A stretch of DNA of 64,000 nt, from IMG/VR virus record IMGVR_UViG_3300024308_000302, positions 1 to 64,000 of that record, one strand, 5' to 3'. Origin of the DNA: a virus. Under the pieces are notes generated by a model. That model made no database searches. It was not told the origin of the DNA and worked only from the letters and a program-made list of their open reading frames with translations. How positions within the stretch are numbered: the first letter of the stretch is position 1; every line of letters begins with the position of its first letter. A program made the position numbers and the translations under genes. Shown in pieces: positions 1 through 64,000 of this stretch.

Positions 1-282
1 TTATGATTTTTTAAGCCGATTGATAAACTCATTTTGGTTATCCATGACATAGGCATAAACCATAGAATAAATAATGACAGGTGAATGAACAGATTCGAAT
101 TTGTCTTTGTTAAATTTAACACGGGAGTCAAACATACTGTGAATATCTGAAGCTCCAAGGACACTACTCTCAGGAATGGAAATCCCCCTTTCAACTACTT
201 CAACCATTTGAAGATCTACTTTACGACGAATAGGACGGGGAATCATCTGGATAAAAGCTATACAAAAATCAACAGTCAGCAT
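1..282 (-). CDS. hypothetical protein, 93 aa
   Basis: No family is recognised. The ORF is complete: ATG at 280-282 has GAGGC five bases upstream, and TAA is formed by the first three bases of the window. A hydrophobic N-terminus (LTVDFCIAFIQMI) is followed by basic PRPIRRK. Its own promoter lies at 332-360; its terminator is outside the window. Confidence 0.75.
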   Translation of the reverse strand: MLTVDFCIAFIQMIPRPIRRKVDLQMVEVVERGISIPESSVLGASDIHSMFDSRVKFNKDKFESVHSPVIIYSMVYAYVMDNQNEFINRLKKS

Positions 283-331
283 ATTGAGCCTCTATGATTT
301 GGTGTAAAAAGGTTTTTGAAACTTATGACGT

Positions 332-360
332 ATTATAATACTAAATTAATAAAAAATCAA
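332..360 (-). promoter_or_regulatory. sigma70-type promoter
   Basis: -35 TTGATT, 17-bp spacer, -10 TATAAT. It drives the 93-aa gene at the window start. Confidence 0.8.
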
Positions 361-365
361 GAAAC

Positions 366-384
366 AAAAAAGGGCCGAAGCCCT
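366..384 (-). terminator. intrinsic terminator
   Basis: GGGC-UUCG-GCCC-type hairpin followed by a U-tract, just after the gene at 399-704. Confidence 0.85.
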
Positions 385-398
385 TAATCTGAATGTAG

Positions 399-704
399 TT
401 AGAAACTCAGGATGTGCCCGAAAATTTCAATTTTGTAAATGTTAGGGTCATTCTTATCATAAATTGCATTGTCATTACGAACATACTTTTTCAAAGAAGC
501 ATCATATTCGTAATAGACAGAAGTTTTTTCCTCGGCGTCTATAATCAATTTAGGGCTACGTTTATATGTGATAAGATACAAGTATCTAAAACCTTTATAA
601 ACATTATAGAACGTACCCAAAACAGTCAGCAGTGTTATGAAGCCAAAGAAAACAGTAAGGAAAATGGTCGGATAAGCAAAAAGATCCATAATGTTATAAT
701 CCAT
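399..704 (-). CDS. small membrane protein, 101 aa
   Basis: Unknown protein with one strong membrane segment (about residues 10-35, IFLTVFFGFITLLTVLGTFY) and a charged C-terminal half. The ATG at 702-704 is chosen because GAGGC lies seven bases upstream; an in-frame TTG six codons earlier includes the SD itself. It is a single-gene unit between the promoter at 743-771 and the terminator at 366-384. Confidence 0.75.
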   Translation of the reverse strand: MDYNIMDLFAYPTIFLTVFFGFITLLTVLGTFYNVYKGFRYLYLITYKRSPKLIIDAEEKTSVYYEYDASLKKYVRNDNAIYDKNDPNIYKIEIFGHILSF

Positions 705-742
705 TTTAAATGCCTCTATCAAGTTAGCAATTCAATACGTGG

Positions 743-771
743 ATTATAATACTATCAAAGAATAAAATCAA
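743..771 (-). promoter_or_regulatory. sigma70-type promoter
   Basis: TTGATT-17-TATAAT, upstream of the 101-aa membrane protein. Confidence 0.85.
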
Positions 772-826
772 GTTTTTTTAGGTTACAAGAGAGCATGATG
801 AAAAAATATTAATTTATTATGGGCAT

Positions 827-846
827 AAAAAAGGGGCCGAAGCCCC
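827..846 (-). terminator. intrinsic terminator
   Basis: GGGGC-UUCG-GCCCC hairpin plus U-tract, following the gene at 867-1181. Confidence 0.88.
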
Positions 847-866
847 ATGGTAAAAGTAAGTTTATG

Positions 867-1181
867 TTACAGGGATGAAATGTCAGGGCAACGGTCTTTG
901 AAAAGCTGCCAGAGTTCATTGTCAACTTTGTATGCCAAAGTAAGCTGGGATGCCAAAGTTTTTTCGTCAACAATGGAATTGATAGCGTGAATGATGAAAA
1001 CCTTACGTTCCCCTTTGTAAACAATCATAGCTTCTTCGTCACTGGTGAAGTGAGCACCAGCAAGGAAGTCATCAAAAAGATTGGTTTGCATTTGCTCATA
1101 GAGAGCAAGTCCACGAACATGGTCAACAGCAAGGCAGTTTTCTACGGACACAAAAGTAGGGACAGAAATCTTAACAGTCAT
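867..1181 (-). CDS. KVDxxLW-family hypothetical protein, 104 aa
   Basis: Unknown function. The start at 1179-1181 has AAGGTGA five bases upstream; longer in-frame readings run into the promoter. The C-terminus reads YKVDNELWQLFKDRCP, a motif also found near the ends of the products at 1851-2135 (KVDKELWAEFVKKYP) and 7696-7986 (KVDCDLWDEFERIDP). These are probably paralogues. Confidence 0.75.
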   Translation of the reverse strand: MTVKISVPTFVSVENCLAVDHVRGLALYEQMQTNLFDDFLAGAHFTSDEEAMIVYKGERKVFIIHAINSIVDEKTLASQLTLAYKVDNELWQLFKDRCPDISSL

Positions 1182-1212
1182 TAGAATCACCTTGTTGTGT
1201 GAGAAGAACAGT

Positions 1213-1241
1213 AGTATATCAAAAAAAAGTGAAAGGGTAAA
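1213..1241 (-). promoter_or_regulatory. sigma70-type promoter
   Basis: TTTACC-17-TATACT, upstream of the gene at 867-1181. Confidence 0.75.
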
Positions 1242-1404
1242 GAGAATAATTTGATAAACCCACGACAGCCATCCAGATGGATTTTTAATACCTAAAATAA
1301 AATCAAAATACAAACATTATAATAAAAATAGATTATGGCTTGTAAATAACAAAAAAGAACTATATGTATTATAGTGCTGTCAAAAAATACGGGGTTTTAT
1401 AAAA
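1242..1404. other. gene-free interval
   Basis: No ORF with a ribosome binding site is seen. On the minus strand there are two -10-like TATAAT boxes (near 1320 and 1370) without good -35 boxes, and a short CCATC/GATGG hairpin near 1275. It may be a remnant of a lost gene. Confidence 0.4.
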
Positions 1405-1426
1405 CAAAAAAGCCTCCGAAGAGGCT
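1405..1426 (-). terminator. intrinsic terminator
   Basis: AGCCUC-UUCG-GAGGCU hairpin plus U-tract after the gene at 1447-1713. Confidence 0.88.
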
Positions 1427-1446
1427 TGTAGAAGATAGTAAAAGTG

Positions 1447-1713
1447 TTAAGCGGCCAGAGTTTGTTGACGCATCAGTTTGGTAGTCTGGATTTTACCAGA
1501 GCGAGTCAGAGATACGCGGGTATCAAAAAGGTCTTTGCTACGAGCAATCAGACCTTTGCCAATCATGTTATTGATGACAGCACTAACCTGATTCGACTTG
1601 ATGGTAGCTGGGCCAACAGAAAGAACGTTTTGTGGAATGCTTTGACCAACACCGTAGTTCTGGATGTTTTGCAGAACAGCTTGTTCAAGAGCGGTGATGA
1701 TGAGCTTAGCCAT
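1447..1713 (-). CDS. winged-helix-like small regulator, copy A (88 aa)
   Basis: Probable DNA-binding protein, inferred from a helix-rich N-terminus, the segment IKSNQVSAVINNMIGKGLI resembling a winged-helix recognition region, and a following VSLTRSGK wing-like strand. It is closely paralogous to the 91-aa product at 2598-2873 and more distantly to the one at 17966-18430. The start at 1711-1713 has AAGGAT upstream. The leader carries the conserved CATCAAAACGA box. The DNA target and role are unknown. Confidence 0.7.
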   Translation of the reverse strand: MAKLIITALEQAVLQNIQNYGVGQSIPQNVLSVGPATIKSNQVSAVINNMIGKGLIARSKDLFDTRVSLTRSGKIQTTKLMRQQTLAA

Positions 1714-1750
1714 TTCGATAATCCTTGTGTTGTCTCGTTTTGATGGGATA

Positions 1751-1779
1751 AGTATAGCAAAAATGAGTTTTTTGGTCAA
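1751..1779 (-). promoter_or_regulatory. strong sigma70 promoter with CATCAAAACGA box
   Basis: TTGACC-17-TATACT, followed by the conserved initially transcribed sequence CCCATCAAAACGAGA. Confidence 0.9.
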
Positions 1780-1796
1780 GACTTTATTTTAACTAT

Positions 1797-1820
1797 AAAA
1801 AAAGGGAGCCTAAGCCCCCT
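1797..1820 (-). terminator. intrinsic terminator
   Basis: GGGGGC/GCUCCC hairpin plus a seven-U tract after the gene at 1851-2135. Confidence 0.8.
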
Positions 1821-1850
1821 ATCTAATTGCAAGTGATGATTTAACCAGGT

Positions 1851-2135
1851 TTAAAGGTCATGTGGGTATTTTTTCACAAACTCAGCCCAAAGCTCTTTAT
1901 CGACCTTGTAGGTGCTGGAAAGGCCACCTTCCGGTTTAATGCCATCATAGTGGTTGACCAAGAGGTAACGAGTTTCATCTTTCAGATAATTGCCTTTGCG
2001 GTCACCAGAGAAGCGAGCATTTCGAGTAATCTCAAGAAAAGCGTTGCTTCGAATACGGTCTTCAATACGGAAGTATTCACGCCGAGTGATAACTTGAAGG
2101 TTATCTTGATTAAATTCAGTAATGAGTTCAGACAT
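1851..2135 (-). CDS. KVDxxLW-family hypothetical protein, 94 aa
   Basis: Unknown protein whose C-terminal STYKVDKELWAEFVKKYP matches the motif of the products at 867-1181 and 7696-7986. The ATG at 2133-2135 follows AAGGAT. No clear -35/-10 pair is seen directly upstream; a weak TAGAAT -10 lies near 2180. Confidence 0.75.
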   Translation of the reverse strand: MSELITEFNQDNLQVITRREYFRIEDRIRSNAFLEITRNARFSGDRKGNYLKDETRYLLVNHYDGIKPEGGLSSTYKVDKELWAEFVKKYPHDL

Positions 2136-2233
2136 AATAGAATCCTTGAAATAGTTGAATATCTGGAAGCAATTCTAACAAAAATCAATTCAAAAATAAA
2201 GTTATAAAAGAAGATTAATGGTAAAAATAGTTA

Positions 2234-2500
2234 TTAACCGCAGCCGCAAGGGCAAGTCCAGATAGTCAATCCATGAGGACAAAAACCATTACTTTCGTTT
2301 TCATCGTCCATGTCAGAAATTTCATCAGGAGAAAGATATCCATATTTTTCACGGGCATATTCAAAAGCTTCTGGAACAACTTTTGGATCAAAGTGTTCAT
2401 CCATAAGAGAAGAGAAGCCTTTGATCAACATGAATTCGTAAGTAGTGTATTGTTTACAGGCTTGGTTGAATAGGTCATCAACAACAAAATGGAATGACAT
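2234..2500 (-). CDS. hypothetical protein with Cys-rich tail, 88 aa
   Basis: Unknown, acidic. It ends in CPHGLTIWTCPCGCG, which clusters four Cys and one His and could bind a metal (inference). AAGGATC precedes the ATG at 2498-2500. A TATAAT -10 lies near 2535 with a poor -35. Confidence 0.75.
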   Translation of the reverse strand: MSFHFVVDDLFNQACKQYTTYEFMLIKGFSSLMDEHFDPKVVPEAFEYAREKYGYLSPDEISDMDDENESNGFCPHGLTIWTCPCGCG

Positions 2501-2560
2501 AAAAGAGATCCTTAAAGAAGAATAGAGAAATTATAGCAATAAAGTATATAAAAAACAACA

Positions 2561-2580
2561 AAAAAGGGGCCGAAGCCCCT
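2561..2580 (-). terminator. intrinsic terminator
   Basis: GGGGC-UUCG-GCCCC hairpin with U-tract after the gene at 2598-2873. Confidence 0.88.
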
Positions 2581-2597
2581 GAGACAAGATTTAAGTA

Positions 2598-2873
2598 TTA
2601 AGCAGCAATTTGCTCGATAGTCGAAGAACGCATCAGTTTGGTGGTCTGGATTTTACCAGAGCGGGTAAGAGAGACAGTGTTACCGAAAAGGTCTTTGGTA
2701 CGCTCAAGCAGACCTTTACCAATCATGTTGTTGACAACAGCACCAACTTGGTTGGATTTGATTTTGGAAGGGCCAGTGGAAAGGAAGTTCTGAGGAATGA
2801 CTTGACCTACACCGTAGTTCTGAATATTTTTCAAAACAGCTTGTTCGAGAGCGGTGATGATGAGTTTAGCCAT
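2598..2873 (-). CDS. winged-helix-like small regulator, copy B (91 aa)
   Basis: Close paralogue of the product at 1447-1713: both begin MAKLIITALEQAVL, share IKSNQV.AV.NNMIGKGL and end in TRSGKIQTTKLMR. Promoter and leader are also near-identical (TTGACC...TATACT, CATCAAAACGA), so the whole cassette was probably duplicated. A DNA-binding role is inferred. Confidence 0.72.
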   Translation of the reverse strand: MAKLIITALEQAVLKNIQNYGVGQVIPQNFLSTGPSKIKSNQVGAVVNNMIGKGLLERTKDLFGNTVSLTRSGKIQTTKLMRSSTIEQIAA

Positions 2874-2910
2874 TTCGAGAGTCCTTATGTTATCTCGTTT
2901 TGATGGGATA

Positions 2911-2939
2911 AGTATAACAAAAATGAGTTTTTTGGTCAA
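2911..2939 (-). promoter_or_regulatory. strong sigma70 promoter with CATCAAAACGA box
   Basis: TTGACC-17-TATACT; almost a copy of the promoter at 1751-1779. Confidence 0.9.
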
Positions 2940-2959
2940 CAACTTTATCAAGAAAAACA

Positions 2960-2981
2960 AAAAAGCCTCGGGAAAGAGGCT
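2960..2981 (-). terminator. intrinsic terminator
   Basis: GCCUC/GAGGC hairpin plus U-tract after the gene at 2999-3439. Confidence 0.82.
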
Positions 2982-2998
2982 TTAAAATGGATAGTTCT

Positions 2999-3439
2999 TT
3001 AATCTTTTAATGTGATAACAGGGCCTAAAGATACATCAACACGGCCAGCACCCTGAGTCACTTCCTGATAGCGAGAGTTGCCCAGTTCACGAAGTTCTTT
3101 CCAGTAGGGTTCCCAAGGTCCAGTAATCAGGATAGTTCTACATCCACCACTTTTGGTAATACGGTGATATTCGTTTTTAGGGATATAGATGATTCTGCTA
3201 CGATTGCGATCAAGAGCAACAACTTTGCCATCTTGGATAACTTCTTCGATATAATTACCAGAAATCAAAAAACTGAGGGCACCAAAGGAATGTGTATGGA
3301 ATCGATCTTGCTTTCCATCTGTTTTGTGAAAGTTGAATATTTTAATACTAAAGAGTTTTTTCCATTCAAGTACAGTTATTTCTGAAACATTTTGATCGCC
3401 TAACTGAATAGATTTCTTTTTCCAAAATATAATAGACAT
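2999..3439 (-). CDS. cupin-like protein, 146 aa
   Basis: Probable small cupin (double-stranded beta-helix). FHTHSFGALSFLISGNYIEE provides the first metal-ligand motif (HxH...G...E), and IIYIPKNEYHRI resembles the second motif with a late His. The last third (GPWEPYWKEL) is not recognised. Substrate unknown. GGAG lies seven bases before the ATG. No terminator separates it from the upstream gene at 3472-3888, so the two may be co-transcribed. Confidence 0.65.
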   Translation of the reverse strand: MSIIFWKKKSIQLGDQNVSEITVLEWKKLFSIKIFNFHKTDGKQDRFHTHSFGALSFLISGNYIEEVIQDGKVVALDRNRSRIIYIPKNEYHRITKSGGCRTILITGPWEPYWKELRELGNSRYQEVTQGAGRVDVSLGPVITLKD

Positions 3440-3471
3440 AAAGAAACTCCAAGTATAATGTAATGATTTAC

Positions 3472-3888
3472 TTACTTTAAAGAACCATAAAGAGAAGCAA
3501 TACGAGAATGATGTTGCTCAGAAACATTTAAAGTAAGTTGAATATAACCAGATAAGAAAGAAGTATCATCGTCATCATCTGGTTCAGAAACCTGTTTACT
3601 GCAAACAGAAACATTAGGGTCTAGAGTAAAACCATATGACTCGAACATTCGAATTACACCAGTTTCTGAAATACCCATAACATCTCTAAAAGCATTACCA
3701 CTTGGCCACCACCAAATAATATCAGTAACAATGGAGCCAGAAATAACATCTAATGCTTTTTGAGACGCCTTAGAATCAGTTGGATCTCTTGTTTGGTCAA
3801 TAACAGCAATAGAGCCATCATTTAATAAAAGACCAATTTTTGGAAGAAGATTTTTCTTAGTAGAGTATAAAAATGTCAAAGTAGTCAT
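3472..3888 (-). CDS. hypothetical protein, 138 aa
   Basis: Unknown. Notable are a Trp triplet (DIIWWWPSGNAF) and an acidic run (PDDDDDT). AAAGGAT precedes the ATG. It is probably the first gene of a two-gene unit with the cupin gene downstream (32-bp gap). Confidence 0.72.
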   Translation of the reverse strand: MTTLTFLYSTKKNLLPKIGLLLNDGSIAVIDQTRDPTDSKASQKALDVISGSIVTDIIWWWPSGNAFRDVMGISETGVIRMFESYGFTLDPNVSVCSKQVSEPDDDDDTSFLSGYIQLTLNVSEQHHSRIASLYGSLK

Positions 3889-3952
3889 AGATATTTATCC
3901 TTTAGAGTAATATATGAAAATTATTATAACAAAAAAAACAATATAAAAACAA

Positions 3953-3978
3953 TAAAAAAAAGACCTATGAATAGGTCT
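3953..3978 (-). terminator. intrinsic terminator
   Basis: AGACCUAUUCAUAGGUCU hairpin plus eight U, after the gene at 3994-4440. Confidence 0.88.
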
Positions 3979-3993
3979 TAAATACTCTAAATA

Positions 3994-4440
3994 TCAGCAA
4001 GAATCGCCCTGTGGGCCATCAGGGTGACTGGAGTAGACATAACCTTTAGCCAAACCTTGATTAGTAATTTCAGCAAAATAAGCATCAGCTTCATCAAAAT
4101 CCATATCGTCCATTTCATCTTGCGAAGGAACTGGTTTACCTAACAGAGACATAAAGAACTGATTAAAAATCTGTTTTTGAATAAAGGAAATGAGACATGC
4201 AGAGTAAATTACATCAGGAGCTTTTCCCAAGGAGTAAAGTTCAGGATTATTGAAATCAACCAACAAAATATTATTATTGTTTGGAACAAACAAACCAGAA
4301 AGAGCACCATCATTGACGGCATCAAGAAGTGCAGGATTTTCAGAAAGAACATCAATCATTTGAGATTGAGTAAGAAAGAAATTAGTATCACCACTGATCA
4401 ATTTGCAAACTTTGGTGATTTCATTCTGATTAATGTTCAT
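3994..4440 (-). CDS. hypothetical protein, 148 aa; paralogue of 19392-19706
   Basis: Unknown. It shares the pattern L..NPALLDAV..G, then IFNQFF..L.GKPVPS..E..DMD, with the shorter product at 19392-19706 (QPSLLKQV, LFNFICHHLIGRPYPS..EFEDMD). The start at 4438-4440 has AAAAGGAT upstream; the eight preceding in-frame codons are leader. Confidence 0.75.
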   Translation of the reverse strand: MNINQNEITKVCKLISGDTNFFLTQSQMIDVLSENPALLDAVNDGALSGLFVPNNNNILLVDFNNPELYSLGKAPDVIYSACLISFIQKQIFNQFFMSLLGKPVPSQDEMDDMDFDEADAYFAEITNQGLAKGYVYSSHPDGPQGDSC

Positions 4441-4496
4441 AAAATATCCTTTTGGTTGATGAGGCAATTATACACTAAACGATTAGAAAAGAAAAG

Positions 4497-4518
4497 AAAA
4501 AGGGGCCAACAAGGCCCC
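4497..4518 (-). terminator. intrinsic terminator
   Basis: GGGGCC-UUG-UUGGCCCC hairpin plus U-rich tail after the gene at 4531-4908. Confidence 0.85.
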
Positions 4519-4530
4519 TAATGGTAAAAA

Positions 4531-4908
4531 TTACTGCCAAAGCTGATGGAAAGCTACCAGCCATGTTTTTAAATTTTCAATTTCAACATCGACTTTATCA
4601 AGAGCATATTGTGGTGCATTTAGCTGACGAAGATGTTCTTTATCACTCAACAGGTTTGCTTTTGCTGCATGATAAGCATAAGACAAAGTGTTAAGTTGCT
4701 CAGAAGTAGGTTTGTGACCAGCATTAGGATGCTCAACAGAAAGACAATAATTAGAGAGCAAACCTTTAAAAGATTCTTCAAGCTGAATATTCTTCTGAAT
4801 CCACTGGGGGTCTTTTACTCCAATAAAATGAACAATACTGGAGTGGTTAGCATTTACTTGGTGATGAAGGGTAGATTGAAGTTCTAACAGTTTTTTATAA
4901 TGATTCAT
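4531..4908 (-). CDS. hypothetical helical protein, 125 aa
   Basis: Unknown, predicted mostly alpha-helical (HYKKLLELQSTLHHQ; AKANLLSDKEHLRQL). ATG at 4906-4908 is preferred over an in-frame GTG four codons upstream because AGGTGG lies nine bases before the ATG and overlaps the GTG. Confidence 0.72.
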   Translation of the reverse strand: MNHYKKLLELQSTLHHQVNANHSSIVHFIGVKDPQWIQKNIQLEESFKGLLSNYCLSVEHPNAGHKPTSEQLNTLSYAYHAAKANLLSDKEHLRQLNAPQYALDKVDVEIENLKTWLVAFHQLWQ

Positions 4909-5022
4909 GGCTATATCCACCTAATTAAGAAGAGATTTGAATACTGGCAAGTGTAGTCGCCAAGTTTTGATGGGATTATAATACCAAAAATTAGATTTAT
5001 AAGCAAGCAAAATCATTGAAAA

Positions 5023-5045
5023 TAAAAAAGCCTCCGAAGAGGCTT
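5023..5045 (-). terminator. intrinsic terminator
   Basis: AAGCCUC-UUCG-GAGGCUU hairpin plus U-tract after the gene at 5062-5544. Confidence 0.88.
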
Positions 5046-5061
5046 TAACAAATCAGTGATT

Positions 5062-5544
5062 TTAGTTAAAAATTTTGTTGATTACTTCGTCATAGCGATT
5101 TTTTACTGCAGTAGCCGCTGCTGCATAATAGTGTACATTTCCCCGGCTTTTTTCGAGTTCAACCATTAAATCAGACATGGAAATGTTTTGAGTTGGAACT
5201 TTGGATAAATATCGATTTTCAAGTGCTTGCATAGAGTTGTTGAGAGCTTTATCAAGACTGGCCAAAATAACATCACGGTCACGAACGGGGTGAAGAATGA
5301 AGTTAGGATTAAGACCAATGCAAACACCACTCTCCTGTTCGTAAATATCATCTTTCTCAACTTGACTGGCTGAGTGAACATCAGAAATATTGATATTAGG
5401 ACGAATACTGAAATGTTGAGAATCAGCTTGCAAGACAACACCAGTCACCGAATTCAAGAATATTGCATGATGATTGGGGTGATCCCAAAGTTCGATATTA
5501 CGAAGGTTTACGATTTTATCACCGATATTGAACTGATGAGACAT
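5062..5544 (-). CDS. hypothetical protein, 160 aa; paralogue of 15825-16328
   Basis: Unknown. The N-terminus (HQFNIGDKIVNLRNIELWD) matches the product at 15825-16328 (FKYNVGDKVIDLSNLSLWD), and both go on to a helical C-terminal half. The NVGDKV-type opening is reminiscent of small SH3-like folds (weak inference). GGAG precedes the ATG. Confidence 0.75.
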   Translation of the reverse strand: MSHQFNIGDKIVNLRNIELWDHPNHHAIFLNSVTGVVLQADSQHFSIRPNINISDVHSASQVEKDDIYEQESGVCIGLNPNFILHPVRDRDVILASLDKALNNSMQALENRYLSKVPTQNISMSDLMVELEKSRGNVHYYAAAATAVKNRYDEVINKIFN

Positions 5545-5570
5545 TATGAAGCTCCGTTAAAAGATGACTT

Positions 5571-5599
5571 ATTATAATACTAAATCAAAAAATATACAA
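5571..5599 (-). promoter_or_regulatory. sigma70-type promoter
   Basis: TTGTAT-17-TATAAT for the 160-aa gene. Confidence 0.85.
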
Positions 5600-5600
5600 C

Positions 5601-5622
5601 AAAAAAAGAGGCCGAAGCCTCT
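5601..5622 (-). terminator. intrinsic terminator
   Basis: GAGGC-UUCG-GCCUC hairpin plus seven U after the gene at 5639-5914. The U-tract runs directly into the next -35 region. Confidence 0.88.
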
Positions 5623-5638
5623 CTTTTATAAAAAATAT

Positions 5639-5914
5639 TTAAGCCAAAACAACTTTTTTGAATTCATGATTTACATGCATAAGCCCCTCAAGGCACTCTT
5701 GAGAAATTTTATGAGTGATACAAAGAGCTTCAATTTCAGAATCAATTTCATTTTGAACCTTAATGAAATCTTCTGCTGGAACATGTTCTGTGGATTCAAA
5801 AAGGGTATCGAATGCCTGAATAGATTCTACCAGTGGAGCACTTGAGATGTTATAAAAGAATTGAAGTGCTTTAGCTTCGTTAACAAGGCTTTCTTGGCGG
5901 TCTTGAATATTCAT
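5639..5914 (-). CDS. hypothetical helical protein, 91 aa
   Basis: Unknown, acidic and helical. AAAGGAG lies nine bases before the ATG. Single-gene unit. Confidence 0.72.
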   Translation of the reverse strand: MNIQDRQESLVNEAKALQFFYNISSAPLVESIQAFDTLFESTEHVPAEDFIKVQNEIDSEIEALCITHKISQECLEGLMHVNHEFKKVVLA

Positions 5915-5941
5915 CGAAACACTCCTTTATTAAGTGATGGC

Positions 5942-5970
5942 ATTATAACACTGAATAAAGAGAGATACAA
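5942..5970 (-). promoter_or_regulatory. sigma70-type promoter
   Basis: TTGTAT-17-TATAAT for the 91-aa gene. Confidence 0.85.
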
Positions 5971-5971
5971 G

Positions 5972-5990
5972 AAAAAGGGGCCGAAGCCCC
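5972..5990 (-). terminator. intrinsic terminator
   Basis: GGGGC-UUCG-GCCCC hairpin plus U-tract after the gene at 5998-6384. Confidence 0.88.
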
Positions 5991-5997
5991 AAAATAT

Positions 5998-6384
5998 TTA
6001 TTTTCGAAGATGTTCCCAATCACTTTTTTTCATTGATGCAGGATATTTCAGGAATGTGATGCCAAACAGTTTATGTGAGACACGTTTTTTAACTGTAGAA
6101 TCAAGAATAACGCCATCACGTTCACGAAATCTACCAACCCAAGTAGTTTTCCTACTGTAGATTTGACCAAAAGGTTTAATGAACAAGAACCAAGGAGTTT
6201 TAATAATCATAACAACAAAAGTCCAAGGAATCATATAGATAGATTTCCATGGAGAAAACATTTTAATAAGTCCCAAAATATTAAGAACAGTTCGCCAAAG
6301 AGTAAAAGTTACTTTCCAATAAGCAATAAAGCCAGCATTCGTATTTAAAAGTTTATGGTTAATATCATAAGTAACTTGTTTCAT
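5998..6384 (-). CDS. membrane protein, 128 aa
   Basis: Unknown, with two hydrophobic segments (about 18-45 and 50-72; PWTFVVMIIKTPWFLFI) and a basic C-terminus. GAGGAT precedes the ATG. No separate promoter is seen between it and the terminator at 6410-6430, so it may depend on read-through. Confidence 0.72.
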   Translation of the reverse strand: MKQVTYDINHKLLNTNAGFIAYWKVTFTLWRTVLNILGLIKMFSPWKSIYMIPWTFVVMIIKTPWFLFIKPFGQIYSRKTTWVGRFRERDGVILDSTVKKRVSHKLFGITFLKYPASMKKSDWEHLRK

Positions 6385-6409
6385 GAATAATCCTCAAAAG
6401 TAAAAAAGC

Positions 6410-6430
6410 AAAGAGGGACCGAAGTCCCTT
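6410..6430 (-). terminator. intrinsic terminator
   Basis: AGGGAC-UUCG-GUCCCU hairpin; the U-tract is interrupted (UCUUUGC), so it is probably leaky. It follows the gene at 6437-6820. Confidence 0.7.
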
Positions 6431-6436
6431 TACTAA

Positions 6437-6820
6437 TTAAGCTGAAATTACAAAACACCGATTAAGAATTGGTGTTGGAACTTTACTACCAGTAACACCA
6501 TGTAAGTCATCAACAGAAAAGAGCAACTTACATTTGTTATCAAACATGAGTCGCATCAAAATATTAATATCATTTGGTTCAAAATGCTGAATATTATTTG
6601 CCAAGACTACTGTATTCTCAGAAGTGGCAGTTTTATCAAGGAGAAGATTGAACATAGGAAGTCCAACTTGATTCTCTTTAAGTGGGTCTTGTTCAAAAGT
6701 ATGAACAGTCATACCTTTTCGGGTATAGTGTTCACGAATTTGATTTTGTTTGTCAACTGCAAGTGGGAAGCTGAAAAACAGAGGCATGGATACAGAATCA
6801 AGAATATTAAGGCTTTCCAT
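6437..6820 (-). CDS. hypothetical protein, 127 aa
   Basis: Unknown. The C-terminal KLLFSVDDLHG...TPILNRCFVIS resembles the sensor-1/arginine-finger stretch of AAA+ proteins, but no Walker A is present, so a relation is speculative. AAGGAG precedes the ATG at 6818-6820. Confidence 0.7.
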   Translation of the reverse strand: MESLNILDSVSMPLFFSFPLAVDKQNQIREHYTRKGMTVHTFEQDPLKENQVGLPMFNLLLDKTATSENTVVLANNIQHFEPNDINILMRLMFDNKCKLLFSVDDLHGVTGSKVPTPILNRCFVISA

Positions 6821-6848
6821 TGTTGAATCTCCTTGGGTTGATGGGGTA

Positions 6849-6877
6849 ATTATACACAAAAATGAGGTTCATCACAA
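6849..6877 (-). promoter_or_regulatory. sigma70-type promoter
   Basis: TTGTGA-17-TATAAT for the 127-aa gene. Confidence 0.82.
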
Positions 6878-6887
6878 GCATAAAATG

Positions 6888-6907
6888 AAAAAAGGGGCCG
6901 AAGCCCC
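6888..6907 (-). terminator. intrinsic terminator
   Basis: GGGGC-UUCG-GCCCC hairpin plus U-tract; ends the candidate small RNA at 6888-6990. Confidence 0.85.
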
Positions 6908-6990
6908 TGTATCAATGCAATTTATTTTTGTATTTGTAATGCCGCTTAAAAGCAAAAAAAATAAGATAACGAGGTATATAAAACGATAAA
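6888..6990 (-). ncRNA. candidate small RNA, ~100 nt
   Basis: A complete promoter (6997-7025) and terminator (6888-6907) enclose about 100 nt that contain no ATG or GTG on the transcribed strand and no SD-preceded TTG. Every other such cassette nearby encodes a protein, so this is either a genuine sRNA or the remnant of a deleted gene. Function unknown. Confidence 0.45.
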
Positions 6991-6996
6991 GTAGCA

Positions 6997-7025
6997 ATTA
7001 TAGTAAAAATAAGATTTGTAGGCAA
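6997..7025 (-). promoter_or_regulatory. sigma70-type promoter
   Basis: TTGCCT-17-TATAAT with no ORF downstream; drives the candidate sRNA. Confidence 0.75.
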
Positions 7026-7050
7026 CAAAAAAGCCCGCAAAAGCGAGCTT
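7026..7050 (-). terminator. intrinsic terminator
   Basis: AAGCUCGC-UUUU-GCGGGCUU hairpin plus U-tract after the gene at 7068-7622. Confidence 0.85.
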
Positions 7051-7067
7051 TATTGAAGATTTATGTA

Positions 7068-7622
7068 TTAGGCAGCATTGTCACTGTCTACCAGATAACG
7101 ATTTGGGATAACATCATCAATAGAAAGTTTCTTGTATTTATGTGTGAACTCACTTTTGGATACTTTGCCACAATCCCAATAAGGGTTACGAGTAATCCAA
7201 TCCATGAAGCTTTTCTTGACTGGTTTTTCAAATGTTTCAACGACCAACTTAAGATAAAAAGTATCTTTATCTTCACCAACAATAACAAGTGGAATATCAA
7301 AAAGTTTGACAGAATCAGCACAGACATCAATAGATACAATGTCACCAACTACGAAATTAGAAGCCTCAATGATTTCATAGAAGCCAGCATATGGATTGCT
7401 GGATGAATTAATCAATTGACGAAGATCGGACTGGTAAAAAGTAATATCAGGCACACCAAGATCTTGAATGCCAACGAAACCAACTTTGTTGTCGGTTTTA
7501 ATCTGGTAATCAGCTTCTGTAACGGAATAGCAAGCTGAATAACCATCTTTAGAGACAATACGAGACATATGGCCATAAGCATCAAGCACCATACGAACGT
7601 TAGCAAGGATCGGTTGAGACAT
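7068..7622 (-). CDS. hypothetical protein, 184 aa
   Basis: Unknown, apparently beta-rich. AGGAC precedes the ATG at 7620-7622. Single-gene unit. Confidence 0.75.
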   Translation of the reverse strand: MSQPILANVRMVLDAYGHMSRIVSKDGYSACYSVTEADYQIKTDNKVGFVGIQDLGVPDITFYQSDLRQLINSSSNPYAGFYEIIEASNFVVGDIVSIDVCADSVKLFDIPLVIVGEDKDTFYLKLVVETFEKPVKKSFMDWITRNPYWDCGKVSKSEFTHKYKKLSIDDVIPNRYLVDSDNAA

Positions 7623-7654
7623 TATAAAAGTCCTATTCAATAAATGATGGGTTT

Positions 7655-7683
7655 ATTATACATAAAGCCCAATATAAAGGCAA
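7655..7683 (-). promoter_or_regulatory. sigma70-type promoter
   Basis: TTGCCT-17-TATAAT for the 184-aa gene. Confidence 0.85.
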
Positions 7684-7695
7684 CAAAAATGAGAT

Positions 7696-7986
7696 TTATG
7701 GACGAAGTTTAGGTTTTGCACCTTCTGGATCAATACGTTCAAATTCATCCCACAAATCACAATCTACTTTTGGAGCAACGCAACGGCGGTCATTGTATGG
7801 AGGTTGAATCATCATAACTTTCCCATTGGTTTCAAGGCTCAAGAAAGGAGTATCAGTCTGAATTGAATCTTTATTAACAAAAGATGGTAATTTTTGACGG
7901 GCAAGAGCGAGCAAGACAGCATTGAACTGATAAGGATCTACTGTAACCAAGTTTTCAAGCTCATAAACGTCATCAAGATTTTTCAT
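7696..7986 (-). CDS. KVDxxLW-family hypothetical protein, 96 aa
   Basis: Unknown. The C-terminal VAPKVDCDLWDEFERIDP matches the products at 867-1181 and 1851-2135. GGGGTGA lies four bases before the ATG. No terminator is seen before the promoter of the next gene downstream. Confidence 0.75.
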   Translation of the reverse strand: MKNLDDVYELENLVTVDPYQFNAVLLALARQKLPSFVNKDSIQTDTPFLSLETNGKVMMIQPPYNDRRCVAPKVDCDLWDEFERIDPEGAKPKLRP

Positions 7987-8011
7987 ATATCACCCCTATC
8001 AAATAAATCTG

Positions 8012-8040
8012 ATTATAACAAAGTAGAGAACGATAAACAA
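8012..8040 (-). promoter_or_regulatory. sigma70-type promoter
   Basis: TTGTTT-17-TATAAT for the 96-aa gene. Confidence 0.82.
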
Positions 8041-8041
8041 T

Positions 8042-8061
8042 AAAAAAGGGGCCGAAGCCCC
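8042..8061 (-). terminator. intrinsic terminator
   Basis: GGGGC-UUCG-GCCCC hairpin plus U-tract after the protease gene; it abuts the next -35 box. Confidence 0.88.
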
Positions 8062-8065
8062 AATT

Positions 8066-8746
8066 TCATTGTTTTTGGAAAATTTCCCATTCTTTTTGAA
8101 TGACTGACAATGGAATGTAAGTGGTGTAGAACTTATTTACATCAAAGCCAATCAAGTTATCACCAGAAACAATGCCTGTAGCAATACCGACAATAGAACC
8201 ATCATCAGCGTATACAGGGCCACCAGACATACCACCTACAATATCAGTCTCAGCAAGGTAAACCATGTCATTCTTGACTGTTTTTGCAAACTTACCAGTA
8301 TCTTTACCAGCCAAAACCATAGGCTTGGAAGATTGGGAAATACCAACGAAAGTCACATTTTCAAGTGGTTTAGCATTCCGCCAAACATTCACAGCAACAT
8401 CAGAGTGACGTTTAACAAAACGAATATCTACGTTATTGCTGGAAGCATAAACTGAGTCTTTAACGAAGTCTACATGTTTAGCAGTCACAACATAATCAGA
8501 GTTCCATTGGGCACCAGAACCAAATTCGGAAACGGAATCTTTAAACTTCTTGCCATCTTCTTCAACAATGACAGTAGTTTTCTTTTCAAACACTACAAAA
8601 TGAAGTGGCTTACCAGCCGAACTAATCGCCGCATCTTTTGCAATATTGAAATTGTCACGGTTTGGCGTTGCAACATTGGCTGGCGGGGTGATTGCACAAC
8701 CAACGATGGAGAGAGACAGGGCAAGAACAGCAATCGATTTGAACAT
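8066..8746 (-). CDS. chymotrypsin-like serine protease with lipoprotein signal, 226 aa
   Basis: Predicted membrane-anchored serine protease. A type II signal peptide ends at LSIVGC (lipid Cys17). The S1-fold triad is visible: His91 in VTAKHV, Asp116 in RHSDVAV and Ser174 in GGMSGGPVY. The length suits a single trypsin-like domain with no PDZ. The mature protein should face the periplasm, so it could cleave host envelope proteins or superinfecting phage proteins (inference). AAGG precedes the ATG; own promoter and terminator. Confidence 0.85.
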   Translation of the reverse strand: MFKSIAVLALSLSIVGCAITPPANVATPNRDNFNIAKDAAISSAGKPLHFVVFEKKTTVIVEEDGKKFKDSVSEFGSGAQWNSDYVVTAKHVDFVKDSVYASSNNVDIRFVKRHSDVAVNVWRNAKPLENVTFVGISQSSKPMVLAGKDTGKFAKTVKNDMVYLAETDIVGGMSGGPVYADDGSIVGIATGIVSGDNLIGFDVNKFYTTYIPLSVIQKEWEIFQKQ

Positions 8747-8775
8747 TTTAGAACCTTGTGTGATTTGATGAGGTG

Positions 8776-8804
8776 ATTATAACAAACTATATAGCGATAA
8801 GCAA
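8776..8804 (-). promoter_or_regulatory. sigma70-type promoter
   Basis: TTGCTT-17-TATAAT for the protease gene. Confidence 0.85.
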
Positions 8805-8824
8805 GAAAAGCCTCCGGGGAGGCT
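8804..8824 (-). terminator. intrinsic terminator
   Basis: AGCCUCCCCGGAGGCU hairpin followed by UUUUCUU; its tail overlaps the -35 box at 8799-8804. Confidence 0.78.
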
Positions 8825-8852
8825 TATGTTTTTTTGTTTTAGTGATGAAGTG

Positions 8853-9284
8853 TTATACTGGAATTGCAATAGACAATAGGTTAATTGATTCACCATAATA
8901 TAAATTGATATAGTGTGATTTTTTACGAGCCGCAGATAACATCGTTGAAGCTTTTTCAGCAGTGTAACCCATGTCAACAAGAGCCTGAATCAACTCATCA
9001 TTTGGAATAGGATAAACAGTTGTCTCAGAGTCAGAACGAATATAATCACCATCATCATCATTGTAATGCTGGGTAGGGTATTGGTAAGATTCTACACAAT
9101 AAAGAATGATGTATTTTTCTGCAAGTAAATTTTCAATTTTCTTTTGCTTACCAGCAGAAAGATATTTGGTATCAATGTTAGAATCAGGCATCAATTGATG
9201 AAAGCATTTCACCATAACAGTGTCAGAATATGACAAGCCATGGAGTTTTTTGGTGTCATCAGTAGAAACAAATTTGATAGTCAT
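8853..9284 (-). CDS. hypothetical protein, 143 aa
   Basis: Unknown. The Shine-Dalgarno is weak (AGAGTA). An acidic central NDDDGDY stretch is followed by a helical C-terminus. A probable promoter (TTGCGT-17-TACTAT) lies at about 9310-9340. Confidence 0.68.
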   Translation of the reverse strand: MTIKFVSTDDTKKLHGLSYSDTVMVKCFHQLMPDSNIDTKYLSAGKQKKIENLLAEKYIILYCVESYQYPTQHYNDDDGDYIRSDSETTVYPIPNDELIQALVDMGYTAEKASTMLSAARKKSHYINLYYGESINLLSIAIPV

Positions 9285-9364
9285 ATTTTGTACTCTGTAT
9301 TTGTATGAGCTAATAGTATCAAAAACTGATTAATAACGCAATCAAAAAACAGTTTATAGAAAAA

Positions 9365-9736
9365 TTACTTGTATCGGCCAACAAAGGACTCAAATCCAGA
9401 AATATGATGTGTATTTTTAATATGACTGTAAGAAGAAGATAGGGAAGCTTCAAAAATATCAGAATAGGTTCTTTTGTTGGCATACATTTTAATCAACTTA
9501 GCAACAACTTCAGCATCAGCCTTATCTTCTTCATCAAGTGCGAAGAATACAGCAGCACCAAAATGGCCATTGAATTCCAACGAGTGGGCATACGTCAAAC
9601 CAGAAAGGATCGAATCAAGATCACAACTTCTGCCAGCAAGATTTTCACGATCATCACGATCCGTCAAATAAATGAACTGTTTGATAGTGAGTTCAACACA
9701 GTAGGTAATACGGGCAACTTGAGCAAGAGTGGTCAT
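9365..9736 (-). CDS. hypothetical protein, 123 aa
   Basis: Unknown. ATG at 9734-9736 with AGGGAAT upstream; ends in TAA at 9365. The promoter at 9763-9791 overlaps the end of the neighbouring operon. No terminator hairpin is obvious. Confidence 0.72.
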   Translation of the reverse strand: MTTLAQVARITYCVELTIKQFIYLTDRDDRENLAGRSCDLDSILSGLTYAHSLEFNGHFGAAVFFALDEEDKADAEVVAKLIKMYANKRTYSDIFEASLSSSYSHIKNTHHISGFESFVGRYK

Positions 9737-9762
9737 GAGAGATTCCCTATATAAGATGAGCC

Positions 9763-9791
9763 ATTATAGCAAAAAAAGAAAAAACAGGCAA
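9763..9791 (-). promoter_or_regulatory. sigma70-type promoter
   Basis: TTGCCT-17-TATAAT for the 123-aa gene. Confidence 0.85.
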
Positions 9792-9792
9792 G

Positions 9793-10404
9793 TTATTCAA
9801 ATATGGAATCAAGATTTTCTCGACCAACAAGAGCATTCTGGAATAACTTTGTTTTTATATTTGACTCATCATTGACCACAACATTAAGTGCCCGAGATAA
9901 ATCACGATTAAGTTTAAAAATTAAAATAACGTCATCAGCAACTTCTATACTAAAACGCTCATGGTCATAAAGAGACATCCGAGAAGTAATCATCATTTTT
10001 TGATGAATATCAGTAAAATGAGTGTTCGTATAATCAAAGTTTGGGAATATAGCTAATACATCTTCTTTAAGTTTAGCAGAACCTTGTGAATTGATAAGTT
10101 TAATTAAACTAAGTATTTGCATATTAACCAAATGAAGTTCTTTTTTATGTTTCATGCAAAAACTAACAATTCGCTCTTTTTTGGTTCCATATTCATAAAA
10201 AGAATCAAACTTTTTAAGATCCCACATTAAATCATATATCTGTGTTTTTACTGTTTGATGAATAAGACTGTCTGATAAAGCAATCGAAGCTTTATCAGAA
10301 ACAGATAATGTATTAGGATCAATATTTTCTAATTGTTCAGGTGATGGTAATTTCTTAGAACGAAATAACCGATAGAGGAATAAAGTAAGTAATCTTTTTA
10401 TCAT
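9793..10404 (-). CDS. hypothetical protein, 203 aa
   Basis: Unknown. The N-terminus IKRLLTLFLYRLFRSKK is amphipathic and basic and could touch the membrane. The SD is poor (GTGAGT), but the gene lies 15 bp downstream of the metallophosphoesterase gene and is probably co-transcribed with it. Confidence 0.72.
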   Translation of the reverse strand: MIKRLLTLFLYRLFRSKKLPSPEQLENIDPNTLSVSDKASIALSDSLIHQTVKTQIYDLMWDLKKFDSFYEYGTKKERIVSFCMKHKKELHLVNMQILSLIKLINSQGSAKLKEDVLAIFPNFDYTNTHFTDIHQKMMITSRMSLYDHERFSIEVADDVILIFKLNRDLSRALNVVVNDESNIKTKLFQNALVGRENLDSIFE

Positions 10405-10419
10405 ATTATAATACTCACT

Positions 10420-11178
10420 TTAAATTTCAATAATTTTAGATTCATCAAACAATTGATTAAGAGAATCAGGATAACCCATTGGATTGCAAACAACGCGGCA
10501 ATCACCAATCATGTAATCTACAGAATCATGCATATGACCATGAACAGCCAATTTAAGATCAGAATAACCAATGAAAGAATCAAGGTTATTAGTGAAATAA
10601 TGATTCAAATGCAAAGTGCGTTCATCTTGAAGATAGCGTGGATGAACACTTTGATGAGAAATACCATAATGAGTTATCAGAACTTTCTTACAGTCATTGG
10701 GAGCGTAAACAGCTTTTTCCAAGAACTTGAAAGATTCATTGTATTCCTCAAGTATTTCTGCTGGAGTAATACAATCATCACCAGCAGCATTGGTAATCTT
10801 TTGAAAATCCTTAATTTCATTGGGAGCATTGAACATGGTATGGAAATTACCATTATTAAAGTTCAGCCAGAGAGTTGAACCAATGAATTCAATGCCATCC
10901 AAGATAACACTTGAGTTATCAAGGAAATAGAAGTTTTCAATTTGAACAGACTTCCAAAAGTCACGGACTACTTGAAGCGAGTATCCATAGAATTCATGAT
11001 TACCCAAAATATAGATAACGATGTAAACTTTAGCACAAGCCTGAATGAATGGAAGGTGATTTTTAAAGCTGCCAATATCCCCAGCAAGAATAAGGTATTC
11101 AACACCATCGATTTTTTTAATTTCGATAGTATTGCCCCATTCCATATGAAGGTCGCTCAAAACAAGGATTTTGGCCAT
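10420..11178 (-). CDS. calcineurin-like metallophosphoesterase, 252 aa
   Basis: All family motifs are visible: SDLHME (Asp9, His11), LAGDIG (Asp34), GNHEFY (Asn60, His61), THYG and HGHMH. Such enzymes hydrolyse phosphomono- or diesters with two metal ions; the substrate cannot be told. AGGAG precedes the ATG. It is the first gene of a two-gene unit with 9793-10404. Confidence 0.9.
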   Translation of the reverse strand: MAKILVLSDLHMEWGNTIEIKKIDGVEYLILAGDIGSFKNHLPFIQACAKVYIVIYILGNHEFYGYSLQVVRDFWKSVQIENFYFLDNSSVILDGIEFIGSTLWLNFNNGNFHTMFNAPNEIKDFQKITNAAGDDCITPAEILEEYNESFKFLEKAVYAPNDCKKVLITHYGISHQSVHPRYLQDERTLHLNHYFTNNLDSFIGYSDLKLAVHGHMHDSVDYMIGDCRVVCNPMGYPDSLNQLFDESKIIEI

Positions 11179-11204
11179 ATAAAAAACTCCTAAATGATGA
11201 TAGG

Positions 11205-11233
11205 ATTATACATGAAAATAAGATTATAAGCAA
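11205..11233 (-). promoter_or_regulatory. sigma70-type promoter
   Basis: TTGCTT-17-TATAAT for the metallophosphoesterase operon. Confidence 0.85.
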
Positions 11234-11234
11234 G

Positions 11235-11255
11235 AAAAAAGCCTCCGAAGAGGCT
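11235..11255 (-). terminator. intrinsic terminator
   Basis: AGCCUC-UUCG-GAGGCU hairpin plus six U after the gene at 11255-11692. Confidence 0.88.
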
Positions 11256-11692
11256 TAGCTGTGACCATCAAGTATTTTATAAATTTGATCTATTGGAATA
11301 GAATAAGACTTATAACGGCGATAGTTTCCATAATAGTCATATTCTGTATATTCTTTAACATGCAAGTTTCTGAAAATAAGAGCAACAAGTTGGTTGATAT
11401 CAAATTTAGAAGTTTGTTCTAACATGGTATCAAGAACAATACGGATAGATTTAGTTACATGGCGAACTTTGACAGAGAAAGTTTCAGGGGCTGGTAATGG
11501 GGCATCAGAATAGCAAGAGCCGCATGCTTGCTCTTCAGTTTTGAAACAAACATAGAAATTTGCACTTTGACCAATACCAAAAGAATAGTTCCATTTCTGA
11601 AAATGATTTTTACTAGCAGTGCTGCTCAAAAATGAAATTTGTTTAGCGATGATTTTTTTAGTACGGTCCAAATCTTTAATAATTTTCATCAT
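11255..11692 (-). CDS. hypothetical protein, 145 aa
   Basis: Unknown. Contains ACGSCYSD, a possible metal site, and a Tyr-rich YTEYDYYGNYRRYKSY stretch. ATG at 11690-11692 follows AAGGG. The stop is directly adjacent to the terminator stem. Confidence 0.72.
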   Translation of the reverse strand: MMKIIKDLDRTKKIIAKQISFLSSTASKNHFQKWNYSFGIGQSANFYVCFKTEEQACGSCYSDAPLPAPETFSVKVRHVTKSIRIVLDTMLEQTSKFDINQLVALIFRNLHVKEYTEYDYYGNYRRYKSYSIPIDQIYKILDGHS

Positions 11693-11716
11693 TAACAACC
11701 CTTAGAAGTTGCTCAT

Positions 11717-11745
11717 ATTATAATACTATTCAAAATTAAAGTAAA
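11717..11745 (-). promoter_or_regulatory. sigma70-type promoter
   Basis: TTTACT-17-TATAAT for the 145-aa gene. Confidence 0.8.
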
Positions 11746-11746
11746 G

Positions 11747-11767
11747 AAAAAAGCCTCCGAAGAGGCT
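11747..11767 (-). terminator. intrinsic terminator
   Basis: AGCCUC-UUCG-GAGGCU hairpin plus U-tract after the gene at 11787-12263. Confidence 0.88.
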
Positions 11768-11786
11768 TTGTTAGCAAAAGTATTTA

Positions 11787-12263
11787 TTACTTCTCTTGTT
11801 CCTTTTGAGCGTTCTCAGTGATTTCAAACGCTTTGCGAACGATGTATTTCCGCATGAAAGGGTTGAAAGCACCATTGTAGATAAGGGCATCAAAGAACAC
11901 ACACAGAGCCAGACAGCCAAAGTAGAAAATGTTTTGATTAATGCTGAACAGGTAGAAGTGTAGGCCATAGATAATGACATCACGAACCAAGTCAGTCCAC
12001 ATATCAAGTTTCATGTTGGCGGCTCGGAAAATCATGGTGAAATTGTAGAGTGACTTTTGTTGAATGCAGTCTTTTACTTGACGAACAATCATCACTACCA
12101 TTGCAAGGCAACCGATACCCAGCAGAATACCACTGATGATGGCATGTTCTTTGAAGTAGATGGATAGAACTACAAACCCTAACAACAGAAAATCAAGAAC
12201 ATTGGGAATGAGTTTACTGATCTTGAACTCATTCATTACATCTTGAGGTGTCATCTCACTCAT
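11787..12263 (-). CDS. polytopic membrane protein, 158 aa
   Basis: Unknown inner-membrane protein with about four hydrophobic segments (residues ~22-42, 45-62, 95-112, 115-130) and charged ends. AGGAC precedes the ATG. Its transcript has an unusually long leader of ~100 nt (see 12264-12360). Confidence 0.8.
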   Translation of the reverse strand: MSEMTPQDVMNEFKISKLIPNVLDFLLLGFVVLSIYFKEHAIISGILLGIGCLAMVVMIVRQVKDCIQQKSLYNFTMIFRAANMKLDMWTDLVRDVIIYGLHFYLFSINQNIFYFGCLALCVFFDALIYNGAFNPFMRKYIVRKAFEITENAQKEQEK

Positions 12264-12360
12264 GAAAATAGTCCTATTAATGAAAAGAAATTTTTAAATG
12301 CTCGATTTTGCAAAACAATGAGAAAGGCTTATTTGCGTGCTCGCTCATTGCCGCTTCGAT
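12264..12360 (-). other. long structured 5' leader
   Basis: About 100 nt separate the promoter from the ATG, against ~25-40 nt for neighbours. A CAATGAG...CTCATTG hairpin lies inside (about 12320-12354). A 23-codon upstream reading frame (MSEHANK...) has no good SD. Possible attenuation or translational control. Confidence 0.4.
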
Positions 12361-12366
12361 GATGGA

Positions 12367-12395
12367 ATTATAATACAATAAGAAAATAAAAACAA
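12367..12395 (-). promoter_or_regulatory. sigma70-type promoter
   Basis: TTGTTT-17-TATAAT for the 158-aa membrane protein. Confidence 0.85.
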
Positions 12396-12408
12396 GTTTA
12401 TTTAAAGG

Positions 12409-12431
12409 AAAAAGGCCCTTCAATGGGCCTT
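12409..12431 (-). terminator. intrinsic terminator
   Basis: AAGGCCCAUUGAAGGGCCUU hairpin plus U-tract after the first thymidine kinase gene. Confidence 0.85.
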
Positions 12432-12434
12432 ATT

Positions 12435-13052
12435 TTAGTGAGAGCAAGATGGGTTATGGAGCAAGCCTTGTTTCCAGTGTTTACGGCATACCGAAACATA
12501 GCTGGTTTCAGCACCTACAACCACCTCGGCACCATCACGAAGGATTTCACCAGTTTCAGCATTGAAGCGGGCATTCATTGTAGCTTTAACACCACACCAG
12601 CAAATGTGTGGGAGGGCTTCAATTTTGTCTGCAATTTCAATGAGACGTTTCGAGCCGGGGAACAGTTCACCTTTAAAGTTAGTGCGAAGGCCGTAGCAAT
12701 CAACACCAATATTCAAGAAATCGACAACATCCGAGAGTTGTTCAATTTGCTCTGGAGTGTAGAACTGTACTTCGTCGCAGTAGATATGGGCGATAACTTC
12801 GCCAGCTTCTACTTTGGCCTTGATGATTTCAAAAATGTTAACACTATCGTTTACGGAGATACTTGGAGCTTTAACCCCAAGGCGAGATGCGATTACACCT
12901 TCACCAAAACGAGTGTCTACAGAGTGGGAGAACAGAACAGTGTGCTGACCACGTTTAACGTAGTTATCGTTAGCAATGAGCAGACTCAAGCTCTTACCCG
13001 AGTTCATCACTGCATGGTTAAAAGTGAGTTTGATTTCTACCGACATTGCCAT
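12435..13052 (-). CDS. tk: thymidine kinase, copy 1 (205 aa)
   Basis: Type II thymidine kinase phosphorylating thymidine to dTMP for phage DNA synthesis. The P-loop MNSGKS (about 16-21) has the T4-like MNxGKS form; DEVQF (93-97) is Walker B; CYGLRTNFKGELF is the lasso/substrate region; C151, C153, C189 and H192 form the likely zinc site. Length is typical. AAGGG precedes the ATG; a second ATG two codons later is also possible. A paralogue lies at 21778-22371. Confidence 0.93.
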   Translation of the reverse strand: MAMSVEIKLTFNHAVMNSGKSLSLLIANDNYVKRGQHTVLFSHSVDTRFGEGVIASRLGVKAPSISVNDSVNIFEIIKAKVEAGEVIAHIYCDEVQFYTPEQIEQLSDVVDFLNIGVDCYGLRTNFKGELFPGSKRLIEIADKIEALPHICWCGVKATMNARFNAETGEILRDGAEVVVGAETSYVSVCRKHWKQGLLHNPSCSH

Positions 13053-13078
13053 ATACCCTTGTTCGTTTCGATGGGATG

Positions 13079-13107
13079 ATTATACCAAAACCAACAAGGG
13101 GGATCAA
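13079..13107 (-). promoter_or_regulatory. sigma70 promoter with CATCGAAACGA box
   Basis: TTGATC-17-TATAAT for thymidine kinase copy 1. Confidence 0.87.
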
Positions 13108-13119
13108 GAAAAATAAGGA

Positions 13120-13638
13120 TTATTCGACCAATTCTTTTTGTTTAGCCGCAAGAACATCAGTGTAAAAGCCTGACTCAACAAGTCGTTGCCTGATAGCATC
13201 ATAGCCTGAAAACACACCAGACTTGTTTTTTTCAAAATCATGCTCACCACAGGAATTGTGATAAACGATAGAGCAAATTTCGAAAGGATCAAGTTTAGCC
13301 AGGGCGTTAAACCGTTGTTCTGAGTAGTAATAAACTGATCCCATCAGCATCACTTCCTTGCCAGTAAGATAGTTTTTAACAATCAAAACCGGATTTTTGG
13401 ATTCTGTAACATAATCAACACAGACAGCAAATCCAATAATTGGGTCTGCCCATTCGTTTGAAATACCAATGATTGGTTTACCAACCATCATTTCATACTC
13501 AATAGAAGTGATTTGATTACGTCTTTCAATTTGATTCGATCTGAATTGGTCTTCTGCTTTAGAAATATCTTTTGCACGAATAGCTGCCAGTTCAGCAGCA
13601 AAGATATTGGAGAAAAATTTGAAAATAAGCTTTTTCAT
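13120..13638 (-). CDS. hypothetical protein, 172 aa
   Basis: Unknown. Helical N-terminus (AAELAAIRAKDISKAEDQF) followed by a possibly beta-rich domain. AAGGCG precedes the ATG. No terminator is obvious at its 3' end before the next promoter. Confidence 0.73.
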   Translation of the reverse strand: MKKLIFKFFSNIFAAELAAIRAKDISKAEDQFRSNQIERRNQITSIEYEMMVGKPIIGISNEWADPIIGFAVCVDYVTESKNPVLIVKNYLTGKEVMLMGSVYYYSEQRFNALAKLDPFEICSIVYHNSCGEHDFEKNKSGVFSGYDAIRQRLVESGFYTDVLAAKQKELVE

Positions 13639-13665
13639 GAAGACGCCTTTTAACTTAGATACGCA

Positions 13666-13694
13666 ATTATACTATAGAGACTTAGAGAAAACAA
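13666..13694 (-). promoter_or_regulatory. sigma70-type promoter
   Basis: TTGTTT-17-TATAAT for the 172-aa gene. Confidence 0.85.
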
Positions 13695-13705
13695 GAATTT
13701 AAGAC

Positions 13706-13726
13706 AAAAAAAGGGGCCGAAGCCCA
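13706..13726 (-). terminator. intrinsic terminator
   Basis: GGGC-UUCG-GCCCC hairpin plus eight-base U-tract after the gene at 13744-14067. Confidence 0.86.
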
Positions 13727-13743
13727 TGTCTAAAAACTTGATA

Positions 13744-14067
13744 TTAGGTGAAAGTGAAGTAAGAATCACCAGATTCGTTGAAGTCTGGTTTATAATATGA
13801 AACTTTCCATCCAGCCTTGCGGTAGAAAGCTTCAACATCAAGCCAGTTATTAGCCATAATTACAGAGTTCGTAGTATCGCCCAATTTAATAATACGTGCT
13901 ACAACATCTTTTCGATATACATTATTCGAATGTTTTTGTTTAGACTCTTGAATACATTCATTGAATGCTTGAATCACAAAATCAGGAAAGACACGATCTG
14001 CAAGATTTTGTGCTACTTGTTCTTTAGTGATTGCTTGAACTGGTGCTGATTGGTTGTTTGAGTTCAT
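13744..14067 (-). CDS. conserved phage-type hypothetical protein, 107 aa
   Basis: The pattern FPDFVIQAFNECI...LDVEAFYRKAGWKVSYYKP.FNE resembles a small protein common in large phages; no function is known to me. GAGGC precedes the ATG. Confidence 0.78.
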   Translation of the reverse strand: MNSNNQSAPVQAITKEQVAQNLADRVFPDFVIQAFNECIQESKQKHSNNVYRKDVVARIIKLGDTTNSVIMANNWLDVEAFYRKAGWKVSYYKPDFNESGDSYFTFT

Positions 14068-14092
14068 TTAAAGCCTCGCTAGTTGGGATAAT

Positions 14093-14121
14093 ATTATAAC
14101 AAATACAAATTATAAAGTAAA
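14093..14121 (-). promoter_or_regulatory. sigma70-type promoter
   Basis: TTTACT-17-TATAAT for the 107-aa gene. Confidence 0.82.
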
Positions 14122-14132
14122 GTTAGAAAAAC

Positions 14133-14156
14133 AAAAAAAGAGGCCGAAGCCTCTTT
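14133..14156 (-). terminator. intrinsic terminator
   Basis: GAGGC-UUCG-GCCUC hairpin plus seven U after the gene at 14174-14485. Confidence 0.88.
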
Positions 14157-14173
14157 AGAAAGTTTTATTTAGG

Positions 14174-14485
14174 TCAATCAACCATAACCAAATCGAGTGG
14201 GTGAATTTCGAGTTCGTCAGCAATGCCATCTTGATAATACAAGCGAGCCTCAGATTCTCCTTCAATTTGAAGGCTAATCATTTTAGTACCAGTTGCCGGA
14301 GATACATAGTTCATATCAAGAACAGTGAAGGGCTTGCCACAACGTAACTGGAACTGTTTGCCCATGCTTGCTTCATGGAAAGAGAAGTCACGCATTGTTT
14401 TTTCTTTTTTCGAAACTACTGGTGTAACAGGAACAACATCGTTGCTGTTTTTGAAAAACGAAAGAAGTGCGAGTGCAAAATTCAT
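14174..14485 (-). CDS. hypothetical protein, 103 aa
   Basis: Unknown. A hydrophobic N-terminus (FALALLSFF) precedes a soluble beta-rich domain. AGGATG precedes the ATG. Confidence 0.73.
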   Translation of the reverse strand: MNFALALLSFFKNSNDVVPVTPVVSKKEKTMRDFSFHEASMGKQFQLRCGKPFTVLDMNYVSPATGTKMISLQIEGESEARLYYQDGIADELEIHPLDLVMVD

Positions 14486-14513
14486 GATTTGTCATCCTAA
14501 TTAAGATGATGCC

Positions 14514-14542
14514 ATTATAGCAAAAATAAGGATATTGGACAA
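14514..14542 (-). promoter_or_regulatory. sigma70-type promoter
   Basis: TTGTCC-17-TATAAT for the 103-aa gene. Confidence 0.85.
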
Positions 14543-14561
14543 TAAATTTTTACTATCAAAA

Positions 14562-14584
14562 GAACAAGCAGCCATCAGGCTGCT
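14562..14584 (-). terminator. weak intrinsic terminator
   Basis: AGCAGCC/GGCUGCU hairpin with a poor U-tract (UUGUUC) after the gene at 14617-14895. Confidence 0.6.
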
Positions 14585-14616
14585 TATTGATTGCTTATTA
14601 AAAAATACCTTACTAA

Positions 14617-14895
14617 TTATTTGATGACAATATGCTGTACTGGGCGAGAGTATTGGCGAATATGGCCGGAATCGCAAGCACGTTTACGAGACGCTTCAGC
14701 CATATCAGAAAAGTTACCACATTTAACTTCTTCACGAAGTATTTCTGATACTGCTACACCAATATCCTGTTGACTTTTAACACGAATTTCTTGATTGAGA
14801 ATACCTTTAGTGAAGCAACGCACACCCCACAAGTTAGCTTTCAGACGGGTTACTTTGATTTTGTGGAAAGTATCACCAACCATGACAAGTTTCAT
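14617..14895 (-). CDS. hypothetical protein, 92 aa
   Basis: Unknown, basic. GAGGAT precedes the ATG. Contains CGNFSDMAEASRKRACDSG. Confidence 0.72.
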   Translation of the reverse strand: MKLVMVGDTFHKIKVTRLKANLWGVRCFTKGILNQEIRVKSQQDIGVAVSEILREEVKCGNFSDMAEASRKRACDSGHIRQYSRPVQHIVIK

Positions 14896-14948
14896 AACGA
14901 ATCCTCTTTTTGTGTTGAGTGTCTGTCACTGTCTTGCTACATGAACAT

Positions 14949-14977
14949 ATTATAGTAAAAAAGAAGCATGAAATCAA
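14949..14977 (-). promoter_or_regulatory. sigma70-type promoter
   Basis: TTGATT-17-TATAAT for the 92-aa gene. Confidence 0.85.
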
Positions 14978-15004
14978 GTTTTTTTAAGCCTGCGGGATAC
15001 ATTT

Positions 15005-15424
15005 TTAGACTAAATAAGGGTTTTTATTTGCAAATTCCAAGTATTCTTTGCGATTCTTGAACTCTACTTGTTTATCTTCTGGAATTTGAATATAAGCTTT
15101 TCGAGATTTGCCTTCAATGCCATGAATAGAGTGCATATGAAACATTGCTGCTGAGTGCTGAGCATCTTTATGCAATGGTTTGTTTTTAGCACCATGCGAA
15201 AAAACTTCGCCACAAATAGAGCATGTGTAATAAGATTTGATAGTAGCAGTGAAAGGAGAAACCAACATTTTCTTTTCACGCATTTCGGCCAGCAAAGCGT
15301 AACCACTTTTGCCAGCACCACTTTGAGAGTAGTAAGGCTCCATCATGTCGAGAGCATTTTCGAGTTCAGCCAAGACTCGTTCAAAGTCATTGTTGTCCCA
15401 ATAATTCTCGGTTTTAGCATTCAT
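15005..15424 (-). CDS. putative zinc-finger protein, 139 aa
   Basis: YTCSICGEVFSHG, followed about 20 residues later by HMHSIHG, gives a CxxC...H-x(3,4)-H spacing like a C2H2 finger (residues ~67-101). Role unknown; nucleic-acid binding is inferred. AAGGGC precedes the ATG. The upstream promoter is unclear (a TACAAT and a TATAAT near 15455-15470). Confidence 0.7.
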   Translation of the reverse strand: MNAKTENYWDNNDFERVLAELENALDMMEPYYSQSGAGKSGYALLAEMREKKMLVSPFTATIKSYYTCSICGEVFSHGAKNKPLHKDAQHSAAMFHMHSIHGIEGKSRKAYIQIPEDKQVEFKNRKEYLEFANKNPYLV

Positions 15425-15517
15425 GATAAAGCCCTTCTGTTAAGATAGGGCTATTGTACCATTATAAGGATTACATAGCCACCAATTTAATCTTTAAATC
15501 TAAGAAAACAAAAGAAA

Positions 15518-15539
15518 TAAAAAAGGGGCCGAAGCCCCT
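15518..15539 (-). terminator. intrinsic terminator
   Basis: GGGGC-UUCG-GCCCC hairpin plus U-tract after the gene at 15560-15757. Confidence 0.88.
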
Positions 15540-15559
15540 ATGCGGATATAACATGAAGA

Positions 15560-15757
15560 TTATGCTGCTTTCAGAATTTCTTTTTTGCTTGCTTTATGTT
15601 GAGCAACCAGCACCTGAGCAGGGTATTCACGGATACCGTTATCAACCATAACTTCAATAAGAACAGAAGCTGGGGTGATGCCGCGATCAAGAGCCAGAAC
15701 GTCTTGAACCAGTTTGAATTGAGCGTCGGTCAGGTGCAGAGTGTGTTGAGTGTGCAT
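15560..15757 (-). CDS. hypothetical protein, 65 aa
   Basis: Unknown. Begins MHTQHTLHLTDAQFKLVQDVLAL, with helical character throughout; a ribbon-helix-helix-like fold is possible but unproven. AAGGAAT precedes the ATG at 15755-15757; longer in-frame readings run through the promoter. Confidence 0.7.
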   Translation of the reverse strand: MHTQHTLHLTDAQFKLVQDVLALDRGITPASVLIEVMVDNGIREYPAQVLVAQHKASKKEILKAA

Positions 15758-15790
15758 TCTGGAATTCCTTGCTGTCGTTTTGATGGGGTA

Positions 15791-15819
15791 ATTATAGCAA
15801 ATACTCCAACCATAATCAA
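15791..15819 (-). promoter_or_regulatory. strong sigma70 promoter with CATCAAAACGA box
   Basis: TTGATT-17-TATAAT, overlapping the 3' end of the next gene (15825-16328). Confidence 0.88.
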
Positions 15820-15824
15820 GTTTT

Positions 15825-16328
15825 TTAAAGGCCAAGTTTCTTCAAAATGGTTTCTTGTCGATTTTCCAAAAATTGACGTTGTGGAACTTTACCAGTAATT
15901 GCTGGTCGGCCACCAGCTTTAATGTTTTCAATTTTTGCTTGAAGCCTACGAATTTCATGCTCCAAGGAATCAATTTCTTTTGCATCATCAGCAGCCGCTT
16001 TTTCAAAAGCAGTGGCGATTTTCTTTTTGATAAAATCAACAACACGTTGATGATCGTGAACAAAATGATAAAGCGAATTGTCACGACTTGGAATATAATC
16101 GCGGCATTTACCATCTTTTTGATAGAACATGTATTGGTTATTGCATGGCATATAACTCATAGGTTGAGTTACATCAAAAGAAGTAACAGAGAAATACTCT
16201 TCACTAGCAAATGTGACAACCTTGATCAAGCTATTTTCAAACTGACCAAAGTGCATTGTATTGTCCCAAAGGGAGAGATTGGACAAATCGATGACTTTAT
16301 CACCAACATTGTATTTAAACTGAGTCAT
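15825..16328 (-). CDS. hypothetical protein with coiled coil, 167 aa; paralogue of 5062-5544
   Basis: The N-terminal FKYNVGDKVIDLSNLSLWD domain is shared with the product at 5062-5544. Residues ~110-145 (EIDSLEHEIRRLQAKIENI) look like a coiled coil. Unknown role. GGGAG precedes the ATG. Confidence 0.75.
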   Translation of the reverse strand: MTQFKYNVGDKVIDLSNLSLWDNTMHFGQFENSLIKVVTFASEEYFSVTSFDVTQPMSYMPCNNQYMFYQKDGKCRDYIPSRDNSLYHFVHDHQRVVDFIKKKIATAFEKAAADDAKEIDSLEHEIRRLQAKIENIKAGGRPAITGKVPQRQFLENRQETILKKLGL

Positions 16329-16355
16329 GTGGCATCTCCCTTAAAATATGGAACG

Positions 16356-16384
16356 AGTATACAAGAATCAAGTGATAAAATCAA
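16356..16384 (-). promoter_or_regulatory. sigma70-type promoter
   Basis: TTGATT-17-TATACT for the 167-aa gene. Confidence 0.83.
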
Positions 16385-16464
16385 GTTTTATGCCTTACTG
16401 ATTCATTTTTGATTAGATCTTTTAGAAATATCAAGAACCCAGTTTTTCACAAAATAGCAGAAAT

Positions 16465-16487
16465 AAAAAAAGGGGCCGAAGCCCCTT
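16465..16487 (-). terminator. intrinsic terminator
   Basis: GGGGC-UUCG-GCCCC hairpin plus seven U after the gene at 16501-16740. Confidence 0.88.
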
Positions 16488-16500
16488 TGATGCAAACAAT

Positions 16501-16740
16501 TTAGTTGATTTCAAGAACAGCTTTGATACCATCTTGAATTTCTTTTCGACCTTGTTCACGGCCATACTGAAACATGAGCCTCAGAGCGGTCTGCATGATA
16601 GATGCTTCATCACAAGCAATAGCCGAAAAATCAAAAGTTTGACCATCGAAGCTAACCCGAGAATCTGCATGTTCAATTTCAAATCCCAAACGTTCCAACA
16701 GTTCACATTTTTTGTTGATAGCTTCATAGTTTCTACGCAT
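16501..16740 (-). CDS. hypothetical protein, 79 aa
   Basis: Unknown. AAGGAAA precedes the ATG. A TATAAT -10 lies near 16770 with a weak -35. Confidence 0.72.
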   Translation of the reverse strand: MRRNYEAINKKCELLERLGFEIEHADSRVSFDGQTFDFSAIACDEASIMQTALRLMFQYGREQGRKEIQDGIKAVLEIN

Positions 16741-16802
16741 GAGAGGTTTCCTTATTTATAGATGGCCTATTATACAACATTTAGATGCCAAATGAAACAA
16801 AT

Positions 16803-17513
16803 TCAGTAACGAATTTGAACTTGTTCGGTTTCTTTATTGAATGAGTGCCTAACAACGTGTGGCATATCTTTAGTTTCTTCCTTGAAAATATGACGAAGTT
16901 CTCGCTGCAAGTTTTCAAGTTCTTTGACAAGTCCATGAACTTGATTGTTCAACTTAGAATCATCAACTCGTTTTTTAAGAAGAGTATAATATGCGTCCCG
17001 TTTCTGGCGAAGAGTATCTTTAGTAACATCAATTTGAGACTTCAATTTGTTTACTCGATCAAGATAAGGAGCCTTGAAAGAGCGGACAGCAGAATCATTC
17101 AGTTTCGAGCTTTGAATGATATTGAAGATGCGAACAATGTTTTCGGTGGTAGGGTTACTCAAAAACTCAGTGATAAGGTGCTTAGCAGTAGGAATATCAA
17201 ATTCCAAGGAATAATCGACTTTACCACGAAGCCCAACACCAGCACGTACAGTTGGTGTAGCACGGTCAGTATAGCTGAAAGCCAAAGAAATAGTGTTCAC
17301 GAAACGTTTATGACTGCCAAGCTCATGATAGATACCACCAAACCCCAAAATAGCAACATAATCAAAAGTCACTGGTTTGGAAGTGTAGACATTTCTGCCA
17401 ACGAAAGTGTTACCACCTTGTTTACGATTGAGTTCTACAAAAGTAAACCCTGGCAAGGTTTTGAACTGAGTCATCAAGGGTTTCAGGACTTGCATTGGGG
17501 TTGTGTTTTTCAT
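16803..17513 (-). CDS. hypothetical protein with C-terminal coiled coil, 236 aa
   Basis: Unknown. An N-terminal ~120-residue globular part (VGRNVYTSKPVTFDYVAILGFGG) is followed by long helices with coiled-coil character (residues ~150-215). The SD is weak (AGAGC). No terminator hairpin is obvious at its 3' end. Confidence 0.75.
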   Translation of the reverse strand: MKNTTPMQVLKPLMTQFKTLPGFTFVELNRKQGGNTFVGRNVYTSKPVTFDYVAILGFGGIYHELGSHKRFVNTISLAFSYTDRATPTVRAGVGLRGKVDYSLEFDIPTAKHLITEFLSNPTTENIVRIFNIIQSSKLNDSAVRSFKAPYLDRVNKLKSQIDVTKDTLRQKRDAYYTLLKKRVDDSKLNNQVHGLVKELENLQRELRHIFKEETKDMPHVVRHSFNKETEQVQIRY

Positions 17514-17542
17514 AGGAAATGCTCTGTAGGATTAATGAGTGC

Positions 17543-17571
17543 AGTATAACAAAAAAAGAAAAGGAAATAAA
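17543..17571 (-). promoter_or_regulatory. sigma70-type promoter
   Basis: TTTATT-17-TATACT for the 236-aa gene. Confidence 0.72.
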
Positions 17572-17585
17572 CTAATTTTTAAAAT

Positions 17586-17604
17586 AAAAAAGGGCCGAAG
17601 CCCT
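17586..17604 (-). terminator. intrinsic terminator
   Basis: GGGC-UUCG-GCCC hairpin plus U-tract after the lipoprotein gene at 17608-17868. Confidence 0.86.
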
Positions 17605-17607
17605 TGG

Positions 17608-17868
17608 TCAATTATCTTTAAAATAACATTGTGAAATAGGGACTCGCATAGTAATGCCAGTATCAACTTCTTTGATTCGAGCAGAAATGTCTGTATCAAC
17701 AACAGCAGCAACCAAAATCACATTAGCATTCTGGTAAGTTTTGATATTACCTGAATAACAAATAACAGATTTTGTCGGCTTACCTTGAGTCTTATTTTGT
17801 TGCTCTGCATGACAACCAGAAGAAATAAACAGAGCGAGCATAAATGGAATAATAAATAGTTTTTTCAT
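17608..17868 (-). CDS. small lipoprotein, 86 aa
   Basis: Type II signal peptide MKKLFIIPFMLALFISSGC with lipobox ISSGC (Cys19); mature part ~68 residues with two more Cys (ICYSG, QCYF) that could form a disulfide. Periplasmic lipoproteins of this size in phages sometimes block superinfection (inference). AGGAAA precedes the ATG. Confidence 0.8.
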   Translation of the reverse strand: MKKLFIIPFMLALFISSGCHAEQQNKTQGKPTKSVICYSGNIKTYQNANVILVAAVVDTDISARIKEVDTGITMRVPISQCYFKDN

Positions 17869-17897
17869 AAAGGTTTCCTAATCAAAATAAGTGATTC

Positions 17898-17926
17898 ATT
17901 CTATCAAAAAAATATAAATTACACAA
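17898..17926 (-). promoter_or_regulatory. sigma70-type promoter
   Basis: TTGTGT-17-TAGAAT for the lipoprotein gene. Confidence 0.75.
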
Positions 17927-17929
17927 ACA

Positions 17930-17950
17930 AAAAAAGGGCCGAAGCCCTTT
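17930..17950 (-). terminator. intrinsic terminator
   Basis: GGGC-UUCG-GCCC hairpin plus U-tract after the gene at 17966-18430. Confidence 0.86.
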
Positions 17951-17965
17951 TATTTGTTCTGGTAA

Positions 17966-18430
17966 TTAAGCCAGAACTTGAACTGGCAGGCCAGTCGATT
18001 CGATGTGCTCCACAGGAAGGTCAACTTCGGAGTCAGCTTTAACAGCTTCTTCCATAGCTACTACTGCTTTCCCAATGCGTTTGGCAGCTTTGCGGATAGC
18101 GACCAGTTGAGCAACCAGTGCTTGTTCTTCTTCCGAAACTGGAGCCTGACGGCTGAGTTCTACGTTGCTTGCCATGCGAAGGTTTTCAAGATATTGTTCT
18201 TCGGTTGGAAACAGTTCATTGTGAACAGCAATGCCAGCAGCAGTCAGCGAGACATTATCACCATCACGGGTGACCAGACCTTTACCTTTCAGATTCAGAA
18301 TAACAGCACTCACTTGAGTAGCTTTGATTTCTTGTGGACCTTCGTGAACGCTTTTAACCGAAACGTTTTCTACACCAGCGACTGCAACGTTGGCGATAAC
18401 AGCGATTTCGAGAGCGGTTACTTTAGTCAT
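17966..18430 (-). CDS. winged-helix-like regulator, extended form (154 aa)
   Basis: The N-terminal ~70 residues (TALEIAVIANVAV...IKATQVSAVILNLKGKGLVTRDGDNVSLTAAG) match the small regulators at 1447-1713 and 2598-2873. An extra helical C-terminal part (LVAIRKAAKRIGKAVVAMEE) suggests an added oligomerisation region. The start at 18428-18430 has GGAG upstream. DNA binding is inferred. Confidence 0.72.
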   Translation of the reverse strand: MTKVTALEIAVIANVAVAGVENVSVKSVHEGPQEIKATQVSAVILNLKGKGLVTRDGDNVSLTAAGIAVHNELFPTEEQYLENLRMASNVELSRQAPVSEEEQALVAQLVAIRKAAKRIGKAVVAMEEAVKADSEVDLPVEHIESTGLPVQVLA

Positions 18431-18479
18431 TTTGAATCTCCAATTTGTTTGATTTGGTGTATCTCGTCTTGATGTGGCT

Positions 18480-18508
18480 ATTCTAGCAAAAACAATATTA
18501 GTGGTCAA
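18480..18508 (-). promoter_or_regulatory. strong sigma70 promoter with CATCAAGACGA box
   Basis: TTGACC-17-TAGAAT followed by CACATCAAGACGAGA. Confidence 0.87.
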
Positions 18509-18546
18509 CCACTTTTTTCGCCAAAAACAAGTTTTTTTGAAAATAA

Positions 18547-18564
18547 GAAAGGGGCCGAAGCCCC
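18547..18564 (-). terminator. intrinsic terminator
   Basis: GGGGC-UUCG-GCCCC hairpin with a short U-tract after the gene at 18569-18982. Confidence 0.82.
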
Positions 18565-18568
18565 AAAA

Positions 18569-18982
18569 TTAAGATTTTTGCTGTTTACGCTCAGCCAGTT
18601 TTTTCTTGAAATCTTTAAAACGTTTTTTTACTCTTGCAGCATTAACATCGAATTTATTACCATGAAGTACATGAAAATAGTGCAATTCTCGCTGCAAAGG
18701 AGTTGCCAATTTTGTTTTTACAATCAAGGCCAAAGCCTCAGTTTCTTGCTTTGTAAGCTCACAAGCAACCAGACATTTGAAGTGGTAGTCAAAGCTATCA
18801 ACTGGACAAGAGTATGCTTGACCTTCGGCTTCAAACCAGCATTCTTTACCTCTTTTAAACCAACCATCACGGTTTAGAATTGGCTCAATTTTTTTATAAT
18901 GGTCGCCACTTGCAACAGTAGATGCAAACCATTGCTTAGAAGGGTACATCCAGAGATCAAGATTCAAACGTTTAATTGTCAT
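18569..18982 (-). CDS. hypothetical protein, 137 aa
   Basis: Unknown; a strongly basic C-terminus (RVKKRFKDFKKKLAERKQQKS) suggests nucleic-acid contact (inference). AGGTG lies five bases before the ATG at 18980-18982. Confidence 0.74.
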   Translation of the reverse strand: MTIKRLNLDLWMYPSKQWFASTVASGDHYKKIEPILNRDGWFKRGKECWFEAEGQAYSCPVDSFDYHFKCLVACELTKQETEALALIVKTKLATPLQRELHYFHVLHGNKFDVNAARVKKRFKDFKKKLAERKQQKS

Positions 18983-19014
18983 GATGCACCTATAATAAAA
19001 TGGATAATGAGCAT

Positions 19015-19043
19015 AGGATATCAAAAATGAGTTTTTAATACAA
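19015..19043 (-). promoter_or_regulatory. sigma70-type promoter
   Basis: TTGTAT-17-TATCCT for the 137-aa gene. Confidence 0.7.
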
Positions 19044-19057
19044 GCTTTTTTAAGATC

Positions 19058-19078
19058 AAAAAAGGGGCCGAGGCCCCT
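19058..19078 (-). terminator. intrinsic terminator
   Basis: GGGGCCUCGGCCCC hairpin plus U-tract after the gene at 19097-19312. Confidence 0.85.
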
Positions 19079-19096
19079 AATAAACAATGATTTTTT

Positions 19097-19312
19097 TTAA
19101 ACACGAAATGGTTGGTTACGATATTTCTTACCATAAGGTTTTTCATTAAAGTTATTTTTGCCCACAGATGCTTTGAGTTGAGACACTTCATTAAGCAGAG
19201 ATTCACTGAGACTGGAAATACTAGGAATCATGTGACCACCAGTAATAAGGATGACACGCGAAGTACCAACAGCAGAACGTCCATAATGAGTAATTTCAAT
19301 ATTTTTGCTCAT
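19097..19312 (-). CDS. hypothetical protein, 71 aa
   Basis: Unknown, basic C-terminus (YGKKYRNQPFRV). AAAGG precedes the ATG. Confidence 0.7.
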   Translation of the reverse strand: MSKNIEITHYGRSAVGTSRVILITGGHMIPSISSLSESLLNEVSQLKASVGKNNFNEKPYGKKYRNQPFRV

Positions 19313-19339
19313 AAAATAACCTTTATTAGAATTGTGTTA

Positions 19340-19368
19340 ATTATACAACAAAAGATTGTTTTAAACAA
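19340..19368 (-). promoter_or_regulatory. sigma70-type promoter
   Basis: TTGTTT-17-TATAAT for the 71-aa gene. Confidence 0.85.
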
Positions 19369-19370
19369 GA

Positions 19371-19390
19371 AAAAAGGGGCTGAAAGCCCC
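19371..19390 (-). terminator. intrinsic terminator
   Basis: GGGGCUUUCAGCCCC hairpin plus U-tract after the gene at 19392-19706. Confidence 0.85.
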
Positions 19391-19391
19391 A

Positions 19392-19706
19392 TTATTTAAT
19401 AGTGAAGCCAAGTTCTTGTGCAGATGTTACTAATGAATTTTTGAAATCGTGTAACATTTCCAAATCCATATCTTCGAATTCTGCACTTGATGGATATGGG
19501 CGACCAATCAGGTGATGACAGATGAAATTAAATAATGCAACCTTTTGAACATCACCAGAGTTGACTTGCTTCAACAAAGATGGCTGTTTAAAAAGTAAAG
19601 AAATCATTTGTCCTTGATTAATCAGAACATTGAATTCTTCATGAATAAAAAGGCAAGCATTATGAATATTTTCAAGGTTTACTTGCCAATTATATTCGTA
19701 AGACAT
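19392..19706 (-). CDS. hypothetical protein, 104 aa; paralogue of 3994-4440
   Basis: Unknown. Shares the LL.QPSLL..V..G and GRPYPSS.EFEDMD signatures with the product at 3994-4440. AAGGAG precedes the ATG. It is the second gene of a two-gene unit with 19734-19979 (27-bp gap, no terminator between). Confidence 0.75.
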   Translation of the reverse strand: MSYEYNWQVNLENIHNACLFIHEEFNVLINQGQMISLLFKQPSLLKQVNSGDVQKVALFNFICHHLIGRPYPSSAEFEDMDLEMLHDFKNSLVTSAQELGFTIK

Positions 19707-19733
19707 AGTGGCTCCTTAAATAATGGTTAGCGA

Positions 19734-19979
19734 TTAATGAGAATCTTCTGGGTCATCAAAGCCAAGTTCATACAAACGATCTCGTACACCTCTGTCATAT
19801 TCTCGATGATCAGCGGTTTCATTGAATCCACCATCAGAAAGCCCATACAAATGGTCTGCATCTTTTTTAGAAAGTTCACCATTTTTAATGTAACAGTCTA
19901 CGGTGTCACGTCCTTTCTGATAAGGTGGGACATATGGTTTTGGTGTGAAAATAGAAAGCAATGATTTCATGAAGTTCAT
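19734..19979 (-). CDS. hypothetical protein, 81 aa
   Basis: Unknown, acidic. The Shine-Dalgarno is poor; the second Met, four codons in, is an alternative start. First gene of the unit that includes 19392-19706. Confidence 0.65.
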   Translation of the reverse strand: MNFMKSLLSIFTPKPYVPPYQKGRDTVDCYIKNGELSKKDADHLYGLSDGGFNETADHREYDRGVRDRLYELGFDDPEDSH

Positions 19980-20008
19980 AATAAAAACTACGTTTAATTA
20001 AGTAAGTA

Positions 20009-20037
20009 AGTATATATTAAAGTTCTAATCAAAGCAA
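20009..20037 (-). promoter_or_regulatory. sigma70-type promoter
   Basis: TTGCTT-17-TATACT for the two-gene unit 19392-19979. Confidence 0.8.
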
Positions 20038-20038
20038 C

Positions 20039-20062
20039 AAAAAAGACATCCGAAGATGTCTT
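20039..20062 (-). terminator. intrinsic terminator
   Basis: AAGACAUC-UUCG-GAUGUCUU hairpin plus U-tract after the MQGS peptide gene. Confidence 0.88.
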
Positions 20063-20073
20063 TTTTTTGTGAT

Positions 20074-20208
20074 TTATTCCGAATCTTGGTGACGATTGCG
20101 GCGTTTATCTCGCCATTTACGGTCGTTTTTACGAGCTTTGATTTGCTCGGAATCTTTCACTTTACGACCACTGAAACGTTCTACCATATCACCATGAGAG
20201 CCTTGCAT
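20074..20208 (-). CDS. MQGS/RDKRRNRH basic peptide, copy 1 (44 aa)
   Basis: Tiny, strongly basic protein that begins MQGSHGDMVERFSG and ends KWRDKRRNRHQDSE. Two further copies (35485-35610, 36707-36835) keep both ends and differ in the middle. AGGAG precedes the ATG; longer readings run through the promoter. Likely RNA- or ribosome-binding, because the other two copies head tRNA operons (inference). Confidence 0.8.
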   Translation of the reverse strand: MQGSHGDMVERFSGRKVKDSEQIKARKNDRKWRDKRRNRHQDSE

Positions 20209-20262
20209 TTTGTATCTCCTAACCTTTTTGATTTGATTGTGTTGTTTCGTCTTGATGGAATA

Positions 20263-20291
20263 ATTATATAGAAAACACACCATCATGTAAA
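20263..20291 (-). promoter_or_regulatory. strong sigma70 promoter with CATCAAGACGA box
   Basis: TTTACA-17-TATAAT followed by TCCATCAAGACGAAA. Confidence 0.88.
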
Positions 20292-20322
20292 GCATTTTTT
20301 TGTAGTATTTTTGATATTTTTC

Positions 20323-20346
20323 AAAAAAAGAGAGGCCGAAGCCTCT
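20323..20346 (-). terminator. intrinsic terminator
   Basis: GAGGC-UUCG-GCCUC hairpin plus U-tract after the gene at 20366-20728. Confidence 0.87.
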
Positions 20347-20365
20347 TTTTGTAAGAACGAATTGA

Positions 20366-20728
20366 TTATGATTCAACAATCTCCATCATGACACGATTGC
20401 CATTTTCATCATAAAAATTAACATCAATACCAACAATTTTACTACCTCTGTCTTGGCTTGCAAACCAACGAGAAAGGCCATGACAATCATGATTAGCCCA
20501 TTTGTCAAAACCAGCCAACTCAGAAAGTGGCGTTTTAAAAGAATGACAATCAGCAGCAACGATAAAATTCAAGAAATCAATTACTTCATCTTTAACAATA
20601 GAAGATGGCATTCGAATCAATGTGTGATCTTCAAGACCGTCCTCAAAAGAGCAAAAAGTCAGGTGAATCACAAACTGATTTTTGTGTTCACAGTGAAGTT
20701 TTCGTGGGCGAATATCAGTGATTTTCAT
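20366..20728 (-). CDS. hypothetical protein, 120 aa
   Basis: Unknown. Several His/Cys residues (LHCEHKN, ADCHSF, NHDCHG) could bind metal. GAGGC precedes the ATG. A TATAAT near 20757 overlaps the preceding terminator. Confidence 0.73.
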   Translation of the reverse strand: MKITDIRPRKLHCEHKNQFVIHLTFCSFEDGLEDHTLIRMPSSIVKDEVIDFLNFIVAADCHSFKTPLSELAGFDKWANHDCHGLSRWFASQDRGSKIVGIDVNFYDENGNRVMMEIVES

Positions 20729-20765
20729 TTAAAAGCCTCATGATTTTGGTAGAGATATTATAAAT

Positions 20766-20792
20766 AAAAAAAGGGTTTTTAGCAAACCCTTT
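20766..20792 (-). terminator. intrinsic terminator
   Basis: AAGGGUUUGCUAAAAACCCUU hairpin plus U-tract after the gene at 20811-21188. Confidence 0.85.
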
Positions 20793-20810
20793 TGAATATT
20801 TTAATGAGAA

Positions 20811-21188
20811 TTAAACGTCTTCATCGTCGTCTTCATGAACTACAGGAATTTCTTTATAGGCATGAAGTTCTGAGTCATAAAACAAATCGTTCACAAAAGA
20901 CATAAAATATGAATCACAATGATCTAATGAGCTATAACCATAAGTAATGTTTACTTGAGAATGAAGCCCCATGGAGTAGCGACCACCTTTATAACCATCA
21001 AAAACTTTACCAACAGCATTCCGAGCATTATCAAGCATTGCCTGAACACTAATATTTGAATCAATGGCCACACCAAGCTCTGCTGGCTCTCCACGAAATG
21101 AAAAGAATTGACCAAGCCCAGAGGAAACAACTTTTTGAGGATCTGCTTTCTCAAGCAGAACGATAAGAGCACCAAGAGAAATCGTCAT
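20811..21188 (-). CDS. conserved phage-type hypothetical protein, 125 aa
   Basis: SFRGEPAELGVAID...VQAMLDNARNAVGKVFDGYKGGRYSM resembles a family common in phages (FRG...LA, GYKGG.F.M); no function known to me. The acidic tail is DDDEDV. AGGAC precedes the ATG. Confidence 0.77.
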   Translation of the reverse strand: MTISLGALIVLLEKADPQKVVSSGLGQFFSFRGEPAELGVAIDSNISVQAMLDNARNAVGKVFDGYKGGRYSMGLHSQVNITYGYSSLDHCDSYFMSFVNDLFYDSELHAYKEIPVVHEDDDEDV

Positions 21189-21218
21189 ATATAACAGTCC
21201 TATATAAATTATCTGAAA

Positions 21219-21247
21219 AGTATATTACATTTCACATATAATAGCAA
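21219..21247 (-). promoter_or_regulatory. sigma70-type promoter
   Basis: TTGCTA-17-TATACT for the 125-aa gene. Confidence 0.75.
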
Positions 21248-21253
21248 CTGTTA

Positions 21254-21481
21254 TTAAGCGAAATGGTCTTGAAGATCAGTTGTTTTAACCCAATATTGAT
21301 TACCACTTTTAGTAGTGACCAATTGCATACTAAAACGAACAGTTACACTTAACTCACAAGTTTTTGCTTCATGGGAAATGAATTCAACAGAATTCACAGC
21401 AATCTTGCCAATAGTTTTAAGTTGTTTAATGTCATTACTGCCAGATATATCGTAGGCAGGAATAGTTTTAATTCGTTCCAT
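21254..21481 (-). CDS. hypothetical protein, 75 aa
   Basis: Unknown. GAGG precedes the ATG. Third gene of a unit starting with thymidine kinase copy 2; no terminator separates the three. Confidence 0.72.
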   Translation of the reverse strand: MERIKTIPAYDISGSNDIKQLKTIGKIAVNSVEFISHEAKTCELSVTVRFSMQLVTTKSGNQYWVKTTDLQDHFA

Positions 21482-21506
21482 AACAAAACCTCAATGAAAA
21501 ATATTT

Positions 21507-21749
21507 TTAATAGTTTTGGTCACTGTGACCAATAGAATAAACAGTATAATCAGCATCACTTGCTTCTTCAACCAGAAGCACAGGGCCGGGCATGGAAATA
21601 TCAGCAAAATGACCTTGAGCATAGTGCCCTTCCTGAGTAATGCACAGCTTAGAACCTGCTGGAAGTGCTTGCAGTGCTTTAATCATGTCCTCAACATCGA
21701 TCATGTGATGAACAGTTTGTTGAATATCATCAACTTTAATATCTTGCAT
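21507..21749 (-). CDS. hypothetical protein, 80 aa
   Basis: Unknown, acidic. AGAGGAT precedes the ATG at 21747-21749. It sits between thymidine kinase copy 2 (28-bp gap) and the 75-aa gene (25-bp gap) in one unit. Confidence 0.72.
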   Translation of the reverse strand: MQDIKVDDIQQTVHHMIDVEDMIKALQALPAGSKLCITQEGHYAQGHFADISMPGPVLLVEEASDADYTVYSIGHSDQNY

Positions 21750-21777
21750 GATAAATCCTCTAATTTGTATTTTGGTA

Positions 21778-22371
21778 TTAAACTGGTTTTTGAATTTGGC
21801 CAAGTTTCCAATGCTTGCGGCAAACAGAAATGTATTTACCTTCTGCACCAACTTCAACATCACCACCATCACGGATAACTTCGCCAGTGGCAGAATTGTA
21901 TTTCAAGTTCATGGTTGCATCACAGCCACACCAGCAAACTTGTGGAAGTTGTTCGATTTTGTCAGCGAGTTCCATCAAACGTTTGGATGCCTCGAAAAGT
22001 TCACCTTTGAAGGTGCTGCGAAGGCCATAAGCAATTACAGGGATATTGAAAGAGTCTACGATTTCAGAGAGTTGTTCGATTTGCTCAACCGAATAAAACT
22101 GTACTTCATCGCAGAAAACACAAGCAATATCGTCGCCATTTGCTACTTTAGCGGCAATGATTTCAAGCAGGTTAACAGATTCATTAACCGAAATGCTTGG
22201 AGCTTGAAGGCCAAGACGGGAAGCAATCACGCCCTCACCAAAACGGGTATCAAGCGAGTGAGAGAACAGCACAGTGCCACGGCCTTTTTTTACATAGTTG
22301 TCATTTGCAACGAGAAGGCTAAGGCTCTTGCCTGCGTTCATTACTGCGTGACGGAAGTAAAGTTTGCTCAT
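21778..22371 (-). CDS. tk: thymidine kinase, copy 2 (197 aa)
   Basis: Same family as 12435-13052: P-loop MNAGKS, DEVQF, AYGLRSTFKGELF, and zinc ligands CWCG and CRKHW. All catalytic motifs are intact. The SD is weak. Unlike copy 1 it leads a three-gene unit. Possible explanations are dosage, oligomer mixing or divergent specificity (inference). Confidence 0.93.
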   Translation of the reverse strand: MSKLYFRHAVMNAGKSLSLLVANDNYVKKGRGTVLFSHSLDTRFGEGVIASRLGLQAPSISVNESVNLLEIIAAKVANGDDIACVFCDEVQFYSVEQIEQLSEIVDSFNIPVIAYGLRSTFKGELFEASKRLMELADKIEQLPQVCWCGCDATMNLKYNSATGEVIRDGGDVEVGAEGKYISVCRKHWKLGQIQKPV

Positions 22372-22402
22372 TGGTCTGTACCATTAACGTTTCGATGGAG
22401 TG

Positions 22403-22431
22403 ATTATACTGTATTTATGGTGTGATGTAAA
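22403..22431 (-). promoter_or_regulatory. strong sigma70 promoter with CATCGAAACG box
   Basis: TTTACA-17-TATAAT for the second thymidine kinase unit. Confidence 0.87.
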
Positions 22432-22432
22432 C

Positions 22433-22452
22433 AAAAAAGCCTCAAAAGAGGC
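22433..22452 (-). terminator. intrinsic terminator
   Basis: GCCUC-UUUU-GAGGC hairpin plus six U after the tiny lipoprotein gene. Confidence 0.85.
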
Positions 22453-22470
22453 TAAAAATAATATTTATTT

Positions 22471-22557
22471 TCAAGCTTTCCAATGGTTGGAATCTTCCCA
22501 ATTTTCATTGTTACAACCAAGAAAAGCCATTGAAAACATCAGAATACAATAAACCAT
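22471..22557 (-). CDS. tiny lipoprotein, 28 aa
   Basis: MVYCILMFSMAFLGC is a compact type II signal with lipobox AFLGC (Cys15), leaving a 14-residue lipopeptide, CNNENWEDSNHWKA. GAGG lies five bases before the ATG. It follows the gene at 22565-22819 by 7 bp and is followed by its own terminator, so the frame is probably real. Membrane lipopeptides of this kind can act as superinfection or stress factors (inference). Confidence 0.6.
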   Translation of the reverse strand: MVYCILMFSMAFLGCNNENWEDSNHWKA

Positions 22558-22564
22558 AGAAACC

Positions 22565-22819
22565 TCATTTTAGGATATTGTCGATATGTGCAATTTTTCG
22601 CTGATCAATTTTGAAAGCATGATCGCCCTCATCATTATCAAAATAACGGTTATTACTGAGATGGTTTCGGAAATCAAGAGCTACTTTTTTCAACTCTTTC
22701 ATCGCAGAAAGAAGATGTTGAACATCAGTTTCTGTATAAACCACAGTCGAACCAGCAGGCATAGTTTGCTGATTAGTGATTACAGTCAGCGAGTCTGGAG
22801 CAGCGATAAAACGTTTCAT
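22565..22819 (-). CDS. hypothetical protein, 84 aa
   Basis: Unknown. GGTG lies four bases before the ATG. Co-transcribed with the 28-aa lipoprotein gene downstream. Confidence 0.72.
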   Translation of the reverse strand: MKRFIAAPDSLTVITNQQTMPAGSTVVYTETDVQHLLSAMKELKKVALDFRNHLSNNRYFDNDEGDHAFKIDQRKIAHIDNILK

Positions 22820-22846
22820 AAAGCACCATGTCTTTTGGATTAGGTG

Positions 22847-22875
22847 AATTATAGCAAGGACGAAGGTTCAAGGCA
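22847..22875 (-). promoter_or_regulatory. sigma70-type promoter
   Basis: TTGCCT-17-TATAAT for the two-gene unit 22471-22819. Confidence 0.86.
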
Positions 22876-23008
22876 AGAAAAATCTTTTATATGAAAAAAC
22901 ATATTATATAATATTTTTTAATTATAAAAGAAAAATTAATATATCAAAGATGATTTGCAATTATATATAGATATATTAATGTAGAATTAAGAAACATTAT
23001 ATTAAAAT

Positions 23009-23392
23009 ATGAGAATAATAAAAAAAATAAGTACGATATGTATGGTAAGTCTATTTAGTACCTTCACAATGGCAAGTTATCAAGTAATAATTGGAAGTCC
23101 ATCAATACAAGGTGACAATATAAACTTTGTAAGCAATACAAAACCAGTTGAACCAGAAGTTCCACCAGCACCAGTTGAAGAATGTCCAACAGACTTCCAG
23201 ACAAGTAGATGGGTTGCAGGTACACCGGAATTAGCAATGTTTTATGTAATTTGGGATGGTGTTAAATTGATAGAAACAGGTGAATATTCTATTACAGAAA
23301 AAGTAATAGGTGATTATAAATATACCAAAAAGAATCAAGTTTCAAACTATGGTTATTACACATTTAGTTTAGTATGCAGAATTAAAATATAA
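23009..23392 (+). CDS. secreted YQVIIG-motif protein, 127 aa
   Basis: Sec signal peptide (MRIIKKISTICMVSLFSTFTMA), then SYQVIIGSPSIQ, a Pro/Glu/Val linker (PVEPEVPPAPVEE) and a ~70-residue domain with two Cys. The YQVIIGxPxI plus PE-linker layout recurs in the fibrinogen-like protein at 56005-56766. It is one of few plus-strand genes, has no clear SD, and uses AGA/ATA codons heavily. Possibly expressed late or in specific conditions. Confidence 0.72.
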   Translation: MRIIKKISTICMVSLFSTFTMASYQVIIGSPSIQGDNINFVSNTKPVEPEVPPAPVEECPTDFQTSRWVAGTPELAMFYVIWDGVKLIETGEYSITEKVIGDYKYTKKNQVSNYGYYTFSLVCRIKI

Positions 23393-23416
23393 AAAAAGCC
23401 TTCCAAAGGGCTTTTA
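23391..23416. terminator. bidirectional terminator between convergent genes
   Basis: AAGCC/GGGCUU hairpin flanked by A-tract and U-tract, serving 23009-23392 (plus) and 23414-23677 (minus). Confidence 0.75.
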
Positions 23417-23677
23417 AAATACTCTTTTGATAGAGTAAAAAGATATGTAGTAAATCAATGTAATGACAAGTAAAACAGGCCAGAGTGGAATACAAACTAT
23501 GATACAAGAGATATAATAGTTGATTCCGATTTTACGACACAAGCCGCGAAGGGCATAGTAGTAAAAAGGTGGTTTTTCGTCATCATCATCACCATCATAG
23601 GCGTAAGCTGCTGCCGCAATAAAACCAATCGACATATAAAGAACTACTGCAATGAACAATCCGAAAACGGTAAGCAT
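23414..23677 (-). CDS. small membrane protein, 87 aa
   Basis: Two hydrophobic segments (LFIAVVLYMSIGFIAAAAYAY; YYISCIIVCIPLWPVLLVIT) flank an acidic/proline loop (DGDDDDEKPP). The start at 23675-23677 has GAGAT upstream; longer readings run through a TATAAT box at 23708-23713. Confidence 0.74.
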   Translation of the reverse strand: MLTVFGLFIAVVLYMSIGFIAAAAYAYDGDDDDEKPPFYYYALRGLCRKIGINYYISCIIVCIPLWPVLLVITLIYYISFYSIKRVF

Positions 23678-23737
23678 TGGAGTGATCTCGTTTGTATTTG
23701 ATGATTCATTATAACACAAACCTAATATTAATAAAAC

Positions 23738-23763
23738 AAAAAAGGTGGCATAAGCCACCCTTT
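23738..23763 (-). terminator. intrinsic terminator
   Basis: GGGUGGC-UUAU-GCCACC hairpin plus U-tract after the gene at 23780-24649. Confidence 0.87.
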
Positions 23764-23779
23764 ATCTATAGCTATTGCT

Positions 23780-24649
23780 TCATTTTACATCAAAAACAAC
23801 TTCGCGGCCTTTAATGATTTCTTTATACTGTTTGTCACTATCAGGAATGAAGTAAGCAGTGCGTTTATCACCTTTAACAATGCTTTTCAGGGTTTCTACC
23901 ACAATCACCCCATTAACAACACCTTGGATGCTATACAGGCCGTCAGCGAAGGAATTAACGTCCTTGGTCAGAACAACAGTCGAATCAAGGCCATTCACTT
24001 TGGATTTGAAGACTTTTTTAGACTTATCTTCTTTGCCAACATGGAATGCAACAATTCGATTTGCAGTCATATCAACTGATTTAATCTGAATTGTACCCGA
24101 TACTTCAAAATAAGTACCATCCACAACAACAGCTTTAACTTCTTTGATGTTCTTTTTGTCTACATTTACAAACTGAGCTTCGGTCTTGCTCTTGTAGTAG
24201 CTGGTCACGCCATCAACTACAACTTTGAAGACAGGAACAATAGGACTACGATTCAGTCGAGTATCAACAACAGTAGCAGACGGATTCAAAACAGCCCGGA
24301 AAGTCTCATATTCCTGTTTAGGCTTTTCTGCCAGAAGATTATTAGGCAGAACATAAACGTTTACAGTAATCCAACCTTTTTCTTTCTGAGTGGTGTACAG
24401 AACTTCAAAATCATTAACGTTATATTCAGCAATGGTGGATTTCCACTCTACCTGCTTAATATCGAAGCCAACTTTTACGTTTGAAAATGACTTTTTGGAA
24501 AAGATTTGCTCCGCCGCAGTCAGGCGGTTCGATCTTTGGAAGCCCCGGAAAAATTGATTAATGTTGTAGAACGGAGCACCATTACGGCCACTGATAATAC
24601 GCAGAGTTGCAACAACGTGTGGGCGACGATTACCATTGAGAGTGAACAT
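23780..24649 (-). CDS. hypothetical beta-rich protein, 289 aa
   Basis: Unknown, one of the largest genes here. Long alternating hydrophobic strands suggest a beta-rich fold; no signal peptide. GAGGAT precedes the ATG. Confidence 0.78.
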   Translation of the reverse strand: MFTLNGNRRPHVVATLRIISGRNGAPFYNINQFFRGFQRSNRLTAAEQIFSKKSFSNVKVGFDIKQVEWKSTIAEYNVNDFEVLYTTQKEKGWITVNVYVLPNNLLAEKPKQEYETFRAVLNPSATVVDTRLNRSPIVPVFKVVVDGVTSYYKSKTEAQFVNVDKKNIKEVKAVVVDGTYFEVSGTIQIKSVDMTANRIVAFHVGKEDKSKKVFKSKVNGLDSTVVLTKDVNSFADGLYSIQGVVNGVIVVETLKSIVKGDKRTAYFIPDSDKQYKEIIKGREVVFDVK

Positions 24650-24679
24650 GTAAAATCCTCATTGATTTAAGATGAGGCC

Positions 24680-24708
24680 ATTATATCAACAAATGGCCTA
24701 CATGGCAA
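24680..24708 (-). promoter_or_regulatory. sigma70-type promoter
   Basis: TTGCCA-17-TATAAT for the 289-aa gene. Confidence 0.86.
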
Positions 24709-24718
24709 CAAATAAAAC

Positions 24719-25135
24719 TTAGTTTTCTTGATGAACGTAATTGCTCCAATCGGCTGGGGTTAGTGGGCGAAGGCCATGCTTTGCACGGGCTTTGTCACAA
24801 CGCTCATTTTTTTCACCAAACTGGTAGGAACCGGGGAAGTTATCTCGGCAAGTAGAAGAACGAGTGCTGTATGCCCCACAGAAAGCCGATTCACCAATTT
24901 TCCCTTGCAGGTTGATGCAATAAGGAGAAGTTGCACTATCAGTACCTTTCATTGCTACACGATGGGGGGTCACTTGGACAACGCTATCATCAGGTACAGT
25001 ACCACCAGCGGAAGCACATTCCATCCAGTGGAAAGTCGCTCGGAAATAGGCACAGCAAGCACCACAACCAACACAAGGGTTATGCTCTTGGCCAACTGGT
25101 ACAACAACTTTATCACTGGCAATAATTTCGGTCAT
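24719..25135 (-). CDS. YkgJ-family cysteine-cluster protein, 138 aa
   Basis: Close in layout to enterobacterial YkgJ. It has the N-terminal cluster NPCVGCGACCAYFR, then ECASAGGTVP, MKGT, a Cys after SPY, and the C-terminal YSTRSSTCRDNF...CDKARAKHGLRPL. The conserved Cys residues are thought to bind metal or an Fe-S centre; the cellular role is not known. It probably derives from a host gene. The SD is AGAGATC. Confidence 0.85.
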   Translation of the reverse strand: MTEIIASDKVVVPVGQEHNPCVGCGACCAYFRATFHWMECASAGGTVPDDSVVQVTPHRVAMKGTDSATSPYCINLQGKIGESAFCGAYSTRSSTCRDNFPGSYQFGEKNERCDKARAKHGLRPLTPADWSNYVHQEN

Positions 25136-25161
25136 GATCGATCTCTTATGTTTGAGTCGCT

Positions 25162-25190
25162 ATTTTAACAAATCTTAAAAATGATGTAAA
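25162..25190 (-). promoter_or_regulatory. sigma70-type promoter
   Basis: TTTACA-17-TAAAAT for the YkgJ-like gene. Confidence 0.8.
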
Positions 25191-25191
25191 C

Positions 25192-25220
25192 AAAAAAAGG
25201 CCCTTTCGGGCCTTTTTTTT
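25192..25220 (-). terminator. intrinsic terminator
   Basis: AAGGCCC-GAAA-GGGCCUU hairpin with A/U tracts on both sides, after the gene at 25219-25620. Confidence 0.87.
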
Positions 25221-25620
25221 AGATGATCCTGCTACTGTTAACGAAGAAGCCAGTAAAGTGAAGTTCTCGGATTTTATCCTGAAAATCCTGAACAAGAGCA
25301 GCATTGTCACTGCCCATTTGAGTGAACCAAACCAGAGATTTTTCGTGCTCAACAATCATTTCATTGAGAGCTTTATTAACCCAAGAAAGCTCAAATACAC
25401 TCAAAGAGATTTCCATGGTAGGGTCCATTTCAACCTGACTGAAGTAGGATACCAGATTGTCCATGCGGTCAACCACCATACCATGCTCTTGAATCAGATG
25501 CTCAACATTAGAAGTCTTTGCAACAGACTTCAAGCGGACAAGGTAAGTGTTCAGGTTGTGAACAGCAGAAACCAAAGCATTAACAACGTTGGTGGCATGC
25601 TGAGCTACGGTGTATTCCAT
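25219..25620 (-). CDS. hypothetical helical protein, 133 aa
   Basis: Unknown, predicted helical throughout. AAGGAAT precedes the ATG at 25618-25620; the leader carries the conserved CATCAAAACGA box. Confidence 0.74.
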   Translation of the reverse strand: MEYTVAQHATNVVNALVSAVHNLNTYLVRLKSVAKTSNVEHLIQEHGMVVDRMDNLVSYFSQVEMDPTMEISLSVFELSWVNKALNEMIVEHEKSLVWFTQMGSDNAALVQDFQDKIRELHFTGFFVNSSRII

Positions 25621-25657
25621 GATGAGATTCCTTGTATTGTCTCGTTTTGATGAGCAA

Positions 25658-25686
25658 AGTATAGCAAAATCAATATTTATGGTCAA
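25658..25686 (-). promoter_or_regulatory. strong sigma70 promoter with CATCAAAACGA box
   Basis: TTGACC-17-TATACT followed by CTCATCAAAACGAGA. Confidence 0.9.
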
Positions 25687-25776
25687 CTTATTTTTTTTCC
25701 ATATTTTGAAAAAATGAGTAGTAAAAATAAGCTTTTTAAGTTATAATGCTTTCACATCATAAAGAGGTGTTTTACA

Positions 25777-26214
25777 ATGAGCAAGCTGATTTCCATTACT
25801 CAAGAAATGCTGGCCACTTTTGAGAAAGGCAAGGTGATCGATCAATATGGCATGTACAACAATGTCATTTTTAACTGTGTCGATGGTGATAATGTAATCA
25901 TCAATGATCAAGATGGCAATAAAAAGACGGTTTCTGTACGTCTCTTTTGCAAATATGGAAAAATGGTTTCAAACGAACCAAAAAAAACGGCTGCAAGAAA
26001 GAAAAAGTCGGCCAAAGAAAAACTGGTAGCAGTAACTGCTGAAATGTTGAATGCCTTTGAAAAAGGTCAAATCATCAACAGGTATTCGTTCTTCACTGAT
26101 GTTGTATTTGACAGAATTGAAGATGGTAAAGTGGTATTGATTGATTCCAAAGGCACTGAGAAAAAAGATCCTGTATGGCTTTTCCTTAAATATGCACAAT
26201 TAAAAGCTGATTGA
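25777..26214 (+). CDS. two-repeat protein, 145 aa
   Basis: Two ~60-residue repeats (about 3-64 and 85-144) share the pattern L...T.EMLATFEKGK.I..Y......F....DG..V.I.D..G......V.LF.KY. They are joined by a basic linker, PKKTAARKKKSAKEK. The fold is unknown; the linker suggests nucleic-acid binding (inference). Plus strand, SD AGAGGTG, TATAAT near 25742. Confidence 0.78.
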   Translation: MSKLISITQEMLATFEKGKVIDQYGMYNNVIFNCVDGDNVIINDQDGNKKTVSVRLFCKYGKMVSNEPKKTAARKKKSAKEKLVAVTAEMLNAFEKGQIINRYSFFTDVVFDRIEDGKVVLIDSKGTEKKDPVWLFLKYAQLKAD

Positions 26215-26229
26215 ATTTAGTTTAATACA

Positions 26230-26259
26230 AAATAAAGCCCACTGATGTGGGCTTTTTTA
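26230..26259. terminator. bidirectional terminator
   Basis: AAAGCCCAC-UGAU-GUGGGCUUUUUU hairpin ending the plus-strand repeat gene; it also suits the minus-strand operon 26270-27346. Confidence 0.82.
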
Positions 26260-26269
26260 ATGTCTGGAA

Positions 26270-26536
26270 TTATTTAAATCCAATAGATTTTAGATAATCT
26301 GATTTATTTTCATTGGATAAGTAATTCAAGTTATCAACAGATAATGGAAGCATATAATAATCAACTTTGCGATTTCGTGCAATGATACTAAGCATGCCAG
26401 ATGATCTATTTGTGGGAATAACTCCACACTTACGTTTTTTTATTTTGCGATTAATAAAGAAACGCTCAATAAAGTTAGCCCTAACAATAGCTATAGAAAA
26501 GCCTTTATTTTTGTAAGGGATTCTAATTATTTGCAC
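26270..26536 (-). CDS. hypothetical protein, 88 aa (GTG start)
   Basis: Unknown, basic. GTG at 26534-26536 follows AAAGGTC. It resembles the 81-aa product at 28915-29160 in pattern (NFIERFFINRKIKKRKCGVIP against NIFESIFLYLKMYRRNSGLIP). Last gene of a three-gene unit. Confidence 0.68.
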   Translation of the reverse strand: MQIIRIPYKNKGFSIAIVRANFIERFFINRKIKKRKCGVIPTNRSSGMLSIIARNRKVDYYMLPLSVDNLNYLSNENKSDYLKSIGFK

Positions 26537-26547
26537 AAATATGACCT

Positions 26548-26928
26548 TTATTTGATAAGAACAAGTGGAAGTGTTACAAGTCCACGATGTTTGAAACTAA
26601 CAGATTGATTGCGTTGGTAAACATCTTTAAGCATCAGTCTTTTTTTCTTAGTGTCAGTTTGTTTTTCAATCAAAGTAAAATCCCAGCGAGCAACTGGAAC
26701 AATAACTTCATGAATTTCATATAACTTAGGAGCGTGTTTTAGAACTGGAATTGGTTTTGCGATAAACATTTTATCACCAACTTTCAAATCATCTGAATGA
26801 TAATCACGAACTTCAAAACGTTGGCCATTATCACCAGTGAAAATAGTGCCAAAGACACGAGTAGGAGTGTCAATAGTTGCAATGCAAACTTTGCGAACAT
26901 ATTTAGCCAAAGTGTCATTATAATTCAT
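26548..26928 (-). CDS. hypothetical protein, 126 aa
   Basis: Unknown, beta-rich. GAGG lies five bases before the ATG. Middle gene of the unit 26270-27346 (gaps 11 and 7 bp). Confidence 0.74.
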   Translation of the reverse strand: MNYNDTLAKYVRKVCIATIDTPTRVFGTIFTGDNGQRFEVRDYHSDDLKVGDKMFIAKPIPVLKHAPKLYEIHEVIVPVARWDFTLIEKQTDTKKKRLMLKDVYQRNQSVSFKHRGLVTLPLVLIK

Positions 26929-26935
26929 AAATACC

Positions 26936-27346
26936 TCACAAGTAATTAGTTAAAGATTCTTCTTTGACTTTAACAGCAACACGACTATTAAAGACAAGTT
27001 GTCTCTTACCCATGCGAATTTCGCATTTAGGAACTCTGTAAGTGACCATTTTAACACCTTTGTCAGCAAATTGTCGTCGCCAGTAAGGGTTAAACACCCA
27101 ATGCTGATACTGTTCAACATCTTTAAAACCACAAATGAATTCATCCCAGTAGCTAAGATCTACACCAGTGTCCTTTGTAGGGTCAGGATGAACTGACGTA
27201 TCATTAAATTGCTTGGTAACTGTAAACCAAAGTGAGTCTTCTCGCAAAGCATATTTTTTACTGTGATAGATGCCAAAACCATCACTGGTTTCAAGCCTTA
27301 AGACTTCCATCATTGGTAGTGAATTTTCTACTATGCTTGACTTCAT
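26936..27346 (-). CDS. conserved phage-type hypothetical protein, 136 aa
   Basis: The pattern GIYHSKK...VHPDP..D......WDEFICGFKDVEQYQHWVF resembles a family seen in many phages (HP.P..D...E.CGF.s.eQ...WF); role unknown. First gene of a three-gene unit. Confidence 0.78.
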   Translation of the reverse strand: MKSSIVENSLPMMEVLRLETSDGFGIYHSKKYALREDSLWFTVTKQFNDTSVHPDPTKDTGVDLSYWDEFICGFKDVEQYQHWVFNPYWRRQFADKGVKMVTYRVPKCEIRMGKRQLVFNSRVAVKVKEESLTNYL

Positions 27347-27374
27347 AATGGAGTTTCCAATTTAGGTTAGACGT

Positions 27375-27403
27375 ATTATAGCAAAAAATAGAATTATGAT
27401 CAA
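27375..27403 (-). promoter_or_regulatory. sigma70-type promoter
   Basis: TTGATC-17-TATAAT for the unit 26270-27346. Confidence 0.86.
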
Positions 27404-27425
27404 CAAAAAAGGAGCCGAAGCTCCG
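27404..27425 (-). terminator. intrinsic terminator
   Basis: GGAGC-UUCG-GCUCC hairpin plus U-tract after the Ig-like gene. Confidence 0.87.
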
Positions 27426-27428
27426 TTT

Positions 27429-28667
27429 TTATTTTAGTTGTAATGTAAAATTTTTAATAACAACATTATCACCATAATCTTTAGCAACAAGCTGTAAATT
27501 ATAGGTGCCAGCATAAGGATGGAAAGTGCTTGCAGATCTAGAAGAATTATTATTAATGACTATAGGATATGATTCAAGACCTCTAATTTCAAAACCTTTA
27601 ATTGGATCAGTACCAGTCCAAGCAAAATTCAAAGTGCCTTTATTAATACTTGCTGAATCTGAATAACCATTAACAGTGAATGTATTAACTTGTGTAGGTT
27701 CATAAACTACCACTCTAGTAGGCAAAGTAATTGGATTAGATGGAACATTACCGAACGAATATGCAACAGCTTGCCAATTAGTATAATCACCAACATTGTT
27801 AACAGGAAGATTATAATAGCCAGAATCAGCGTTTGGAACAGTTAATGTAATTACTGCTGGTCCATTAGGATCACTAAATGCTTTTGCAGTAATAACAAAT
27901 CTGTTAATATTTGTGCCTGACCAACTAAGGTTTAAAGTACCGCCCGCTGGTACTGCTGAACCACCAAATAGATCGCTTGTAGGAGGGTTATTAATAGCAA
28001 AGCCAGTATAAGTCATTTCACCTTTAACTGGAATATTTATGTCCGCTGTATCAAAAGCAGCACCATCAAGAGAATAAGCAGTAAGGCGATAAGAGATAAC
28101 ATCACCAACAACGAAACCGCCAGTGTTAGATAAATATGTACCACTTGGAGAAAGCTGACCTGATGGGCTGGATGCAGCACCAGAAGAGCCACCAGTATTA
28201 ACAGCAGATATCGTCACATAGGCAGCATTAGCAACATTCCAAGATAGGTTTACTTTACCACCCAAAAGGATACCACGCATATCAGATTCAAATGCTACAA
28301 TATCAACTGGTGGAACATCAACATTAATACTGAGAGTATCTGTTTGTTGCTTGCTTCTATTATTAGCAGTAACTAAGTAAGTTCTGGATTGAGTTGGACT
28401 TACATTAACTGAACCTGTATTAGATGTGAATGTACCAACATCTTGAATAGTGATAGATGTTATTTGTTCAAAGTTCCAAGAGATTACTGCAGATTCACCA
28501 TATTGAATAGAGTCTTTATTAATGGTTACAGTACCAACAACAGTTAAATCATCATCGTTCACATATGAAAAAACACTATCATCTAAAAAAAATTTAGCAC
28601 TGTAAGTTGCAGCCATTGGGCAACCAACGGAAAGAACTGCTATTGGAATTATAATTTTTTTTAACAT
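27429..28667 (-). CDS. secreted protein with four Ig-like repeats, 412 aa
   Basis: The N-terminus MLKKIIIPIAVLSVGCPMAA is a signal peptide; VGC might be a lipobox. Four ~85-95-residue segments each carry a G..(V/L)..(S/A)W core: VISWNFEQITSITI, NLSWNVANAAYVTI, NLSWSGTNINRFVI, NFAWTGTDPIKGFEI. These are typical of bacterial Ig-like surface modules, so a surface or adhesion role is likely (inference). SD GAGAT; no convincing sigma70 promoter upstream. Confidence 0.8.
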   Translation of the reverse strand: MLKKIIIPIAVLSVGCPMAATYSAKFFLDDSVFSYVNDDDLTVVGTVTINKDSIQYGESAVISWNFEQITSITIQDVGTFTSNTGSVNVSPTQSRTYLVTANNRSKQQTDTLSINVDVPPVDIVAFESDMRGILLGGKVNLSWNVANAAYVTISAVNTGGSSGAASSPSGQLSPSGTYLSNTGGFVVGDVISYRLTAYSLDGAAFDTADINIPVKGEMTYTGFAINNPPTSDLFGGSAVPAGGTLNLSWSGTNINRFVITAKAFSDPNGPAVITLTVPNADSGYYNLPVNNVGDYTNWQAVAYSFGNVPSNPITLPTRVVVYEPTQVNTFTVNGYSDSASINKGTLNFAWTGTDPIKGFEIRGLESYPIVINNNSSRSASTFHPYAGTYNLQLVAKDYGDNVVIKNFTLQLK

Positions 28668-28828
28668 AAATATCTCATAGTCTTTATAATATATATACCA
28701 TAATAACTATAAGATGGAATAGATAACTGGTTAATTTTTAATCTAAAATGATGAAGTGTCAATATTGAAAAATATATGAAAATTATGCTAATTAAAGTTA
28801 ACATAGAAAATAATGATAAAATTAATAA
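28668..28828. other. AT-rich intergenic leader
   Basis: No gene is supported. On the minus strand a TTGACA box (about 28755-28760) lacks a matching -10 at normal spacing. It is the only regulatory candidate upstream of the Ig-like gene. Confidence 0.35.
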
Positions 28829-28855
28829 TAAAAAACTCCAATTCAATGGAGTTTT
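28829..28855 (-). terminator. intrinsic terminator
   Basis: AAAACUCCAUUGAAUUGGAGUUUUUU hairpin and U-tract, about 60 bp after the gene at 28915-29160. Confidence 0.83.
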
Positions 28856-28914
28856 AAGTGGATATATAAATTAAAATGAGCCAAATAATCAATATATTCG
28901 GCTCAAATGATAAA

Positions 28915-29160
28915 TTATTTGTAATAAAGTGATTTAAGTTCGTCTGAAATCAATGTATGGTTCTTGATATGTCGTGGAATAAGCACATAATTAAAACCTT
29001 CAAGAAAACCAATTTTTTGAACTAAACGAGGCATAAGATCAAGTGGAATCAGGCCAGAATTGCGGCGATACATCTTCAGATAAAGAAAAATAGATTCAAA
29101 AATATTGCCATTAACATAAGCATATCGACCTTGTTTAATTCGAACTCGACTGATTTTCAT
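28915..29160 (-). CDS. hypothetical protein, 81 aa
   Basis: Unknown, basic; possibly a distant paralogue of 26270-26536. AAAAGGCC precedes the ATG. A TATAAT at 29196-29201 has a poor -35. Confidence 0.7.
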   Translation of the reverse strand: MKISRVRIKQGRYAYVNGNIFESIFLYLKMYRRNSGLIPLDLMPRLVQKIGFLEGFNYVLIPRHIKNHTLISDELKSLYYK

Positions 29161-29241
29161 CTTATGGCCTTTTTAGTATACGCTTAATGTTGAGAATTAT
29201 ACCATAACAAGATCTAAAACAAAACATATATTATCAAAAAC

Positions 29242-29264
29242 AAAAAGGCAGATTTTATCTGCCT
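29242..29264 (-). terminator. intrinsic terminator
   Basis: AAGGCAGAUAAAAUCUGCCUU hairpin plus U-tract after the gene at 29283-29471. Confidence 0.87.
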
Positions 29265-29282
29265 TATGTATTTACACAATCC

Positions 29283-29471
29283 TTATTTCTGAACGATATA
29301 ACCTTGTTTTATGCCAATTACATGTGCCCAAGGAAACTCATCCAGTGCAGCCCTTTCAGCAGTAACCATGCCAATGGCATTCACATAAATAGCAAATTTC
29401 ATTGGTGAGTTATCATCTTGCATGAGGACTCGATAACTTTGAACTGGCAGATTCTTTTTTTCAGGAGACAT
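29283..29471 (-). CDS. hypothetical protein, 62 aa
   Basis: Unknown. The segment YRVLMQDDNSPMKFAIYVNAIGMVTAERAAL looks like a compact alpha/beta unit. AGGAT precedes the ATG. Second gene of a unit with 29496-29675. Confidence 0.72.
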   Translation of the reverse strand: MSPEKKNLPVQSYRVLMQDDNSPMKFAIYVNAIGMVTAERAALDEFPWAHVIGIKQGYIVQK

Positions 29472-29495
29472 AATTAATCCTATGTAAGTTAGGTG

Positions 29496-29675
29496 TTAGT
29501 CAGCCAATTCGGTTTTGAGACTAACACGGATGGAAACAATGCCTTCTTGGCGAGCAGTTTTGCGATTGGTGCGGTCAACCTGTTTGCGGCAATTCAGCAT
29601 TTTGCCGGATTTGTAGGTGCAGCAACCATATTTGCATTGCAGTTTGTCAGTACGGGAGTGGCCATAAGCTTTCAT
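29496..29675 (-). CDS. basic Cys-containing protein, 59 aa
   Basis: Unknown small protein MKAYGHSRTDKLQCKYGCCTYKSG..., with four Cys (14, 18, 19, 29) and many Arg/Lys. Zinc binding and nucleic-acid contact are plausible (inference). AAAGGAT precedes the ATG; 24 bp separate it from the 62-aa gene downstream. Confidence 0.75.
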   Translation of the reverse strand: MKAYGHSRTDKLQCKYGCCTYKSGKMLNCRKQVDRTNRKTARQEGIVSIRVSLKTELAD

Positions 29676-29704
29676 AAAAACATCCTTTATGTTTGACTGT
29701 GAGC

Positions 29705-29733
29705 ATTATACAACACATTATCATGCTACACAA
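29705..29733 (-). promoter_or_regulatory. sigma70-type promoter
   Basis: TTGTGT-17-TATAAT for the unit 29283-29675. Confidence 0.83.
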
Positions 29734-29751
29734 TAGAAATTAAAAAAATAA

Positions 29752-30030
29752 TTAATGAAATTTCATTTTGTTGTAAGCTTTAAAATTCTTAATAGTAGAC
29801 AACAGTTTTTCTCGTCGCTCAGGCCCAGGTGCCATAGTTTCGACGACACGAAACGCTTGTTTCATGGACTCTTTAATTTCACGAGATTCAATAAAACCTT
29901 GAACGGTGTGGTTGAGTCTTACATACATTGAATATTTATGATAGAGAGCCGCAGCTTTTTTAAGCAGCTTTTCATCTGATGGTTTGAAAATAGATTGAAC
30001 AAATGTTTTAAAAGCAATGAAAATAGGCAT
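29752..30030 (-). CDS. hypothetical helical protein, 92 aa
   Basis: Unknown, basic and helical. AAGGGAT precedes the ATG. A promoter-like TTGTGT-16-TATAGT lies at about 30059-30087. No terminator hairpin is visible. Confidence 0.7.
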   Translation of the reverse strand: MPIFIAFKTFVQSIFKPSDEKLLKKAAALYHKYSMYVRLNHTVQGFIESREIKESMKQAFRVVETMAPGPERREKLLSTIKNFKAYNKMKFH

Positions 30031-30094
30031 TGTGTTTATCCCTTAATTTGATGACCACTATATCACAAAAAGCTCTTAACACAAAGAAGAATTT

Positions 30095-30415
30095 TCAAAA
30101 CTTCGATTTTTCGATGGCTTTTTTAGATTTATATGTAGAATTCATAACAAATGGAAGCGAAAGTGCCAGAAAAGACATAAACAGATAGCACATATTAGCT
30201 TCATGTTTATAAAGCTGAGAACAACCACCCAGAACAAAAAGCATCACAACACAAACAATCAAAGTAATCACATTGATATCGTGGGATTCTTGAAGAGAAC
30301 TATCAAGTTGATTTGCTTTAATAGGAATGATAACACGGCTGTCAGTAACAGTCACAACAGGTGTGGAGATATCTTTCTCCAAATCAATCTTTTTAGTGGT
30401 GGTTGAAATTTGCAT
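30095..30415 (-). CDS. membrane protein, 106 aa
   Basis: A cytoplasmic or periplasmic N-terminus of ~45 residues is followed by two membrane segments (INVITLIVCVVMLFVLGG; MCYLFMSFLALSLPFV) and a basic tail. AGGTG lies five bases before the ATG at 30413-30415. A TTGATT-16-TACAAT promoter lies just upstream. Confidence 0.75.
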   Translation of the reverse strand: MQISTTTKKIDLEKDISTPVVTVTDSRVIIPIKANQLDSSLQESHDINVITLIVCVVMLFVLGGCSQLYKHEANMCYLFMSFLALSLPFVMNSTYKSKKAIEKSKF

Positions 30416-30472
30416 AGAAACACCTATTGTTGATAATGTGAAATTGTAGCACAAAAGGCAGAATAATCAAAT

Positions 30473-30493
30473 AAAAAACCGCTTTCAAGCGGT
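30473..30493 (-). terminator. intrinsic terminator
   Basis: ACCGCUUGAAAGCGGU hairpin plus U-tract after the gene at 30516-30992. Confidence 0.86.
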
Positions 30494-30515
30494 ATTTTTT
30501 GAAGAGTGTAGAAGG

Positions 30516-30992
30516 TTATTGTTCTACTTTATATACATTGTAAGGCTCACGAATCATGAAGCCACCATGTTTTTTGAAAAATGGAAGGTGTTTAGCTGCA
30601 ACCTTATTACTGGCAATATTGCTTTCATGAGCCAAGTAAATCATATTTTTGTGAAGTTTCAAAAAATGTTCAATGACCAGTCCAGCATAACCCTGACCAC
30701 GTTCTTTTTTTGCAATATAAATCATACCAAGATTTTGATAATCAATATCTTTATCAAGACCCAATTGATTTTTGGTTCTGAAATCAACAGTTGAAGTTCT
30801 AACAATACCAACAATTCGATCATTGTCCTTGATAACTGAGACAGATTCTTTTTCAAGAATACCACGGACTTCCTGAAAAGTTAACCCGGCTGGATTAGAT
30901 ACAGAAGTGTATTTGTTACGCATGGAAAAATAAACCAGTTTTACGACTTCTGGATTTTCCGATGGCTTCTGACAATTTTCAATGGAAATCAT
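30516..30992 (-). CDS. GNAT acetyltransferase, copy 1 (158 aa)
   Basis: GNAT-fold N-acetyltransferase by its motif A, IYIAKKERGQGYAGLVIEHFL (R/Q-x-x-G-x-G/A acetyl-CoA loop), and a preceding beta-strand pair. The substrate is unknown. Two more GNATs occur at 31840-32235 and 47329-47691. AAGG precedes the ATG. Confidence 0.82.
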   Translation of the reverse strand: MISIENCQKPSENPEVVKLVYFSMRNKYTSVSNPAGLTFQEVRGILEKESVSVIKDNDRIVGIVRTSTVDFRTKNQLGLDKDIDYQNLGMIYIAKKERGQGYAGLVIEHFLKLHKNMIYLAHESNIASNKVAAKHLPFFKKHGGFMIREPYNVYKVEQ

Positions 30993-31025
30993 GATAAACC
31001 TTATAATCGCTTGGTTAATGCGGCC

Positions 31026-31054
31026 ATTATACCAAACATTTAAAGGATCTACAA
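31026..31054 (-). promoter_or_regulatory. sigma70-type promoter
   Basis: TTGTAG-17-TATAAT for the first GNAT gene. Confidence 0.82.
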
Positions 31055-31056
31055 TA

Positions 31057-31078
31057 AGAAAACCGCCCGAAGGCGGTT
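31057..31078 (-). terminator. intrinsic terminator
   Basis: AACCGCC-UUCG-GGCGGUU hairpin plus U-tract after the gene at 31082-31306. Confidence 0.86.
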
Positions 31079-31081
31079 CTG

Positions 31082-31306
31082 TTAAGCACCAAGGGTGTTA
31101 ACATTCATACAGATATTATGAGCATCATTGGGGCCATTACTTTGCAGAACAGATTCAGCACAAGCATGGCGAGTATCACGATCTTGCTCTTTGTAGATAC
31201 GGCGAAGCATATTTTTCAAAACAGCTTCTGGAGACTCACCAGCAGCAACACGTTTTTCAAATTCTTGAACATCATTGGTGATTTTAATATTCAGTTTAGT
31301 AGTCAT
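31082..31306 (-). CDS. hypothetical protein, 74 aa
   Basis: Unknown. AAGGTTG precedes the ATG and lies immediately after the stop of the upstream frameshifted gene. Last gene of the unit 31082-31673. Confidence 0.72.
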   Translation of the reverse strand: MTTKLNIKITNDVQEFEKRVAAGESPEAVLKNMLRRIYKEQDRDTRHACAESVLQSNGPNDAHNICMNVNTLGA

Positions 31307-31315
31307 GAGTCAACC

Positions 31316-31472
31316 TTATTTGTCAAAAGTGAAAATTTGTACTGGAGTGGTGTTTTTAAGTTCTTTGATAAAATCTGCCATACTTTCAACAAGTTTTTTT
31401 TGGAACAAGAGACATTACAGCACCACCACCAACATAAACCATTTCTTGCTCAGATTCAATTTTTTTATACAT
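31316..31472 (-). pseudogene. small gene interrupted at an A8 run
   Basis: ATG at 31470-31472 (SD GGAGT) opens MYKKIESEQEMVYVGGGAVM and continues to a run of eight A. In frame zero it stops soon after (TGA 31386-31388, 28 aa). Reading one base further on continues KKLVESMADFIKELKNTTPV...FDK to TAA 31316-31318, giving ~51 aa. This is a one-base disruption, a sequencing error, or polymerase slippage on A8. Confidence 0.6.
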
Positions 31473-31499
31473 GTATGAACTCCAATGAGATTAAATTAA

Positions 31500-31673
31500 T
31501 TAGTCAGCATCAAGGGCAGCTTGTCGGCTATCGTAATAACCATCAGCCTCCCACATATAACAGGCTTCAAGAAATGCATCTTGGTCACGGAAATTATAAC
31601 TACTGATTTCAACAAAAGAAAGGCTACCATCAGCCCGTTTACGATAATACTTCTTGATGACTTCTTCGTGCAT
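31500..31673 (-). CDS. hypothetical protein, 57 aa
   Basis: Unknown; MHEEVIKKYYRKRADGSLSF...MWEADGYYDSRQAALDAD. AGGAC precedes the ATG. First gene of a three-gene unit with 31316-31472 and 31082-31306. The leader is ~80 nt. Confidence 0.74.
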   Translation of the reverse strand: MHEEVIKKYYRKRADGSLSFVEISSYNFRDQDAFLEACYMWEADGYYDSRQAALDAD

Positions 31674-31759
31674 GATAATGTCCTAAGTTTAAGTTATTGA
31701 GGGATTTTGAACATTGGTCGAGGAAACTTCTCTTGCTCATCCATTCATTGTATGGGCAT

Positions 31760-31788
31760 ATTTTACCAAAAAACAAAATTTTAGACAA
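31760..31788 (-). promoter_or_regulatory. sigma70-type promoter
   Basis: TTGTCT-17-TAAAAT for the unit 31082-31673. Confidence 0.78.
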
Positions 31789-31839
31789 GCAAATAGACAA
31801 GCAAAATATCAAAAATAAAAGATATAAAAATAAGGTTTT

Positions 31840-32235
31840 TTATGATTTTTCAAAAACAACAAGTTCTCGTTTTTTTCCTTTCTCATTTCGGACATGTAAC
31901 ATATCGTTCTTAGTATAGAATTCAATTGCCTTAGAGTTGTCTACAGTCGTTTTAAGGCGTATAGGAAGTGGTACAGTATCGAACAATGCTTTGCCAATAC
32001 CTTTACCTTGATGTTCACGCATAACAGCTAATTCATGCACTGTATGCCATCCATCTTGACGTGGATGATAATGAATAAAGCCTAAAACACCATCAACACT
32101 ATCAAAGACCAAAAGAGACTTTTTAGATATAGCTTCAATAAGAGCCACTTTCATTACAAAACCAATAAAATCTCGGTTTTGATTTGCGATTTTTTTGATA
32201 ATGTCTAAATCATCAACAACAGCCAAACGAATCAT
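31840..32235 (-). CDS. GNAT acetyltransferase, copy 2 (131 aa)
   Basis: Full-length small GNAT: starts MIRLAVVDDLDIIKKI, motif A VHELAVMREHQGKGIGKALF and a late EFYTKNDM. The acyl acceptor is unknown. GGAG precedes the ATG. It lies 18 bp downstream of 32254-32664 and is probably co-transcribed. Confidence 0.85.
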   Translation of the reverse strand: MIRLAVVDDLDIIKKIANQNRDFIGFVMKVALIEAISKKSLLVFDSVDGVLGFIHYHPRQDGWHTVHELAVMREHQGKGIGKALFDTVPLPIRLKTTVDNSKAIEFYTKNDMLHVRNEKGKKRELVVFEKS

Positions 32236-32253
32236 GACAGATACTCCGAGTCG

Positions 32254-32664
32254 TTAACGAATTCCAAAATCGTAAGCCTTCAATCGATTTTTTTTGTCAT
32301 AACCAACTTGACCACCATCAATCGAACCAACCCAGTCAGGCAAGGATTCATAAGAAAACTCATCAGCAGGGATTTCAGTCAAACGTTCTTGAATAACACA
32401 GACGAATCCGTCAATTTGAATCCAACGACCTTTTGCAAGGTGAGGTGCTGAGCAGCTACCTTCCCAATCATTATCACAAATGCCATTGTCATTTAAAGGA
32501 AATTTAATAACGCAATGCTTACTCATGAATGCAGCACGATTACGACCACATATAGGCTCACCATATTTAGCTGTCAGTCGTTCTAAGGCAGCTTCTGCAC
32601 GAATGTTAATAGATTTATCATCCCAATCACAAAAACCGCCGAACAAAAGACTTGAAAGCTTCAT
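32254..32664 (-). CDS. phage protein with kinase-like signatures, 136 aa
   Basis: CVIKFPLNDNG...ERLTEIP...DWVGSIDGGQVGYDKKNRLKAYDFG resembles a short family in large phages. VIKFP and YDFG recall the ATP-binding Lys and DFG motifs of protein kinases, but the protein is about half a kinase domain, so activity is doubtful. First gene of the unit with GNAT copy 2. Confidence 0.68.
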   Translation of the reverse strand: MKLSSLLFGGFCDWDDKSINIRAEAALERLTAKYGEPICGRNRAAFMSKHCVIKFPLNDNGICDNDWEGSCSAPHLAKGRWIQIDGFVCVIQERLTEIPADEFSYESLPDWVGSIDGGQVGYDKKNRLKAYDFGIR

Positions 32665-32692
32665 AAGTAAGAACTCATTTGAATAGAGCTGA

Positions 32693-32721
32693 ATTATAGC
32701 ATTATTTAAAAATCAAGGCAA
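32693..32721 (-). promoter_or_regulatory. sigma70-type promoter
   Basis: TTGCCT-17-TATAAT for the unit 31840-32664. Confidence 0.86.
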
Positions 32722-32750
32722 CAAAAAACCCCGTACATACGGGGCTTTTT
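32722..32750 (-). terminator. intrinsic terminator
   Basis: GCCCCGUAUGUACGGGGU hairpin with U-tract, downstream of the minigene at 32781-32792. Confidence 0.88.
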
Positions 32751-32780
32751 TCTTTATTAAATTCTATGATTGGAGTTTAA

Positions 32781-32806
32781 TTAAGACTGCATCTTTAGTT
32801 CACCTC
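32781..32806 (-). other. minigene unit: SD-N7-AUG CAG UCU UAA
   Basis: GAGGTGA (32800-32806), seven bases, then ATG CAG TCT TAA (32781-32792): a predicted fMet-Gln-Ser peptide. It lies between the gene at 32849-33160 and the terminator at 32722-32750, so it is presumably read from the promoter at 33192-33221. The flanking GTGCCC before the SD matches the other units. Confidence 0.7.
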
Positions 32807-32848
32807 GGGCACTGAATTATATAATAAACCGTTAATATAAGTAGTCAG

Positions 32849-33160
32849 TTATTCAGAAACTGTAACGTATACCTTGAAGCCCCAGCAACTATCAGGGAGA
32901 AGGAAACCCGGAGAACAACCGCAAGAGCAACCTGCTTTTTGTGACCACGATACTTTTGTATCTGCTGGAAGTCCTGCCTTTTCAAGAATTTGAGGGATTA
33001 CCTCTTTTTTGTAAGCAGTGCTTGGACGATGACGACGATTTGCAAGATTCTGAAGAACAGTTTCACCTTCTGGGAAAATGAAGATCTTGCTGCGTTCAGA
33101 GCGAGCACGACGACCTCTGGTAGAACTGTTTGGGAGTATTTGAAATTTGGTAATTTGCAT
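32849..33160 (-). CDS. conserved phage-type protein with CSCGCSPGF motif, 103 aa
   Basis: Contains GCSCGCSPGF near the C-terminus, a Cys cluster found in small proteins of large phages; metal binding is likely (inference). The basic middle is RGRRARSERSK. GAGGTG precedes the ATG at 33158-33160. The promoter is overlapped by a perfect inverted repeat. Confidence 0.78.
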   Translation of the reverse strand: MQITKFQILPNSSTRGRRARSERSKIFIFPEGETVLQNLANRRHRPSTAYKKEVIPQILEKAGLPADTKVSWSQKAGCSCGCSPGFLLPDSCWGFKVYVTVSE

Positions 33161-33181
33161 TTTACACCTCACATTTCGTTT

Positions 33182-33217
33182 CAATGTCGCTATTTTACTA
33201 CAAATTAAACGACATTG
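33182..33217. promoter_or_regulatory. operator-like inverted repeat over a promoter
   Basis: CAATGTCG (33182-33189) and CGACATTG (33210-33217) form a perfect 8-bp inverted repeat with 20 bases between. It brackets the -10 box and touches the -35 box, the layout of a repressor operator. Confidence 0.55.
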
Positions 33218-33221
33218 TAAA
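33192..33221 (-). promoter_or_regulatory. sigma70-type promoter
   Basis: TTTACA-18-TAAAAT for the gene at 32849-33160 and the minigene downstream. Confidence 0.75.
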
Positions 33222-33228
33222 CATATTT

Positions 33229-33651
33229 TTAAATGTCTTCTTTGTACGCATCCAATGTTTCAAAAGTAAAGATGCATGACAGTTTTTGAGACAAGATAGA
33301 ATCTTTTTTCCAGAAGCCCTTATCATTAAATTTTGGTACATACCTTGCTCGAATGAAAGCATGGCGTTTTTCAAAATTGAAAGAGTAGGGTTTACCCAAC
33401 TCAGGTTCTACACAAAATTGTTCACCATCAAGCTCATAGATGAAAAAATAGTTTTTGCGAGCAGCAATGAACGTAATAGTCCAAACAGTTTCGTCAGTAG
33501 TAGGCATATCAATATGCGGATCTACTTCTGCCATATACGAATATTCAACATCTTTGAATTTGTGAAAACTGGTGTGTTCTGCTGCCGGATTTTTTTTGCA
33601 GACTCGTTTGATTTCTTCAAGAACTTCTTTATCAATTGTCTGGATAGTCAT
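33229..33651 (-). CDS. hypothetical protein, 140 aa; paralogue of 38094-38486
   Basis: Unknown. Shares YSYMAEVDPHIDMP...WTITFIA...NYFFIYELDG.QFCVEPELGK.YSFNF with the 130-aa product at 38094-38486. AGGAC precedes the ATG at 33649-33651. Confidence 0.76.
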   Translation of the reverse strand: MTIQTIDKEVLEEIKRVCKKNPAAEHTSFHKFKDVEYSYMAEVDPHIDMPTTDETVWTITFIAARKNYFFIYELDGEQFCVEPELGKPYSFNFEKRHAFIRARYVPKFNDKGFWKKDSILSQKLSCIFTFETLDAYKEDI

Positions 33652-33679
33652 CACTATAGTCCTTATTTGGGATAGGGAA

Positions 33680-33708
33680 ATTATATCAAAAATAGGATTT
33701 TTAGTCAA
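33680..33708 (-). promoter_or_regulatory. sigma70-type promoter
   Basis: TTGACT-17-TATAAT for the 140-aa gene. Confidence 0.87.
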
Positions 33709-33725
33709 GGAAAAATACGAAAATA

Positions 33726-33747
33726 GAAAACCCGCCGAAGCGGGTTT
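33726..33747 (-). terminator. intrinsic terminator
   Basis: AAACCCGC-UUCG-GCGGGUUU hairpin plus U-rich tail, ending the tRNA unit 33774-34251. Confidence 0.87.
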
Positions 33748-33773
33748 TATGTATATTAACAACAATTTAAATC

Positions 33774-33850
33774 TGGTGGGACTTGCAGGACTTGAACCTG
33801 CGACCTGCCGATTATGAGTCGGATGCTCTAACCAACTGAGCTAAAGTCCC
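33774..33850 (-). tRNA. tRNA-Met(CAU), copy 1
   Basis: 77 nt with encoded CCA. Acceptor GGGACTT/AAGTCCC, normal D, anticodon and T arms; anticodon CAT. It looks like an elongator tRNA-Met, but a tRNA-Ile2 with lysidine-modified CAU cannot be excluded. Confidence 0.93.
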
Positions 33851-34166
33851 TTAGTGTGGTGATTTAGGACGCACTAAACCACCCAGTATCATCTAAATAG
33901 TATAATCTACATTATAAATTAAGTACCTGACAATCTATTTCAAGCGATTTCCAATCTTTTTATTGAAATCCCTACTTTGGATTTACTTGTCTACCAAAGG
34001 TCTTAGGTTTTGCTTGAATCAACAGGATGTCAACCTGCTGAAAAACTGTTTATCCTTTTGTTCGTTTATGTTTAAGAAGGTTCTATTTTAAGCCTTTTCA
34101 TTCATTTACACAAGTCTTTTTTTAATCTTTTTTTAAATCATCTTTTTTTTATCTTTGTTTTAAAAC
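33851..34166 (-). other. non-coding spacer inside tRNA unit
   Basis: About 315 nt with no supported ORF. Notable are a 10-bp hairpin (33858-33883) just 5' of tRNA-Met and a CAGCAGG/CCTGTTG hairpin near 34025-34045. A TATAAT/TATACT pair near 33905 has no good -35. It may hold a processed RNA. Confidence 0.4.
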
Positions 34167-34251
34167 TGGTGCCCGGAGCCGGACTCGAACCGGCACGGCT
34201 TTCGCCGGAAGATTTTAAGTCTTCTGTGTCTACCAATTTCACCATCCGGGC
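34167..34251 (-). tRNA. tRNA-Leu(UAA), copy 1
   Basis: 85 nt with encoded CCA, long variable arm, acceptor GCCCGGA/TCCGGGC, anticodon TAA. Nearly identical copies lie at 35020-35103 and 36530-36614. Confidence 0.95.
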
Positions 34252-34281
34252 TTTTTAGTCTACTCTCGTCTTGATGTGGTA

Positions 34282-34310
34282 ATTATATAGAAATCCACAT
34301 GGTAGGTCAA
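34282..34310 (-). promoter_or_regulatory. strong sigma70 promoter with CATCAAGACGA box
   Basis: TTGACC-17-TATAAT followed by CACATCAAGACGAGA; drives the tRNA-Leu/tRNA-Met unit. Confidence 0.9.
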
Positions 34311-34357
34311 GCATATTTTTTAGAAAAAACCATTAATTTTCAATAATTTAAAAACAA

Positions 34358-34379
34358 CAAAACCGCCAGATGGCGGTTC
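34358..34379 (-). terminator. intrinsic terminator
   Basis: GAACCGCCAUCUGGCGGUUUUGUU hairpin after the 2H-like gene. Confidence 0.82.
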
Positions 34380-34394
34380 ATGGATTAGAAAATT

Positions 34395-34817
34395 TTATTT
34401 TTTGTTATGCAAATCGTAAAGGAAAACCCCAGTAAATTCAATATCCATGCCAATCAAGTCTTTGAATTTATCAGAATCACCAGCAACTGCAGATTTCAGA
34501 AGAGTGATATGAGGAACATGCGGCAAATCTTCAACAATTCCGAAAGATTTGACTGCTTTGTTATAAAAATGACTCCAATCAGTACCTTCAAGTTCAGCAA
34601 CAATCATAACCTGACCGTTTGGATTCCATTCAGAAATCTTAGAAATGCGGCCAGACAAATTGCCATTTTCATTTTTTGGATAATAAGGAAGCTGAATATG
34701 TTTGATAGATCTCGAATGATCAAAAAAAACAGTCAAATGAAGGTTTGATTTAATGTCAAAATTGGAAAGAACAGCACCAGATTCTTTGGTTACTGGAGCA
34801 GCAAAATACATAGCCAT
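34395..34817 (-). CDS. 2H phosphoesterase-like protein, 140 aa
   Basis: Two HxT motifs spaced as in the 2H superfamily: NLHLTVFF (His27-x-Thr29) and VPHITLLK (His103-x-Thr105). Family members open cyclic phosphates or cut 2'-5' and cyclic oligonucleotide bonds. In phages they include anti-CBASS Acb1 enzymes and RNA-repair ligase partners. Which applies here is unknown. It lies between two tRNA units, so RNA repair is also plausible. The SD is weak. Confidence 0.65.
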   Translation of the reverse strand: MAMYFAAPVTKESGAVLSNFDIKSNLHLTVFFDHSRSIKHIQLPYYPKNENGNLSGRISKISEWNPNGQVMIVAELEGTDWSHFYNKAVKSFGIVEDLPHVPHITLLKSAVAGDSDKFKDLIGMDIEFTGVFLYDLHNKK

Positions 34818-34851
34818 AAACTTTTAACTCAAACGATATTTGATAACGCTA

Positions 34852-34880
34852 ATTATACGTTAAATAAAGAAAAAGGACAA
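34852..34880 (-). promoter_or_regulatory. sigma70-type promoter
   Basis: TTGTCC-17-TATAAT for the 2H-like gene. Confidence 0.84.
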
Positions 34881-34898
34881 TTAAAAAATGCTAGAATA

Positions 34899-34922
34899 GA
34901 AAAAGGCACTCTGAGTGCCTTT
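34899..34922 (-). terminator. intrinsic terminator
   Basis: AAAGGCACUCAGAGUGCCUUU hairpin plus U-tract, ending the tRNA operon that begins at 35610. Confidence 0.87.
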
Positions 34923-34928
34923 GATGGA

Positions 34929-35005
34929 TGGTGGGACTTGTAGGGTTTGAACCTACGACCTAACGATTATGAGTCGTCCGCTCTAACCAACTGAGCTAAA
35001 GTCCC
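34929..35005 (-). tRNA. tRNA with CAU anticodon, copy 2 (Met or Ile2)
   Basis: 77 nt with encoded CCA, the same acceptor stem as copy 1, but a different anticodon stem (GGACGA...) and T stem. One of the two CAU tRNAs might be the isoleucine AUA reader after lysidine modification, which would suit the AT-rich genes with many ATA codons (inference). Confidence 0.92.
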
Positions 35006-35019
35006 ATTAAACAAGAATT

Positions 35020-35103
35020 TGGTGCCCGGTGCCAGACTCGAACTGGCACGGCTTTCGCCGGAAGATTTTAAGTCTTCTGTGTCTACCATTTCACCAACCG
35101 GGC
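35020..35103 (-). tRNA. tRNA-Leu(UAA), copy 2
   Basis: 84 nt with encoded CCA, one base shorter in the D-loop than the other two copies; anticodon TAA. Confidence 0.95.
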
Positions 35104-35108
35104 GTAAA

Positions 35109-35295
35109 TTGAACAGTCCAGAACAGGCTCACATCGAGCAATCTCCGCCCTCCACGGACGGTGTTTTAAGCTTCATCCTTCGACTTTCCCAGTTTATGGC
35201 CACTCAACTGGTTCCATCTAAGACTATGCAACTCTCTAGTCAGCCTGCAGAGCCTTCCTTCAAGTTCCTTTAAACTACCGTTCTGGACTATTCAA
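35109..35295 (-). ncRNA. 187-nt structured RNA with 16-bp closing stem
   Basis: The two ends (35280-35295 and 35109-35124) are complementary over 16 bp with one G.U pair. Inside are a CCAGTT/AACTGG hairpin and a CCGTCC/GGGCGG hairpin with a GGAG-containing loop. An SD-like CGGAG lies eight bases before ATG TGA (35129-35134). It sits between tRNA-Arg and tRNA-Leu in one transcript. No known RNA family is recognised. Confidence 0.6.
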
Positions 35296-35312
35296 TCAAC
35301 AACAAATAAAGC

Positions 35313-35389
35313 TGGCGTCTGTGGCAGGACTCGAACCTGCGACCATCCGCTTAGAAGGCGGATGCTCTATCCAACTGAGCTACACACGG
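35313..35389 (-). tRNA. tRNA-Arg(UCU), copy 1, acceptor end mispaired
   Basis: 77 nt with encoded CCA; D, anticodon (TCT) and T arms match copy 2 at 36621-36697. The first three acceptor pairs are mismatched (5' CCG against 3' GAC), while positions 4-7 pair. It may be non-functional, or it may need repair or editing. Confidence 0.75.
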
Positions 35390-35400
35390 ATAAAGAAAAG

Positions 35401-35477
35401 GGTGCTCTTGGTAAGGATTTGAACCTACGACTTGTGGGTTTCCGCCCACAAACTCTACCAGACTGAGTTACAAGAGC
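35401..35477 (-). tRNA. aberrant tRNA-like gene with 8-nt anticodon loop
   Basis: Acceptor GCTCTTG/CAAGAGC and the D stem are perfect, but the anticodon loop has eight bases (GCGGAAAC, no U33) and the T stem has one bulged T. CCA is not encoded (ACCC). The identity cannot be assigned. It could be a decaying tRNA or an unusual one. Confidence 0.55.
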
Positions 35478-35484
35478 GTGAAGC

Positions 35485-35610
35485 TTATTCTGCGTGACGG
35501 TTGCGGCGTTTATCACGCATTTGACGACTGATTTTGTTATCACTACGTTTGGCGTTATCTTTCGATTTGCCCGAGAATTTTTCCATAGTGTCGCGGTAAG
35601 AACCTTGCAT
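35485..35610 (-). CDS. MQGS/RDKRRNRH basic peptide, copy 2 (41 aa)
   Basis: MQGSYRDTMEKFSGKSK...RQMRDKRRNRHAE. Same ends as the peptides at 20074-20208 and 36707-36835. AAGGAAA precedes the ATG. It is the first gene of the operon that goes on to the aberrant tRNA, tRNA-Arg, the 187-nt RNA, tRNA-Leu and tRNA-CAU. Confidence 0.8.
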   Translation of the reverse strand: MQGSYRDTMEKFSGKSKDNAKRSDNKISRQMRDKRRNRHAE

Positions 35611-35646
35611 TTGGTGTTTCCTTGTATGCTTCGTTTTGATGGGATA

Positions 35647-35675
35647 AGTATATCAACCATTGAACCCGTTAGCAA
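35647..35675 (-). promoter_or_regulatory. strong sigma70 promoter with CATCAAAACGA box
   Basis: TTGCTA-17-TATACT followed by CCCATCAAAACGAAG; drives the tRNA operon 34929-35610. Confidence 0.88.
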
Positions 35676-35718
35676 CCATTTTTTTGAATATTTTTCGCTA
35701 TTTTTTCAAAAATTTAGG

Positions 35719-36054
35719 TCAATAGACAACATTTTTAATCACACCATCCAAACTGACAGATGATTCAGCATATCCACATGATTGAAGCAACCTGTTAACA
35801 TTAGCACGACTAAAGTTTTTTGGGAAACAATAATCTTTCCCTGTAATTAATGATCTTGCAACCCAAGGAAAATACTCACAAACAGAAGCATAAGTTTCAA
35901 CATTGTTAGCAAGTTCAGTGTATGAAGATGGTTTACGAGTTTGAAAAAGAATAACAGGTTCTGGTGGGCCTACAAGCAAGGGGAGATGATATAGAAAAAT
36001 AGGTGTTTCTACTTTTTTAGTAAAAATTTTTTTCATCAAATTAAAAATATTCAT
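35719..36054 (-). CDS. hypothetical protein, 111 aa
   Basis: Unknown. ATG at 36052-36054 with GAGGG upstream; the SD overlaps the stop of the coiled-coil gene at 36057-36239, implying translational coupling. An in-frame GTG two codons earlier is an alternative start. Confidence 0.73.
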   Translation of the reverse strand: MNIFNLMKKIFTKKVETPIFLYHLPLLVGPPEPVILFQTRKPSSYTELANNVETYASVCEYFPWVARSLITGKDYCFPKNFSRANVNRLLQSCGYAESSVSLDGVIKNVVY

Positions 36055-36056
36055 AT

Positions 36057-36239
36057 TCACCCTCTGAAATCAGTATGCTGATAGCAATAAAGTTGAAAAC
36101 CAGAAAGTTCACGGATAGTTTTGTTTTTTTCTTCAATAGTTTCACGAAGTCTTTTAATTTCGGCTTTCCAGCGAGCATTGTCATCTTCAAGAGATTTAAT
36201 GTATTCTGGGCTTTGATGATAAGGAATATCATTTTTCAT
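36057..36239 (-). CDS. coiled-coil protein, 60 aa
   Basis: Residues ~12-45 (YIKSLEDDNARWKAEIKRLRETIEEKNKTI) form a heptad-like coiled coil. GGATTC precedes the ATG. First gene of a two-gene unit with 35719-36054. Confidence 0.74.
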   Translation of the reverse strand: MKNDIPYHQSPEYIKSLEDDNARWKAEIKRLRETIEEKNKTIRELSGFQLYCYQHTDFRG

Positions 36240-36269
36240 ATTCGTGAATCCAATTAATGTTAGACACTG

Positions 36270-36298
36270 ATTATATCAAAAATAAAAATAAAAAACAA
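36270..36298 (-). promoter_or_regulatory. sigma70-type promoter
   Basis: TTGTTT-17-TATAAT for the unit 35719-36239. Confidence 0.84.
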
Positions 36299-36327
36299 CA
36301 AAAACCCCCTGCTGCGAGGGGGTTTTA
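36299..36327 (-). terminator. intrinsic terminator
   Basis: AAACCCCCUCGCAGCAGGGGGUUUU hairpin ending the operon that begins at 36835. Confidence 0.88.
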
Positions 36328-36357
36328 TTCTCATATAATTAAATTCTCTGATTTAGT

Positions 36358-36383
36358 TTAAAACTGCATCGGTAGTTCACCTC
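36358..36383 (-). other. minigene unit: SD-N7-AUG CAG UUU UAA
   Basis: GAGGTGA at 36377-36383, ATG CAG TTT TAA at 36358-36369, spacer seven bases. It is the last element before the terminator of the tRNA-Arg/tRNA-Leu operon. Confidence 0.72.
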
Positions 36384-36454
36384 TGGCACTTTAATTAAAT
36401 TTTAAAAGTTTATGGGCAATCATCAATTATACTAAATTCAATAATAGGATTAAA

Positions 36455-36486
36455 TTAAAGTTTATGCTGCATTATTGGCTCACCTC
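36455..36486 (-). other. minigene unit: SD-N7-AUG CAG CAU AAA CUU UAA
   Basis: GAGGTGA at 36480-36486, then ATG CAG CAT AAA CTT TAA at 36455-36472; spacer seven bases. It lies 44 bp downstream of tRNA-Leu copy 3. Confidence 0.72.
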
Positions 36487-36529
36487 TGGCACACTCATTA
36501 ATTATCAGTAGGTTTATCGTGGTTTAATT

Positions 36530-36614
36530 TGGTGCCCGGTGCCAGACTCGAACTGGCACGACTTTCGCCGGAAGATTTTAAGTCTTCTGTGTCTACCGAT
36601 TTCACCAACCGGGC
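36530..36614 (-). tRNA. tRNA-Leu(UAA), copy 3
   Basis: 85 nt with encoded CCA, anticodon TAA, long variable arm (one base change against copies 1 and 2). Confidence 0.95.
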
Positions 36615-36620
36615 ATAATT

Positions 36621-36697
36621 TGGCCCATGCGGCAGGATTCGAACCTGCGACCATCCGCTTAGAAGGCGGATGCTCTATCCAACTGAGCTACGCACGG
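36621..36697 (-). tRNA. tRNA-Arg(UCU), copy 2
   Basis: 77 nt with encoded CCA. Acceptor CCGTGCG/CGCATGG fully paired (one G.U), anticodon TCT. It reads AGA/AGG, which are frequent in the AT-rich genes of this window. Confidence 0.95.
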
Positions 36698-36706
36698 ATG
36701 TTTGAG

Positions 36707-36835
36707 TTAAGCGTCTTGATGACGATTGCGGCGTTTATCACGGAATTGACGGTCTTTTTTTGCAAAATTGCGGGTTTCTTTGTCACGACCTTTAGAAGTG
36801 AATTTTTCGGTCATATCGTTGTGAGAACCTTGCAT
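36707..36835 (-). CDS. MQGS/RDKRRNRH basic peptide, copy 3 (42 aa)
   Basis: MQGSHNDMTEKFTSKG...RQFRDKRRNRHQDA. It heads the operon with tRNA-Arg, tRNA-Leu and two minigenes. AAGGAAA precedes the ATG at 36833-36835. Confidence 0.82.
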   Translation of the reverse strand: MQGSHNDMTEKFTSKGRDKETRNFAKKDRQFRDKRRNRHQDA

Positions 36836-36871
36836 TTCGTATTTCCTTGTATGTTTCGTTTTGATGGGTTC

Positions 36872-36900
36872 ATTATAGAGAAATTGGTACTGCATGTAAA
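36872..36900 (-). promoter_or_regulatory. strong sigma70 promoter with CATCAAAACGA box
   Basis: TTTACA-17-TATAAT followed by CCCATCAAAACGAAA; drives peptide, tRNAs and minigenes. Confidence 0.9.
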
Positions 36901-36972
36901 GCATTATTTTCAAATTTTCTTAAAAAAACACATGATATTTTTCTTGTATTTCACTGATTTTTAAAGAAAAAG

Positions 36973-36992
36973 AAAAGGGCCTTTCGGCCCTT
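36973..36992 (-). terminator. intrinsic terminator
   Basis: AAGGGCCGAAAGGCCCUU hairpin with U-rich tail after the gene at 36995-37573. Confidence 0.84.
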
Positions 36993-36994
36993 AG

Positions 36995-37573
36995 TCAATC
37001 ATCGCTCACTTCATCATCATAGCATTCATAGTTTCGGATATAGTAGGTGAAAAGTTCTTCCAGAGAATCAAAATCTTTGTCTGGGTAGTTGCTACGCAGT
37101 GAGAACTTACCATCAGGAAGTGCATAAATGTAATGTTCCTGAGTAAAAATGTTAATAATTTTATTACCATCTTTGTCCATAGGTTTGAACAGTGGAATAA
37201 GATGCTTGAGGCCAGCAATGGATTTAGCATTGCGTTCAAGATCAAGTTTGTAGATAAAAACATCAACCGAACGTTGTTGGCTAAACGCACGATACCCCAT
37301 GCCATAAAGACCAAAAGATTCAATGAATTTTTGCGAAGCCGCATAACGAATCTTATCAGTCCCCGAACCAGATTCATGCATCAGAAAATCAAACCGTTCT
37401 TGTTCAGTCATATCCATCTTCAATGTTTCAATGGTGATGGATTCATTGAGAGAAGCAATCTCTTGACCAATAGAAGAAGCCTGATCTTGAAGTGGTTTGA
37501 TCTGCTCAAAAATATCATTACGCTGTGCTTTAAGTTCTTCACGGCGAGCAGTCAAAAGTGCAAGAGTAGTCAT
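36995..37573 (-). CDS. hypothetical protein with N-terminal coiled coil, 192 aa
   Basis: Residues ~5-50 (REELKAQRNDIFEQIKPLQDQ) look coiled-coil; a C-terminal globular part of ~120 residues is unknown. GAGGC precedes the ATG. Confidence 0.77.
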   Translation of the reverse strand: MTTLALLTARREELKAQRNDIFEQIKPLQDQASSIGQEIASLNESITIETLKMDMTEQERFDFLMHESGSGTDKIRYAASQKFIESFGLYGMGYRAFSQQRSVDVFIYKLDLERNAKSIAGLKHLIPLFKPMDKDGNKIINIFTQEHYIYALPDGKFSLRSNYPDKDFDSLEELFTYYIRNYECYDDEVSDD

Positions 37574-37600
37574 TAATATAGCCTCATTGAATTTGAATCA

Positions 37601-37629
37601 ATTATACATAAAAGACAGTGCCAAAGCAA
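37601..37629 (-). promoter_or_regulatory. sigma70-type promoter
   Basis: TTGCTT-17-TATAAT for the 192-aa gene. Confidence 0.86.
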
Positions 37630-37644
37630 CCTAAAAATAAGATT

Positions 37645-37839
37645 TTAAGGGATGCCATTCAAAAAATCTTTAATACGAGATTCTGCATCAGCACGATAAA
37701 TGTACCCAGATCGACAAGAACCACGAGGCCAATGAGTGATGAAGGTATTGCAAGGACGCCACCAGAACAGCCATTTATATTCGCAAATATAAACTTTTTT
37801 ACCATCATCACGAACCGCTTCACGAATACGAGTTTGCAT
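37645..37839 (-). CDS. hypothetical protein, 64 aa
   Basis: Unknown, Trp-rich centre (KWLFWWRPC). AAGGGAA precedes the ATG. Second gene after 37849-38031 (9-bp gap). Confidence 0.72.
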   Translation of the reverse strand: MQTRIREAVRDDGKKVYICEYKWLFWWRPCNTFITHWPRGSCRSGYIYRADAESRIKDFLNGIP

Positions 37840-37848
37840 ACAATTCCC

Positions 37849-38031
37849 TTATTCGTAAACTACCAGATCCCAAGTAACATATTCATGATCTGAACAAGAA
37901 CTGTTACGTTCAAGTACACCATTTTTAACATTTTTGGTACGTTCAACAAAATTACGAAGCTCATCAAGTGATAGAGAATCACGATCATGCATAATACCAA
38001 TTGAATCAACTACAGTACGTTTTTTATCCAT
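37849..38031 (-). CDS. hypothetical protein, 60 aa
   Basis: Unknown. GAGGTGA lies four bases before the ATG. First gene of a two-gene unit. Confidence 0.73.
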   Translation of the reverse strand: MDKKRTVVDSIGIMHDRDSLSLDELRNFVERTKNVKNGVLERNSSCSDHEYVTWDLVVYE

Positions 38032-38064
38032 AAATCACCTCAAAAATAGTTCAAATGGAAAGCC

Positions 38065-38093
38065 ATTATAAACAAAATACAACGAAAAGACAA
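38065..38093 (-). promoter_or_regulatory. sigma70-type promoter
   Basis: TTGTCT-17-TATAAT for the unit 37645-38031. Confidence 0.86.
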
Positions 38094-38486
38094 CTATTCT
38101 TCTAGCACAAAAATACAAGCAAGTTTATCATCAGGATGCAAAGTATCGCCCCAAGCATCTTCATTATCAAAATGTTTGACATTTTTCTTTTTCAAGAGGG
38201 CATGAAGTTCAGTAAAATTGAATGAATATTTTTTATCCAATTCAGGCTCAATACAAAATTGCTGACCATCAAAATTGTAGATGAAAAAATAATTTGGCTT
38301 AACTGCAACAAAACGAATAGTCCAAAAATTTTCTTCTTTCACTGGCTCATCACGATGAGGATCAACCTCTGTCATATAGCAATATTCAACACCGTCAATT
38401 GTGAACTTTTCTGTGTAAGCAGACGCTTTAACACGCTTGCAACGTTCTTTGATGGCTTTGACAATTTCTGGATGATTAGTAAGCAT
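38094..38486 (-). CDS. hypothetical protein, 130 aa; paralogue of 33229-33651
   Basis: Unknown. YCYMTEVDPHRDEP...WTIRFVA...NYFFIYNFDG.QFCIEPELDK.YSFNF aligns with the product at 33229-33651. The SD is weak. Confidence 0.76.
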   Translation of the reverse strand: MLTNHPEIVKAIKERCKRVKASAYTEKFTIDGVEYCYMTEVDPHRDEPVKEENFWTIRFVAVKPNYFFIYNFDGQQFCIEPELDKKYSFNFTELHALLKKKNVKHFDNEDAWGDTLHPDDKLACIFVLEE

Positions 38487-38515
38487 GGTGAATACCAGTA
38501 ATTTGCAAGAAGATG

Positions 38516-38544
38516 ATTATATCAAAAATAAGAAAATATGAAAA
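38516..38544 (-). promoter_or_regulatory. sigma70-type promoter (weak -35)
   Basis: TTTTCA-17-TATAAT for the 130-aa gene. Confidence 0.65.
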
Positions 38545-38568
38545 GCATCTTAATGAACAAGATGCTTA
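38541..38568 (-). terminator. intrinsic terminator
   Basis: AAGCAUCUUGUUCAUUAAGAUGCUUUU hairpin after the gene at 38575-38856; overlaps the next -35. Confidence 0.8.
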
Positions 38569-38574
38569 GAATAA

Positions 38575-38856
38575 TTAACTCTCGTTAATGAAAAAAGAAA
38601 CTCCAGTTTTGGGATAAAAAGTAGACTTCCAAAGATCACCATGTATATTGCCACCATCAAAAATGATGATTTCATAAATATGATGTTCATCAATAAGTTT
38701 TAGCAAAGAATCATAACTAACAGATTCCATATGTAGTTTAGAATCAACATTTTTAATAACGTAAGCATGGCCAACTGCATCATCAGATAGCATAGAATTG
38801 ATAGCAATGCCAAGATTACTCATGTAATCATCTGAATAAGTGATAGATTTTTGCAT
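38575..38856 (-). CDS. hypothetical protein, 93 aa
   Basis: Unknown. GGAG precedes the ATG at 38854-38856; longer readings run through the promoter. Confidence 0.73.
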   Translation of the reverse strand: MQKSITYSDDYMSNLGIAINSMLSDDAVGHAYVIKNVDSKLHMESVSYDSLLKLIDEHHIYEIIIFDGGNIHGDLWKSTFYPKTGVSFFINES

Positions 38857-38890
38857 ACAATCTCCAAGATTATGATAAGAATAGAAGTTT

Positions 38891-38919
38891 ATTATAGCAA
38901 ATATAAAAACAAAACTCAA
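38891..38919 (-). promoter_or_regulatory. sigma70-type promoter
   Basis: TTGAGT-17-TATAAT for the 93-aa gene. Confidence 0.82.
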
Positions 38920-38933
38920 CTTATTTAAAGCAA

Positions 38934-38957
38934 TAAAAAAACCACCCGAAGGTGGTT
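38934..38957 (-). terminator. intrinsic terminator
   Basis: AACCACC-UUCG-GGUGGUU hairpin plus U-tract after the gene at 38963-39559. Confidence 0.87.
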
Positions 38958-38962
38958 AATTA

Positions 38963-39559
38963 TTAAGCAGCAAGTAATTCTTTTCTTCGTATTCCACAAG
39001 CAATTGCATTATCGATTGCTTGAGACTTGTAAGTCTCTAAATCATATATTTTATACATTTCATGAAAGTTTAAATAACACATTTGATAACAAGGATAAAA
39101 TGTAACTCGAAGATCATTTCCACAAATAAAGTTAATATAAGTTAGTAAATCGTCAAGTACAGAAGTAAAGCAATATTCAAAGGAAATTTCAGTAGATTGA
39201 ATAGTATTTAAATAATCCTTATTATGAAGATGATAAGAATGACTTTTACAAAGAGAAAGAATGTGATTTTCAAGAGACATAGCACGAAGCTTTGAAATAT
39301 CAGGATCTTTTGTGATAATTTTGAATAGATGAACAAAATTAATATTACTATCTTTAAATTTTTGTTTTAGAGCAGAAACTCTGCTACCGAAAGTAGAAGA
39401 ATGACCTATTTTAATAACACCATTTTTGAGACGCAATACATAAACAAAGTGAATATAATCTTTAGTGTTTCCATCCATTTCTTTAGAATGCATACGTCTT
39501 GGATCAACACAAGAATAGTTAGAAATAAAGAGTTTAGATCTGCGATGAAAAGCATACAT
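38963..39559 (-). CDS. GIY-YIG/T5orf172-like protein, 198 aa
   Basis: HFVYVLRLKNGVIKIGHSSTFGSRVSALKQ (about 37-66) matches the Y-V-L...IKIG.S..F..R pattern of the T5orf172/MUG113 branch of the GIY-YIG nuclease superfamily; the rest is unknown. Possibly a mobile or DNA-processing nuclease (inference). The SD is GAGAT. Confidence 0.65.
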   Translation of the reverse strand: MYAFHRRSKLFISNYSCVDPRRMHSKEMDGNTKDYIHFVYVLRLKNGVIKIGHSSTFGSRVSALKQKFKDSNINFVHLFKIITKDPDISKLRAMSLENHILSLCKSHSYHLHNKDYLNTIQSTEISFEYCFTSVLDDLLTYINFICGNDLRVTFYPCYQMCYLNFHEMYKIYDLETYKSQAIDNAIACGIRRKELLAA

Positions 39560-39590
39560 AAATATAAAATCTCATTTTTCAAGTTTAATA

Positions 39591-39619
39591 ATTATATCAA
39601 AAATAAGCTCAATGGTAAA
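39591..39619 (-). promoter_or_regulatory. sigma70-type promoter
   Basis: TTTACC-17-TATAAT for the 198-aa gene. Confidence 0.82.
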
Positions 39620-39630
39620 GCAAAAACAAT

Positions 39631-39653
39631 AAAAAAACCACCCGAAGGTGGTT
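39631..39653 (-). terminator. intrinsic terminator
   Basis: AACCACC-UUCG-GGUGGUU hairpin plus U-tract just after the CCA end of the tRNA/tmRNA-like RNA. Confidence 0.88.
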
Positions 39654-39659
39654 TGTGTT

Positions 39660-39826
39660 TGGTAGCTGTTGATGGGGTCGAACCACCAAGTTAGGACTAT
39701 TTCACAAGCTTCAGAGTACGTGCAATCTCGTCCGACAAGTTATTTCATCTTCACTCCGCTTCCACATCCACGGCTCTTGGTGTCTGCACGTATGACACCT
39801 CCTTCCGATCCAGTTTAGCAACAGCC
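39660..39826 (-). ncRNA. tRNA/tmRNA-like RNA with internal ORF, 167 nt
   Basis: The ends form a 7-bp acceptor stem (GGCUGUU/AACAGCU, one G.U), discriminator A, encoded CCA and a T-arm (GGUGG-UUCGACC-CCAUC). The 5' part (ACUGGAUCGGAAGG) resembles the tmRNA D-loop. Inside, hairpin GGUGUC/GACACC (39779-39784, 39794-39799) has a loop pairing over 8 bp with 39717-39724, a pseudoknot. An SD AAGGAGGUG (39796-39804) precedes GUG CAG ACA..., a 12-codon ORF at 39751-39789. There is no anticodon arm. It is shorter than known tmRNAs. Confidence 0.6.
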
Positions 39827-39840
39827 ATAAATCTTAAATA

Positions 39841-39924
39841 TGGTGCGGAAAGCGGGACTCGAACCCGCACGCCTTGCGACACTGGCTTCTAAGACCAGCA
39901 CGTCTACCATTTCGTCACTTCCGC
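39841..39924 (-). tRNA. tRNA-Leu(UAG)
   Basis: 84 nt with encoded CCA, acceptor GCGGAAG/TTTCCGC (one G.U pair), anticodon TAG, long variable arm. Confidence 0.95.
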
Positions 39925-40086
39925 ATAAAATCAAAGTGGTCTACTCTATTTATTTTAGCACCGAGTAGTATTCCATACTTTCAAGCTATATTGGCAACCG
40001 AAGCTGTTATTCCAAAACAAACCACTTGAAAGAAGTGCTAAGTTATTGCTGCAAGATTTTGTATCTCCGTTTCGTCTTGTGGGCCT
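39925..40086 (-). other. leader between promoter and tRNA-Leu(UAG)
   Basis: 160 nt without a normal gene. GGAG (40064-40068) lies nine bases before TTG CAG CAA TAA (40043-40054), a possible divergent minigene with a TTG start. Confidence 0.35.
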
Positions 40087-40115
40087 ATTATAGTGTAATG
40101 CAAGGTAACCGTCAA
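40087..40115 (-). promoter_or_regulatory. strong sigma70 promoter, CACAAGACGA variant box
   Basis: TTGACG-17-TATAAT followed by CCCACAAGACGAAAC; drives tRNA-Leu(UAG) and the tmRNA-like RNA. Confidence 0.9.
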
Positions 40116-40142
40116 GCTTTTTTACTTCTTTTAGAACAAATT

Positions 40143-40227
40143 TGGTGCCCAAAGTCGGACTCGAACCGACACTCCTTTCGGAAGCGGATTTTGAATCCGC
40201 CGCGTCTACCAATTTCACCATATGGGC
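40143..40227 (-). tRNA. tRNA-Leu(CAA)
   Basis: 85 nt with encoded CCA, acceptor GCCCATA/TTTGGGC (lower pairs imperfect), anticodon CAA, long variable arm. Confidence 0.93.
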
Positions 40228-40295
40228 TTGTTTAGTGGCTGGCCCGCGTCACCGCCTCCACCCGTAGACTTTAGCGTCTACCCTTTATGCGTTGC
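40228..40295 (-). other. hairpin leader of tRNA-Leu(CAA)
   Basis: Contains GTAGAC-GCTAAA-GTCTAC, a 6-bp hairpin, then G-rich GGGTGGAGGCGGTGACGCGG before the tRNA. Possibly a processing signal. Confidence 0.4.
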
Positions 40296-40324
40296 AGTAT
40301 ATCAAAGTTAGAGGTTCTGTACAA
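40296..40324 (-). promoter_or_regulatory. sigma70-type promoter
   Basis: TTGTAC-17-TATACT for tRNA-Leu(CAA). Confidence 0.82.
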
Positions 40325-40363
40325 GCCTTTTTACCAACTTTTCAAAACTTTTTTGTCACTCAA

Positions 40364-40410
40364 CTACATAACTACTTGCTGCATTATTGAAGTCACATTC
40401 TACTGCCAAC
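40364..40410 (-). other. degenerate minigene unit
   Basis: ATG CAG CAA GTA GTT ATG TAG (40364-40384) with AATGTGA in place of the strong SD, and a preceding GAGTTGGCAGTAGA resembling the usual GAGTGTGCCAGA. It lies between the gene at 40441-40623 and the tRNA-Leu(CAA) promoter. Confidence 0.45.
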
Positions 40411-40440
40411 TCATGTGATAATCAACCTTTTTTTGAAATA

Positions 40441-40623
40441 TTATTCTGCATCACGATCTTGGCAAGCTGATTTATAACCACGATTCCAGCTATACTGAAG
40501 CATGATATTGACAGCTTCCAACTGTTCAGGTGTAAAGCCTACAGTAGATGGGGCATTCGTGTTATTGGGATCTGCTGCATCTTCCATAATTTCACGAACA
40601 TCATCATGAATGTAGCCAGCCAT
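40441..40623 (-). CDS. hypothetical acidic protein, 60 aa
   Basis: Unknown; EIMEDAADPNNTNAPSTVGFTPEQLEAV...QYSWNRGY. ATG at 40621-40623 has GAGG upstream; an earlier in-frame ATG overlaps that SD. Confidence 0.73.
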   Translation of the reverse strand: MAGYIHDDVREIMEDAADPNNTNAPSTVGFTPEQLEAVNIMLQYSWNRGYKSACQDRDAE

Positions 40624-40653
40624 GGTAAACCTCATCGTTTGTGTATAGCGTTT

Positions 40654-40682
40654 ATATTAACAAATATCTAATTTGAAAACAA
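40654..40682 (-). promoter_or_regulatory. sigma70-type promoter
   Basis: TTGTTT-17-TAATAT for the 60-aa gene. Confidence 0.72.
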
Positions 40683-40689
40683 GAAAAAA

Positions 40690-41292
40690 TTAGAGTTTTT
40701 GATTGGTGTCCACATAACCTAAGTAGGCACTAATTTTTTTCTCAACATATTCTTTACTTTGTGTAAAATCATTATGGTGCTCATCACGCTGCATATAGCC
40801 TTTAGGGAATGTCATAGTCACATTCATGCCAAGTGCTTCACCAGCAATACCACCAGCCCAATCAGCACCTGTTTGACCACCTGAGATGAGGTTGGTTATA
40901 GGCCAAAATTCATGGACTTTGGAAATAACAAGATAAACCCACTGGTTCAAAGATGCTTGAGATTCGTTCACAAGTTGCTCTGCATCCAAAGTATTAAATT
41001 TGTTGGGTTGATTATCCTTAGACCATTCACCTGACAAGGAATAGATTCCATTACCAGCCACATTCAAAGTGGAAACATTGTGTTTTTTGCAAGCAGCATA
41101 AAGCATACGAGCAGCCACAAGTGGGTCAGTGCTCAAATGGATAGAAACATAACGTTCACCAGCTTCACGTTTGGTCAAGCGTTCACCGGCTGAAGAAAAG
41201 TCTTCTGCGATAGCGACAGTAAGATCTGCTGTACGAGCATTGTGTACAGTTCGTGGCTTGTACTGTGCAGATTCATGTTCGATAATATGCAT
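40690..41292 (-). CDS. SLOG-domain (putative Mo-carrier-like) protein, 200 aa
   Basis: The C-terminal half has LISGGQTGADWAGGIAGEALG (about 135-155) and TFPKGYMQRDE, the nucleotide-binding signatures of SLOG/DprA-like Rossmann proteins often labelled 'putative molybdenum carrier'. The N-terminal ~125 residues are unrecognised. SLOG proteins bind nucleotide-derived ligands, so a sensing or nucleotide-processing role is inferred. The SD is GAGGGGG. Confidence 0.75.
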   Translation of the reverse strand: MHIIEHESAQYKPRTVHNARTADLTVAIAEDFSSAGERLTKREAGERYVSIHLSTDPLVAARMLYAACKKHNVSTLNVAGNGIYSLSGEWSKDNQPNKFNTLDAEQLVNESQASLNQWVYLVISKVHEFWPITNLISGGQTGADWAGGIAGEALGMNVTMTFPKGYMQRDEHHNDFTQSKEYVEKKISAYLGYVDTNQKL

Positions 41293-41333
41293 AAAACCCC
41301 CTCATTCTGTGAATATACATTATACCATAAGGA

Positions 41334-41738
41334 TCAACGTTTCACACGAATATTTTTAAAATTTTTAGGAACGACATTTGATATATCATTTCTAATAATT
41401 GTTTTTGGATCATTAATAAAAACAACTTGACCATCATCAGAAATAAATAAAGGATTAACATTTGAATATTCTATCAAAGCAAAACCATATTTTTGCAAAA
41501 CAGAAAAGTCACGAATAAAACGCATACATTTATCTTTAGATTCAAAAGCAAAAATTGCATAAGGATGATCATTTAATATTTTTTGAACTTCTGGAATGGC
41601 ATCAATATCTTTCATCACAGATTTTATGCCATTAATACCTTTATTGACAACTTCTATTATCTGACCACCATGTTCAAAAGGGCCAAGACTAGAGATAGAA
41701 TGTTCAATACGATACACAGAACAAATGGCATCGGTCAT
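41334..41738 (-). CDS. hypothetical protein, 134 aa
   Basis: Unknown. Weak SD (GAGC). No clear promoter or terminator is seen around it. Confidence 0.68.
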   Translation of the reverse strand: MTDAICSVYRIEHSISSLGPFEHGGQIIEVVNKGINGIKSVMKDIDAIPEVQKILNDHPYAIFAFESKDKCMRFIRDFSVLQKYGFALIEYSNVNPLFISDDGQVVFINDPKTIIRNDISNVVPKNFKNIRVKR

Positions 41739-41777
41739 ATTAAAGCTCGAAAAATGGTTATAAAATTATGTATAATG

Positions 41778-41960
41778 TTAATCAGATTTTTTCAATGGAA
41801 ATATCATATCCCAAACAAAATGTCCCTTTTGAGTCGTCCAACAGTAAGCTGTAGACTCTACAGACAAACAATCTTTCATTCGATAATAGGAAGCACACAA
41901 CGACAACAAAAACGCAACACCGATGACGAAAGCAAAAATTGGAATCATACTTTTGTTCAT
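41778..41960 (-). CDS. single-pass membrane protein, 60 aa
   Basis: N-terminal membrane segment (SMIPIFAFVIGVAFLLSLCASYY) and a short soluble tail with two Cys. AGGGC precedes the ATG. Some phage proteins of this form modify host envelope functions (inference). Confidence 0.72.
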   Translation of the reverse strand: MNKSMIPIFAFVIGVAFLLSLCASYYRMKDCLSVESTAYCWTTQKGHFVWDMIFPLKKSD

Positions 41961-41997
41961 GATTTGATGCCCTGAATGGTCATTTTAAGATGAGGAC

Positions 41998-42027
41998 ATT
42001 ATACCAATAAAACACATATGATGGCAA
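41998..42027 (-). promoter_or_regulatory. sigma70-type promoter
   Basis: TTGCCA-18-TATAAT for the 60-aa membrane protein. Confidence 0.78.
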
Positions 42028-42199
42028 GAAAATTTTCAAAAATATTAGAAATGAATCAAATCAAAATAAAGAAAACGTATAATACAAAGTAAGCAATATA
42101 AATATATAGAAAAGCATAATAAATTAAAGTAAAAATAAATAAGTCAGACTATTGACCGTATAGTTTCTTATGTTAAATTTTTTAAAACAACACACATAA
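42028..42199. other. AT-rich spacer before the outer-membrane protein gene
   Basis: No gene. On the plus strand TTGACC (about 42153-42158) is followed by TTAAAT after ~15 bases; this is not a normal sigma70 promoter. Confidence 0.35.
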
Positions 42200-42211
42200 A
42201 GAGGGATGACT

Positions 42212-42790
42212 ATGTTAAAAAAAATATTAGGGACAATGGCTGTATTGGCATTGTGTGCTAACGCTCAAGCTGGTGTTATTATAGGCGGTTCACTTGGGTC
42301 AAGTTCAAGTGATATAAAAAATGCTAAATATGATGATAAAGTAAAGAATGAAGATTACAGTGACTCTTTGAAGAGTGCTGAAACTTGGGGTATTAAACTT
42401 GGTTATGATTTTGAAGTAGCAAGAACATATATCAGTTATGATTATGCTTCAAAAAATGATCATGGCAAGAATAGCCAAGAAAACATAGTGTTATCTGCTG
42501 ATTATATGTATAGAGTTAGTAATGAAGTAAGGTTGTTTGCAGGGCTTTCTGGTGGTTATAACAGAATGAAAAATGAATCAACAAGTTATCGTGGATATAC
42601 TTACGATCCATATAGTTATGTATGGGGTGGTCAATTAGGTATGTTATATGAATTCTCTAACTGGCAATTAGAAACAGGCTACAGATATTTAAAACATGAC
42701 ACTGATGAACATGAAGAAGGTGCAAGTAAAGTATTCCCACAAATAAGAGCCACTGACCAAGTGTATATTGGTCTAAACTATCATTTTTAA
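42212..42790 (+). CDS. outer-membrane beta-barrel protein, 192 aa
   Basis: Sec signal peptide (MLKKILGTMAVLALCANAQA), then a Gly-rich first strand (GVIIGGSLGSSSS), about eight amphipathic strands and a C-terminal aromatic VYIGLNYHF typical of the BAM signal. Size fits an OmpX/Ail-like or OmpA-N-like 8-strand barrel. A phage-made barrel could alter the surface against rival phages or serum (inference). GAGGG precedes the ATG at 42212-42214; an earlier ATG overlaps it. Confidence 0.85.
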   Translation: MLKKILGTMAVLALCANAQAGVIIGGSLGSSSSDIKNAKYDDKVKNEDYSDSLKSAETWGIKLGYDFEVARTYISYDYASKNDHGKNSQENIVLSADYMYRVSNEVRLFAGLSGGYNRMKNESTSYRGYTYDPYSYVWGGQLGMLYEFSNWQLETGYRYLKHDTDEHEEGASKVFPQIRATDQVYIGLNYHF

Positions 42791-42796
42791 ACAAAC

Positions 42797-42823
42797 AAAA
42801 AAGCCGTCCTAAGACGGCTTTCT
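42797..42823. terminator. bidirectional terminator
   Basis: AAAGCCGUC-CUAA-GACGGCUUU hairpin with A and U tracts, between the barrel gene (plus) and 42837-43031 (minus). Confidence 0.85.
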
Positions 42824-42836
42824 TATTGCTTTGAAA

Positions 42837-43031
42837 TCAGCCCATTACAACAGAACGAAGGGCCTTTTCGGAGAAGCGGCGTGGTTCAGGAGCCTGACCA
42901 GACCGAACATCTGGAACACCTTGAACAAGATATTCACGACCATTTTCAGTTGGGTACGAAGCCACAACACGACCAGTATAGCCAGAAGCACGAGCCGAAA
43001 CCAGATCACGAGCACCGAATTTATGAGTCAT
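42837..43031 (-). CDS. hypothetical basic protein, 64 aa
   Basis: Unknown. FGARDLVSARASGYTGRVVASYPTENG could be a KOW/SH3-like strand set (weak inference). GAAGGAAA precedes the ATG. Confidence 0.72.
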   Translation of the reverse strand: MTHKFGARDLVSARASGYTGRVVASYPTENGREYLVQGVPDVRSGQAPEPRRFSEKALRSVVMG

Positions 43032-43067
43032 TGTGTATTTCCTTCTATTGTTTGGTTGATGGTGGCT

Positions 43068-43096
43068 ATTATAGCAAGGTTGGTATCAATAGACAA
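43068..43096 (-). promoter_or_regulatory. sigma70-type promoter
   Basis: TTGTCT-17-TATAAT for the 64-aa gene. Confidence 0.86.
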
Positions 43097-43153
43097 GCAT
43101 TTTTTCTATTTTTAAAAAGAGATTTTCTGAAAATCCCTATTTTTTAAGTGCGT

Positions 43154-43432
43154 TCAAAAAGGCCCGAAAGGGCTTTTTTGAGTACCTGCAAGACTTCTTG
43201 CTGGCGTTGGTGCTTCATACTCCAAAGCAGCCTGCAGACACTCGCGTGGAGTTCCACAATGAATGTTTCGAATGCAACGACCACCAGAACCAGTATTGTT
43301 TTTGTCTTCGTATTCATCAAGACCTGTATAGCCATTACGAGACTTAGCAGCAAGATAAACACCAGTACCAGCTAACCCAACATTGATATCTTTAAGGTCA
43401 GCAGTAAGACTTTTGATAGTATAACGAGTCAT
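43154..43432 (-). CDS. hypothetical protein, 92 aa, stop codon beyond terminator hairpin
   Basis: Unknown. GAGG precedes the ATG. The last seven codons (KSPFGPF, stop TGA 43154-43156) are formed by a terminator hairpin and its U-tract, so most transcripts should end at or before the stop codon. Confidence 0.65.
   Translation of the reverse strand: MTRYTIKSLTADLKDINVGLAGTGVYLAAKSRNGYTGLDEYEDKNNTGSGGRCIRNIHCGTPRECLQAALEYEAPTPARSLAGTQKSPFGPF
43156..43179 (-). terminator. terminator inside the 3' end of a reading frame
   Basis: AAAAAAGCCCUUUCGGGCCUUUUU hairpin and U-tract lie within the frame 43154-43432. Confidence 0.8.
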
Positions 43433-43460
43433 AGGAACCTCAACATGGATAATTGTGTTA

Positions 43461-43489
43461 ATTGTACTCTAAAATGTATAAATTGGCAA
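43461..43489 (-). promoter_or_regulatory. sigma70-type promoter
   Basis: TTGCCA-17-TACAAT for the 92-aa gene. Confidence 0.8.
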
Positions 43490-43499
43490 CGACATTAAA

Positions 43500-43523
43500 C
43501 AAAAAACCCGCCGAAGCGGGCTT
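43500..43523 (-). terminator. intrinsic terminator
   Basis: GCCCGC-UUCG-GCGGGU hairpin plus U-tract after the gene at 43538-44260. Confidence 0.87.
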
Positions 43524-43537
43524 TCAAATCAAATGAT

Positions 43538-44260
43538 TTAGAGATAACGCAACGTGTTTTGAGTTGGAGTTGCTTTATAACCAAAAGTTTCCAGAAGTTT
43601 AACATCAAAATCAATGATTTTTGCCTTTGAAGATTCACGGTCAGTAACAGGAATATCAGCAAGCGGTGCCATTTCTGCAAAAGGCAAAGCAGTTACGTTG
43701 AAAACGTTATGGCGAAGTTCAACCAAAGCAGTTTGATCGGCTGCCAATGTGGCAATTTTCACAATACGAGTGCCATCAATACTATCTTCATAAGTTCCAC
43801 GACGATGAATGTCACCATTTTCAATGGTTGGAACTTCCGTAATTGCATCAAACATTTGTTGGAAGCTGTTATCAGCCATTTCACTGGTATAGTCGGTCAG
43901 GTAGCCAAAAATAGAAACCCGAGCACCTTTGTTAGCTTCACGAACTTTATTTTTTGCAATTTTGCGAACGCTATAACTACGATTATTACGATATTCAGAC
44001 AGCAGGCGTTCAAAAGGGGTTTTCTTTTCGGTATCATCGAAAAGTCGCATAAAAGCAGGCATAGAAGTCATGCCTTTATTGTTAACCATCAAACAGATAG
44101 CATCACTTGCATGATGATAATGAGAAACAATGATACCATTGGTTTCTTCAAAACCTTTAGTAACTCGTTCAATATTTCGAAGGCCAAGAGCGTAAACTTT
44201 ATCAAAACTTGGCACTTCCGAAACATCGTGACGAATTGCAATGATGACTTGATTACCCAT
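43538..44260 (-). CDS. hypothetical protein, 240 aa
   Basis: Unknown soluble protein. GGAGC precedes the ATG at 44258-44260. No motif recognised. Confidence 0.77.
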   Translation of the reverse strand: MGNQVIIAIRHDVSEVPSFDKVYALGLRNIERVTKGFEETNGIIVSHYHHASDAICLMVNNKGMTSMPAFMRLFDDTEKKTPFERLLSEYRNNRSYSVRKIAKNKVREANKGARVSIFGYLTDYTSEMADNSFQQMFDAITEVPTIENGDIHRRGTYEDSIDGTRIVKIATLAADQTALVELRHNVFNVTALPFAEMAPLADIPVTDRESSKAKIIDFDVKLLETFGYKATPTQNTLRYL

Positions 44261-44291
44261 GATGTAGCTCCGATTTCGTTTAAGTGAGCCA

Positions 44292-44320
44292 ATTATACAT
44301 GAATCCACCATTGGGGTAAA
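44292..44320 (-). promoter_or_regulatory. sigma70-type promoter
   Basis: TTTACC-17-TATAAT for the 240-aa gene. Confidence 0.84.
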
Positions 44321-44329
44321 GAAAAAAAT

Positions 44330-44977
44330 TTAGATTTTATACATATCGATCAAATCACAAACGGAATCAGGATTAAATCCAATATCCAAGTCAAAATTAA
44401 CATCAATTTTTTTATCTTTTAATAATTTTTCAATTGATGAATCAAGATAAGCCAAAATAGGTTCAGTTAAATACCATTTTGATTTAATGTGTTTAAAATA
44501 AGTATAAATAGTATAATTTTTGCATTCAAAACTAACAGAGTTTAAATAAAATGAAACATCGACGCCATAAGAGTGAACATCAAAATTTATTGTCTCAAAT
44601 ATTTTATTATCTTTTTCATTATTTAAGTGATTAAATACTTTAAGTAATTTTAATTGATGAGCAATATGACTATTTATAATTGAGTCATTTTTTAAAAATT
44701 CAACAAGTTCTAAATCATCAAATTTAAACTTAACACCAACTAAAGTTTCAAGAGATGGATGTAAAGAAATATCAAATAAAACCTGATCAGTAGATGTTTC
44801 AATAATATTAAAAAGAAAAGGATATTCATTGGTAACAGGAACAACTGAATAAAGAGCAGGATCAAAATTGAACTCAAGAATAGAAAACGCTTTTTGTAGA
44901 AGATTTCTCCTGCCTTCTTCTAGCCTTTTTTCTACTTCTTCCAAAAGTGAATTTGATATATAACTACTATTTTCCAT
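44330..44977 (-). CDS. hypothetical protein, 215 aa
   Basis: Unknown, more AT-rich than its neighbours. AGGTGG precedes the ATG at 44975-44977. No sigma70 promoter is evident upstream, where the terminator at 44999-45023 lies. Confidence 0.73.
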   Translation of the reverse strand: MENSSYISNSLLEEVEKRLEEGRRNLLQKAFSILEFNFDPALYSVVPVTNEYPFLFNIIETSTDQVLFDISLHPSLETLVGVKFKFDDLELVEFLKNDSIINSHIAHQLKLLKVFNHLNNEKDNKIFETINFDVHSYGVDVSFYLNSVSFECKNYTIYTYFKHIKSKWYLTEPILAYLDSSIEKLLKDKKIDVNFDLDIGFNPDSVCDLIDMYKI

Positions 44978-44998
44978 ATGTCCACCTAAATATAAATA

Positions 44999-45023
44999 AG
45001 AAAAGGCCACCTAAGTGACCTTT
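44999..45023 (-). terminator. intrinsic terminator
   Basis: AAAGGUCACUUAGGUGGCCUUUU hairpin after the gene at 45041-45430. Confidence 0.82.
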
Positions 45024-45040
45024 AATATCATAACAACCAG

Positions 45041-45430
45041 TTAGCTCATTTGCTCACTGAAACGGTTCATCGCTTCAACAAAGTCTTTGCGAACCTTCAA
45101 TGCGTCTTCATCAGAGATAACTGAACATGCCTTGATATAGCGAACAGCAGATGCGTCAATATCTTCTGGAATCTCAACATTATGACCAGACAGATAAGAG
45201 CTATTCCACGAACTCAGGGTTAGCGATTCCTGTTCTGGATAGCCGAAAAGTTCCATACCTTGAGCATTACGAGAGGCTTCCAGAGCGAAGTAGTTCACTT
45301 GCCCATCATGCGAAAAACTGAATTTCACAGTGGATTTACGAATAGCACCACCATTGAGATCAACGGTATTGATTTTTTTGAAGGAAATCGCTTTGAGCAA
45401 GGCACGGTTAAATTTTTGAGAATAGTTCAT
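45041..45430 (-). CDS. hypothetical protein, 129 aa
   Basis: Unknown. AGAGGA lies about ten bases before the ATG. Confidence 0.74.
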   Translation of the reverse strand: MNYSQKFNRALLKAISFKKINTVDLNGGAIRKSTVKFSFSHDGQVNYFALEASRNAQGMELFGYPEQESLTLSSWNSSYLSGHNVEIPEDIDASAVRYIKACSVISDEDALKVRKDFVEAMNRFSEQMS

Positions 45431-45461
45431 GTTCTTGAGTCCTCTCTGTTGTTAGGCGTTC

Positions 45462-45490
45462 ATTGTACAACGAAAGTCGTAATGAGGCAA
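45462..45490 (-). promoter_or_regulatory. sigma70-type promoter
   Basis: TTGCCT-17-TACAAT for the 129-aa gene. Confidence 0.83.
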
Positions 45491-45520
45491 GAAAAAAATG
45501 TGTATATTATCTGAAAAATC

Positions 45521-45907
45521 TTAATTTTGGACACATGACATTTTTCCACCTTTTGATTTATAGCAAGAAACATTGAAAGATTTGTCATGATATTTGTAAA
45601 GATATTCTGATTCAAAAACTTCAATATCAATATAACTTACATTCAGTAAAGATGACTTGTTAATAACACAAGATAGACTACCACCACCTGTTTTATAACA
45701 AATATTTTTACCATCAATGAAACGAGTCAAAGAATGGCTATCATTTTTAAAAACTTGAATATTGGGAGAAAAAGTTTTATTGACTGTTTTAACTTCAACA
45801 TCAATTTTAATTGGAGTTGAAGGTGCATTGAAAAGATGATCTTTAAAACCATAGCTCAAACCAGCAATAAGCAAAACTAACAAAATAAGAATATTTCGCA
45901 TACGCAT
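45521..45907 (-). CDS. periplasmic protein with N-terminal membrane anchor, 128 aa
   Basis: N-terminal MRMRNILILLVLLIAGLSYGF is an uncleaved anchor or signal peptide. The rest holds four Cys (ICYKTG, LSCVIN, VSCYKS, MSCVQN) in two repeated C-x(8)-C pairs, likely disulfides. Two ATGs, two codons apart, are both possible starts. Confidence 0.72.
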   Translation of the reverse strand: MRMRNILILLVLLIAGLSYGFKDHLFNAPSTPIKIDVEVKTVNKTFSPNIQVFKNDSHSLTRFIDGKNICYKTGGGSLSCVINKSSLLNVSYIDIEVFESEYLYKYHDKSFNVSCYKSKGGKMSCVQN

Positions 45908-45925
45908 TATCTAATTCTCTCTAAA

Positions 45926-45951
45926 ATGAAAAAGGCTACCTAAGTAGCCTA
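45926..45951 (-). terminator. intrinsic terminator
   Basis: AUAGGCUACUUAGGUAGCCUUUUUC hairpin after the cell-wall hydrolase gene. Confidence 0.82.
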
Positions 45952-45954
45952 TAA

Positions 45955-46500
45955 TTATAACTGTTTTGAAGCGAGTTGTCTATATTTTGCTGATTTAGTC
46001 GAGTCATAAAAAACATGACCACCAATGTCAGCAACAGCCGCCATACGTTTTGCCCAAGCAGGCGTTTTGATAGTAGCTGCAACAAAATGATCTGCCCCAT
46101 TTGAATAATCTGGATATGTCCCGTCAAGTACACCACGAGCAATAATCTTCATTTTATTAGATTGTGCTGTGTTCATTTTTGGAGCCTTACCACTATTCAT
46201 CCATTTGCATACATAAGAAAATTGGCAATACCATTTATCTTTGTCTTCATCATAGCGTTTGTCTTCAACAACACCAGCTACTGTATCTTGGAAACCATCG
46301 CGTTCAGTACGGTTAACAATAACCTGACCTACAGCGATAATGCCTTTTTGAGATTCGCCACGAGCCTCGAAATAGAGAGCTTCTGCAAGTTTTACACAAT
46401 CTACATCAGCATTACAGCGATTAATGGTTTCCTTTGCTGCAAATACATTAGATGAAAATAACGCGGCGATAGAGATAAAGGCAATTTTAAAATAAGACAT
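45955..46500 (-). CDS. secreted SleB-like cell-wall hydrolase, 181 aa
   Basis: Sec signal peptide MSYFKIAFISIAALFSSNVFA, then the SleB/CwlJ (Hydrolase_2) signature LAEALYFEARGES (Glu45 the likely catalytic acid), GIIAVGQVIVNR and a CQFSYVC motif. Acts on peptidoglycan, probably as a lytic transglycosylase. Its own signal sequence would allow holin-independent export, as a lysin or a remodelling enzyme. AAAGGG precedes the ATG; a TTGACT -35 has no good -10. Confidence 0.87.
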   Translation of the reverse strand: MSYFKIAFISIAALFSSNVFAAKETINRCNADVDCVKLAEALYFEARGESQKGIIAVGQVIVNRTERDGFQDTVAGVVEDKRYDEDKDKWYCQFSYVCKWMNSGKAPKMNTAQSNKMKIIARGVLDGTYPDYSNGADHFVAATIKTPAWAKRMAAVADIGGHVFYDSTKSAKYRQLASKQL

Positions 46501-46608
46501 TAAAGATCCCTTTTAAAGTTACATAAATTTAAGTTTAACCTGATAAAAGGTAGTAAGTCAAGGTTAAGCTCGCGGAAAAACACATTATAATAGATAAGCG
46601 GATAAAGA
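46501..46608. other. spacer upstream of the hydrolase gene
   Basis: No gene. A TATAAT box on each strand near 46583-46590 has only weak -35 partners. Confidence 0.35.
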
Positions 46609-46632
46609 TAAAGCCCAATTAAGGGCTTTTTT
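46609..46632. terminator. bidirectional terminator
   Basis: AAAGCCC-AAUUA-GGGCUUUUUU hairpin; on the minus strand it would end the transcript of 46686-46943. Confidence 0.72.
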
Positions 46633-46685
46633 AGGTGTTATAATTATTAAAAAAATGCTTATCCAATCATTTCTGAATAAGTATA

Positions 46686-46943
46686 TTAACGGAACATCTT
46701 TTTCAGACTATTGTTAATATTGCGGTCAAGATTACGAAATGCTTTGCGAACTTCTTGTTTAGGCATACGTTCATAACGATTGATTTCAGAACGAACTTGT
46801 CGAGTCTGATATTTATAAGCTGGCGAAGAAAATTGCAAACCGCTGCTAGTCCAACGAAGTTTTACAGGATTTTGAGAAGATGACGAAGCAAATGCAGGGG
46901 TGGTCATCACGATTACGATGAGAGCAAAGATGATTTTTTTCAT
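46686..46943 (-). CDS. small basic periplasmic protein, 85 aa
   Basis: Sec signal peptide MKKIIFALIVIVMTTPAFA followed by ~66 residues rich in Arg, Lys and Tyr (YQTRQVRSEINRYERMPKQEVRKAF). Function unknown; a basic periplasmic protein could bind the cell wall or DNA in transit (inference). GGAG precedes the ATG. Confidence 0.77.
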   Translation of the reverse strand: MKKIIFALIVIVMTTPAFASSSSQNPVKLRWTSSGLQFSSPAYKYQTRQVRSEINRYERMPKQEVRKAFRNLDRNINNSLKKMFR

Positions 46944-46969
46944 AGTGGTTCTCCGTTTTCAATGACATG

Positions 46970-46998
46970 ATTATATCAAAAAACACAAAATAATACAA
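46970..46998 (-). promoter_or_regulatory. sigma70-type promoter
   Basis: TTGTAT-17-TATAAT for the 85-aa gene. Confidence 0.85.
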
Positions 46999-47018
46999 CC
47001 AACTTTTACATAAAACAG

Positions 47019-47264
47019 TTAAAGTGATTTAGGAGTATACTCACGGAATTCAAACTTTAGTACCTGATGATAAACATTATCAGCATCTGGGCACGTATAA
47101 ATAATTGATTTTCCATCACAATGAGTACGCCACCAGTGGCGACCATGAGGTCCAGCATTAACACCCACAAAACCAGAGGATTGAAGTTTGTAATTATAAA
47201 TGATGATATCACGAGTTACTTTTTTTTCATCACCTTCCACCAAAACAATTTCAATGCTCGTCAT
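47019..47264 (-). CDS. hypothetical protein, 81 aa
   Basis: Unknown. GAGG lies about six bases before the ATG. GPHGRHWWRTHCDG is rich in potential metal ligands. Confidence 0.7.
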   Translation of the reverse strand: MTSIEIVLVEGDEKKVTRDIIIYNYKLQSSGFVGVNAGPHGRHWWRTHCDGKSIIYTCPDADNVYHQVLKFEFREYTPKSL

Positions 47265-47328
47265 AATAAACCTCTGAATCTGTTAAAGATGCCTAATTAT
47301 AGACGATAATGAATTTAATGACAAGTAA

Positions 47329-47691
47329 TTATAGACAAAGAATCTTATTTTTAGCCCAAAAATCTTTTGAAAAGTCCAAACCCAGATAGGCATAGCTATA
47401 AGGACAAGAAAGAAGTTGAACGAGTTCGGAACCAATACCTTGTTTTCTATATTTGGGAGACACATAACATTGAATGACTTTCAAGTTTTTGAATGAAATG
47501 CCTACAGGTTGTCCACCATCAAAAGCAAGAGCAATTTCAACATTGATATCCGATGGATCAGTGTCTTTACTGACAACAGCTAAAAGTAAATTTCGCAATG
47601 TCCATCCAGCAACATAAAGGCGATTAGAAAGAGCCAACTGACAGAATTGAATACGTTCTTCAAATGTGTTTGCAATCTTATAAGTAATCAT
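47329..47691 (-). CDS. GNAT acetyltransferase, copy 3 (120 aa)
   Basis: IQCYVSPKYRKQGIGSELVQLL is a clear GNAT motif A; the N-terminal strand-helix part is present and the C-terminal end is short (~30 residues after motif A). AGGAC precedes the ATG. Acceptor substrate unknown. Confidence 0.82.
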   Translation of the reverse strand: MITYKIANTFEERIQFCQLALSNRLYVAGWTLRNLLLAVVSKDTDPSDINVEIALAFDGGQPVGISFKNLKVIQCYVSPKYRKQGIGSELVQLLSCPYSYAYLGLDFSKDFWAKNKILCL

Positions 47692-47714
47692 TTGGGAGTC
47701 CTAAATTTTTATAA

Positions 47715-47743
47715 ATTATATATAAAATAAATGAAATTGTAAA
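47715..47743 (-). promoter_or_regulatory. sigma70-type promoter
   Basis: TTTACA-17-TATAAT for GNAT copy 3. Confidence 0.82.
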
Positions 47744-47803
47744 CATAAAAATAGATGTTATATTGGTATATGAATGTAATAAAATAACATAAAAGAGGAT
47801 TGT

Positions 47804-48589
47804 ATGGAAATAACTGAAACACATACATTTGATCATGATTGGGGAGGGAAAGACCCTATTAAAATGTGGTCAAAAACTTGTTATATATTAATAGCAAGTT
47901 CAATATTGGCATTTATCAATATAGGATTTATAGCTGGACTTATAACAGGTGTTGTTGATTTAATAATGATATATCAACTAAAATACTTTTTAGATAAGAA
48001 TAATATAAGAGCAAGATTCAATACAGTAGAATCAAGAGGTAAACATATATTATTTTTAGGCATATATACTTTATTGCTAGGGTATATAATAAGTTCAATT
48101 GTAGTTGAAAGACCAGAAAATGAGATAATGAGTTTATTAATTAAAGTAGTAGGAGTAGCATCAATATTACATATTATTGCAAGAATATTAATAAATGAAG
48201 ACATAATGATACTTAAATATGATTATGATGGTCGTTATATGAAACATTTTAAAGATAAAGATACACCAATAAAATATATATTTGATCAATATGATGGAGT
48301 TGGTCCTATATATGGAGTAATAGCAAATAACTGTGGTGTAGAGATATTTAGTGAGTATAAGTATAAAAATAAATTATATGATAAACATACTGTTTTTGAA
48401 TATCTTAAAAAGTATGATAAACATATAGAAGATCTAACAGATGATGATTATGCAATAATAGCTAACATATACATATATGAAAATGAAGTATATGATTTAA
48501 ATGATGTTAAAGAGTATGCTAAAAAGATAAATCAAGATTATCTGTGGAATTTAAGAGAAGATGACTTTAAATTAATAAAAAAGATGTAA
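47804..48589 (+). CDS. polytopic membrane protein, 261 aa
   Basis: Four hydrophobic segments in the N-terminal half (about 24-45, 48-60, 80-103, 112-127) and a hydrophilic, Lys/Asp-rich C-terminal half ending ...DLTDDDYAII...YDLNDV. Plus strand and very AT-rich, with many ATA/AGA codons. The C-terminal pattern DLTDxDI recurs in 50313-50990. GAGGAT precedes the ATG; no sigma70 promoter recognised. Confidence 0.75.
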   Translation: MEITETHTFDHDWGGKDPIKMWSKTCYILIASSILAFINIGFIAGLITGVVDLIMIYQLKYFLDKNNIRARFNTVESRGKHILFLGIYTLLLGYIISSIVVERPENEIMSLLIKVVGVASILHIIARILINEDIMILKYDYDGRYMKHFKDKDTPIKYIFDQYDGVGPIYGVIANNCGVEIFSEYKYKNKLYDKHTVFEYLKKYDKHIEDLTDDDYAIIANIYIYENEVYDLNDVKEYAKKINQDYLWNLREDDFKLIKKM

Positions 48590-48612
48590 AAAAAGGGCCG
48601 AAGCCCTTTTTT
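48589..48612. terminator. bidirectional terminator
   Basis: AAAGGGC-CGAA-GCCCUUUUUU hairpin between convergent genes. Confidence 0.87.
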
Positions 48613-49101
48613 CTATGCTGCCTCGGAAACAGTACCGAGGATATAATGTGGTTCGTTTTCAATGTTGAAAATGAAACTGTCGTAGATTGGATGACCTTGA
48701 ATGGATTGAGTAGAAACATGGTTGCCATCAATCTTAACAACCATCAGTTCACGACACCAGACAATAACAGTGTTATGTGGAACTGGCTCATGAGAAATTG
48801 CAATCACTTCTTCTGCCGAAAAATCTTCGTTACGGGCTGTTGCAATGTGCGAAAGAGCAATTGCCAGATGAGTATCAACAAATTTTTTCCGAGTCTCCAA
48901 ATCAACATTTTCAAGGCGTGGAGAATTATTCAGGACATAAAGCAGATGACCACGATGTTTAATATCAGTAGTCAAAGAAGCAAGAGCCTCATCAAAACGT
49001 TCATTTTTATCAATGGATGCAGTGCTGATTTTGGCATTCGCATAGAAATCTTTGACAGCGTTAACAACGTCTTCATAAGATTTGATAGCAATAGTTTTCA
49101 T
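48613..49101 (-). CDS. hypothetical protein, 162 aa
   Basis: Unknown. AAAGGAG precedes the ATG. Confidence 0.76.
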   Translation of the reverse strand: MKTIAIKSYEDVVNAVKDFYANAKISTASIDKNERFDEALASLTTDIKHRGHLLYVLNNSPRLENVDLETRKKFVDTHLAIALSHIATARNEDFSAEEVIAISHEPVPHNTVIVWCRELMVVKIDGNHVSTQSIQGHPIYDSFIFNIENEPHYILGTVSEAA

Positions 49102-49129
49102 GGCAAAGCTCCTTTGATTTGATGATGTA

Positions 49130-49158
49130 ATTATAGCAATTTATGGAAGAAAAAACAA
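49130..49158 (-). promoter_or_regulatory. sigma70-type promoter
   Basis: TTGTTT-17-TATAAT for the 162-aa gene. Confidence 0.86.
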
Positions 49159-49162
49159 GGTT

Positions 49163-49384
49163 TTAAATGATAGGTTTGCGTTCAAGATAAGGCTTCAAGC
49201 GATCAATGTGACCATCATGCCACTGCATAGCACAAAGCGTAGGAAGATTTTTATTTTCTGGTGTGAATACCAAAAAACGACACCCCCTCAGCAGACCAAC
49301 ACCATAGGTTAATTCTTGACCAATTTTGTAAATGTTACCACGAACAGAGAATTCTTTACCAATATGCAGATCTTTATATTTCAT
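49163..49384 (-). CDS. hypothetical protein, 73 aa
   Basis: Unknown. ATG at 49382-49384 is taken (TGGGT upstream); an earlier in-frame ATG has no SD. Confidence 0.68.
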   Translation of the reverse strand: MKYKDLHIGKEFSVRGNIYKIGQELTYGVGLLRGCRFLVFTPENKNLPTLCAMQWHDGHIDRLKPYLERKPII

Positions 49385-49413
49385 GATCAACCCATTCAAA
49401 AAAATGAATTTGA

Positions 49414-49442
49414 ATTATACCATAAAAAGTTTCTGCTGAAAA
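49414..49442 (-). promoter_or_regulatory. sigma70-type promoter (weak -35)
   Basis: TTTTCA-17-TATAAT for the 73-aa gene. Confidence 0.62.
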
Positions 49443-49470
49443 GAAAAAGCAGCCTTAGTGGCTGCCTTTT
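49443..49470 (-). terminator. intrinsic terminator containing a stop codon in its loop
   Basis: GGCAGCC-ACUAA-GGCUGC hairpin plus U-rich tail; the UAA in the loop ends the 40-aa membrane peptide. Confidence 0.8.
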
Positions 49471-49577
49471 TTGTCATGTTTAGCAAAGAACATATAATAG
49501 CCAATGTAGACTGGTACAATAAGTGGCATGGTGCAAGCAACAACTGTAATGGTAGTCAGTTCGTTCTTAATGCTCAT
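49455..49577 (-). CDS. small membrane peptide, 40 aa
   Basis: MSIKNELTTITVVACTMPLIVPVYIGYYMFFAKHDKKGSH: one membrane span (about 9-32) with a basic tail. AGGTAAC precedes the ATG, and TATAAT lies 35 bp upstream. Function unknown; holin-like or host-membrane modulators can be this small (inference). Confidence 0.68.
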   Translation of the reverse strand: MSIKNELTTITVVACTMPLIVPVYIGYYMFFAKHDKKGSH

Positions 49578-49655
49578 TTTAAGTTACCTGTTTTGTTTGT
49601 TGATGTGTTCATTATACCACAAAAACTTGAAAACAAAGAGCCGTTGATCGGATAA

Positions 49656-49931
49656 TCAAATAATTTGCATAGAAGCATATTTGATTTCCATATTGTCAAC
49701 ACTAACAGAAATAGGCATATCATTAATACACGCCTGAAAATCAAAATTAACAAGTGAATCATCATTACAGAACAGTTCAACAACACAATGTTTAGTGTTT
49801 TTATCGAAAGAAATCACCTGAGCACTGTCAATCATGGCATGGAAGAATTCTGCATCAAGATGAAAGAAATCACTTTCATAGTCAGAAAGCTGGGAAGTGA
49901 CAGTAAACGAAGCGGTTACGAAAGAGGTCAT
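49656..49931 (-). CDS. hypothetical protein, 91 aa
   Basis: Unknown, acidic. GGAG precedes the ATG. A TAAAAT -10 near 49953 has a poor -35. Confidence 0.71.
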   Translation of the reverse strand: MTSFVTASFTVTSQLSDYESDFFHLDAEFFHAMIDSAQVISFDKNTKHCVVELFCNDDSLVNFDFQACINDMPISVSVDNMEIKYASMQII

Positions 49932-49974
49932 GGGTTATCTCCAAAAAAACTTATTTTAACACAAATTCAAAAAA

Positions 49975-50208
49975 TTAGGAAGAAACAATCACTGTATATT
50001 TGAGATAATCTGGGTAAATTCGCCATTTGTGACACCCACTATCAGTAAAAATTGTTTTACCAACTTTACATTTGCTCAGACAACGATTATCCAGAACATG
50101 GTTGGCACAAGCAACACAGGATTTTGAAAATACGGCTCTTGTAATAGCATTAATATTAACAGATTTTGGTACACTATTTTTAATTGTATCACTATTAGAA
50201 TTAAGCAT
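49975..50208 (-). CDS. Cys-rich small protein, 77 aa
   Basis: CVACANHVLDNRCLSKC...GCHKW provides five or more Cys/His ligands; resembles small zinc-binding proteins of phages. AGGAGC precedes the ATG. A TATAAT at 50235-50240 lacks a clear -35. Confidence 0.74.
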   Translation of the reverse strand: MLNSNSDTIKNSVPKSVNINAITRAVFSKSCVACANHVLDNRCLSKCKVGKTIFTDSGCHKWRIYPDYLKYTVIVSS

Positions 50209-50312
50209 ATTGAATAGCTCCTGATAATGGTCATATTATACCACATAATGGAAAAAGAAAAAAGTTGATTTTTCAGTGAATAATGATATTTTAAATGAAA
50301 AAGGATTGTCAC

Positions 50313-50990
50313 ATGCTTAATAACAAATATACATATTTACTACTAATAAAAATGATAGGCTTAATGTTCGGGTTTATATTGTTTACTTATATGCCAGCAT
50401 ACACAATGCTTTCAAAAGTGATTATGGCAGTTAGTATTACAGAATTGATTATAGACTCATACAGTATGTATAAATTAAATAAGAATAAAAGACAAATAAA
50501 AATAGATAAAGAAATATTAAAAGATATAGTTAAATTCATAGCAATAATAGCTGCCCTATATATCGGCCTACATTACATATATGATTACATATTGCATACT
50601 GAAAGTGTATTGTTAATAGGTTTTTGGGTGATAGTAATGATAATAGGTTATTTATTAAAAAAGTTAGAAAATTTTGCAATTATTAATTATATATCAAAAG
50701 GTAATGGGTTTGATGAAAAAATGCAAAAAAAGAAAAAGAAAATAATGGAAGATGAAGGATATATAGTATATCAAAGAAAAGTAGCAACATTAGATGTATT
50801 TGATGATTATAAAATAAAAGAATTAAGAATAAATAATGTTGAATATGACATATTGAAAGGTATATATAGAATAAAAGGAAAAGAATACAGTGAAAAAGTA
50901 GTTGAACTATATATAGATGAAAATAATATAAAAGTTCAAGACTTAACTGATAATGACATTGAAATGTTAGACATGCTGGACATTCGCTAA
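50313..50990 (+). CDS. polytopic membrane protein, 225 aa
   Basis: Four hydrophobic segments in residues ~8-28, 32-50, 75-95 and 100-116, then a Lys-rich C-terminal half ending VQDLTDNDIEML. Architecture, strand and codon use match 47804-48589, so the two may be related. ATG at 50313 has AAGGAT upstream; an earlier ATG overlaps it. The stop overlaps that of the convergent gene at 50987. Confidence 0.72.
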   Translation: MLNNKYTYLLLIKMIGLMFGFILFTYMPAYTMLSKVIMAVSITELIIDSYSMYKLNKNKRQIKIDKEILKDIVKFIAIIAALYIGLHYIYDYILHTESVLLIGFWVIVMIIGYLLKKLENFAIINYISKGNGFDEKMQKKKKKIMEDEGYIVYQRKVATLDVFDDYKIKELRINNVEYDILKGIYRIKGKEYSEKVVELYIDENNIKVQDLTDNDIEMLDMLDIR

Positions 50991-51520
50991 ATAGCAATCA
51001 TGGTCAACACTTCCAGTATGTGAGGCAAATCGTTTGCATTATTATATTTAAGACCATAATTATCAAGGATAATATCTACGTTCTCAATTAAGTTACCATT
51101 AACAAGTTTTTTAGAGATACTTTGATCAACTTTTCTTAATGGTGGAGCAGAAATGGAAGTTGTGACAACTGAAACTTTAAAGGGGTCAAGGGAAATAATG
51201 TTCATATATGCAGATGTAGATATTTCATTCAAAGTTGACATATCTAAAACATGTAAAATATCTTTATAGGCTTGAATCTTTTCTAAATCAAAAAAAGAAT
51301 TATCAGAAGTACAATGATTCTCTAAAATGAGCATATGTGATGTAGCAGTATTCTTTTCAAAATTAATAGATAGCCTAAAAATGTTTCTCATAGAACTTGT
51401 ATAAAAAGCAACTTCTTGTCGCTGAACAGACCCATCATCATTTTTTATATTATTAACATTAATTTGATGTGGTTTAAACTTTAGACCAAGTGCTTTTAAA
51501 ACAATATCATATTTTTCCAT
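50987..51520 (-). CDS. hypothetical protein, 177 aa
   Basis: Unknown. AAGG precedes the ATG. Second gene after 51532-52602 (11-bp gap); overlaps the convergent plus-strand gene by four bases, with no terminator visible. Confidence 0.75.
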   Translation of the reverse strand: MEKYDIVLKALGLKFKPHQINVNNIKNDDGSVQRQEVAFYTSSMRNIFRLSINFEKNTATSHMLILENHCTSDNSFFDLEKIQAYKDILHVLDMSTLNEISTSAYMNIISLDPFKVSVVTTSISAPPLRKVDQSISKKLVNGNLIENVDIILDNYGLKYNNANDLPHILEVLTMIAI

Positions 51521-51531
51521 GACAATAAACC

Positions 51532-52602
51532 TTATTTTTTAACTTTCAATTTAGAATGAATGCCCCAGTAATGACCTTTAGAATGGGCCTTTAAACTATG
51601 ATTAATATCAACAGTAGTACCGTCAATAGCAATAACAACATGTTCAATATCATCTGGATTTACTTTATTGGCTTCACAAAGAGTATTATAAAGATCATAA
51701 TCTAACAGTGTGTACCACCACAAATCCATACAAACTGAACCTACATTCTCATAGGACATTAACTTTTTAAAATGTGATGATTCTTCATCTTCTTCATCAT
51801 AATTCGAAATCAAAATTTCTTTATCTTTTTTAAATGCATCAAGCATTGTGTTACCAACAAAGAAAAATCCAATATTATGAGCAGCATAAAATTCAGTTTC
51901 TTTAATACAACCAGCAGTAGAGTTGATTGAATATTCATAACGATCTTCTCTTTGTTTATTAAAGAACTTTCGTGGATTATTCAAGAAGACTAATTTTTTA
52001 GAAGGTGCAGTAATAGTAACTTTTACATTAGTTGGTTTTTTATCTTTATAAGTGCAAGCTTCAGAGTCATCATCGATCATTTGAATTTTATTTTCCTTAA
52101 AGTTCAAATAGAAACTTACATATTTAGAACATTTAGGGCATTTCTGAGTTGACATAAGTTCAATTAAATTAGACCCAAATGCAAAAAGAAAAAGACTTCG
52201 CTTATCTAAAATTGTATTATTTTTAATAGAAAGATATACTTTATAAGAGTCTATTGCAACTTTTGTAGAAAGGTAACGAGAAAGACCAGCCCTGTTAAAA
52301 ATATAGTCATCTTTATATTCAACAGAATTAAGAGTTTTTCCATCATAGTTGTCATAATGCCCTTTTAAGTCGAAAACAGGTTCTGATGCATAAAAGAGAT
52401 TATCAATAATTAAATCAATAAAATCTTTATAATAAGTTTTATTTCCAAGATAAGCAGGATCTTTTTTAGCTTCCCCAACAGGAATATATGTCAGTTCAGG
52501 TACTGCTTTATCTGAATCATATTGTTTAGACTGATTAAAATCATCTAAATGAAAGTTAACAAAATTATGCAATGCTTCATAATAAAAATTCAACGATGAC
52601 AT
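51532..52602 (-). CDS. large hypothetical protein with zinc-ribbon-like motif, 356 aa
   Basis: Unknown. STQKCPKCSKYVSFY (about 152-166) followed by a later Cys (EACTYKD) could be half a zinc ribbon. No catalytic motif seen. AGGAG precedes the ATG. First gene of a two-gene unit. Confidence 0.78.
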   Translation of the reverse strand: MSSLNFYYEALHNFVNFHLDDFNQSKQYDSDKAVPELTYIPVGEAKKDPAYLGNKTYYKDFIDLIIDNLFYASEPVFDLKGHYDNYDGKTLNSVEYKDDYIFNRAGLSRYLSTKVAIDSYKVYLSIKNNTILDKRSLFLFAFGSNLIELMSTQKCPKCSKYVSFYLNFKENKIQMIDDDSEACTYKDKKPTNVKVTITAPSKKLVFLNNPRKFFNKQREDRYEYSINSTAGCIKETEFYAAHNIGFFFVGNTMLDAFKKDKEILISNYDEEDEESSHFKKLMSYENVGSVCMDLWWYTLLDYDLYNTLCEANKVNPDDIEHVVIAIDGTTVDINHSLKAHSKGHYWGIHSKLKVKK

Positions 52603-52628
52603 ATAATATAAACTCCTATAATCGCAAA

Positions 52629-52657
52629 AGTATATCAGATATATTTAAAAATAACAA
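52629..52657 (-). promoter_or_regulatory. sigma70-type promoter
   Basis: TTGTTA-17-TATACT for the unit 50987-52602. Confidence 0.8.
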
Positions 52658-52658
52658 C

Positions 52659-52681
52659 AAAAAAGAGGCCGAAGCCTCTTT
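52659..52681 (-). terminator. intrinsic terminator
   Basis: AGAGGC-UUCG-GCCUCU hairpin plus U-tract after the gene at 52698-53201. Confidence 0.88.
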
Positions 52682-52697
52682 TATTATAAATGAACAA

Positions 52698-53201
52698 TTA
52701 AACTAGAAGACTAATTGCATCTTGTGTGTCTTGAATAACTTTTTGATAAGAAGAAACATATTCCTCCAGTTTCTCCTTAGTGGCGAAGTATGGAGAGCCA
52801 TGATCTGTCAAAACCAATTTATTACCTTCTGGAGTATCTACCACCCATGCTTTATAGTCACTTTCCCAACCAAGATGAAGAATATTAAATAGCTTAATTT
52901 TTTTGTAAGAGACACCATCAACTGTAACAGGTTTAGCTAAATCTGCAGAGATCTCTTCTTTTTTCGACATAACATCATAAATAATTTGGCGTTTTTCATC
53001 AAAACCTTGACCAAAAATATCATTCATACATTCAATATGAGAAGTTTCAGAGGTCGAATAAGTAGCATCCAGAACAGTCCAGAAATCATCAACCCACTGA
53101 TTAATAGCATCACTTGTGGAAAATGTCGAAAAATCAACATCACCAACACGAATGCCACCAACAACTAAATCTTTAATTTTGTCATTAGTTACAATTTGCA
53201 T
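52698..53201 (-). CDS. hypothetical protein, 167 aa
   Basis: Unknown. GGAG precedes the ATG. No motif recognised. Confidence 0.76.
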   Translation of the reverse strand: MQIVTNDKIKDLVVGGIRVGDVDFSTFSTSDAINQWVDDFWTVLDATYSTSETSHIECMNDIFGQGFDEKRQIIYDVMSKKEEISADLAKPVTVDGVSYKKIKLFNILHLGWESDYKAWVVDTPEGNKLVLTDHGSPYFATKEKLEEYVSSYQKVIQDTQDAISLLV

Positions 53202-53228
53202 AATACTTTCTCCAAAAATATTTAATGA

Positions 53229-53257
53229 ATTATAGCAAAATAAAGGTTCTTAAGCAA
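53229..53257 (-). promoter_or_regulatory. sigma70-type promoter
   Basis: TTGCTT-17-TATAAT for the 167-aa gene. Confidence 0.86.
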
Positions 53258-53281
53258 CAAAGACTTCCGAAGAAGTCTTTA
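53257..53281 (-). terminator. intrinsic terminator
   Basis: AAGACUUC-UUCG-GAAGUCUU hairpin after the gene at 53295-53531; overlaps the next -35 box. Confidence 0.82.
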
Positions 53282-53294
53282 TTTACAATTAACG

Positions 53295-53531
53295 TCAGTC
53301 CTCACCATACATCAAATCAAGGCCATCATTTGCCCATTGCAGATCTCGAATCAATTCTGCTTCACTTTCTTCATAAGCAGAAACATCCATCCATTTTTCG
53401 CAACCATATTCATCAAGTGTTACAACGTTTTTGCTACCATCATGCTCAATGATAAGGTAAGAACCTTGAGGCAGTTCTTTCTTGGTCTTGTAGAATTCGA
53501 AAGCTGTCATTTCTGCAAGTGCATTACTCAT
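53295..53531 (-). CDS. hypothetical acidic protein, 78 aa
   Basis: Unknown. AAGGAAT precedes the ATG at 53529-53531. Confidence 0.73.
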   Translation of the reverse strand: MSNALAEMTAFEFYKTKKELPQGSYLIIEHDGSKNVVTLDEYGCEKWMDVSAYEESEAELIRDLQWANDGLDLMYGED

Positions 53532-53563
53532 TTCTATATTCCTTGATTTCATTTTATGCGATG

Positions 53564-53592
53564 ATTATACACAAATTTTAAGACATAATCAA
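53564..53592 (-). promoter_or_regulatory. sigma70-type promoter
   Basis: TTGATT-17-TATAAT for the 78-aa gene; overlaps the end of 53589-54227. Confidence 0.87.
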
Positions 53593-54227
53593 GATTTTTT
53601 AGATTCGATAATTTTTACCAGATTATCCAAGAATCCATGGACTGGTTCAGTTTGAACAAAACGTTCAAAATTGAACAGTTTTGTAATGTTTTTTTCGTCA
53701 ACAACTTTGTTGAACTCAGCTACAACTTCTTTGTAAACATTAGGGCGTGTACTTTCATTGTAATAAACAACATCTTTACCATCTTCACGGCAATAATGGT
53801 TAAGGCCAAGATTTTTGTATACTTCTGGAAGAATATCAATATAATCTGCACAAATTTTTGTATGTCGAATCACAACAGCCCTATTCATGTTTGCTTCTGG
53901 CATAGAATAAAGCTCGTCCGTCAAGGCAGCGTATTTTTCTGTACATTGCTTTTCGATGGCATGGTTTTCAATATTGATTTGAGCGTTAAGCACATCAATT
54001 TCATTCTGGAGACGATGCAGTTGAACTGCAATGTTTGCAGCCAATGCTTGTTGTTCAAGTGGAAGGCTTTGTTGCATTTTAGTCAATTCAGCCACAACAG
54101 AAGATGTATCAAAAACAGCATGACCATCATCACTCATAGACAATACAGGCAAAACATCTTTGATACTGCTACGCAGAGCTTTGGTTTCAGCAGTGTAAGT
54201 AGCAATTTTTGCAGACACAGAAGTCAT
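53589..54227 (-). CDS. hypothetical protein with coiled coil, 212 aa
   Basis: Residues ~45-100 are helical with coiled-coil character (LQNEIDVLNAQINIENHAIEKQ); the C-terminal ~110 residues are unknown. Layout resembles 36995-37573. AGAGGC precedes the ATG. Confidence 0.76.
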   Translation of the reverse strand: MTSVSAKIATYTAETKALRSSIKDVLPVLSMSDDGHAVFDTSSVVAELTKMQQSLPLEQQALAANIAVQLHRLQNEIDVLNAQINIENHAIEKQCTEKYAALTDELYSMPEANMNRAVVIRHTKICADYIDILPEVYKNLGLNHYCREDGKDVVYYNESTRPNVYKEVVAEFNKVVDEKNITKLFNFERFVQTEPVHGFLDNLVKIIESKKS

Positions 54228-54257
54228 GATAGATGCCTCTTAATTTAGGATGTGAGC

Positions 54258-54286
54258 ATTATACGTATTTTTAGTTTCAACATCAA
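54258..54286 (-). promoter_or_regulatory. sigma70-type promoter
   Basis: TTGATG-17-TATAAT for the 212-aa gene. Confidence 0.83.
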
Positions 54287-54355
54287 CACTTTTGAGTCAA
54301 TAATTGACGATTTTTTTGATCCCAGTTGCAATAATAACAGATATCTAAAACAAAA

Positions 54356-54380
54356 TCAAAAAAGGAGCCGAAGCTCCCTT
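54356..54380 (-). terminator. intrinsic terminator
   Basis: GGGAGC-UUCG-GCUCC hairpin plus U-tract after the gene at 54396-54740. Confidence 0.88.
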
Positions 54381-54395
54381 TTTATAAAATTTGAA

Positions 54396-54740
54396 TTATT
54401 CGATGCCAGTCCAAGGCAATGTTTTACCTTCAAGTTCAAACACACTACCACGCGATTTGTTACGTGCAGGTGCTTTCCAACCTGCAGCTTTCAGTAGTGT
54501 GCCATAAGGAAATTCTTTGTCATTATGGCAGTTAACAACAAAGCCATTTACACTACGGCTACCACGATTTTCTACCACAACTTTGATGTATTTTTTACCA
54601 AAATCAAATTCAATTTCATAATCACCATTGAAACCATTTTTGGTATAGTCAGCCTTCATGAGTTCAGCAACTTTATTCAAGCCAAGATGCATATCTTCTT
54701 CACTGTGTACAATGATGTTTTGGATAGCTGCAGTAGTCAT
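54396..54740 (-). CDS. hypothetical protein, 114 aa; tandem paralogue A
   Basis: Unknown. Adjacent duplicate of 54881-55225: both have DYEIEF.FG.KYIK(V/I)V, VNGF(V/I)VN.HNDK.FPYGTLLKAA.W.APARN and end in W.GI. Likely a compact single-domain protein. AGGATG precedes the ATG. Confidence 0.78.
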   Translation of the reverse strand: MTTAAIQNIIVHSEEDMHLGLNKVAELMKADYTKNGFNGDYEIEFDFGKKYIKVVVENRGSRSVNGFVVNCHNDKEFPYGTLLKAAGWKAPARNKSRGSVFELEGKTLPWTGIE

Positions 54741-54776
54741 TTGCGTATCATCCTATGTTTTCGTCTTGATGAGTAT

Positions 54777-54805
54777 ATTATATAGAAGAACCAATAGATC
54801 ATCAA
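54777..54805 (-). promoter_or_regulatory. strong sigma70 promoter with CATCAAGACGA box
   Basis: TTGATG-17-TATAAT followed by CTCATCAAGACGAAA. Confidence 0.88.
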
Positions 54806-54839
54806 CAACTATTTTTAAGTTTTTTCAAACAGAATAAAC

Positions 54840-54862
54840 AAAAAAGGAGCCGAAGCCCCTTT
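54840..54862 (-). terminator. intrinsic terminator
   Basis: AGGGGC-UUCG-GCUCCU hairpin plus U-tract after the gene at 54881-55225. Confidence 0.85.
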
Positions 54863-54880
54863 CATGTTGTTCCAAATCCC

Positions 54881-55225
54881 TTACAGGATGCCAGTCCAAG
54901 CTACTTTCTTGTCTGCGATTTCGAAGATGTTGCCACGGACATTGTTTCGTGCTGGTGCAGCCCAAGAAGCAGCTTTCAGCAGAGTCCCATAAGGGAATTT
55001 CTTATCGTTATGAACGTTGACGATGAACCCACCAACACTGCTACTACCACACCAACGTTTAACGATTTTGATATATTTGCTGCCAAATTCGAATTCAATG
55101 GCATAATCCGAAGTGCTGCCACCTTTGTAGAAGTCTTTCGTCATCATGTCGGCCAAAGCTTGAAGGCAAGGCTGCATGGTTTCTGCATTGCGTTCAACTT
55201 GGGTAGCAACGGTGGTGTTAGTCAT
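54881..55225 (-). CDS. hypothetical protein, 114 aa; tandem paralogue B
   Basis: Paralogue of 54396-54740 with the same length and conserved core. It keeps its own promoter and terminator, so the duplication copied the cassette. AGGATG precedes the ATG. Confidence 0.78.
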   Translation of the reverse strand: MTNTTVATQVERNAETMQPCLQALADMMTKDFYKGGSTSDYAIEFEFGSKYIKIVKRWCGSSSVGGFIVNVHNDKKFPYGTLLKAASWAAPARNNVRGNIFEIADKKVAWTGIL

Positions 55226-55260
55226 TTCGATTCATCCTGTGTCGTTGTCTTGATGTGGTT

Positions 55261-55289
55261 ATTATAGGGAATTTCGCCTAGCCATGCAA
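55261..55289 (-). promoter_or_regulatory. strong sigma70 promoter with CATCAAGAC box
   Basis: TTGCAT-17-TATAAT followed by CACATCAAGACAACG. Confidence 0.86.
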
Positions 55290-55324
55290 GCTTTATTTTT
55301 AAGTTTTTTCAAAGAAAAACAGTT

Positions 55325-55555
55325 TTAATTTTTGTCATTTTCCTGTTTAATTAGATGGATCTTGCTAGTGATGAGATCCATGTCTTTATTTACATCTTTT
55401 ATCATTTCAATAGATTTTGACATATCACTATTTGCTTCTCGAAGCAACCTAATCATACGGTCAAAAGAAGATTCTTCCACCAGAGTAGATTTTTTAGGAG
55501 CAATGCCAAAAACTTTTTTAAGGCCGACAACAAATAGTTTAAATGAAAAAGTCAT
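55325..55555 (-). CDS. hypothetical protein with C-terminal coiled coil, 76 aa
   Basis: Hydrophobic/basic N-terminus (FSFKLFVVGLKKVFGI) and a heptad-rich C-terminus (MSKSIEMIKDVNKDMDLITSKI). AGAGG precedes the ATG at 55553-55555. Confidence 0.73.
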   Translation of the reverse strand: MTFSFKLFVVGLKKVFGIAPKKSTLVEESSFDRMIRLLREANSDMSKSIEMIKDVNKDMDLITSKIHLIKQENDKN

Positions 55556-55580
55556 AATGACCTCTGCAAAAAGATGATTT

Positions 55581-55609
55581 ATTATAACATATGTAAAAAA
55601 AGAGAGCAA
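55581..55609 (-). promoter_or_regulatory. sigma70-type promoter
   Basis: TTGCTC-17-TATAAT for the 76-aa gene. Confidence 0.83.
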
Positions 55610-55631
55610 TAAAAAACCACCCGAAGGTGGT
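55609..55631 (-). terminator. intrinsic terminator
   Basis: ACCACC-UUCG-GGUGGU hairpin plus U-tract after the gene at 55633-55887. Confidence 0.87.
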
Positions 55632-55632
55632 C

Positions 55633-55887
55633 TTATTTGTTGCTAACAGAAAAAGTTGTGGACGCGACTTCTTGGTTATCAACATCTAGAGAAATTCGAT
55701 ATCCAACATAGTCATAGTCATAATAGTCTTCTGAACCTAAAGAAAATGAAACATCTTCTTTCAGAATACTCACAACAGAATTACGAACATCAACATCTTC
55801 TCGCATTAATTCAACAAGAATTTCTGCAAGTAAAGCTTTTGCATCAGAACTGCTTTGAATTGCTTGTAAAAGTTCAATAGGGGTCAT
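55633..55887 (-). CDS. hypothetical acidic protein, 84 aa
   Basis: Unknown. GAGGAT precedes the ATG at 55885-55887. A DYYDYDYVGY stretch is notable. Confidence 0.73.
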   Translation of the reverse strand: MTPIELLQAIQSSSDAKALLAEILVELMREDVDVRNSVVSILKEDVSFSLGSEDYYDYDYVGYRISLDVDNQEVASTTFSVSNK

Positions 55888-55951
55888 AATTTTATCCTCA
55901 TAGGGCTGTCTAAACGATAGCTTGTGGATATATGTCCTCTGAACAGGTTGT

Positions 55952-55980
55952 AGTATAACAAAACAGAAGAAACAATGCAA
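55952..55980 (-). promoter_or_regulatory. sigma70-type promoter
   Basis: TTGCAT-17-TATACT for the 84-aa gene. Confidence 0.8.
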
Positions 55981-55981
55981 T

Positions 55982-56008
55982 AAAAAAACCGCCGAAGCGA
56001 TTTTTTAT
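55982..56008 (-). terminator. intrinsic terminator
   Basis: AUCGC-UUCG-GCGGU hairpin plus seven U; its 5' arm overlaps the end of the fibrinogen-like gene. Confidence 0.82.
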
Positions 56009-56766
56009 TTTACCCAAATTTCGATATTGTGTTTATCACCAGCAATACCTGTACCAGAATAGCCAGGATTTGTATTACCTGCACCCCAACCATGAGTGAC
56101 AGAAGCTCCAATATATTGAGTTGCAATATATAAGCTGGATGGTAGAGTAAAATCAGAAAGTCCAGCAACATCTGAATGTGGTTGTCCTTGTCTATAACCT
56201 GCAGATAAAGTTTCATTTGAATAACTTGTCAAACAAATACCAGTCGCTTGTACATTACTGCTATATGAGCATTCTCCTGAAAAATAACGAGTCCCTGCAT
56301 AACGACCATAAGCTATTGTCTTATAGGTATTTTTAGGAATGGAGTTAATGACAGCATCTGGCAATTTGTAAGTTACAGAACTTGCTGGATTAGAGGCTAT
56401 ACCTGCTGGATTACTCCAATTTGCAGTAGACATTTGAATACCACGACCAACCAGAGTCCATCCACCATTAGACATATCACAGTAAACTGAGATATCAGAA
56501 CCATTATATTTTATAGTTTGAATACCATTAGTAAGTGATGGGTCTTTTGACAAAAGTCCTTTACAAGATGAAGACGTTAAATCTTCTTCTGGTTCCTCTG
56601 GGATTACAGGTTCCTCTGGTTCTTTAACTGGTGGAGTTTCACCATTATAAAAATGAATATCAGGGACACCAATAATGACTTGATAAGTTTTTGTATCTGC
56701 GGCTAAAGATATAAAAGGTGTCAATACAATTACTGGGATTATAAGTTTGAATTTATTAAGGCTCAT
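56005..56766 (-). CDS. secreted fibrinogen-like-domain protein, 253 aa
   Basis: Sec signal peptide (MSLNKFKLIIPVIVLTPFISLA), TYQVIIGVPDIHF, a Pro/Glu linker (PVKEPEEPVIPEEPEED), then a fibrinogen-like fold: SSSCKGLLSKDPSLTNGIQTI...ISVYCDMSNGGWTLVGRG. Such domains bind carbohydrates or surface ligands, so a surface-binding or decoy role is inferred. The N-terminal motif and linker recur in 23009-23392. No SD is visible. Confidence 0.8.
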   Translation of the reverse strand: MSLNKFKLIIPVIVLTPFISLAADTKTYQVIIGVPDIHFYNGETPPVKEPEEPVIPEEPEEDLTSSSCKGLLSKDPSLTNGIQTIKYNGSDISVYCDMSNGGWTLVGRGIQMSTANWSNPAGIASNPASSVTYKLPDAVINSIPKNTYKTIAYGRYAGTRYFSGECSYSSNVQATGICLTSYSNETLSAGYRQGQPHSDVAGLSDFTLPSSLYIATQYIGASVTHGWGAGNTNPGYSGTGIAGDKHNIEIWVK

Positions 56767-56793
56767 ATAAAATTTATTATTATTATTTCACAC

Positions 56794-56821
56794 ATTATAA
56801 TATAGGCCACAATTAAGTCAA
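56794..56821 (-). promoter_or_regulatory. sigma70-type promoter
   Basis: TTGACT-16-TATAAT for the fibrinogen-like gene. Confidence 0.78.
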
Positions 56822-56824
56822 TAA

Positions 56825-56850
56825 CAAAAAAGCCACTCGAAAGTGGCTTT
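56825..56850 (-). terminator. intrinsic terminator
   Basis: AAGCCACUUUCGAGUGGCUU hairpin plus six U after the gene at 56878-57066. Confidence 0.87.
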
Positions 56851-56877
56851 AATTGCATTATTGAAAATATTTAGATT

Positions 56878-57066
56878 TTAAACATCTTCATAAACAGGTT
56901 TAATTCCATGGCTTTTGAATTCTGCTTCAAGTTCTTCTTGAGTCATATTGGCAAAACCTTTAAATCCATGGTAAGCAACTGAATACTGCTCACTACTGTC
57001 ACTTGCAAGCAGACTCATTTCGCTGTCAAGGAGTGCTTTGATGGATGCTTGAGTAATCTTTTTCAT
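56878..57066 (-). CDS. hypothetical protein, 62 aa
   Basis: Unknown, acidic. GAGAT lies about nine bases before the ATG. The start MKKITQASIKALL resembles MKLSKASIAALKAL of 61506-61760. Confidence 0.72.
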   Translation of the reverse strand: MKKITQASIKALLDSEMSLLASDSSEQYSVAYHGFKGFANMTQEELEAEFKSHGIKPVYEDV

Positions 57067-57098
57067 GGAGTTTATCTCGCTCTATTTAAGATGTGCTA

Positions 57099-57127
57099 AT
57101 TATAACAAAAATCATCAACAAAAACAA
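57099..57127 (-). promoter_or_regulatory. sigma70-type promoter
   Basis: TTGTTT-17-TATAAT for the 62-aa gene. Confidence 0.85.
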
Positions 57128-57143
57128 TAATTATTGTTGTATA

Positions 57144-57431
57144 TCAGTCTTCAAGAACATGAAAAGTGTATTTTTTAGTCAAGGCATCGAATTTATCTTT
57201 GAGATATTGTTTCATTTCATCCAAAGTATCAGTTTCGTGAGTCAAAAAAATCCATGTCCAGTCAGATTCTGTCTTTACAGTGAAAGCTGATTTCCACTTG
57301 TGCTGGCGATAGTTTGGTGCGGAAATCAAGCCTACAACTTCTTTTTTATATTTAATATCAACATCTGGCCAAGGATTACCAACCGAAGCCAACCCAGTTT
57401 CTTTTTTATGATTTTTAAATGTAAAAGACAT
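57144..57431 (-). CDS. hypothetical protein, 95 aa
   Basis: Unknown; several Trp residues (NPWPD, KWKS, DWTWIF). AAGGTGA precedes the ATG. Confidence 0.74.
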   Translation of the reverse strand: MSFTFKNHKKETGLASVGNPWPDVDIKYKKEVVGLISAPNYRQHKWKSAFTVKTESDWTWIFLTHETDTLDEMKQYLKDKFDALTKKYTFHVLED

Positions 57432-57462
57432 ATTCCATCACCTTTAATTTGATAATGTTTTG

Positions 57463-57491
57463 ATTATAACAAAGAACAGAAATTAAAGCAA
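57463..57491 (-). promoter_or_regulatory. sigma70-type promoter
   Basis: TTGCTT-17-TATAAT for the 95-aa gene. Confidence 0.86.
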
Positions 57492-57492
57492 T

Positions 57493-57515
57493 AAAAAACC
57501 ACCCGAAGGTGGTTT
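57493..57515 (-). terminator. intrinsic terminator
   Basis: AACCACC-UUCG-GGUGGUU hairpin plus U-tract after the Nudix gene. Confidence 0.87.
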
Positions 57516-57528
57516 AAAAAACTGCTTT

Positions 57529-58119
57529 TTAAAGGGCTGGGACAAGCCCTTTTGCAATGGCCATAGAAACCCCAAGAATCGTGTTACAAGCTCGAATTTC
57601 ACCAGAAGCAATCATTTCCATGGTTTTCTTACGAGAAATTTTGACAACCTGAATATCTTCGTCATCAATACCATGTGATTCTTCATAGTTGAAACGAGAC
57701 GAATCAACTTTTGCAAAATAGTGAATGTGCATTTCAGTCAGACAACCGGGAGTGGTATAACCTTTGCAAATAAACTGAATACTTGCAGGGTCAATTTTCA
57801 CGTTGGTTTCTTCTTCACCTTCACGATGTGCAGTGAATGCAGGATCTTCGTTAGGGTCAATATGACCAGCAACAGGTTCGATCAGCCAAGGATTTGTTTC
57901 AGTTTTGTGCATTGCTGGGCCGGTGCGGAATTGACGAACAAAAATGAATTCATCAGTCTTTTCATCAAAAAGAGTAAGGCAAATAGCATCTTGCTTGCTA
58001 ACAATGTAGTGCTCAAGCTTTTTTTCACCACCATTAATAGTGTCATGAGTAGCATGCACCAAAGCAAGCGACATGAAAGAGCGTTTAAATTCATATTCAA
58101 TTTCATCAATTTTGTACAT
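57529..58119 (-). CDS. Nudix hydrolase, ADP-ribose pyrophosphatase-like (196 aa)
   Basis: The Nudix box is AGHIDPNEDPAFTAHREGEEET (about 84-105: G85, E91, R99-E100, E103-E104). Before it FIFVRQFRTGP and EPVAG are typical of ADP-sugar/ADP-ribose pyrophosphatases (NudF-like), and the length fits. It would split ADP-ribose or a related nucleotide sugar, perhaps recycling NAD breakdown products or removing signalling nucleotides (inference). AAAGGAA precedes the ATG at 58117-58119. Confidence 0.88.
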   Translation of the reverse strand: MYKIDEIEYEFKRSFMSLALVHATHDTINGGEKKLEHYIVSKQDAICLTLFDEKTDEFIFVRQFRTGPAMHKTETNPWLIEPVAGHIDPNEDPAFTAHREGEEETNVKIDPASIQFICKGYTTPGCLTEMHIHYFAKVDSSRFNYEESHGIDDEDIQVVKISRKKTMEMIASGEIRACNTILGVSMAIAKGLVPAL

Positions 58120-58154
58120 AACATTTCCTTTTGATTTAACGTTTACTTGCAATC

Positions 58155-58183
58155 ATGATAGCAAATAAGCCATCAAATCGCAA
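58155..58183 (-). promoter_or_regulatory. sigma70-type promoter
   Basis: TTGCGA-17-TATCAT for the Nudix gene. Confidence 0.75.
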
Positions 58184-58213
58184 GTTTTAATAGTGTATAA
58201 GCCCCAAAATCTA

Positions 58214-58672
58214 TCAGGTAGCAATCTTAGGCTCAGCATTTTTGTTTACAGCATGCCATTTTTGCTTTTTTTGTTGTCTTTTTGAAATATAGATTTCTGG
58301 ATTTTTAATCATTTCACCCAGTTTTTCAAGTGTGATAATCCTGTTTCCTTTGAGATTGTTGCAAACCTGACACATAGGTTGATAGTTTGCCAATTCATTA
58401 CGACCACCACGACTTTTAGGGTGAATATGGTCAACAGTCATAAGAATCATATCAGCAGTAAATACATCCCAATGGATTCCACCTTGTGAATCAATGGAGC
58501 GAACTACCTTTTCACCAATATTTGTACAGCCGGGAGTGACGCAAGCACAACCCTTGTGGAAAAACACTTGCAGGCGGCAATGATCTTTAAAACCTTCCAA
58601 ACGAGTAACAGGATATTCTTGATCGAAAAAAGCACCAAAACGTGGGATTTTTTGACCTTTAACAAGTTTCAT
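58214..58672 (-). CDS. HNH endonuclease, 152 aa
   Basis: HNH motif VDHIHPKSRGGRNELANYQP (Asp81-His82...His84, Asn93), followed by CQVCNNLKGNR (Cys101, Cys104); an upstream CxC...C (CACVTPGC) completes the likely zinc site. Could be a free-standing homing-type nuclease or a host-DNA nicking enzyme. AAGGAT precedes the ATG. No terminator is seen at its 3' end. Confidence 0.88.
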   Translation of the reverse strand: MKLVKGQKIPRFGAFFDQEYPVTRLEGFKDHCRLQVFFHKGCACVTPGCTNIGEKVVRSIDSQGGIHWDVFTADMILMTVDHIHPKSRGGRNELANYQPMCQVCNNLKGNRIITLEKLGEMIKNPEIYISKRQQKKQKWHAVNKNAEPKIAT

Positions 58673-58706
58673 TGTTCGAATCCTTCTTTTTTTGATTTCT
58701 GTTTTT

Positions 58707-58735
58707 AGTGTAACATAAGTATATTTTTAGATCAA
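58707..58735 (-). promoter_or_regulatory. sigma70-type promoter
   Basis: TTGATC-17-TACACT for the HNH gene. Confidence 0.75.
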
Positions 58736-58760
58736 CAAAAAAGCCACCCGAAGGTGGCTC
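58736..58760 (-). terminator. intrinsic terminator
   Basis: GAGCCACC-UUCG-GGUGGCUU hairpin plus six U, ending the minigene-array transcript. Confidence 0.88.
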
Positions 58761-58762
58761 TT

Positions 58763-58970
58763 TATCTGAATTCTTCACAAGGCGGCATGATAAATGTGCC
58801 ATTTAATGAAAACCTTGCTCCAATCGCACCACTCTTTATATATATGAGATCTGCAAGATGCGATTCACTTCACTCATATCCACAACAGCTAAGTTCAGTT
58901 AAGGGGGCCTGTCGTGGTCAGCCATCACCTTAAATACATCATCATAATTAATCAAATATAAAATAATTAG
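58763..58970 (-). ncRNA. structured non-coding 3' segment of the minigene transcript
   Basis: No supported gene. A 9-bp stem (58857-58865 with 58822-58830) encloses a CTC/GAG hairpin, and TAAATG/CATTTA (near 58802) forms another. A short frame ATG GCT GAC... (near 58928) overlaps its own GGTGATG, so translation is unlikely. Read from the promoter at 59454-59482. Confidence 0.45.
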
Positions 58971-58973
58971 AAG

Positions 58974-59000
58974 TTAGTTCTGCATCGGCGGTTCACCTCC
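58974..59000 (-). other. minigene unit 5: SD-N7-AUG CAG AAC UAA
   Basis: GGAGGTGA (58993-59000), a perfect eight-base match to the anti-SD, then seven bases and ATG CAG AAC TAA (58974-58985). Last unit of the array. Confidence 0.75.
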
Positions 59001-59079
59001 CGGCACCCAATTAATTAGTAGGGGTTAATCGGCAATCTTAATCAAATTAATAGTTTCAAAATTATATAAGTTAGTCAAC

Positions 59080-59102
59080 TTACTGCATCGGTAGCTCACC
59101 TC
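59080..59102 (-). other. minigene unit 4: SD-N7-AUG CAG UAA
   Basis: GAGGTGA (59096-59102), seven bases, ATG CAG TAA (59080-59088): a two-codon message. Confidence 0.75.
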
Positions 59103-59174
59103 TGGCACTCAATTAAGTAGTGTGGAAGTCAAATTTGTTTCTAAGATTAATCAATAATAGGTTATCAAATTAAC

Positions 59175-59201
59175 TTAGTACGGCATTGCTAGCTCACCTC
59201 C
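59175..59201 (-). other. minigene unit 3: SD-N7-AUG CCG UAC UAA
   Basis: GGAGGTGA (59194-59201), seven bases, ATG CCG TAC TAA (59175-59186). The only array unit with a second codon other than CAG, apart from the AUG-stop unit. Confidence 0.75.
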
Positions 59202-59286
59202 GGGCACTTCATTAAGAGTATCAATCGGTTTATAAAAAAGGTATTGCAATCAAATATTCTAAATTAATCAAGTCTATAATTTAAGT

Positions 59287-59312
59287 TCAATGCTGCATGG
59301 GTAGCTCACCTC
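59287..59312 (-). other. minigene unit 2: SD-N7-AUG CAG CAU UGA
   Basis: GAGGTGA (59306-59312), seven bases, ATG CAG CAT TGA (59287-59298). Confidence 0.75.
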
Positions 59313-59391
59313 GGGCACTTGCATTAATGTGTTCGGTTTAGGCTATTCTAACAAATTAATCAATAAAATAAAAGTTTTAATTTACTGAGTT

Positions 59392-59411
59392 TTACATTTT
59401 TAGCTCACCTC
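59392..59411 (-). other. minigene unit 1: SD-N7-AUG UAA
   Basis: GAGGTGA (59405-59411), seven bases, ATG TAA (59392-59397): start codon immediately followed by stop. First unit behind the promoter. Confidence 0.75.
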
Positions 59412-59453
59412 TGCACTTTCTTTATTCTTTCTGTTTCTCGTCTTGATGTGGCT

Positions 59454-59482
59454 ATAATATCAAAGAGTCACAAACCTGTAAA
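59454..59482 (-). promoter_or_regulatory. strong sigma70 promoter with CATCAAGACGA box
   Basis: TTTACA-17-TATTAT followed by CACATCAAGACGAGA; drives the minigene array. Confidence 0.85.
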
Positions 59483-59561
59483 GTGTTTTTTATAATTATT
59501 TTTCTATAAAAATCAAAGCCTTGAAGATAGCAATTAACGTGCCATAATGAAGTATAAACAT

Positions 59562-59587
59562 AAAAAAAGCCATCGAAATGGCTTTTG
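59562..59587 (-). terminator. intrinsic terminator
   Basis: AAAGCCAUUUCGAUGGCUUU hairpin plus seven U after the gene at 59601-60068. Confidence 0.87.
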
Positions 59588-59600
59588 TACAAATGCGATT

Positions 59601-60068
59601 TTAAGTATTGTATTTTTTTGATTGAGCTTGTGCTTTAGCTAAATCGTTAGGAGAAATTGAGCTAATAACTAACATGTCATTATCAATAAATCCATGAAGG
59701 GCGGTGTCACAACCATTAAAACGCCAAGTTTTAAAATATCCTTTTTCAATATTTATGACACTATTAATACATTCAATAACATTGCTACTGGAGAACAACA
59801 TATTAAAAGCTGGTAAATCTTTCTCATAAAGATTAGTAATGAGGATTTTAACATTACCAGTAGAATGAGAAGCTGGTTGGACGTGAATGGAATTGTTTTT
59901 AAACAAATAAGTTAAGTTAAAATCACTTGCCGCTTGAATTTCGTAGCAATGAGTCTCAGGCATTGATTGCAATTTTTTAATTTTAACAGGATCATTAAAC
60001 AATTTTGAAAGTTCAAAAAAATGTCCTTTTGTAACAACACCATGTAAAACCATGAAATTGGTAATCAT
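59601..60068 (-). CDS. hypothetical protein, 155 aa; paralogue of 60407-60829
   Basis: Unknown. Shares a two-part pattern with 60407-60829: ..ELSKLFNDPVKIKKLQ.. near the N-terminus, and VKILITNLYEKDLPAFNMLFSSSNV..INSVINIEKG against FKIVIEYILDHAQLAVVADFFTSSLNIQRIEKIIDLKG. AAGGAG precedes the ATG. Confidence 0.75.
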   Translation of the reverse strand: MITNFMVLHGVVTKGHFFELSKLFNDPVKIKKLQSMPETHCYEIQAASDFNLTYLFKNNSIHVQPASHSTGNVKILITNLYEKDLPAFNMLFSSSNVIECINSVINIEKGYFKTWRFNGCDTALHGFIDNDMLVISSISPNDLAKAQAQSKKYNT

Positions 60069-60095
60069 TTGACAAACTCCTTGAAAATATAAACA

Positions 60096-60124
60096 AGTAT
60101 AACAAATATTAAAAGTAAAATAAA
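60096..60124 (-). promoter_or_regulatory. sigma70-type promoter
   Basis: TTTATT-17-TATACT for the 155-aa gene. Confidence 0.7.
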
Positions 60125-60151
60125 GAAAAAGCTGACTTTTGTCAGCTTTTT
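60124..60151 (-). terminator. intrinsic terminator
   Basis: AAAAGCUGACAAAAGUCAGCUUUUU hairpin; contains the TGA stop of 60142-60393. Confidence 0.87.
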
Positions 60152-60393
60152 AATGGTCTGTGATATTCATCCCGGCCATATTTTCTAAGTTTCGAATAAT
60201 CATTGTCACACATGGCCCATGCAAAACCCAAAATGTATACGAAAACCAGAGTATCTTTCATATATTCAGAAGGTAAGCCAACCCACACAAGGAAAGGAAT
60301 CAGCAAGATAAAATAACTTGGAACCATAATAAACAGCAAACGAGTAACATCACGATACCAGAAGAAGCACCAATATTTTTTTAGCGTATACAT
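60142..60393 (-). CDS. membrane protein, 83 aa
   Basis: Two membrane segments (LLFIMVPSYFILLIPFLVWVG; DTLVFVYILGFAWAM) with a basic N-terminus and C-terminus. GAGG precedes the ATG. The stop codon lies in the terminator stem. Third gene of the unit starting at 60944. Confidence 0.75.
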   Translation of the reverse strand: MYTLKKYWCFFWYRDVTRLLFIMVPSYFILLIPFLVWVGLPSEYMKDTLVFVYILGFAWAMCDNDYSKLRKYGRDEYHRPLKS

Positions 60394-60406
60394 AAGACCT
60401 CCAAAA

Positions 60407-60829
60407 TTAAGGTTTTACACCACTGATATAAAGTGTGTTTTCAATTCGATAGGCATACACCGAAATGCCTCTGGTTGAAAAGTCGATGTAATCATTACCT
60501 TTCAAATCAATGATTTTTTCAATCCTCTGAATGTTTAGAGAAGAAGTAAAGAAATCAGCAACAACAGCTAATTGAGCATGATCGAGGATATATTCAATAA
60601 CAATTTTAAAATCACCACCAATGCCACGACAAGGTGTCAGATGAAGGATAGAAGCTCGCTGGGTAGCATTAAAGCTGAATCCAAAACCACCTTTAATTTT
60701 GGTGACAGCACTTTCTTGCAAGTGTCTAAGTTTTTCAATCCTTTTGTAATTTCGAAATAATAGGCCAACAGCGGCTAAATCACCACTGTATTCAAAATGA
60801 TGTAAGACTGCCAGATCACGAAATAGCAT
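60407..60829 (-). CDS. hypothetical protein, 140 aa; paralogue of 59601-60068
   Basis: See 59601-60068 for the shared pattern. No SD is visible, but the gene starts ten bases after the stop of the 34-aa membrane peptide and may be translationally coupled. Confidence 0.7.
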   Translation of the reverse strand: MLFRDLAVLHHFEYSGDLAAVGLLFRNYKRIEKLRHLQESAVTKIKGGFGFSFNATQRASILHLTPCRGIGGDFKIVIEYILDHAQLAVVADFFTSSLNIQRIEKIIDLKGNDYIDFSTRGISVYAYRIENTLYISGVKP

Positions 60830-60839
60830 AAAATAACTA

Positions 60840-60944
60840 TTATGCTACAAAGATGTAAAGGCAGAGAGCTGCAAAACCAGCACAAGAAATGTAGCAGCCA
60901 AGAACAGCAGGGTCACTAGCCAAAAGGTTTTGAATGAATTTCAT
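60840..60944 (-). CDS. small membrane peptide, 34 aa
   Basis: MKFIQNLLASDPAVLGCYISCAGFAALCLYIFVA: an almost wholly hydrophobic single-span peptide with three Cys. AGGAGG lies five bases before the ATG, one of the best SDs in the window. It leads a unit with 60407-60829 and 60142-60393. Function unknown. Confidence 0.72.
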   Translation of the reverse strand: MKFIQNLLASDPAVLGCYISCAGFAALCLYIFVA

Positions 60945-60990
60945 AAAGACCTCCTAATAAATGTTATAAATATTATAACACAAAAAACCA

Positions 60991-61017
60991 AAAAAGCCAA
61001 GTTTCAAGCTTGGCTTC
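60991..61017 (-). terminator. intrinsic terminator
   Basis: AAGCCAAGCUUGAAACUUGGCUU hairpin plus U-tract after the gene at 61033-61407. Confidence 0.86.
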
Positions 61018-61032
61018 TTCATTAAAATTGCA

Positions 61033-61407
61033 TCAAATTGTGATAGTGCCAATAATAGGATAGTTGCCAACTGGAGCACTTTCATATTCTTCACCATCCA
61101 TGGAAATCAAAAAAAGTCCTTTTTGATGGTCAAAAGTGTCAACAATAAATGGTTTTTTATCGTAAACAATAACATCACGGGGTAGAAATTTACCTGAAAA
61201 ACGAATCAAAGCAGGGTTGAAGTCACCACCTTCTGTTTCGATCAAACTAAGGCGAATTGTATTTACTTGTGCCTCAAAAAGAAGATTTTCATTAACCTTT
61301 GAAGTGGTTGCCTGTACTACAAGATCAATATCTTCAACTGGATTTTCACTCTTTACACCACAAACTACAAGATTTTTCTGAATTTCTTGAAGATTAAGAG
61401 TTTCCAT
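61033..61407 (-). CDS. hypothetical protein, 124 aa
   Basis: Unknown, beta-rich C-terminal half. AGGAT precedes the ATG at 61405-61407; an in-frame TTG two codons earlier is less likely. Confidence 0.74.
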   Translation of the reverse strand: METLNLQEIQKNLVVCGVKSENPVEDIDLVVQATTSKVNENLLFEAQVNTIRLSLIETEGGDFNPALIRFSGKFLPRDVIVYDKKPFIVDTFDHQKGLFLISMDGEEYESAPVGNYPIIGTITI

Positions 61408-61437
61408 AATCAAATCCTAATTGGTTGGTATAGGCAT

Positions 61438-61466
61438 ATTATAGCAAAAAGGGTACAGGCAGTAAA
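61438..61466 (-). promoter_or_regulatory. sigma70-type promoter
   Basis: TTTACT-17-TATAAT for the 124-aa gene. Confidence 0.84.
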
Positions 61467-61467
61467 C

Positions 61468-61490
61468 AAAAAAAAGCCCCGAAGGGCTTA
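61468..61490 (-). terminator. intrinsic terminator
   Basis: AAGCCC-UUCG-GGGCUU hairpin plus U-tract after the gene at 61506-61760. Confidence 0.86.
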
Positions 61491-61505
61491 TTTATCGATT
61501 AATAT

Positions 61506-61760
61506 TTAAAGATGATGCATTTGTTTCAAAGCAGCTACCTGAGCCAAACGTTCAGCACAGTATTCAAGCGTTGCAGATACCATAGCTCCATGAACAGGAG
61601 AAATGATTTCAGCATAAGCATTGAAATTAGTTGGATTACTTTTTGGTGCGGTATACTTTACGTTACTAATTACAGCATCTTTATAGTTTTCTACATAATC
61701 TTTTGCCTGTTCAAAAGTCAGAGCTTTGAGAGCAGCGATACTTGCTTTAGAAAGTTTCAT
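61506..61760 (-). CDS. hypothetical protein, 84 aa
   Basis: Unknown. AGGTG precedes the ATG. Confidence 0.73.
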   Translation of the reverse strand: MKLSKASIAALKALTFEQAKDYVENYKDAVISNVKYTAPKSNPTNFNAYAEIISPVHGAMVSATLEYCAERLAQVAALKQMHHL

Positions 61761-61790
61761 TTTGGCACCTGTATAATATTTGATAGAAAG

Positions 61791-61819
61791 ATTTTAACAA
61801 AAATTAGATTAATATACAA
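61791..61819 (-). promoter_or_regulatory. sigma70-type promoter
   Basis: TTGTAT-17-TAAAAT for the 84-aa gene. Confidence 0.78.
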
Positions 61820-61838
61820 CAACTCTTTTCAAATTATG

Positions 61839-61863
61839 AAAAAAGCCCATCACGGGGCTTTTT
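61839..61863 (-). terminator. intrinsic terminator
   Basis: AAAGCCCCGUGAUGGGCUUU hairpin plus six U; the TGA stop of 61850-62032 lies in its loop. Confidence 0.85.
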
Positions 61864-62032
61864 CATTTTGTTTAAAAAGAGATGCAATATCACCATCAGC
61901 ATGTTTTGCAGCAAGTGTAAAAAGTTCGTCTGCTGGCATATTGTTAAACGTTTCAACAGTGGTATCAAGAGCTTTTTCAAGGTCTTTGGAAAGCTGAACA
62001 CCAAAGACCCTATCAAGAGCACTCAGAGACAT
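61850..62032 (-). CDS. hypothetical protein, 60 aa
   Basis: Unknown, helical. Its ATG overlaps the stop of the upstream gene (TAATG), so translation is coupled. Confidence 0.74.
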   Translation of the reverse strand: MSLSALDRVFGVQLSKDLEKALDTTVETFNNMPADELFTLAAKHADGDIASLFKQNEKAP

Positions 62033-62634
62033 TAGCAAATACCCATCGCAACATCAAGGTCTTCTGCCAGTTTTTGCTGGTTTTCTGGCGAGAACGTTTC
62101 CATCAGGTTTTCGATTTCAGCATTGACGAATGCACGCATAGCTTTGATGTTGTCAGTGACAGACATTTTGCCATTCAAGGTTGCAACATACAATTGAGTA
62201 TGGGAAATGTAGTTACGAACAGTAACCAGTTTCAGACCACCACCCAGCATGAAGTTAACAGGCACATTATTGTCGTTGTCAAGATGGAAACCATCGAAGT
62301 CATCACCATTTTCAATGGTGCGATTATCAAGGTCTACAACAACAACTTTACGAGCACTGAGCGAAGTCATAGGGGTGGACTTGTTCAGGAAAATAGTGGT
62401 ATTTTTTGCACCTTTTGGCTTGGCATAACCAATTACAACAAAGCGATTTTCGATAACTCGCACAACTTGCGTTTCACCACTGTCCATAACCAGAGACAGA
62501 ACACCATCAACATCGGTTTTTTCCAGAACAAAGTTCTGAGTAAGCATTTTGGAAACAGCTTTCATTTCACTGTTTTTAGCAAAGATGCTGACCAGTTTTG
62601 CTTTCAGTGCCGAATGATTCAGTGCTTTAGTCAT
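62032..62634 (-). CDS. hypothetical protein, 200 aa
   Basis: Unknown. AAAGGAA precedes the ATG at 62632-62634. First gene of a coupled pair with 61850-62032. Confidence 0.77.
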   Translation of the reverse strand: MTKALNHSALKAKLVSIFAKNSEMKAVSKMLTQNFVLEKTDVDGVLSLVMDSGETQVVRVIENRFVVIGYAKPKGAKNTTIFLNKSTPMTSLSARKVVVVDLDNRTIENGDDFDGFHLDNDNNVPVNFMLGGGLKLVTVRNYISHTQLYVATLNGKMSVTDNIKAMRAFVNAEIENLMETFSPENQQKLAEDLDVAMGIC

Positions 62635-62669
62635 TGTGTAATTCCTTTCTTCGTTGATTTGATGTGTAT

Positions 62670-62698
62670 AGTATAGCAAAAACCTGTTGTTTGAACAA
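62670..62698 (-). promoter_or_regulatory. sigma70-type promoter
   Basis: TTGTTC-17-TATACT for the unit 61850-62634. Confidence 0.83.
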
Positions 62699-62704
62699 GT
62701 TTTT

Positions 62705-63373
62705 TTAAAGTTTTACGCAAACATTTCCGACTTCATCAAGGAATAAAATTTCACTAGATTCAACAACATCCCGTAGATGTTTCAAACGAGTTTCTTCAAC
62801 ATCTTTATTGATACGAGTCACGATAACCGTAACAGTGTCTGGCAATGCAGTGAAATTCAAGATAGATTCTTTACCGGGCTGTGCTGGCTTAATCGCATAC
62901 TTGTCTCGAACTTGAATTTTTTTACCTTCAAAAATCACAATGTCAGTAGGTTGATTTTTCAAAGAAACTTCAAAATAAGAATTATCAATAGAAACCAGAA
63001 TGTCAGTTGGACGCCGACCTTCCAACATAGGAATTTTAAGATTCAATACGGATTCAGTAAAAATACTATTAACAGAATTGAATTGCTCATTGGTTACAGA
63101 AACAGAGTGCATAACAGTTTCATTTTTAAGTTTATTTCGGAAGTTAACAATAAACTCTTGTTCAATATCAGCATCCAGATTTTTAACCAAGTCATTGGCG
63201 TTATTCAAAACATCCAGCACATGATCAAAATGAAATTCAAGACCACTGGATGGAAGCATACCTTCAACATTTGAAGCCGCCATAGAAACCACATCAGACA
63301 TTGAAGTCAATTGTTTAGAAAGACCTTGAACGGAAGCCAAAGAAGAAATGTTGCCAACGATAATAATAGACAT
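62705..63373 (-). CDS. hypothetical protein, 222 aa
   Basis: Unknown. AGGTGAA precedes the ATG at 63371-63373. No motif recognised; no terminator hairpin is clear at the 3' end. Confidence 0.76.
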   Translation of the reverse strand: MSIIIVGNISSLASVQGLSKQLTSMSDVVSMAASNVEGMLPSSGLEFHFDHVLDVLNNANDLVKNLDADIEQEFIVNFRNKLKNETVMHSVSVTNEQFNSVNSIFTESVLNLKIPMLEGRRPTDILVSIDNSYFEVSLKNQPTDIVIFEGKKIQVRDKYAIKPAQPGKESILNFTALPDTVTVIVTRINKDVEETRLKHLRDVVESSEILFLDEVGNVCVKL

Positions 63374-63402
63374 GTTATTCACCTGAATGTTTGTAGGTTC
63401 CT

Positions 63403-63431
63403 ATTATACCTAAAAAAGAAAAAAATGACAA
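63403..63431 (-). promoter_or_regulatory. sigma70-type promoter
   Basis: TTGTCA-17-TATAAT for the 222-aa gene. Confidence 0.86.
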
Positions 63432-63457
63432 CAAAAAAGCCGCTCGAAAGCGGCTTA
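63432..63457 (-). terminator. intrinsic terminator
   Basis: AAGCCGCUUUCGAGCGGCUU hairpin plus six U after the partial gene at 63473. Confidence 0.87.
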
Positions 63458-63472
63458 AAAATTAAATTTATA

Positions 63473-64000
63473 TTATTCGTTCATCATAGCTTGCAGAATG
63501 GCAATAGATTTTACTCTTGGTTGTAAAAGCTCTTTAACCGCCCACATTTTTTCAAACAAATTAAACCAAAAAACAGAATCCCAAGATTTCAAAGAGTGAA
63601 GTTCGGTACTATTAAGGCTATGTTCAGTGCAAAGAGCTTTAATAATAGCTTCAATCAATTCACCACAAGCTTTTTTCCAACTGTTATCAATGTTTTCTGG
63701 CATATTGAATAAAAGTGGGTGACTTGCAAGTACAGTAAGTTCTTGAGAAGTAATACTTCGTTGTGAATCAAAATTGCAAGAAGCAAAAACATCAATATTT
63801 GCTTCAATATACTTATATTGCATAAGTTTCATTTCTCGTTCCACAACACGAGATTTATAAAAATCAGGAATAAGTTTTTTAATATCTTTGTCAATAATTA
63901 AAGGTTCTTGAAGATCTTTTGGAATATTCATGACTGCTTTACGAGGATTGGTTTCTTTCAAACCATCAACATGCAATTTACCATCACTGCCCCAATAGGC
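63473..64000 (-). CDS. hypothetical protein, partial (N-terminus beyond window)
   Basis: The frame stays open to the window edge (YWGSDGKLHVDGLKETNPRK), so the start is outside; a TTG at 63974-63976 is not convincing. At least 175 residues, mostly helical. No family recognised. Confidence 0.73.
   Translation of the reverse strand, partial: AYWGSDGKLHVDGLKETNPRKAVMNIPKDLQEPLIIDKDIKKLIPDFYKSRVVEREMKLMQYKYIEANIDVFASCNFDSQRSITSQELTVLASHPLLFNMPENIDNSWKKACGELIEAIIKALCTEHSLNSTELHSLKSWDSVFWFNLFEKMWAVKELLQPRVKSIAILQAMMNE

Follow-up and report, generated by a model that had tools for sequence, protein, structure and literature searches.

The window analysed here comprises bases 1-64000 of a 290,157-base IMG/VR virus record, in which ARAGORN identified 35 tRNA genes, all of them on the minus strand. 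The candidate RNA lies between two such genes, and the minus strand is therefore the strand on which it has to be judged. In minus-strand order, the unit containing it consists of a promoter-like site, an ORF of 41 amino acids, an aberrant tRNA, tRNA-Arg, the candidate RNA, tRNA-Leu, tRNA-Met and a terminator-like hairpin. These features, together with a paralogous unit, are located in the window as follows.

35647..35675, minus strand: promoter-like site, TTGCTA-17-TATACT with TG before the second hexamer; consensus match only
35485..35610, minus strand: basic ORF of 41 amino acids at the head of the unit; the record has several paralogues, one of them at 36707-36913
35401..35477, minus strand: aberrant tRNA with a 6-nt anticodon loop; 44.4 bits, not named by ARAGORN
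35313..35390, minus strand: tRNA-Arg(UCU), directly 5' of the RNA; ARAGORN 35317-35390, CCA at 35315-35313
35107..35297, minus strand: candidate non-coding RNA with a closing terminal helix, about 187-191 nt; from fold, shuffles, lack of an Rfam family and stops
35020..35103, minus strand: tRNA-Leu(UAA), directly 3' of the RNA; ARAGORN and tRNA model, 56.6 bits
34929..35005, minus strand: tRNA-Met(CAU); ARAGORN and tRNA model, 74.5 bits
34902..34922, minus strand: terminator-like hairpin with a T run, end of the predicted unit; consensus match only
36530..36697, minus strand: paralogous tRNA-Arg/tRNA-Leu unit with an AATTAT spacer; ARAGORN and alignment

An initial annotation of this DNA had placed the RNA in one transcript with two normal tRNAs, a mispaired tRNA-Arg and an aberrant tRNA. 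The tRNA-Leu and tRNA-Met genes indeed look normal by the tRNA model, and the two irregular genes are as described: the aberrant tRNA, with its short anticodon loop, went unnamed by ARAGORN, and tRNA-Arg has three acceptor mismatches, at pairs 1-72, 2-71 and 3-70 (read from the sequence). The tRNA model aligns to positions 4-67 of 71 in this tRNA-Arg, leaving its ends unaligned, and a compensated pair change is found at 6-67 (read from the sequences). The single transcript holds as a prediction from consensus sites, the consensus scan having found no terminator-like site from the promoter-like one (35675-35647) down to the terminator-like one (34922-34902). The region contains 15 promoter-like sites where 9.7 would be expected, so that this evidence is weak, and 9 terminator-like sites where 2.7 would be expected. 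A second unnamed tRNA of the record, with the anticodon tttg, is located at L007:19041-19117. Between tRNA genes of the window, at 34395-34817, a protein of 140 amino acids is encoded which weakly matches phrog_755 (RNA ligase, E 2e-4).

Two further units of ORF, tRNA-Arg and tRNA-Leu occur in the record, at 36530-36913 and at about 169.3-169.7 kb. In both, the 6 nt AATTAT take the place of the RNA, which is thus absent from two of the three units. The leader of the RNA-bearing unit has an identity of 36-38 of 50 to those of the other two, which share 48 of 50 with each other. This makes the RNA-bearing unit the most divergent one as to its leader, so that the RNA may have been gained here or lost from the other two. 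The small basic protein, with RDKRRNRH near its end, occurs as four paralogues (window 35485-35610 and 36707-36913; near L003 8954 and L008 5518). Three of them stand at the head of tRNA units; behind the one in L003 a terminator-like hairpin is seen by eye, and no tRNA was found in L003 by ARAGORN.

Outside the window, 44 of the 48 ORFs of at least 300 amino acids are on the minus strand. Neither terminase (PF03237, PF17289) nor DNA polymerase B (PF00136) nor reverse transcriptase (PF00078) was found in the 290 kb of the record, which probably represents either part of a larger genome or an element of an unusual kind. Genes for TnpB/Cas12f-like transposases are located at L005:8193-9260 and L013:695-2389, and a cpYpsA/SLOG-family protein encoded at 40690-41292 of the window has 41% identity to one of Vibrio phage ICP1. 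The tRNA genes include two with a CTA (amber-reading) anticodon, called 'Pyl' by ARAGORN, on the minus strand at L008:15840-15914 and 16849-16923. Reassignment of the TAG codon was considered and dropped: reading TAG as sense raised the coverage by ORFs of at least 100 amino acids only from 0.74 to 0.78, a comparison which is not a formal test.

Closing helix, interior and composition

On the minus (tRNA) strand a 16-bp helix joins the two ends of 35109-35295, exactly where the initial annotation had drawn it. With the flanks and three G-U pairs included, the helix extends to 20 contiguous bp, 35297-35278 paired to 35126-35107, of which 7 are G-C pairs, with a mean pairing probability of 0.98. 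The 16-bp core is unbroken on the minus strand only, where it includes one G-U pair; the plus-strand RNA version contains an A-C mismatch. All three non-Watson-Crick pairs among the 20 are G-U on the tRNA strand, a weak indication since there are only three. The helix was retained when 481 nt, including the tRNAs on either side, were folded together. The predicted elements of the RNA are the following.

35278..35297, minus strand: 5' arm of the closing helix; 16-bp core 35280-35295, mean pair probability 0.98
35189..35211, minus strand: interior hairpin of 6 pairs; probability 0.91
35145..35161, minus strand: interior hairpin of 6 pairs; probability 1.00
35127..35139, minus strand: interior hairpin of 4 pairs; probability 0.97, its loop containing the AUG of AUG-UGA
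35107..35126, minus strand: 3' arm of the closing helix; 16-bp core 35109-35124

None of 300 dinucleotide shuffles of 35106-35316 (211 nt) reached 16 pairs, the maximum being 15 against the 20 observed. The record was also scanned for helices of 16 pairs with at least 6 G-C pairs, at most one G-U pair and a span of 60-260, and the closing helix of 35109-35295 was the sole one found on both strands of the 290,157 bases; the limit of at least 6 G-C pairs was fitted, an earlier scan with at least 7 having found nothing, the target included. Three Markov sequences of record length contained no helix of this kind. The whole RNA folds on the minus strand with z scores of -4.36 (1 of 200 shuffles as good) and -5.06 (0 of 500), and on the plus strand with -2.91 (1 of 200) and -2.83 (5 of 500). 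Inter-tRNA spacers of 60-600 nt were compared as well (n = 26: 11 from this record and 15 from five other phage loci, L017 and L021 contributing none), and in the other 25 the helix closing the ends never exceeded 14 pairs or 3 G-C pairs, compared with 20 and 7 here. The terminal helix is thus real and statistically solid. A composition regression places the 35109-35295 stretch no higher than 5th among the 1360 of the 64-kb window.

The 150-nt interior without the closing helix gave a z score of -0.10, its fold being equalled or bettered by 222 of 500 shuffles, and the evidence for structure is therefore that of the terminal helix alone. The GC-rich interior hairpins of the initial annotation are predicted, some with high probability, but they are expected from composition and are no evidence of structure. 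Likewise, the Shine-Dalgarno-like CGGAG (35147-35143) and the AUGUGA (35134-35129) that it reported are both present on the minus strand, but the frame is a single codon in a hairpin loop, so that it was given no weight and dropped as a coding signal.

The GC content of 35109-35295 is 47.6%, compared with 32% in the record, a value reached by 0.9% of 187-nt stretches in the record and by 2.3% of those in the window; another inter-tRNA spacer of the record has 45% GC. The minus strand of the stretch contains stops in all three frames, and the plus strand has 54 open codons through 35109-35270.

Searches for families and relatives

No Rfam family was assigned to 35109-35295 at gathering score and no match was found inside it on the minus strand at E values up to 10, which upholds the earlier claim that the RNA matches no known family. 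Two plus-strand matches inside the stretch, with E values of 7.2 and 9.3, are at chance level. ARAGORN and RF00005 gave no tRNA or tmRNA match there, and the Rfam models of GOLLD and ROOL did not match the candidate RNA. Searches with RF00013 (6S RNA) and RF00010 (RNase P RNA) at E<=10 gave no match; the same searches were positive in 8 and 11 of 14 control genomes, respectively. A comparison by eye with the motifs of group I introns, RNase P RNA and 6S RNA was given no weight.

Blastn searches with the spacer or RNA gave no convincing homologue among phages (50,697 records), plasmids (72,556) or E. coli (20,395 records). Pattern scans of IMG/VR and 84,980 species genomes, collections from which records very near this one are possibly absent, yielded no convincing relative. 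The paired-arm pattern gave one match in IMG/VR and one in the species genomes, both judged to be chance: that in L016 lies inside an open frame of 986 codons, the 8 kb of L027 (Chitinibacter), which contain the other, are free of tRNAs, and in both cases the single-sequence covariance model of the candidate RNA, R1, was silent up to E 10. R1 was searched in 10 records and 335 kb of loci; it found only itself in the loci, and itself and a weak match on LR756508 in the records. The latter (E 0.22 for the record, 0.01 for 22.5 kb) is at the same place as a blastn match (E 2), which was rejected as it falls in coding sequence, where one ORF ends and another starts, and has no tRNA in its vicinity. 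No kin of the record was found in viral contigs by protein, leader or protein-derived DNA pattern. The nearest phages, by tRNA similarity only, are those of the PA5oct group, and the tRNA region of PA5oct, the member of the group examined, contains no like spacer. The discrete, end-paired RNA without a family in a tRNA transcript, as initially annotated, fits these findings, with the qualification that the word 'structured' refers to the terminal helix.

In the whole record, Rfam matches above gathering scores were confined to tRNAs and one SRP RNA. The latter is of the 4.5S type (RF00169, 58.7 bits, gathering score 40) and is located on the minus strand at 183334-183429 of the record (L008:19334-19429), about 100 nt downstream of a tRNA-Arg. 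Its GUCAGG...GGAA...AGCAGC core is intact and its stem AT-rich and diverged. Nine other phage records had no SRP RNA match at E<=1, and among the literature titles listed none concerned a phage SRP RNA. The virus thus carries a structured non-tRNA RNA near its tRNAs, which raises the prior for a small RNA a little, but it is not a close parallel, since a terminator-like hairpin (by eye) separates the SRP RNA from the tRNA-Arg.

A candidate small RNA from the tRNA precursor

The strand, the position, the closing helix of 16-20 bp, the interruption of every minus-strand frame by stops and the absence from the two paralogous units are computed results. The explanation which accounts for them best, and which is put forward tentatively, at somewhat less than even confidence, is a candidate small non-coding RNA of about 190 nt, transcribed together with the tRNAs of the phage and then freed from the precursor, which would work most like RNAC and RNAD of T4. 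It is favoured because the closing helix is beyond chance, alone in the record by the fitted criteria and kept when folded with its neighbours, because its departures from Watson-Crick pairing are all G-U on the tRNA strand (weak, being three), and because the other 25 inter-tRNA spacers have no comparable end helix. The high GC content in a record of 32% GC, the location on the same strand as the tRNAs without a terminator-like site between, the precedent of T4 rnaC and rnaD near tRNA-Arg and the presence in the record of another structured non-tRNA RNA about 100 nt from a tRNA-Arg also speak for it. It is weakened by the interior, which folds like its shuffles, by the lack of a homologue in the collections searched, by the absence of the RNA from two of the three paralogous units, by a GC content that is not peculiar to this spacer (45% in another) and by the rank of only 5th of 1360 in the composition regression. 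The mispaired and aberrant neighbours, which could mean that the unit is decaying, weaken it further.

The main rival is an inert insertion with terminal inverted repeats, for example the remnant of a small mobile element, which would lie between tRNA-Arg and tRNA-Leu and be transcribed without function. The confinement of significance to the terminal repeats, which are those expected of a MITE-like element, fits such an insertion, as do the two paralogous units without the RNA, the GC content unlike that of the record and the TnpB-type transposase genes. The stretch is nevertheless present as a single copy; its arm core AGTCCAGAAC occurs in the record only at its two arms, no target duplication is seen by eye at its edges when compared with the empty units, and the single paired-arm match in IMG/VR, like the single one in the species genomes, was judged to be chance. 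Where the repeat is imperfect, the pairs are G-U without exception on the tRNA strand; this also argues weakly against it, there being three of them, and an inert insertion is considered the less likely reading.

Less likely still is that the helix is a mere processing or insulating spacer, separating tRNA-Arg from tRNA-Leu or guiding cleavage, with the interior as degraded filler. This agrees with the z score of the interior and with the tRNAs on both flanks, but a spacer of 6 nt suffices in the two paralogous units, and filler might be expected nearer to 32% than to 47.6% GC, although another spacer has 45%.

That the RNA has diverged from one of the known structured RNAs (6S, RNase P RNA, retron msr-msd, GOLLD or ROOL) is very improbable. 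The record does contain an SRP RNA, and the length and end pairing of the candidate are reminiscent of 6S or retron RNA; against this stand the lack of any Rfam match inside the stretch on the minus strand up to E 10, the failure of RF00013 and RF00010 to match at E<=10 and, for a retron, the lack of a reverse transcriptase (PF00078, E<=0.001) in a record which may be a fragment. A plus-strand gene is scarcely credible, since its open frame of 54 codons starts inside the antisense of tRNA-Leu, matches no Pfam family at cut-off (best E 0.16) and no phage sequence better than E 9, and has neighbouring tRNAs which are all on the other strand.

For a small RNA released from the tRNA precursor, a course of events can be outlined. 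The unbroken terminal helix would act as a processing stalk, a double-stranded substrate of the RNase III type, and tRNA maturation enzymes would cut the neighbouring tRNAs, so that the product might be a closed, exonuclease-resistant species. Once released, the RNA may act in trans during infection; since the record carries its own SRP RNA and many tRNAs, host RNA-binding or translation factors could be guessed as its partners. A bolder version, in which a new class of phage RNA is cut out whole by the 20-bp helix and serves, together with the mispaired tRNA-Arg and the aberrant tRNA, as decoy or regulator of host RNA enzymes, such as tRNA-cleaving defence nucleases, instead of decoding, is a long shot.

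Comparison with known systems

Stems enclosing precursor rRNAs are substrates of RNase III. In these stalks the RNA that is cut out has its two ends connected by a long helix, as the candidate would have, but the candidate is not ribosomal. Among bacterial tRNA-precursor spacer RNAs, the leuZ 3' external transcribed spacer is a sponge of small RNAs; it is cut from a tRNA precursor and acts in trans, as proposed here, and differs from the candidate in being a short 3' trailer.

GOLLD and ROOL are phage or prophage RNAs, described as being without known function and often found near tRNA islands; many GOLLD RNAs exceed 800 nt, and the structures of both are elaborate and covarying (PMC12286853). 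The candidate shares with them its phage origin and its proximity to tRNAs, and differs in having no Rfam match.

The closest comparison is with RNAC (rnaC, species 1) and RNAD (rnaD, species 2) of T4. They are reported to be late RNAs validated by Northern blot (PMC9697503) and are described as being without known function (PMC9697503, PMC3014915, PMC12685909). In the T4 annotation, rnaD (119 nt) is directly 3' of tRNA-Arg and is followed by rnaC (139 nt). Like the candidate, they are thus non-tRNA RNAs following tRNA-Arg in a tRNA region, and of similar size (139 and 119 nt compared with about 190); the candidate likewise has phage tRNA genes on both sides, is encoded on their strand and shares with them one transcript predicted from consensus sites. 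The fold of rnaC (z -4.57) is beyond chance, as is that of the candidate, whereas that of rnaD is not (z -0.83). Neither has sequence similarity to the candidate, 192 and 156 of 200 shuffles scoring as well for rnaC and rnaD, respectively, and R1 had no match in T4. The predicted folds of rnaC and rnaD lack a closing helix of 16-20 bp, unlike the candidate, and rnaC ends in what looks by eye like a tRNA T-arm, which was not seen in the candidate RNA. With its clear processing-type helix, the RNA described here is a candidate whose excision is directly testable. A T4-like RNA of the tRNA region, unrelated to those of T4 and in another phage, would point to a more general use of tRNA operons as carriers of small RNAs in phages.
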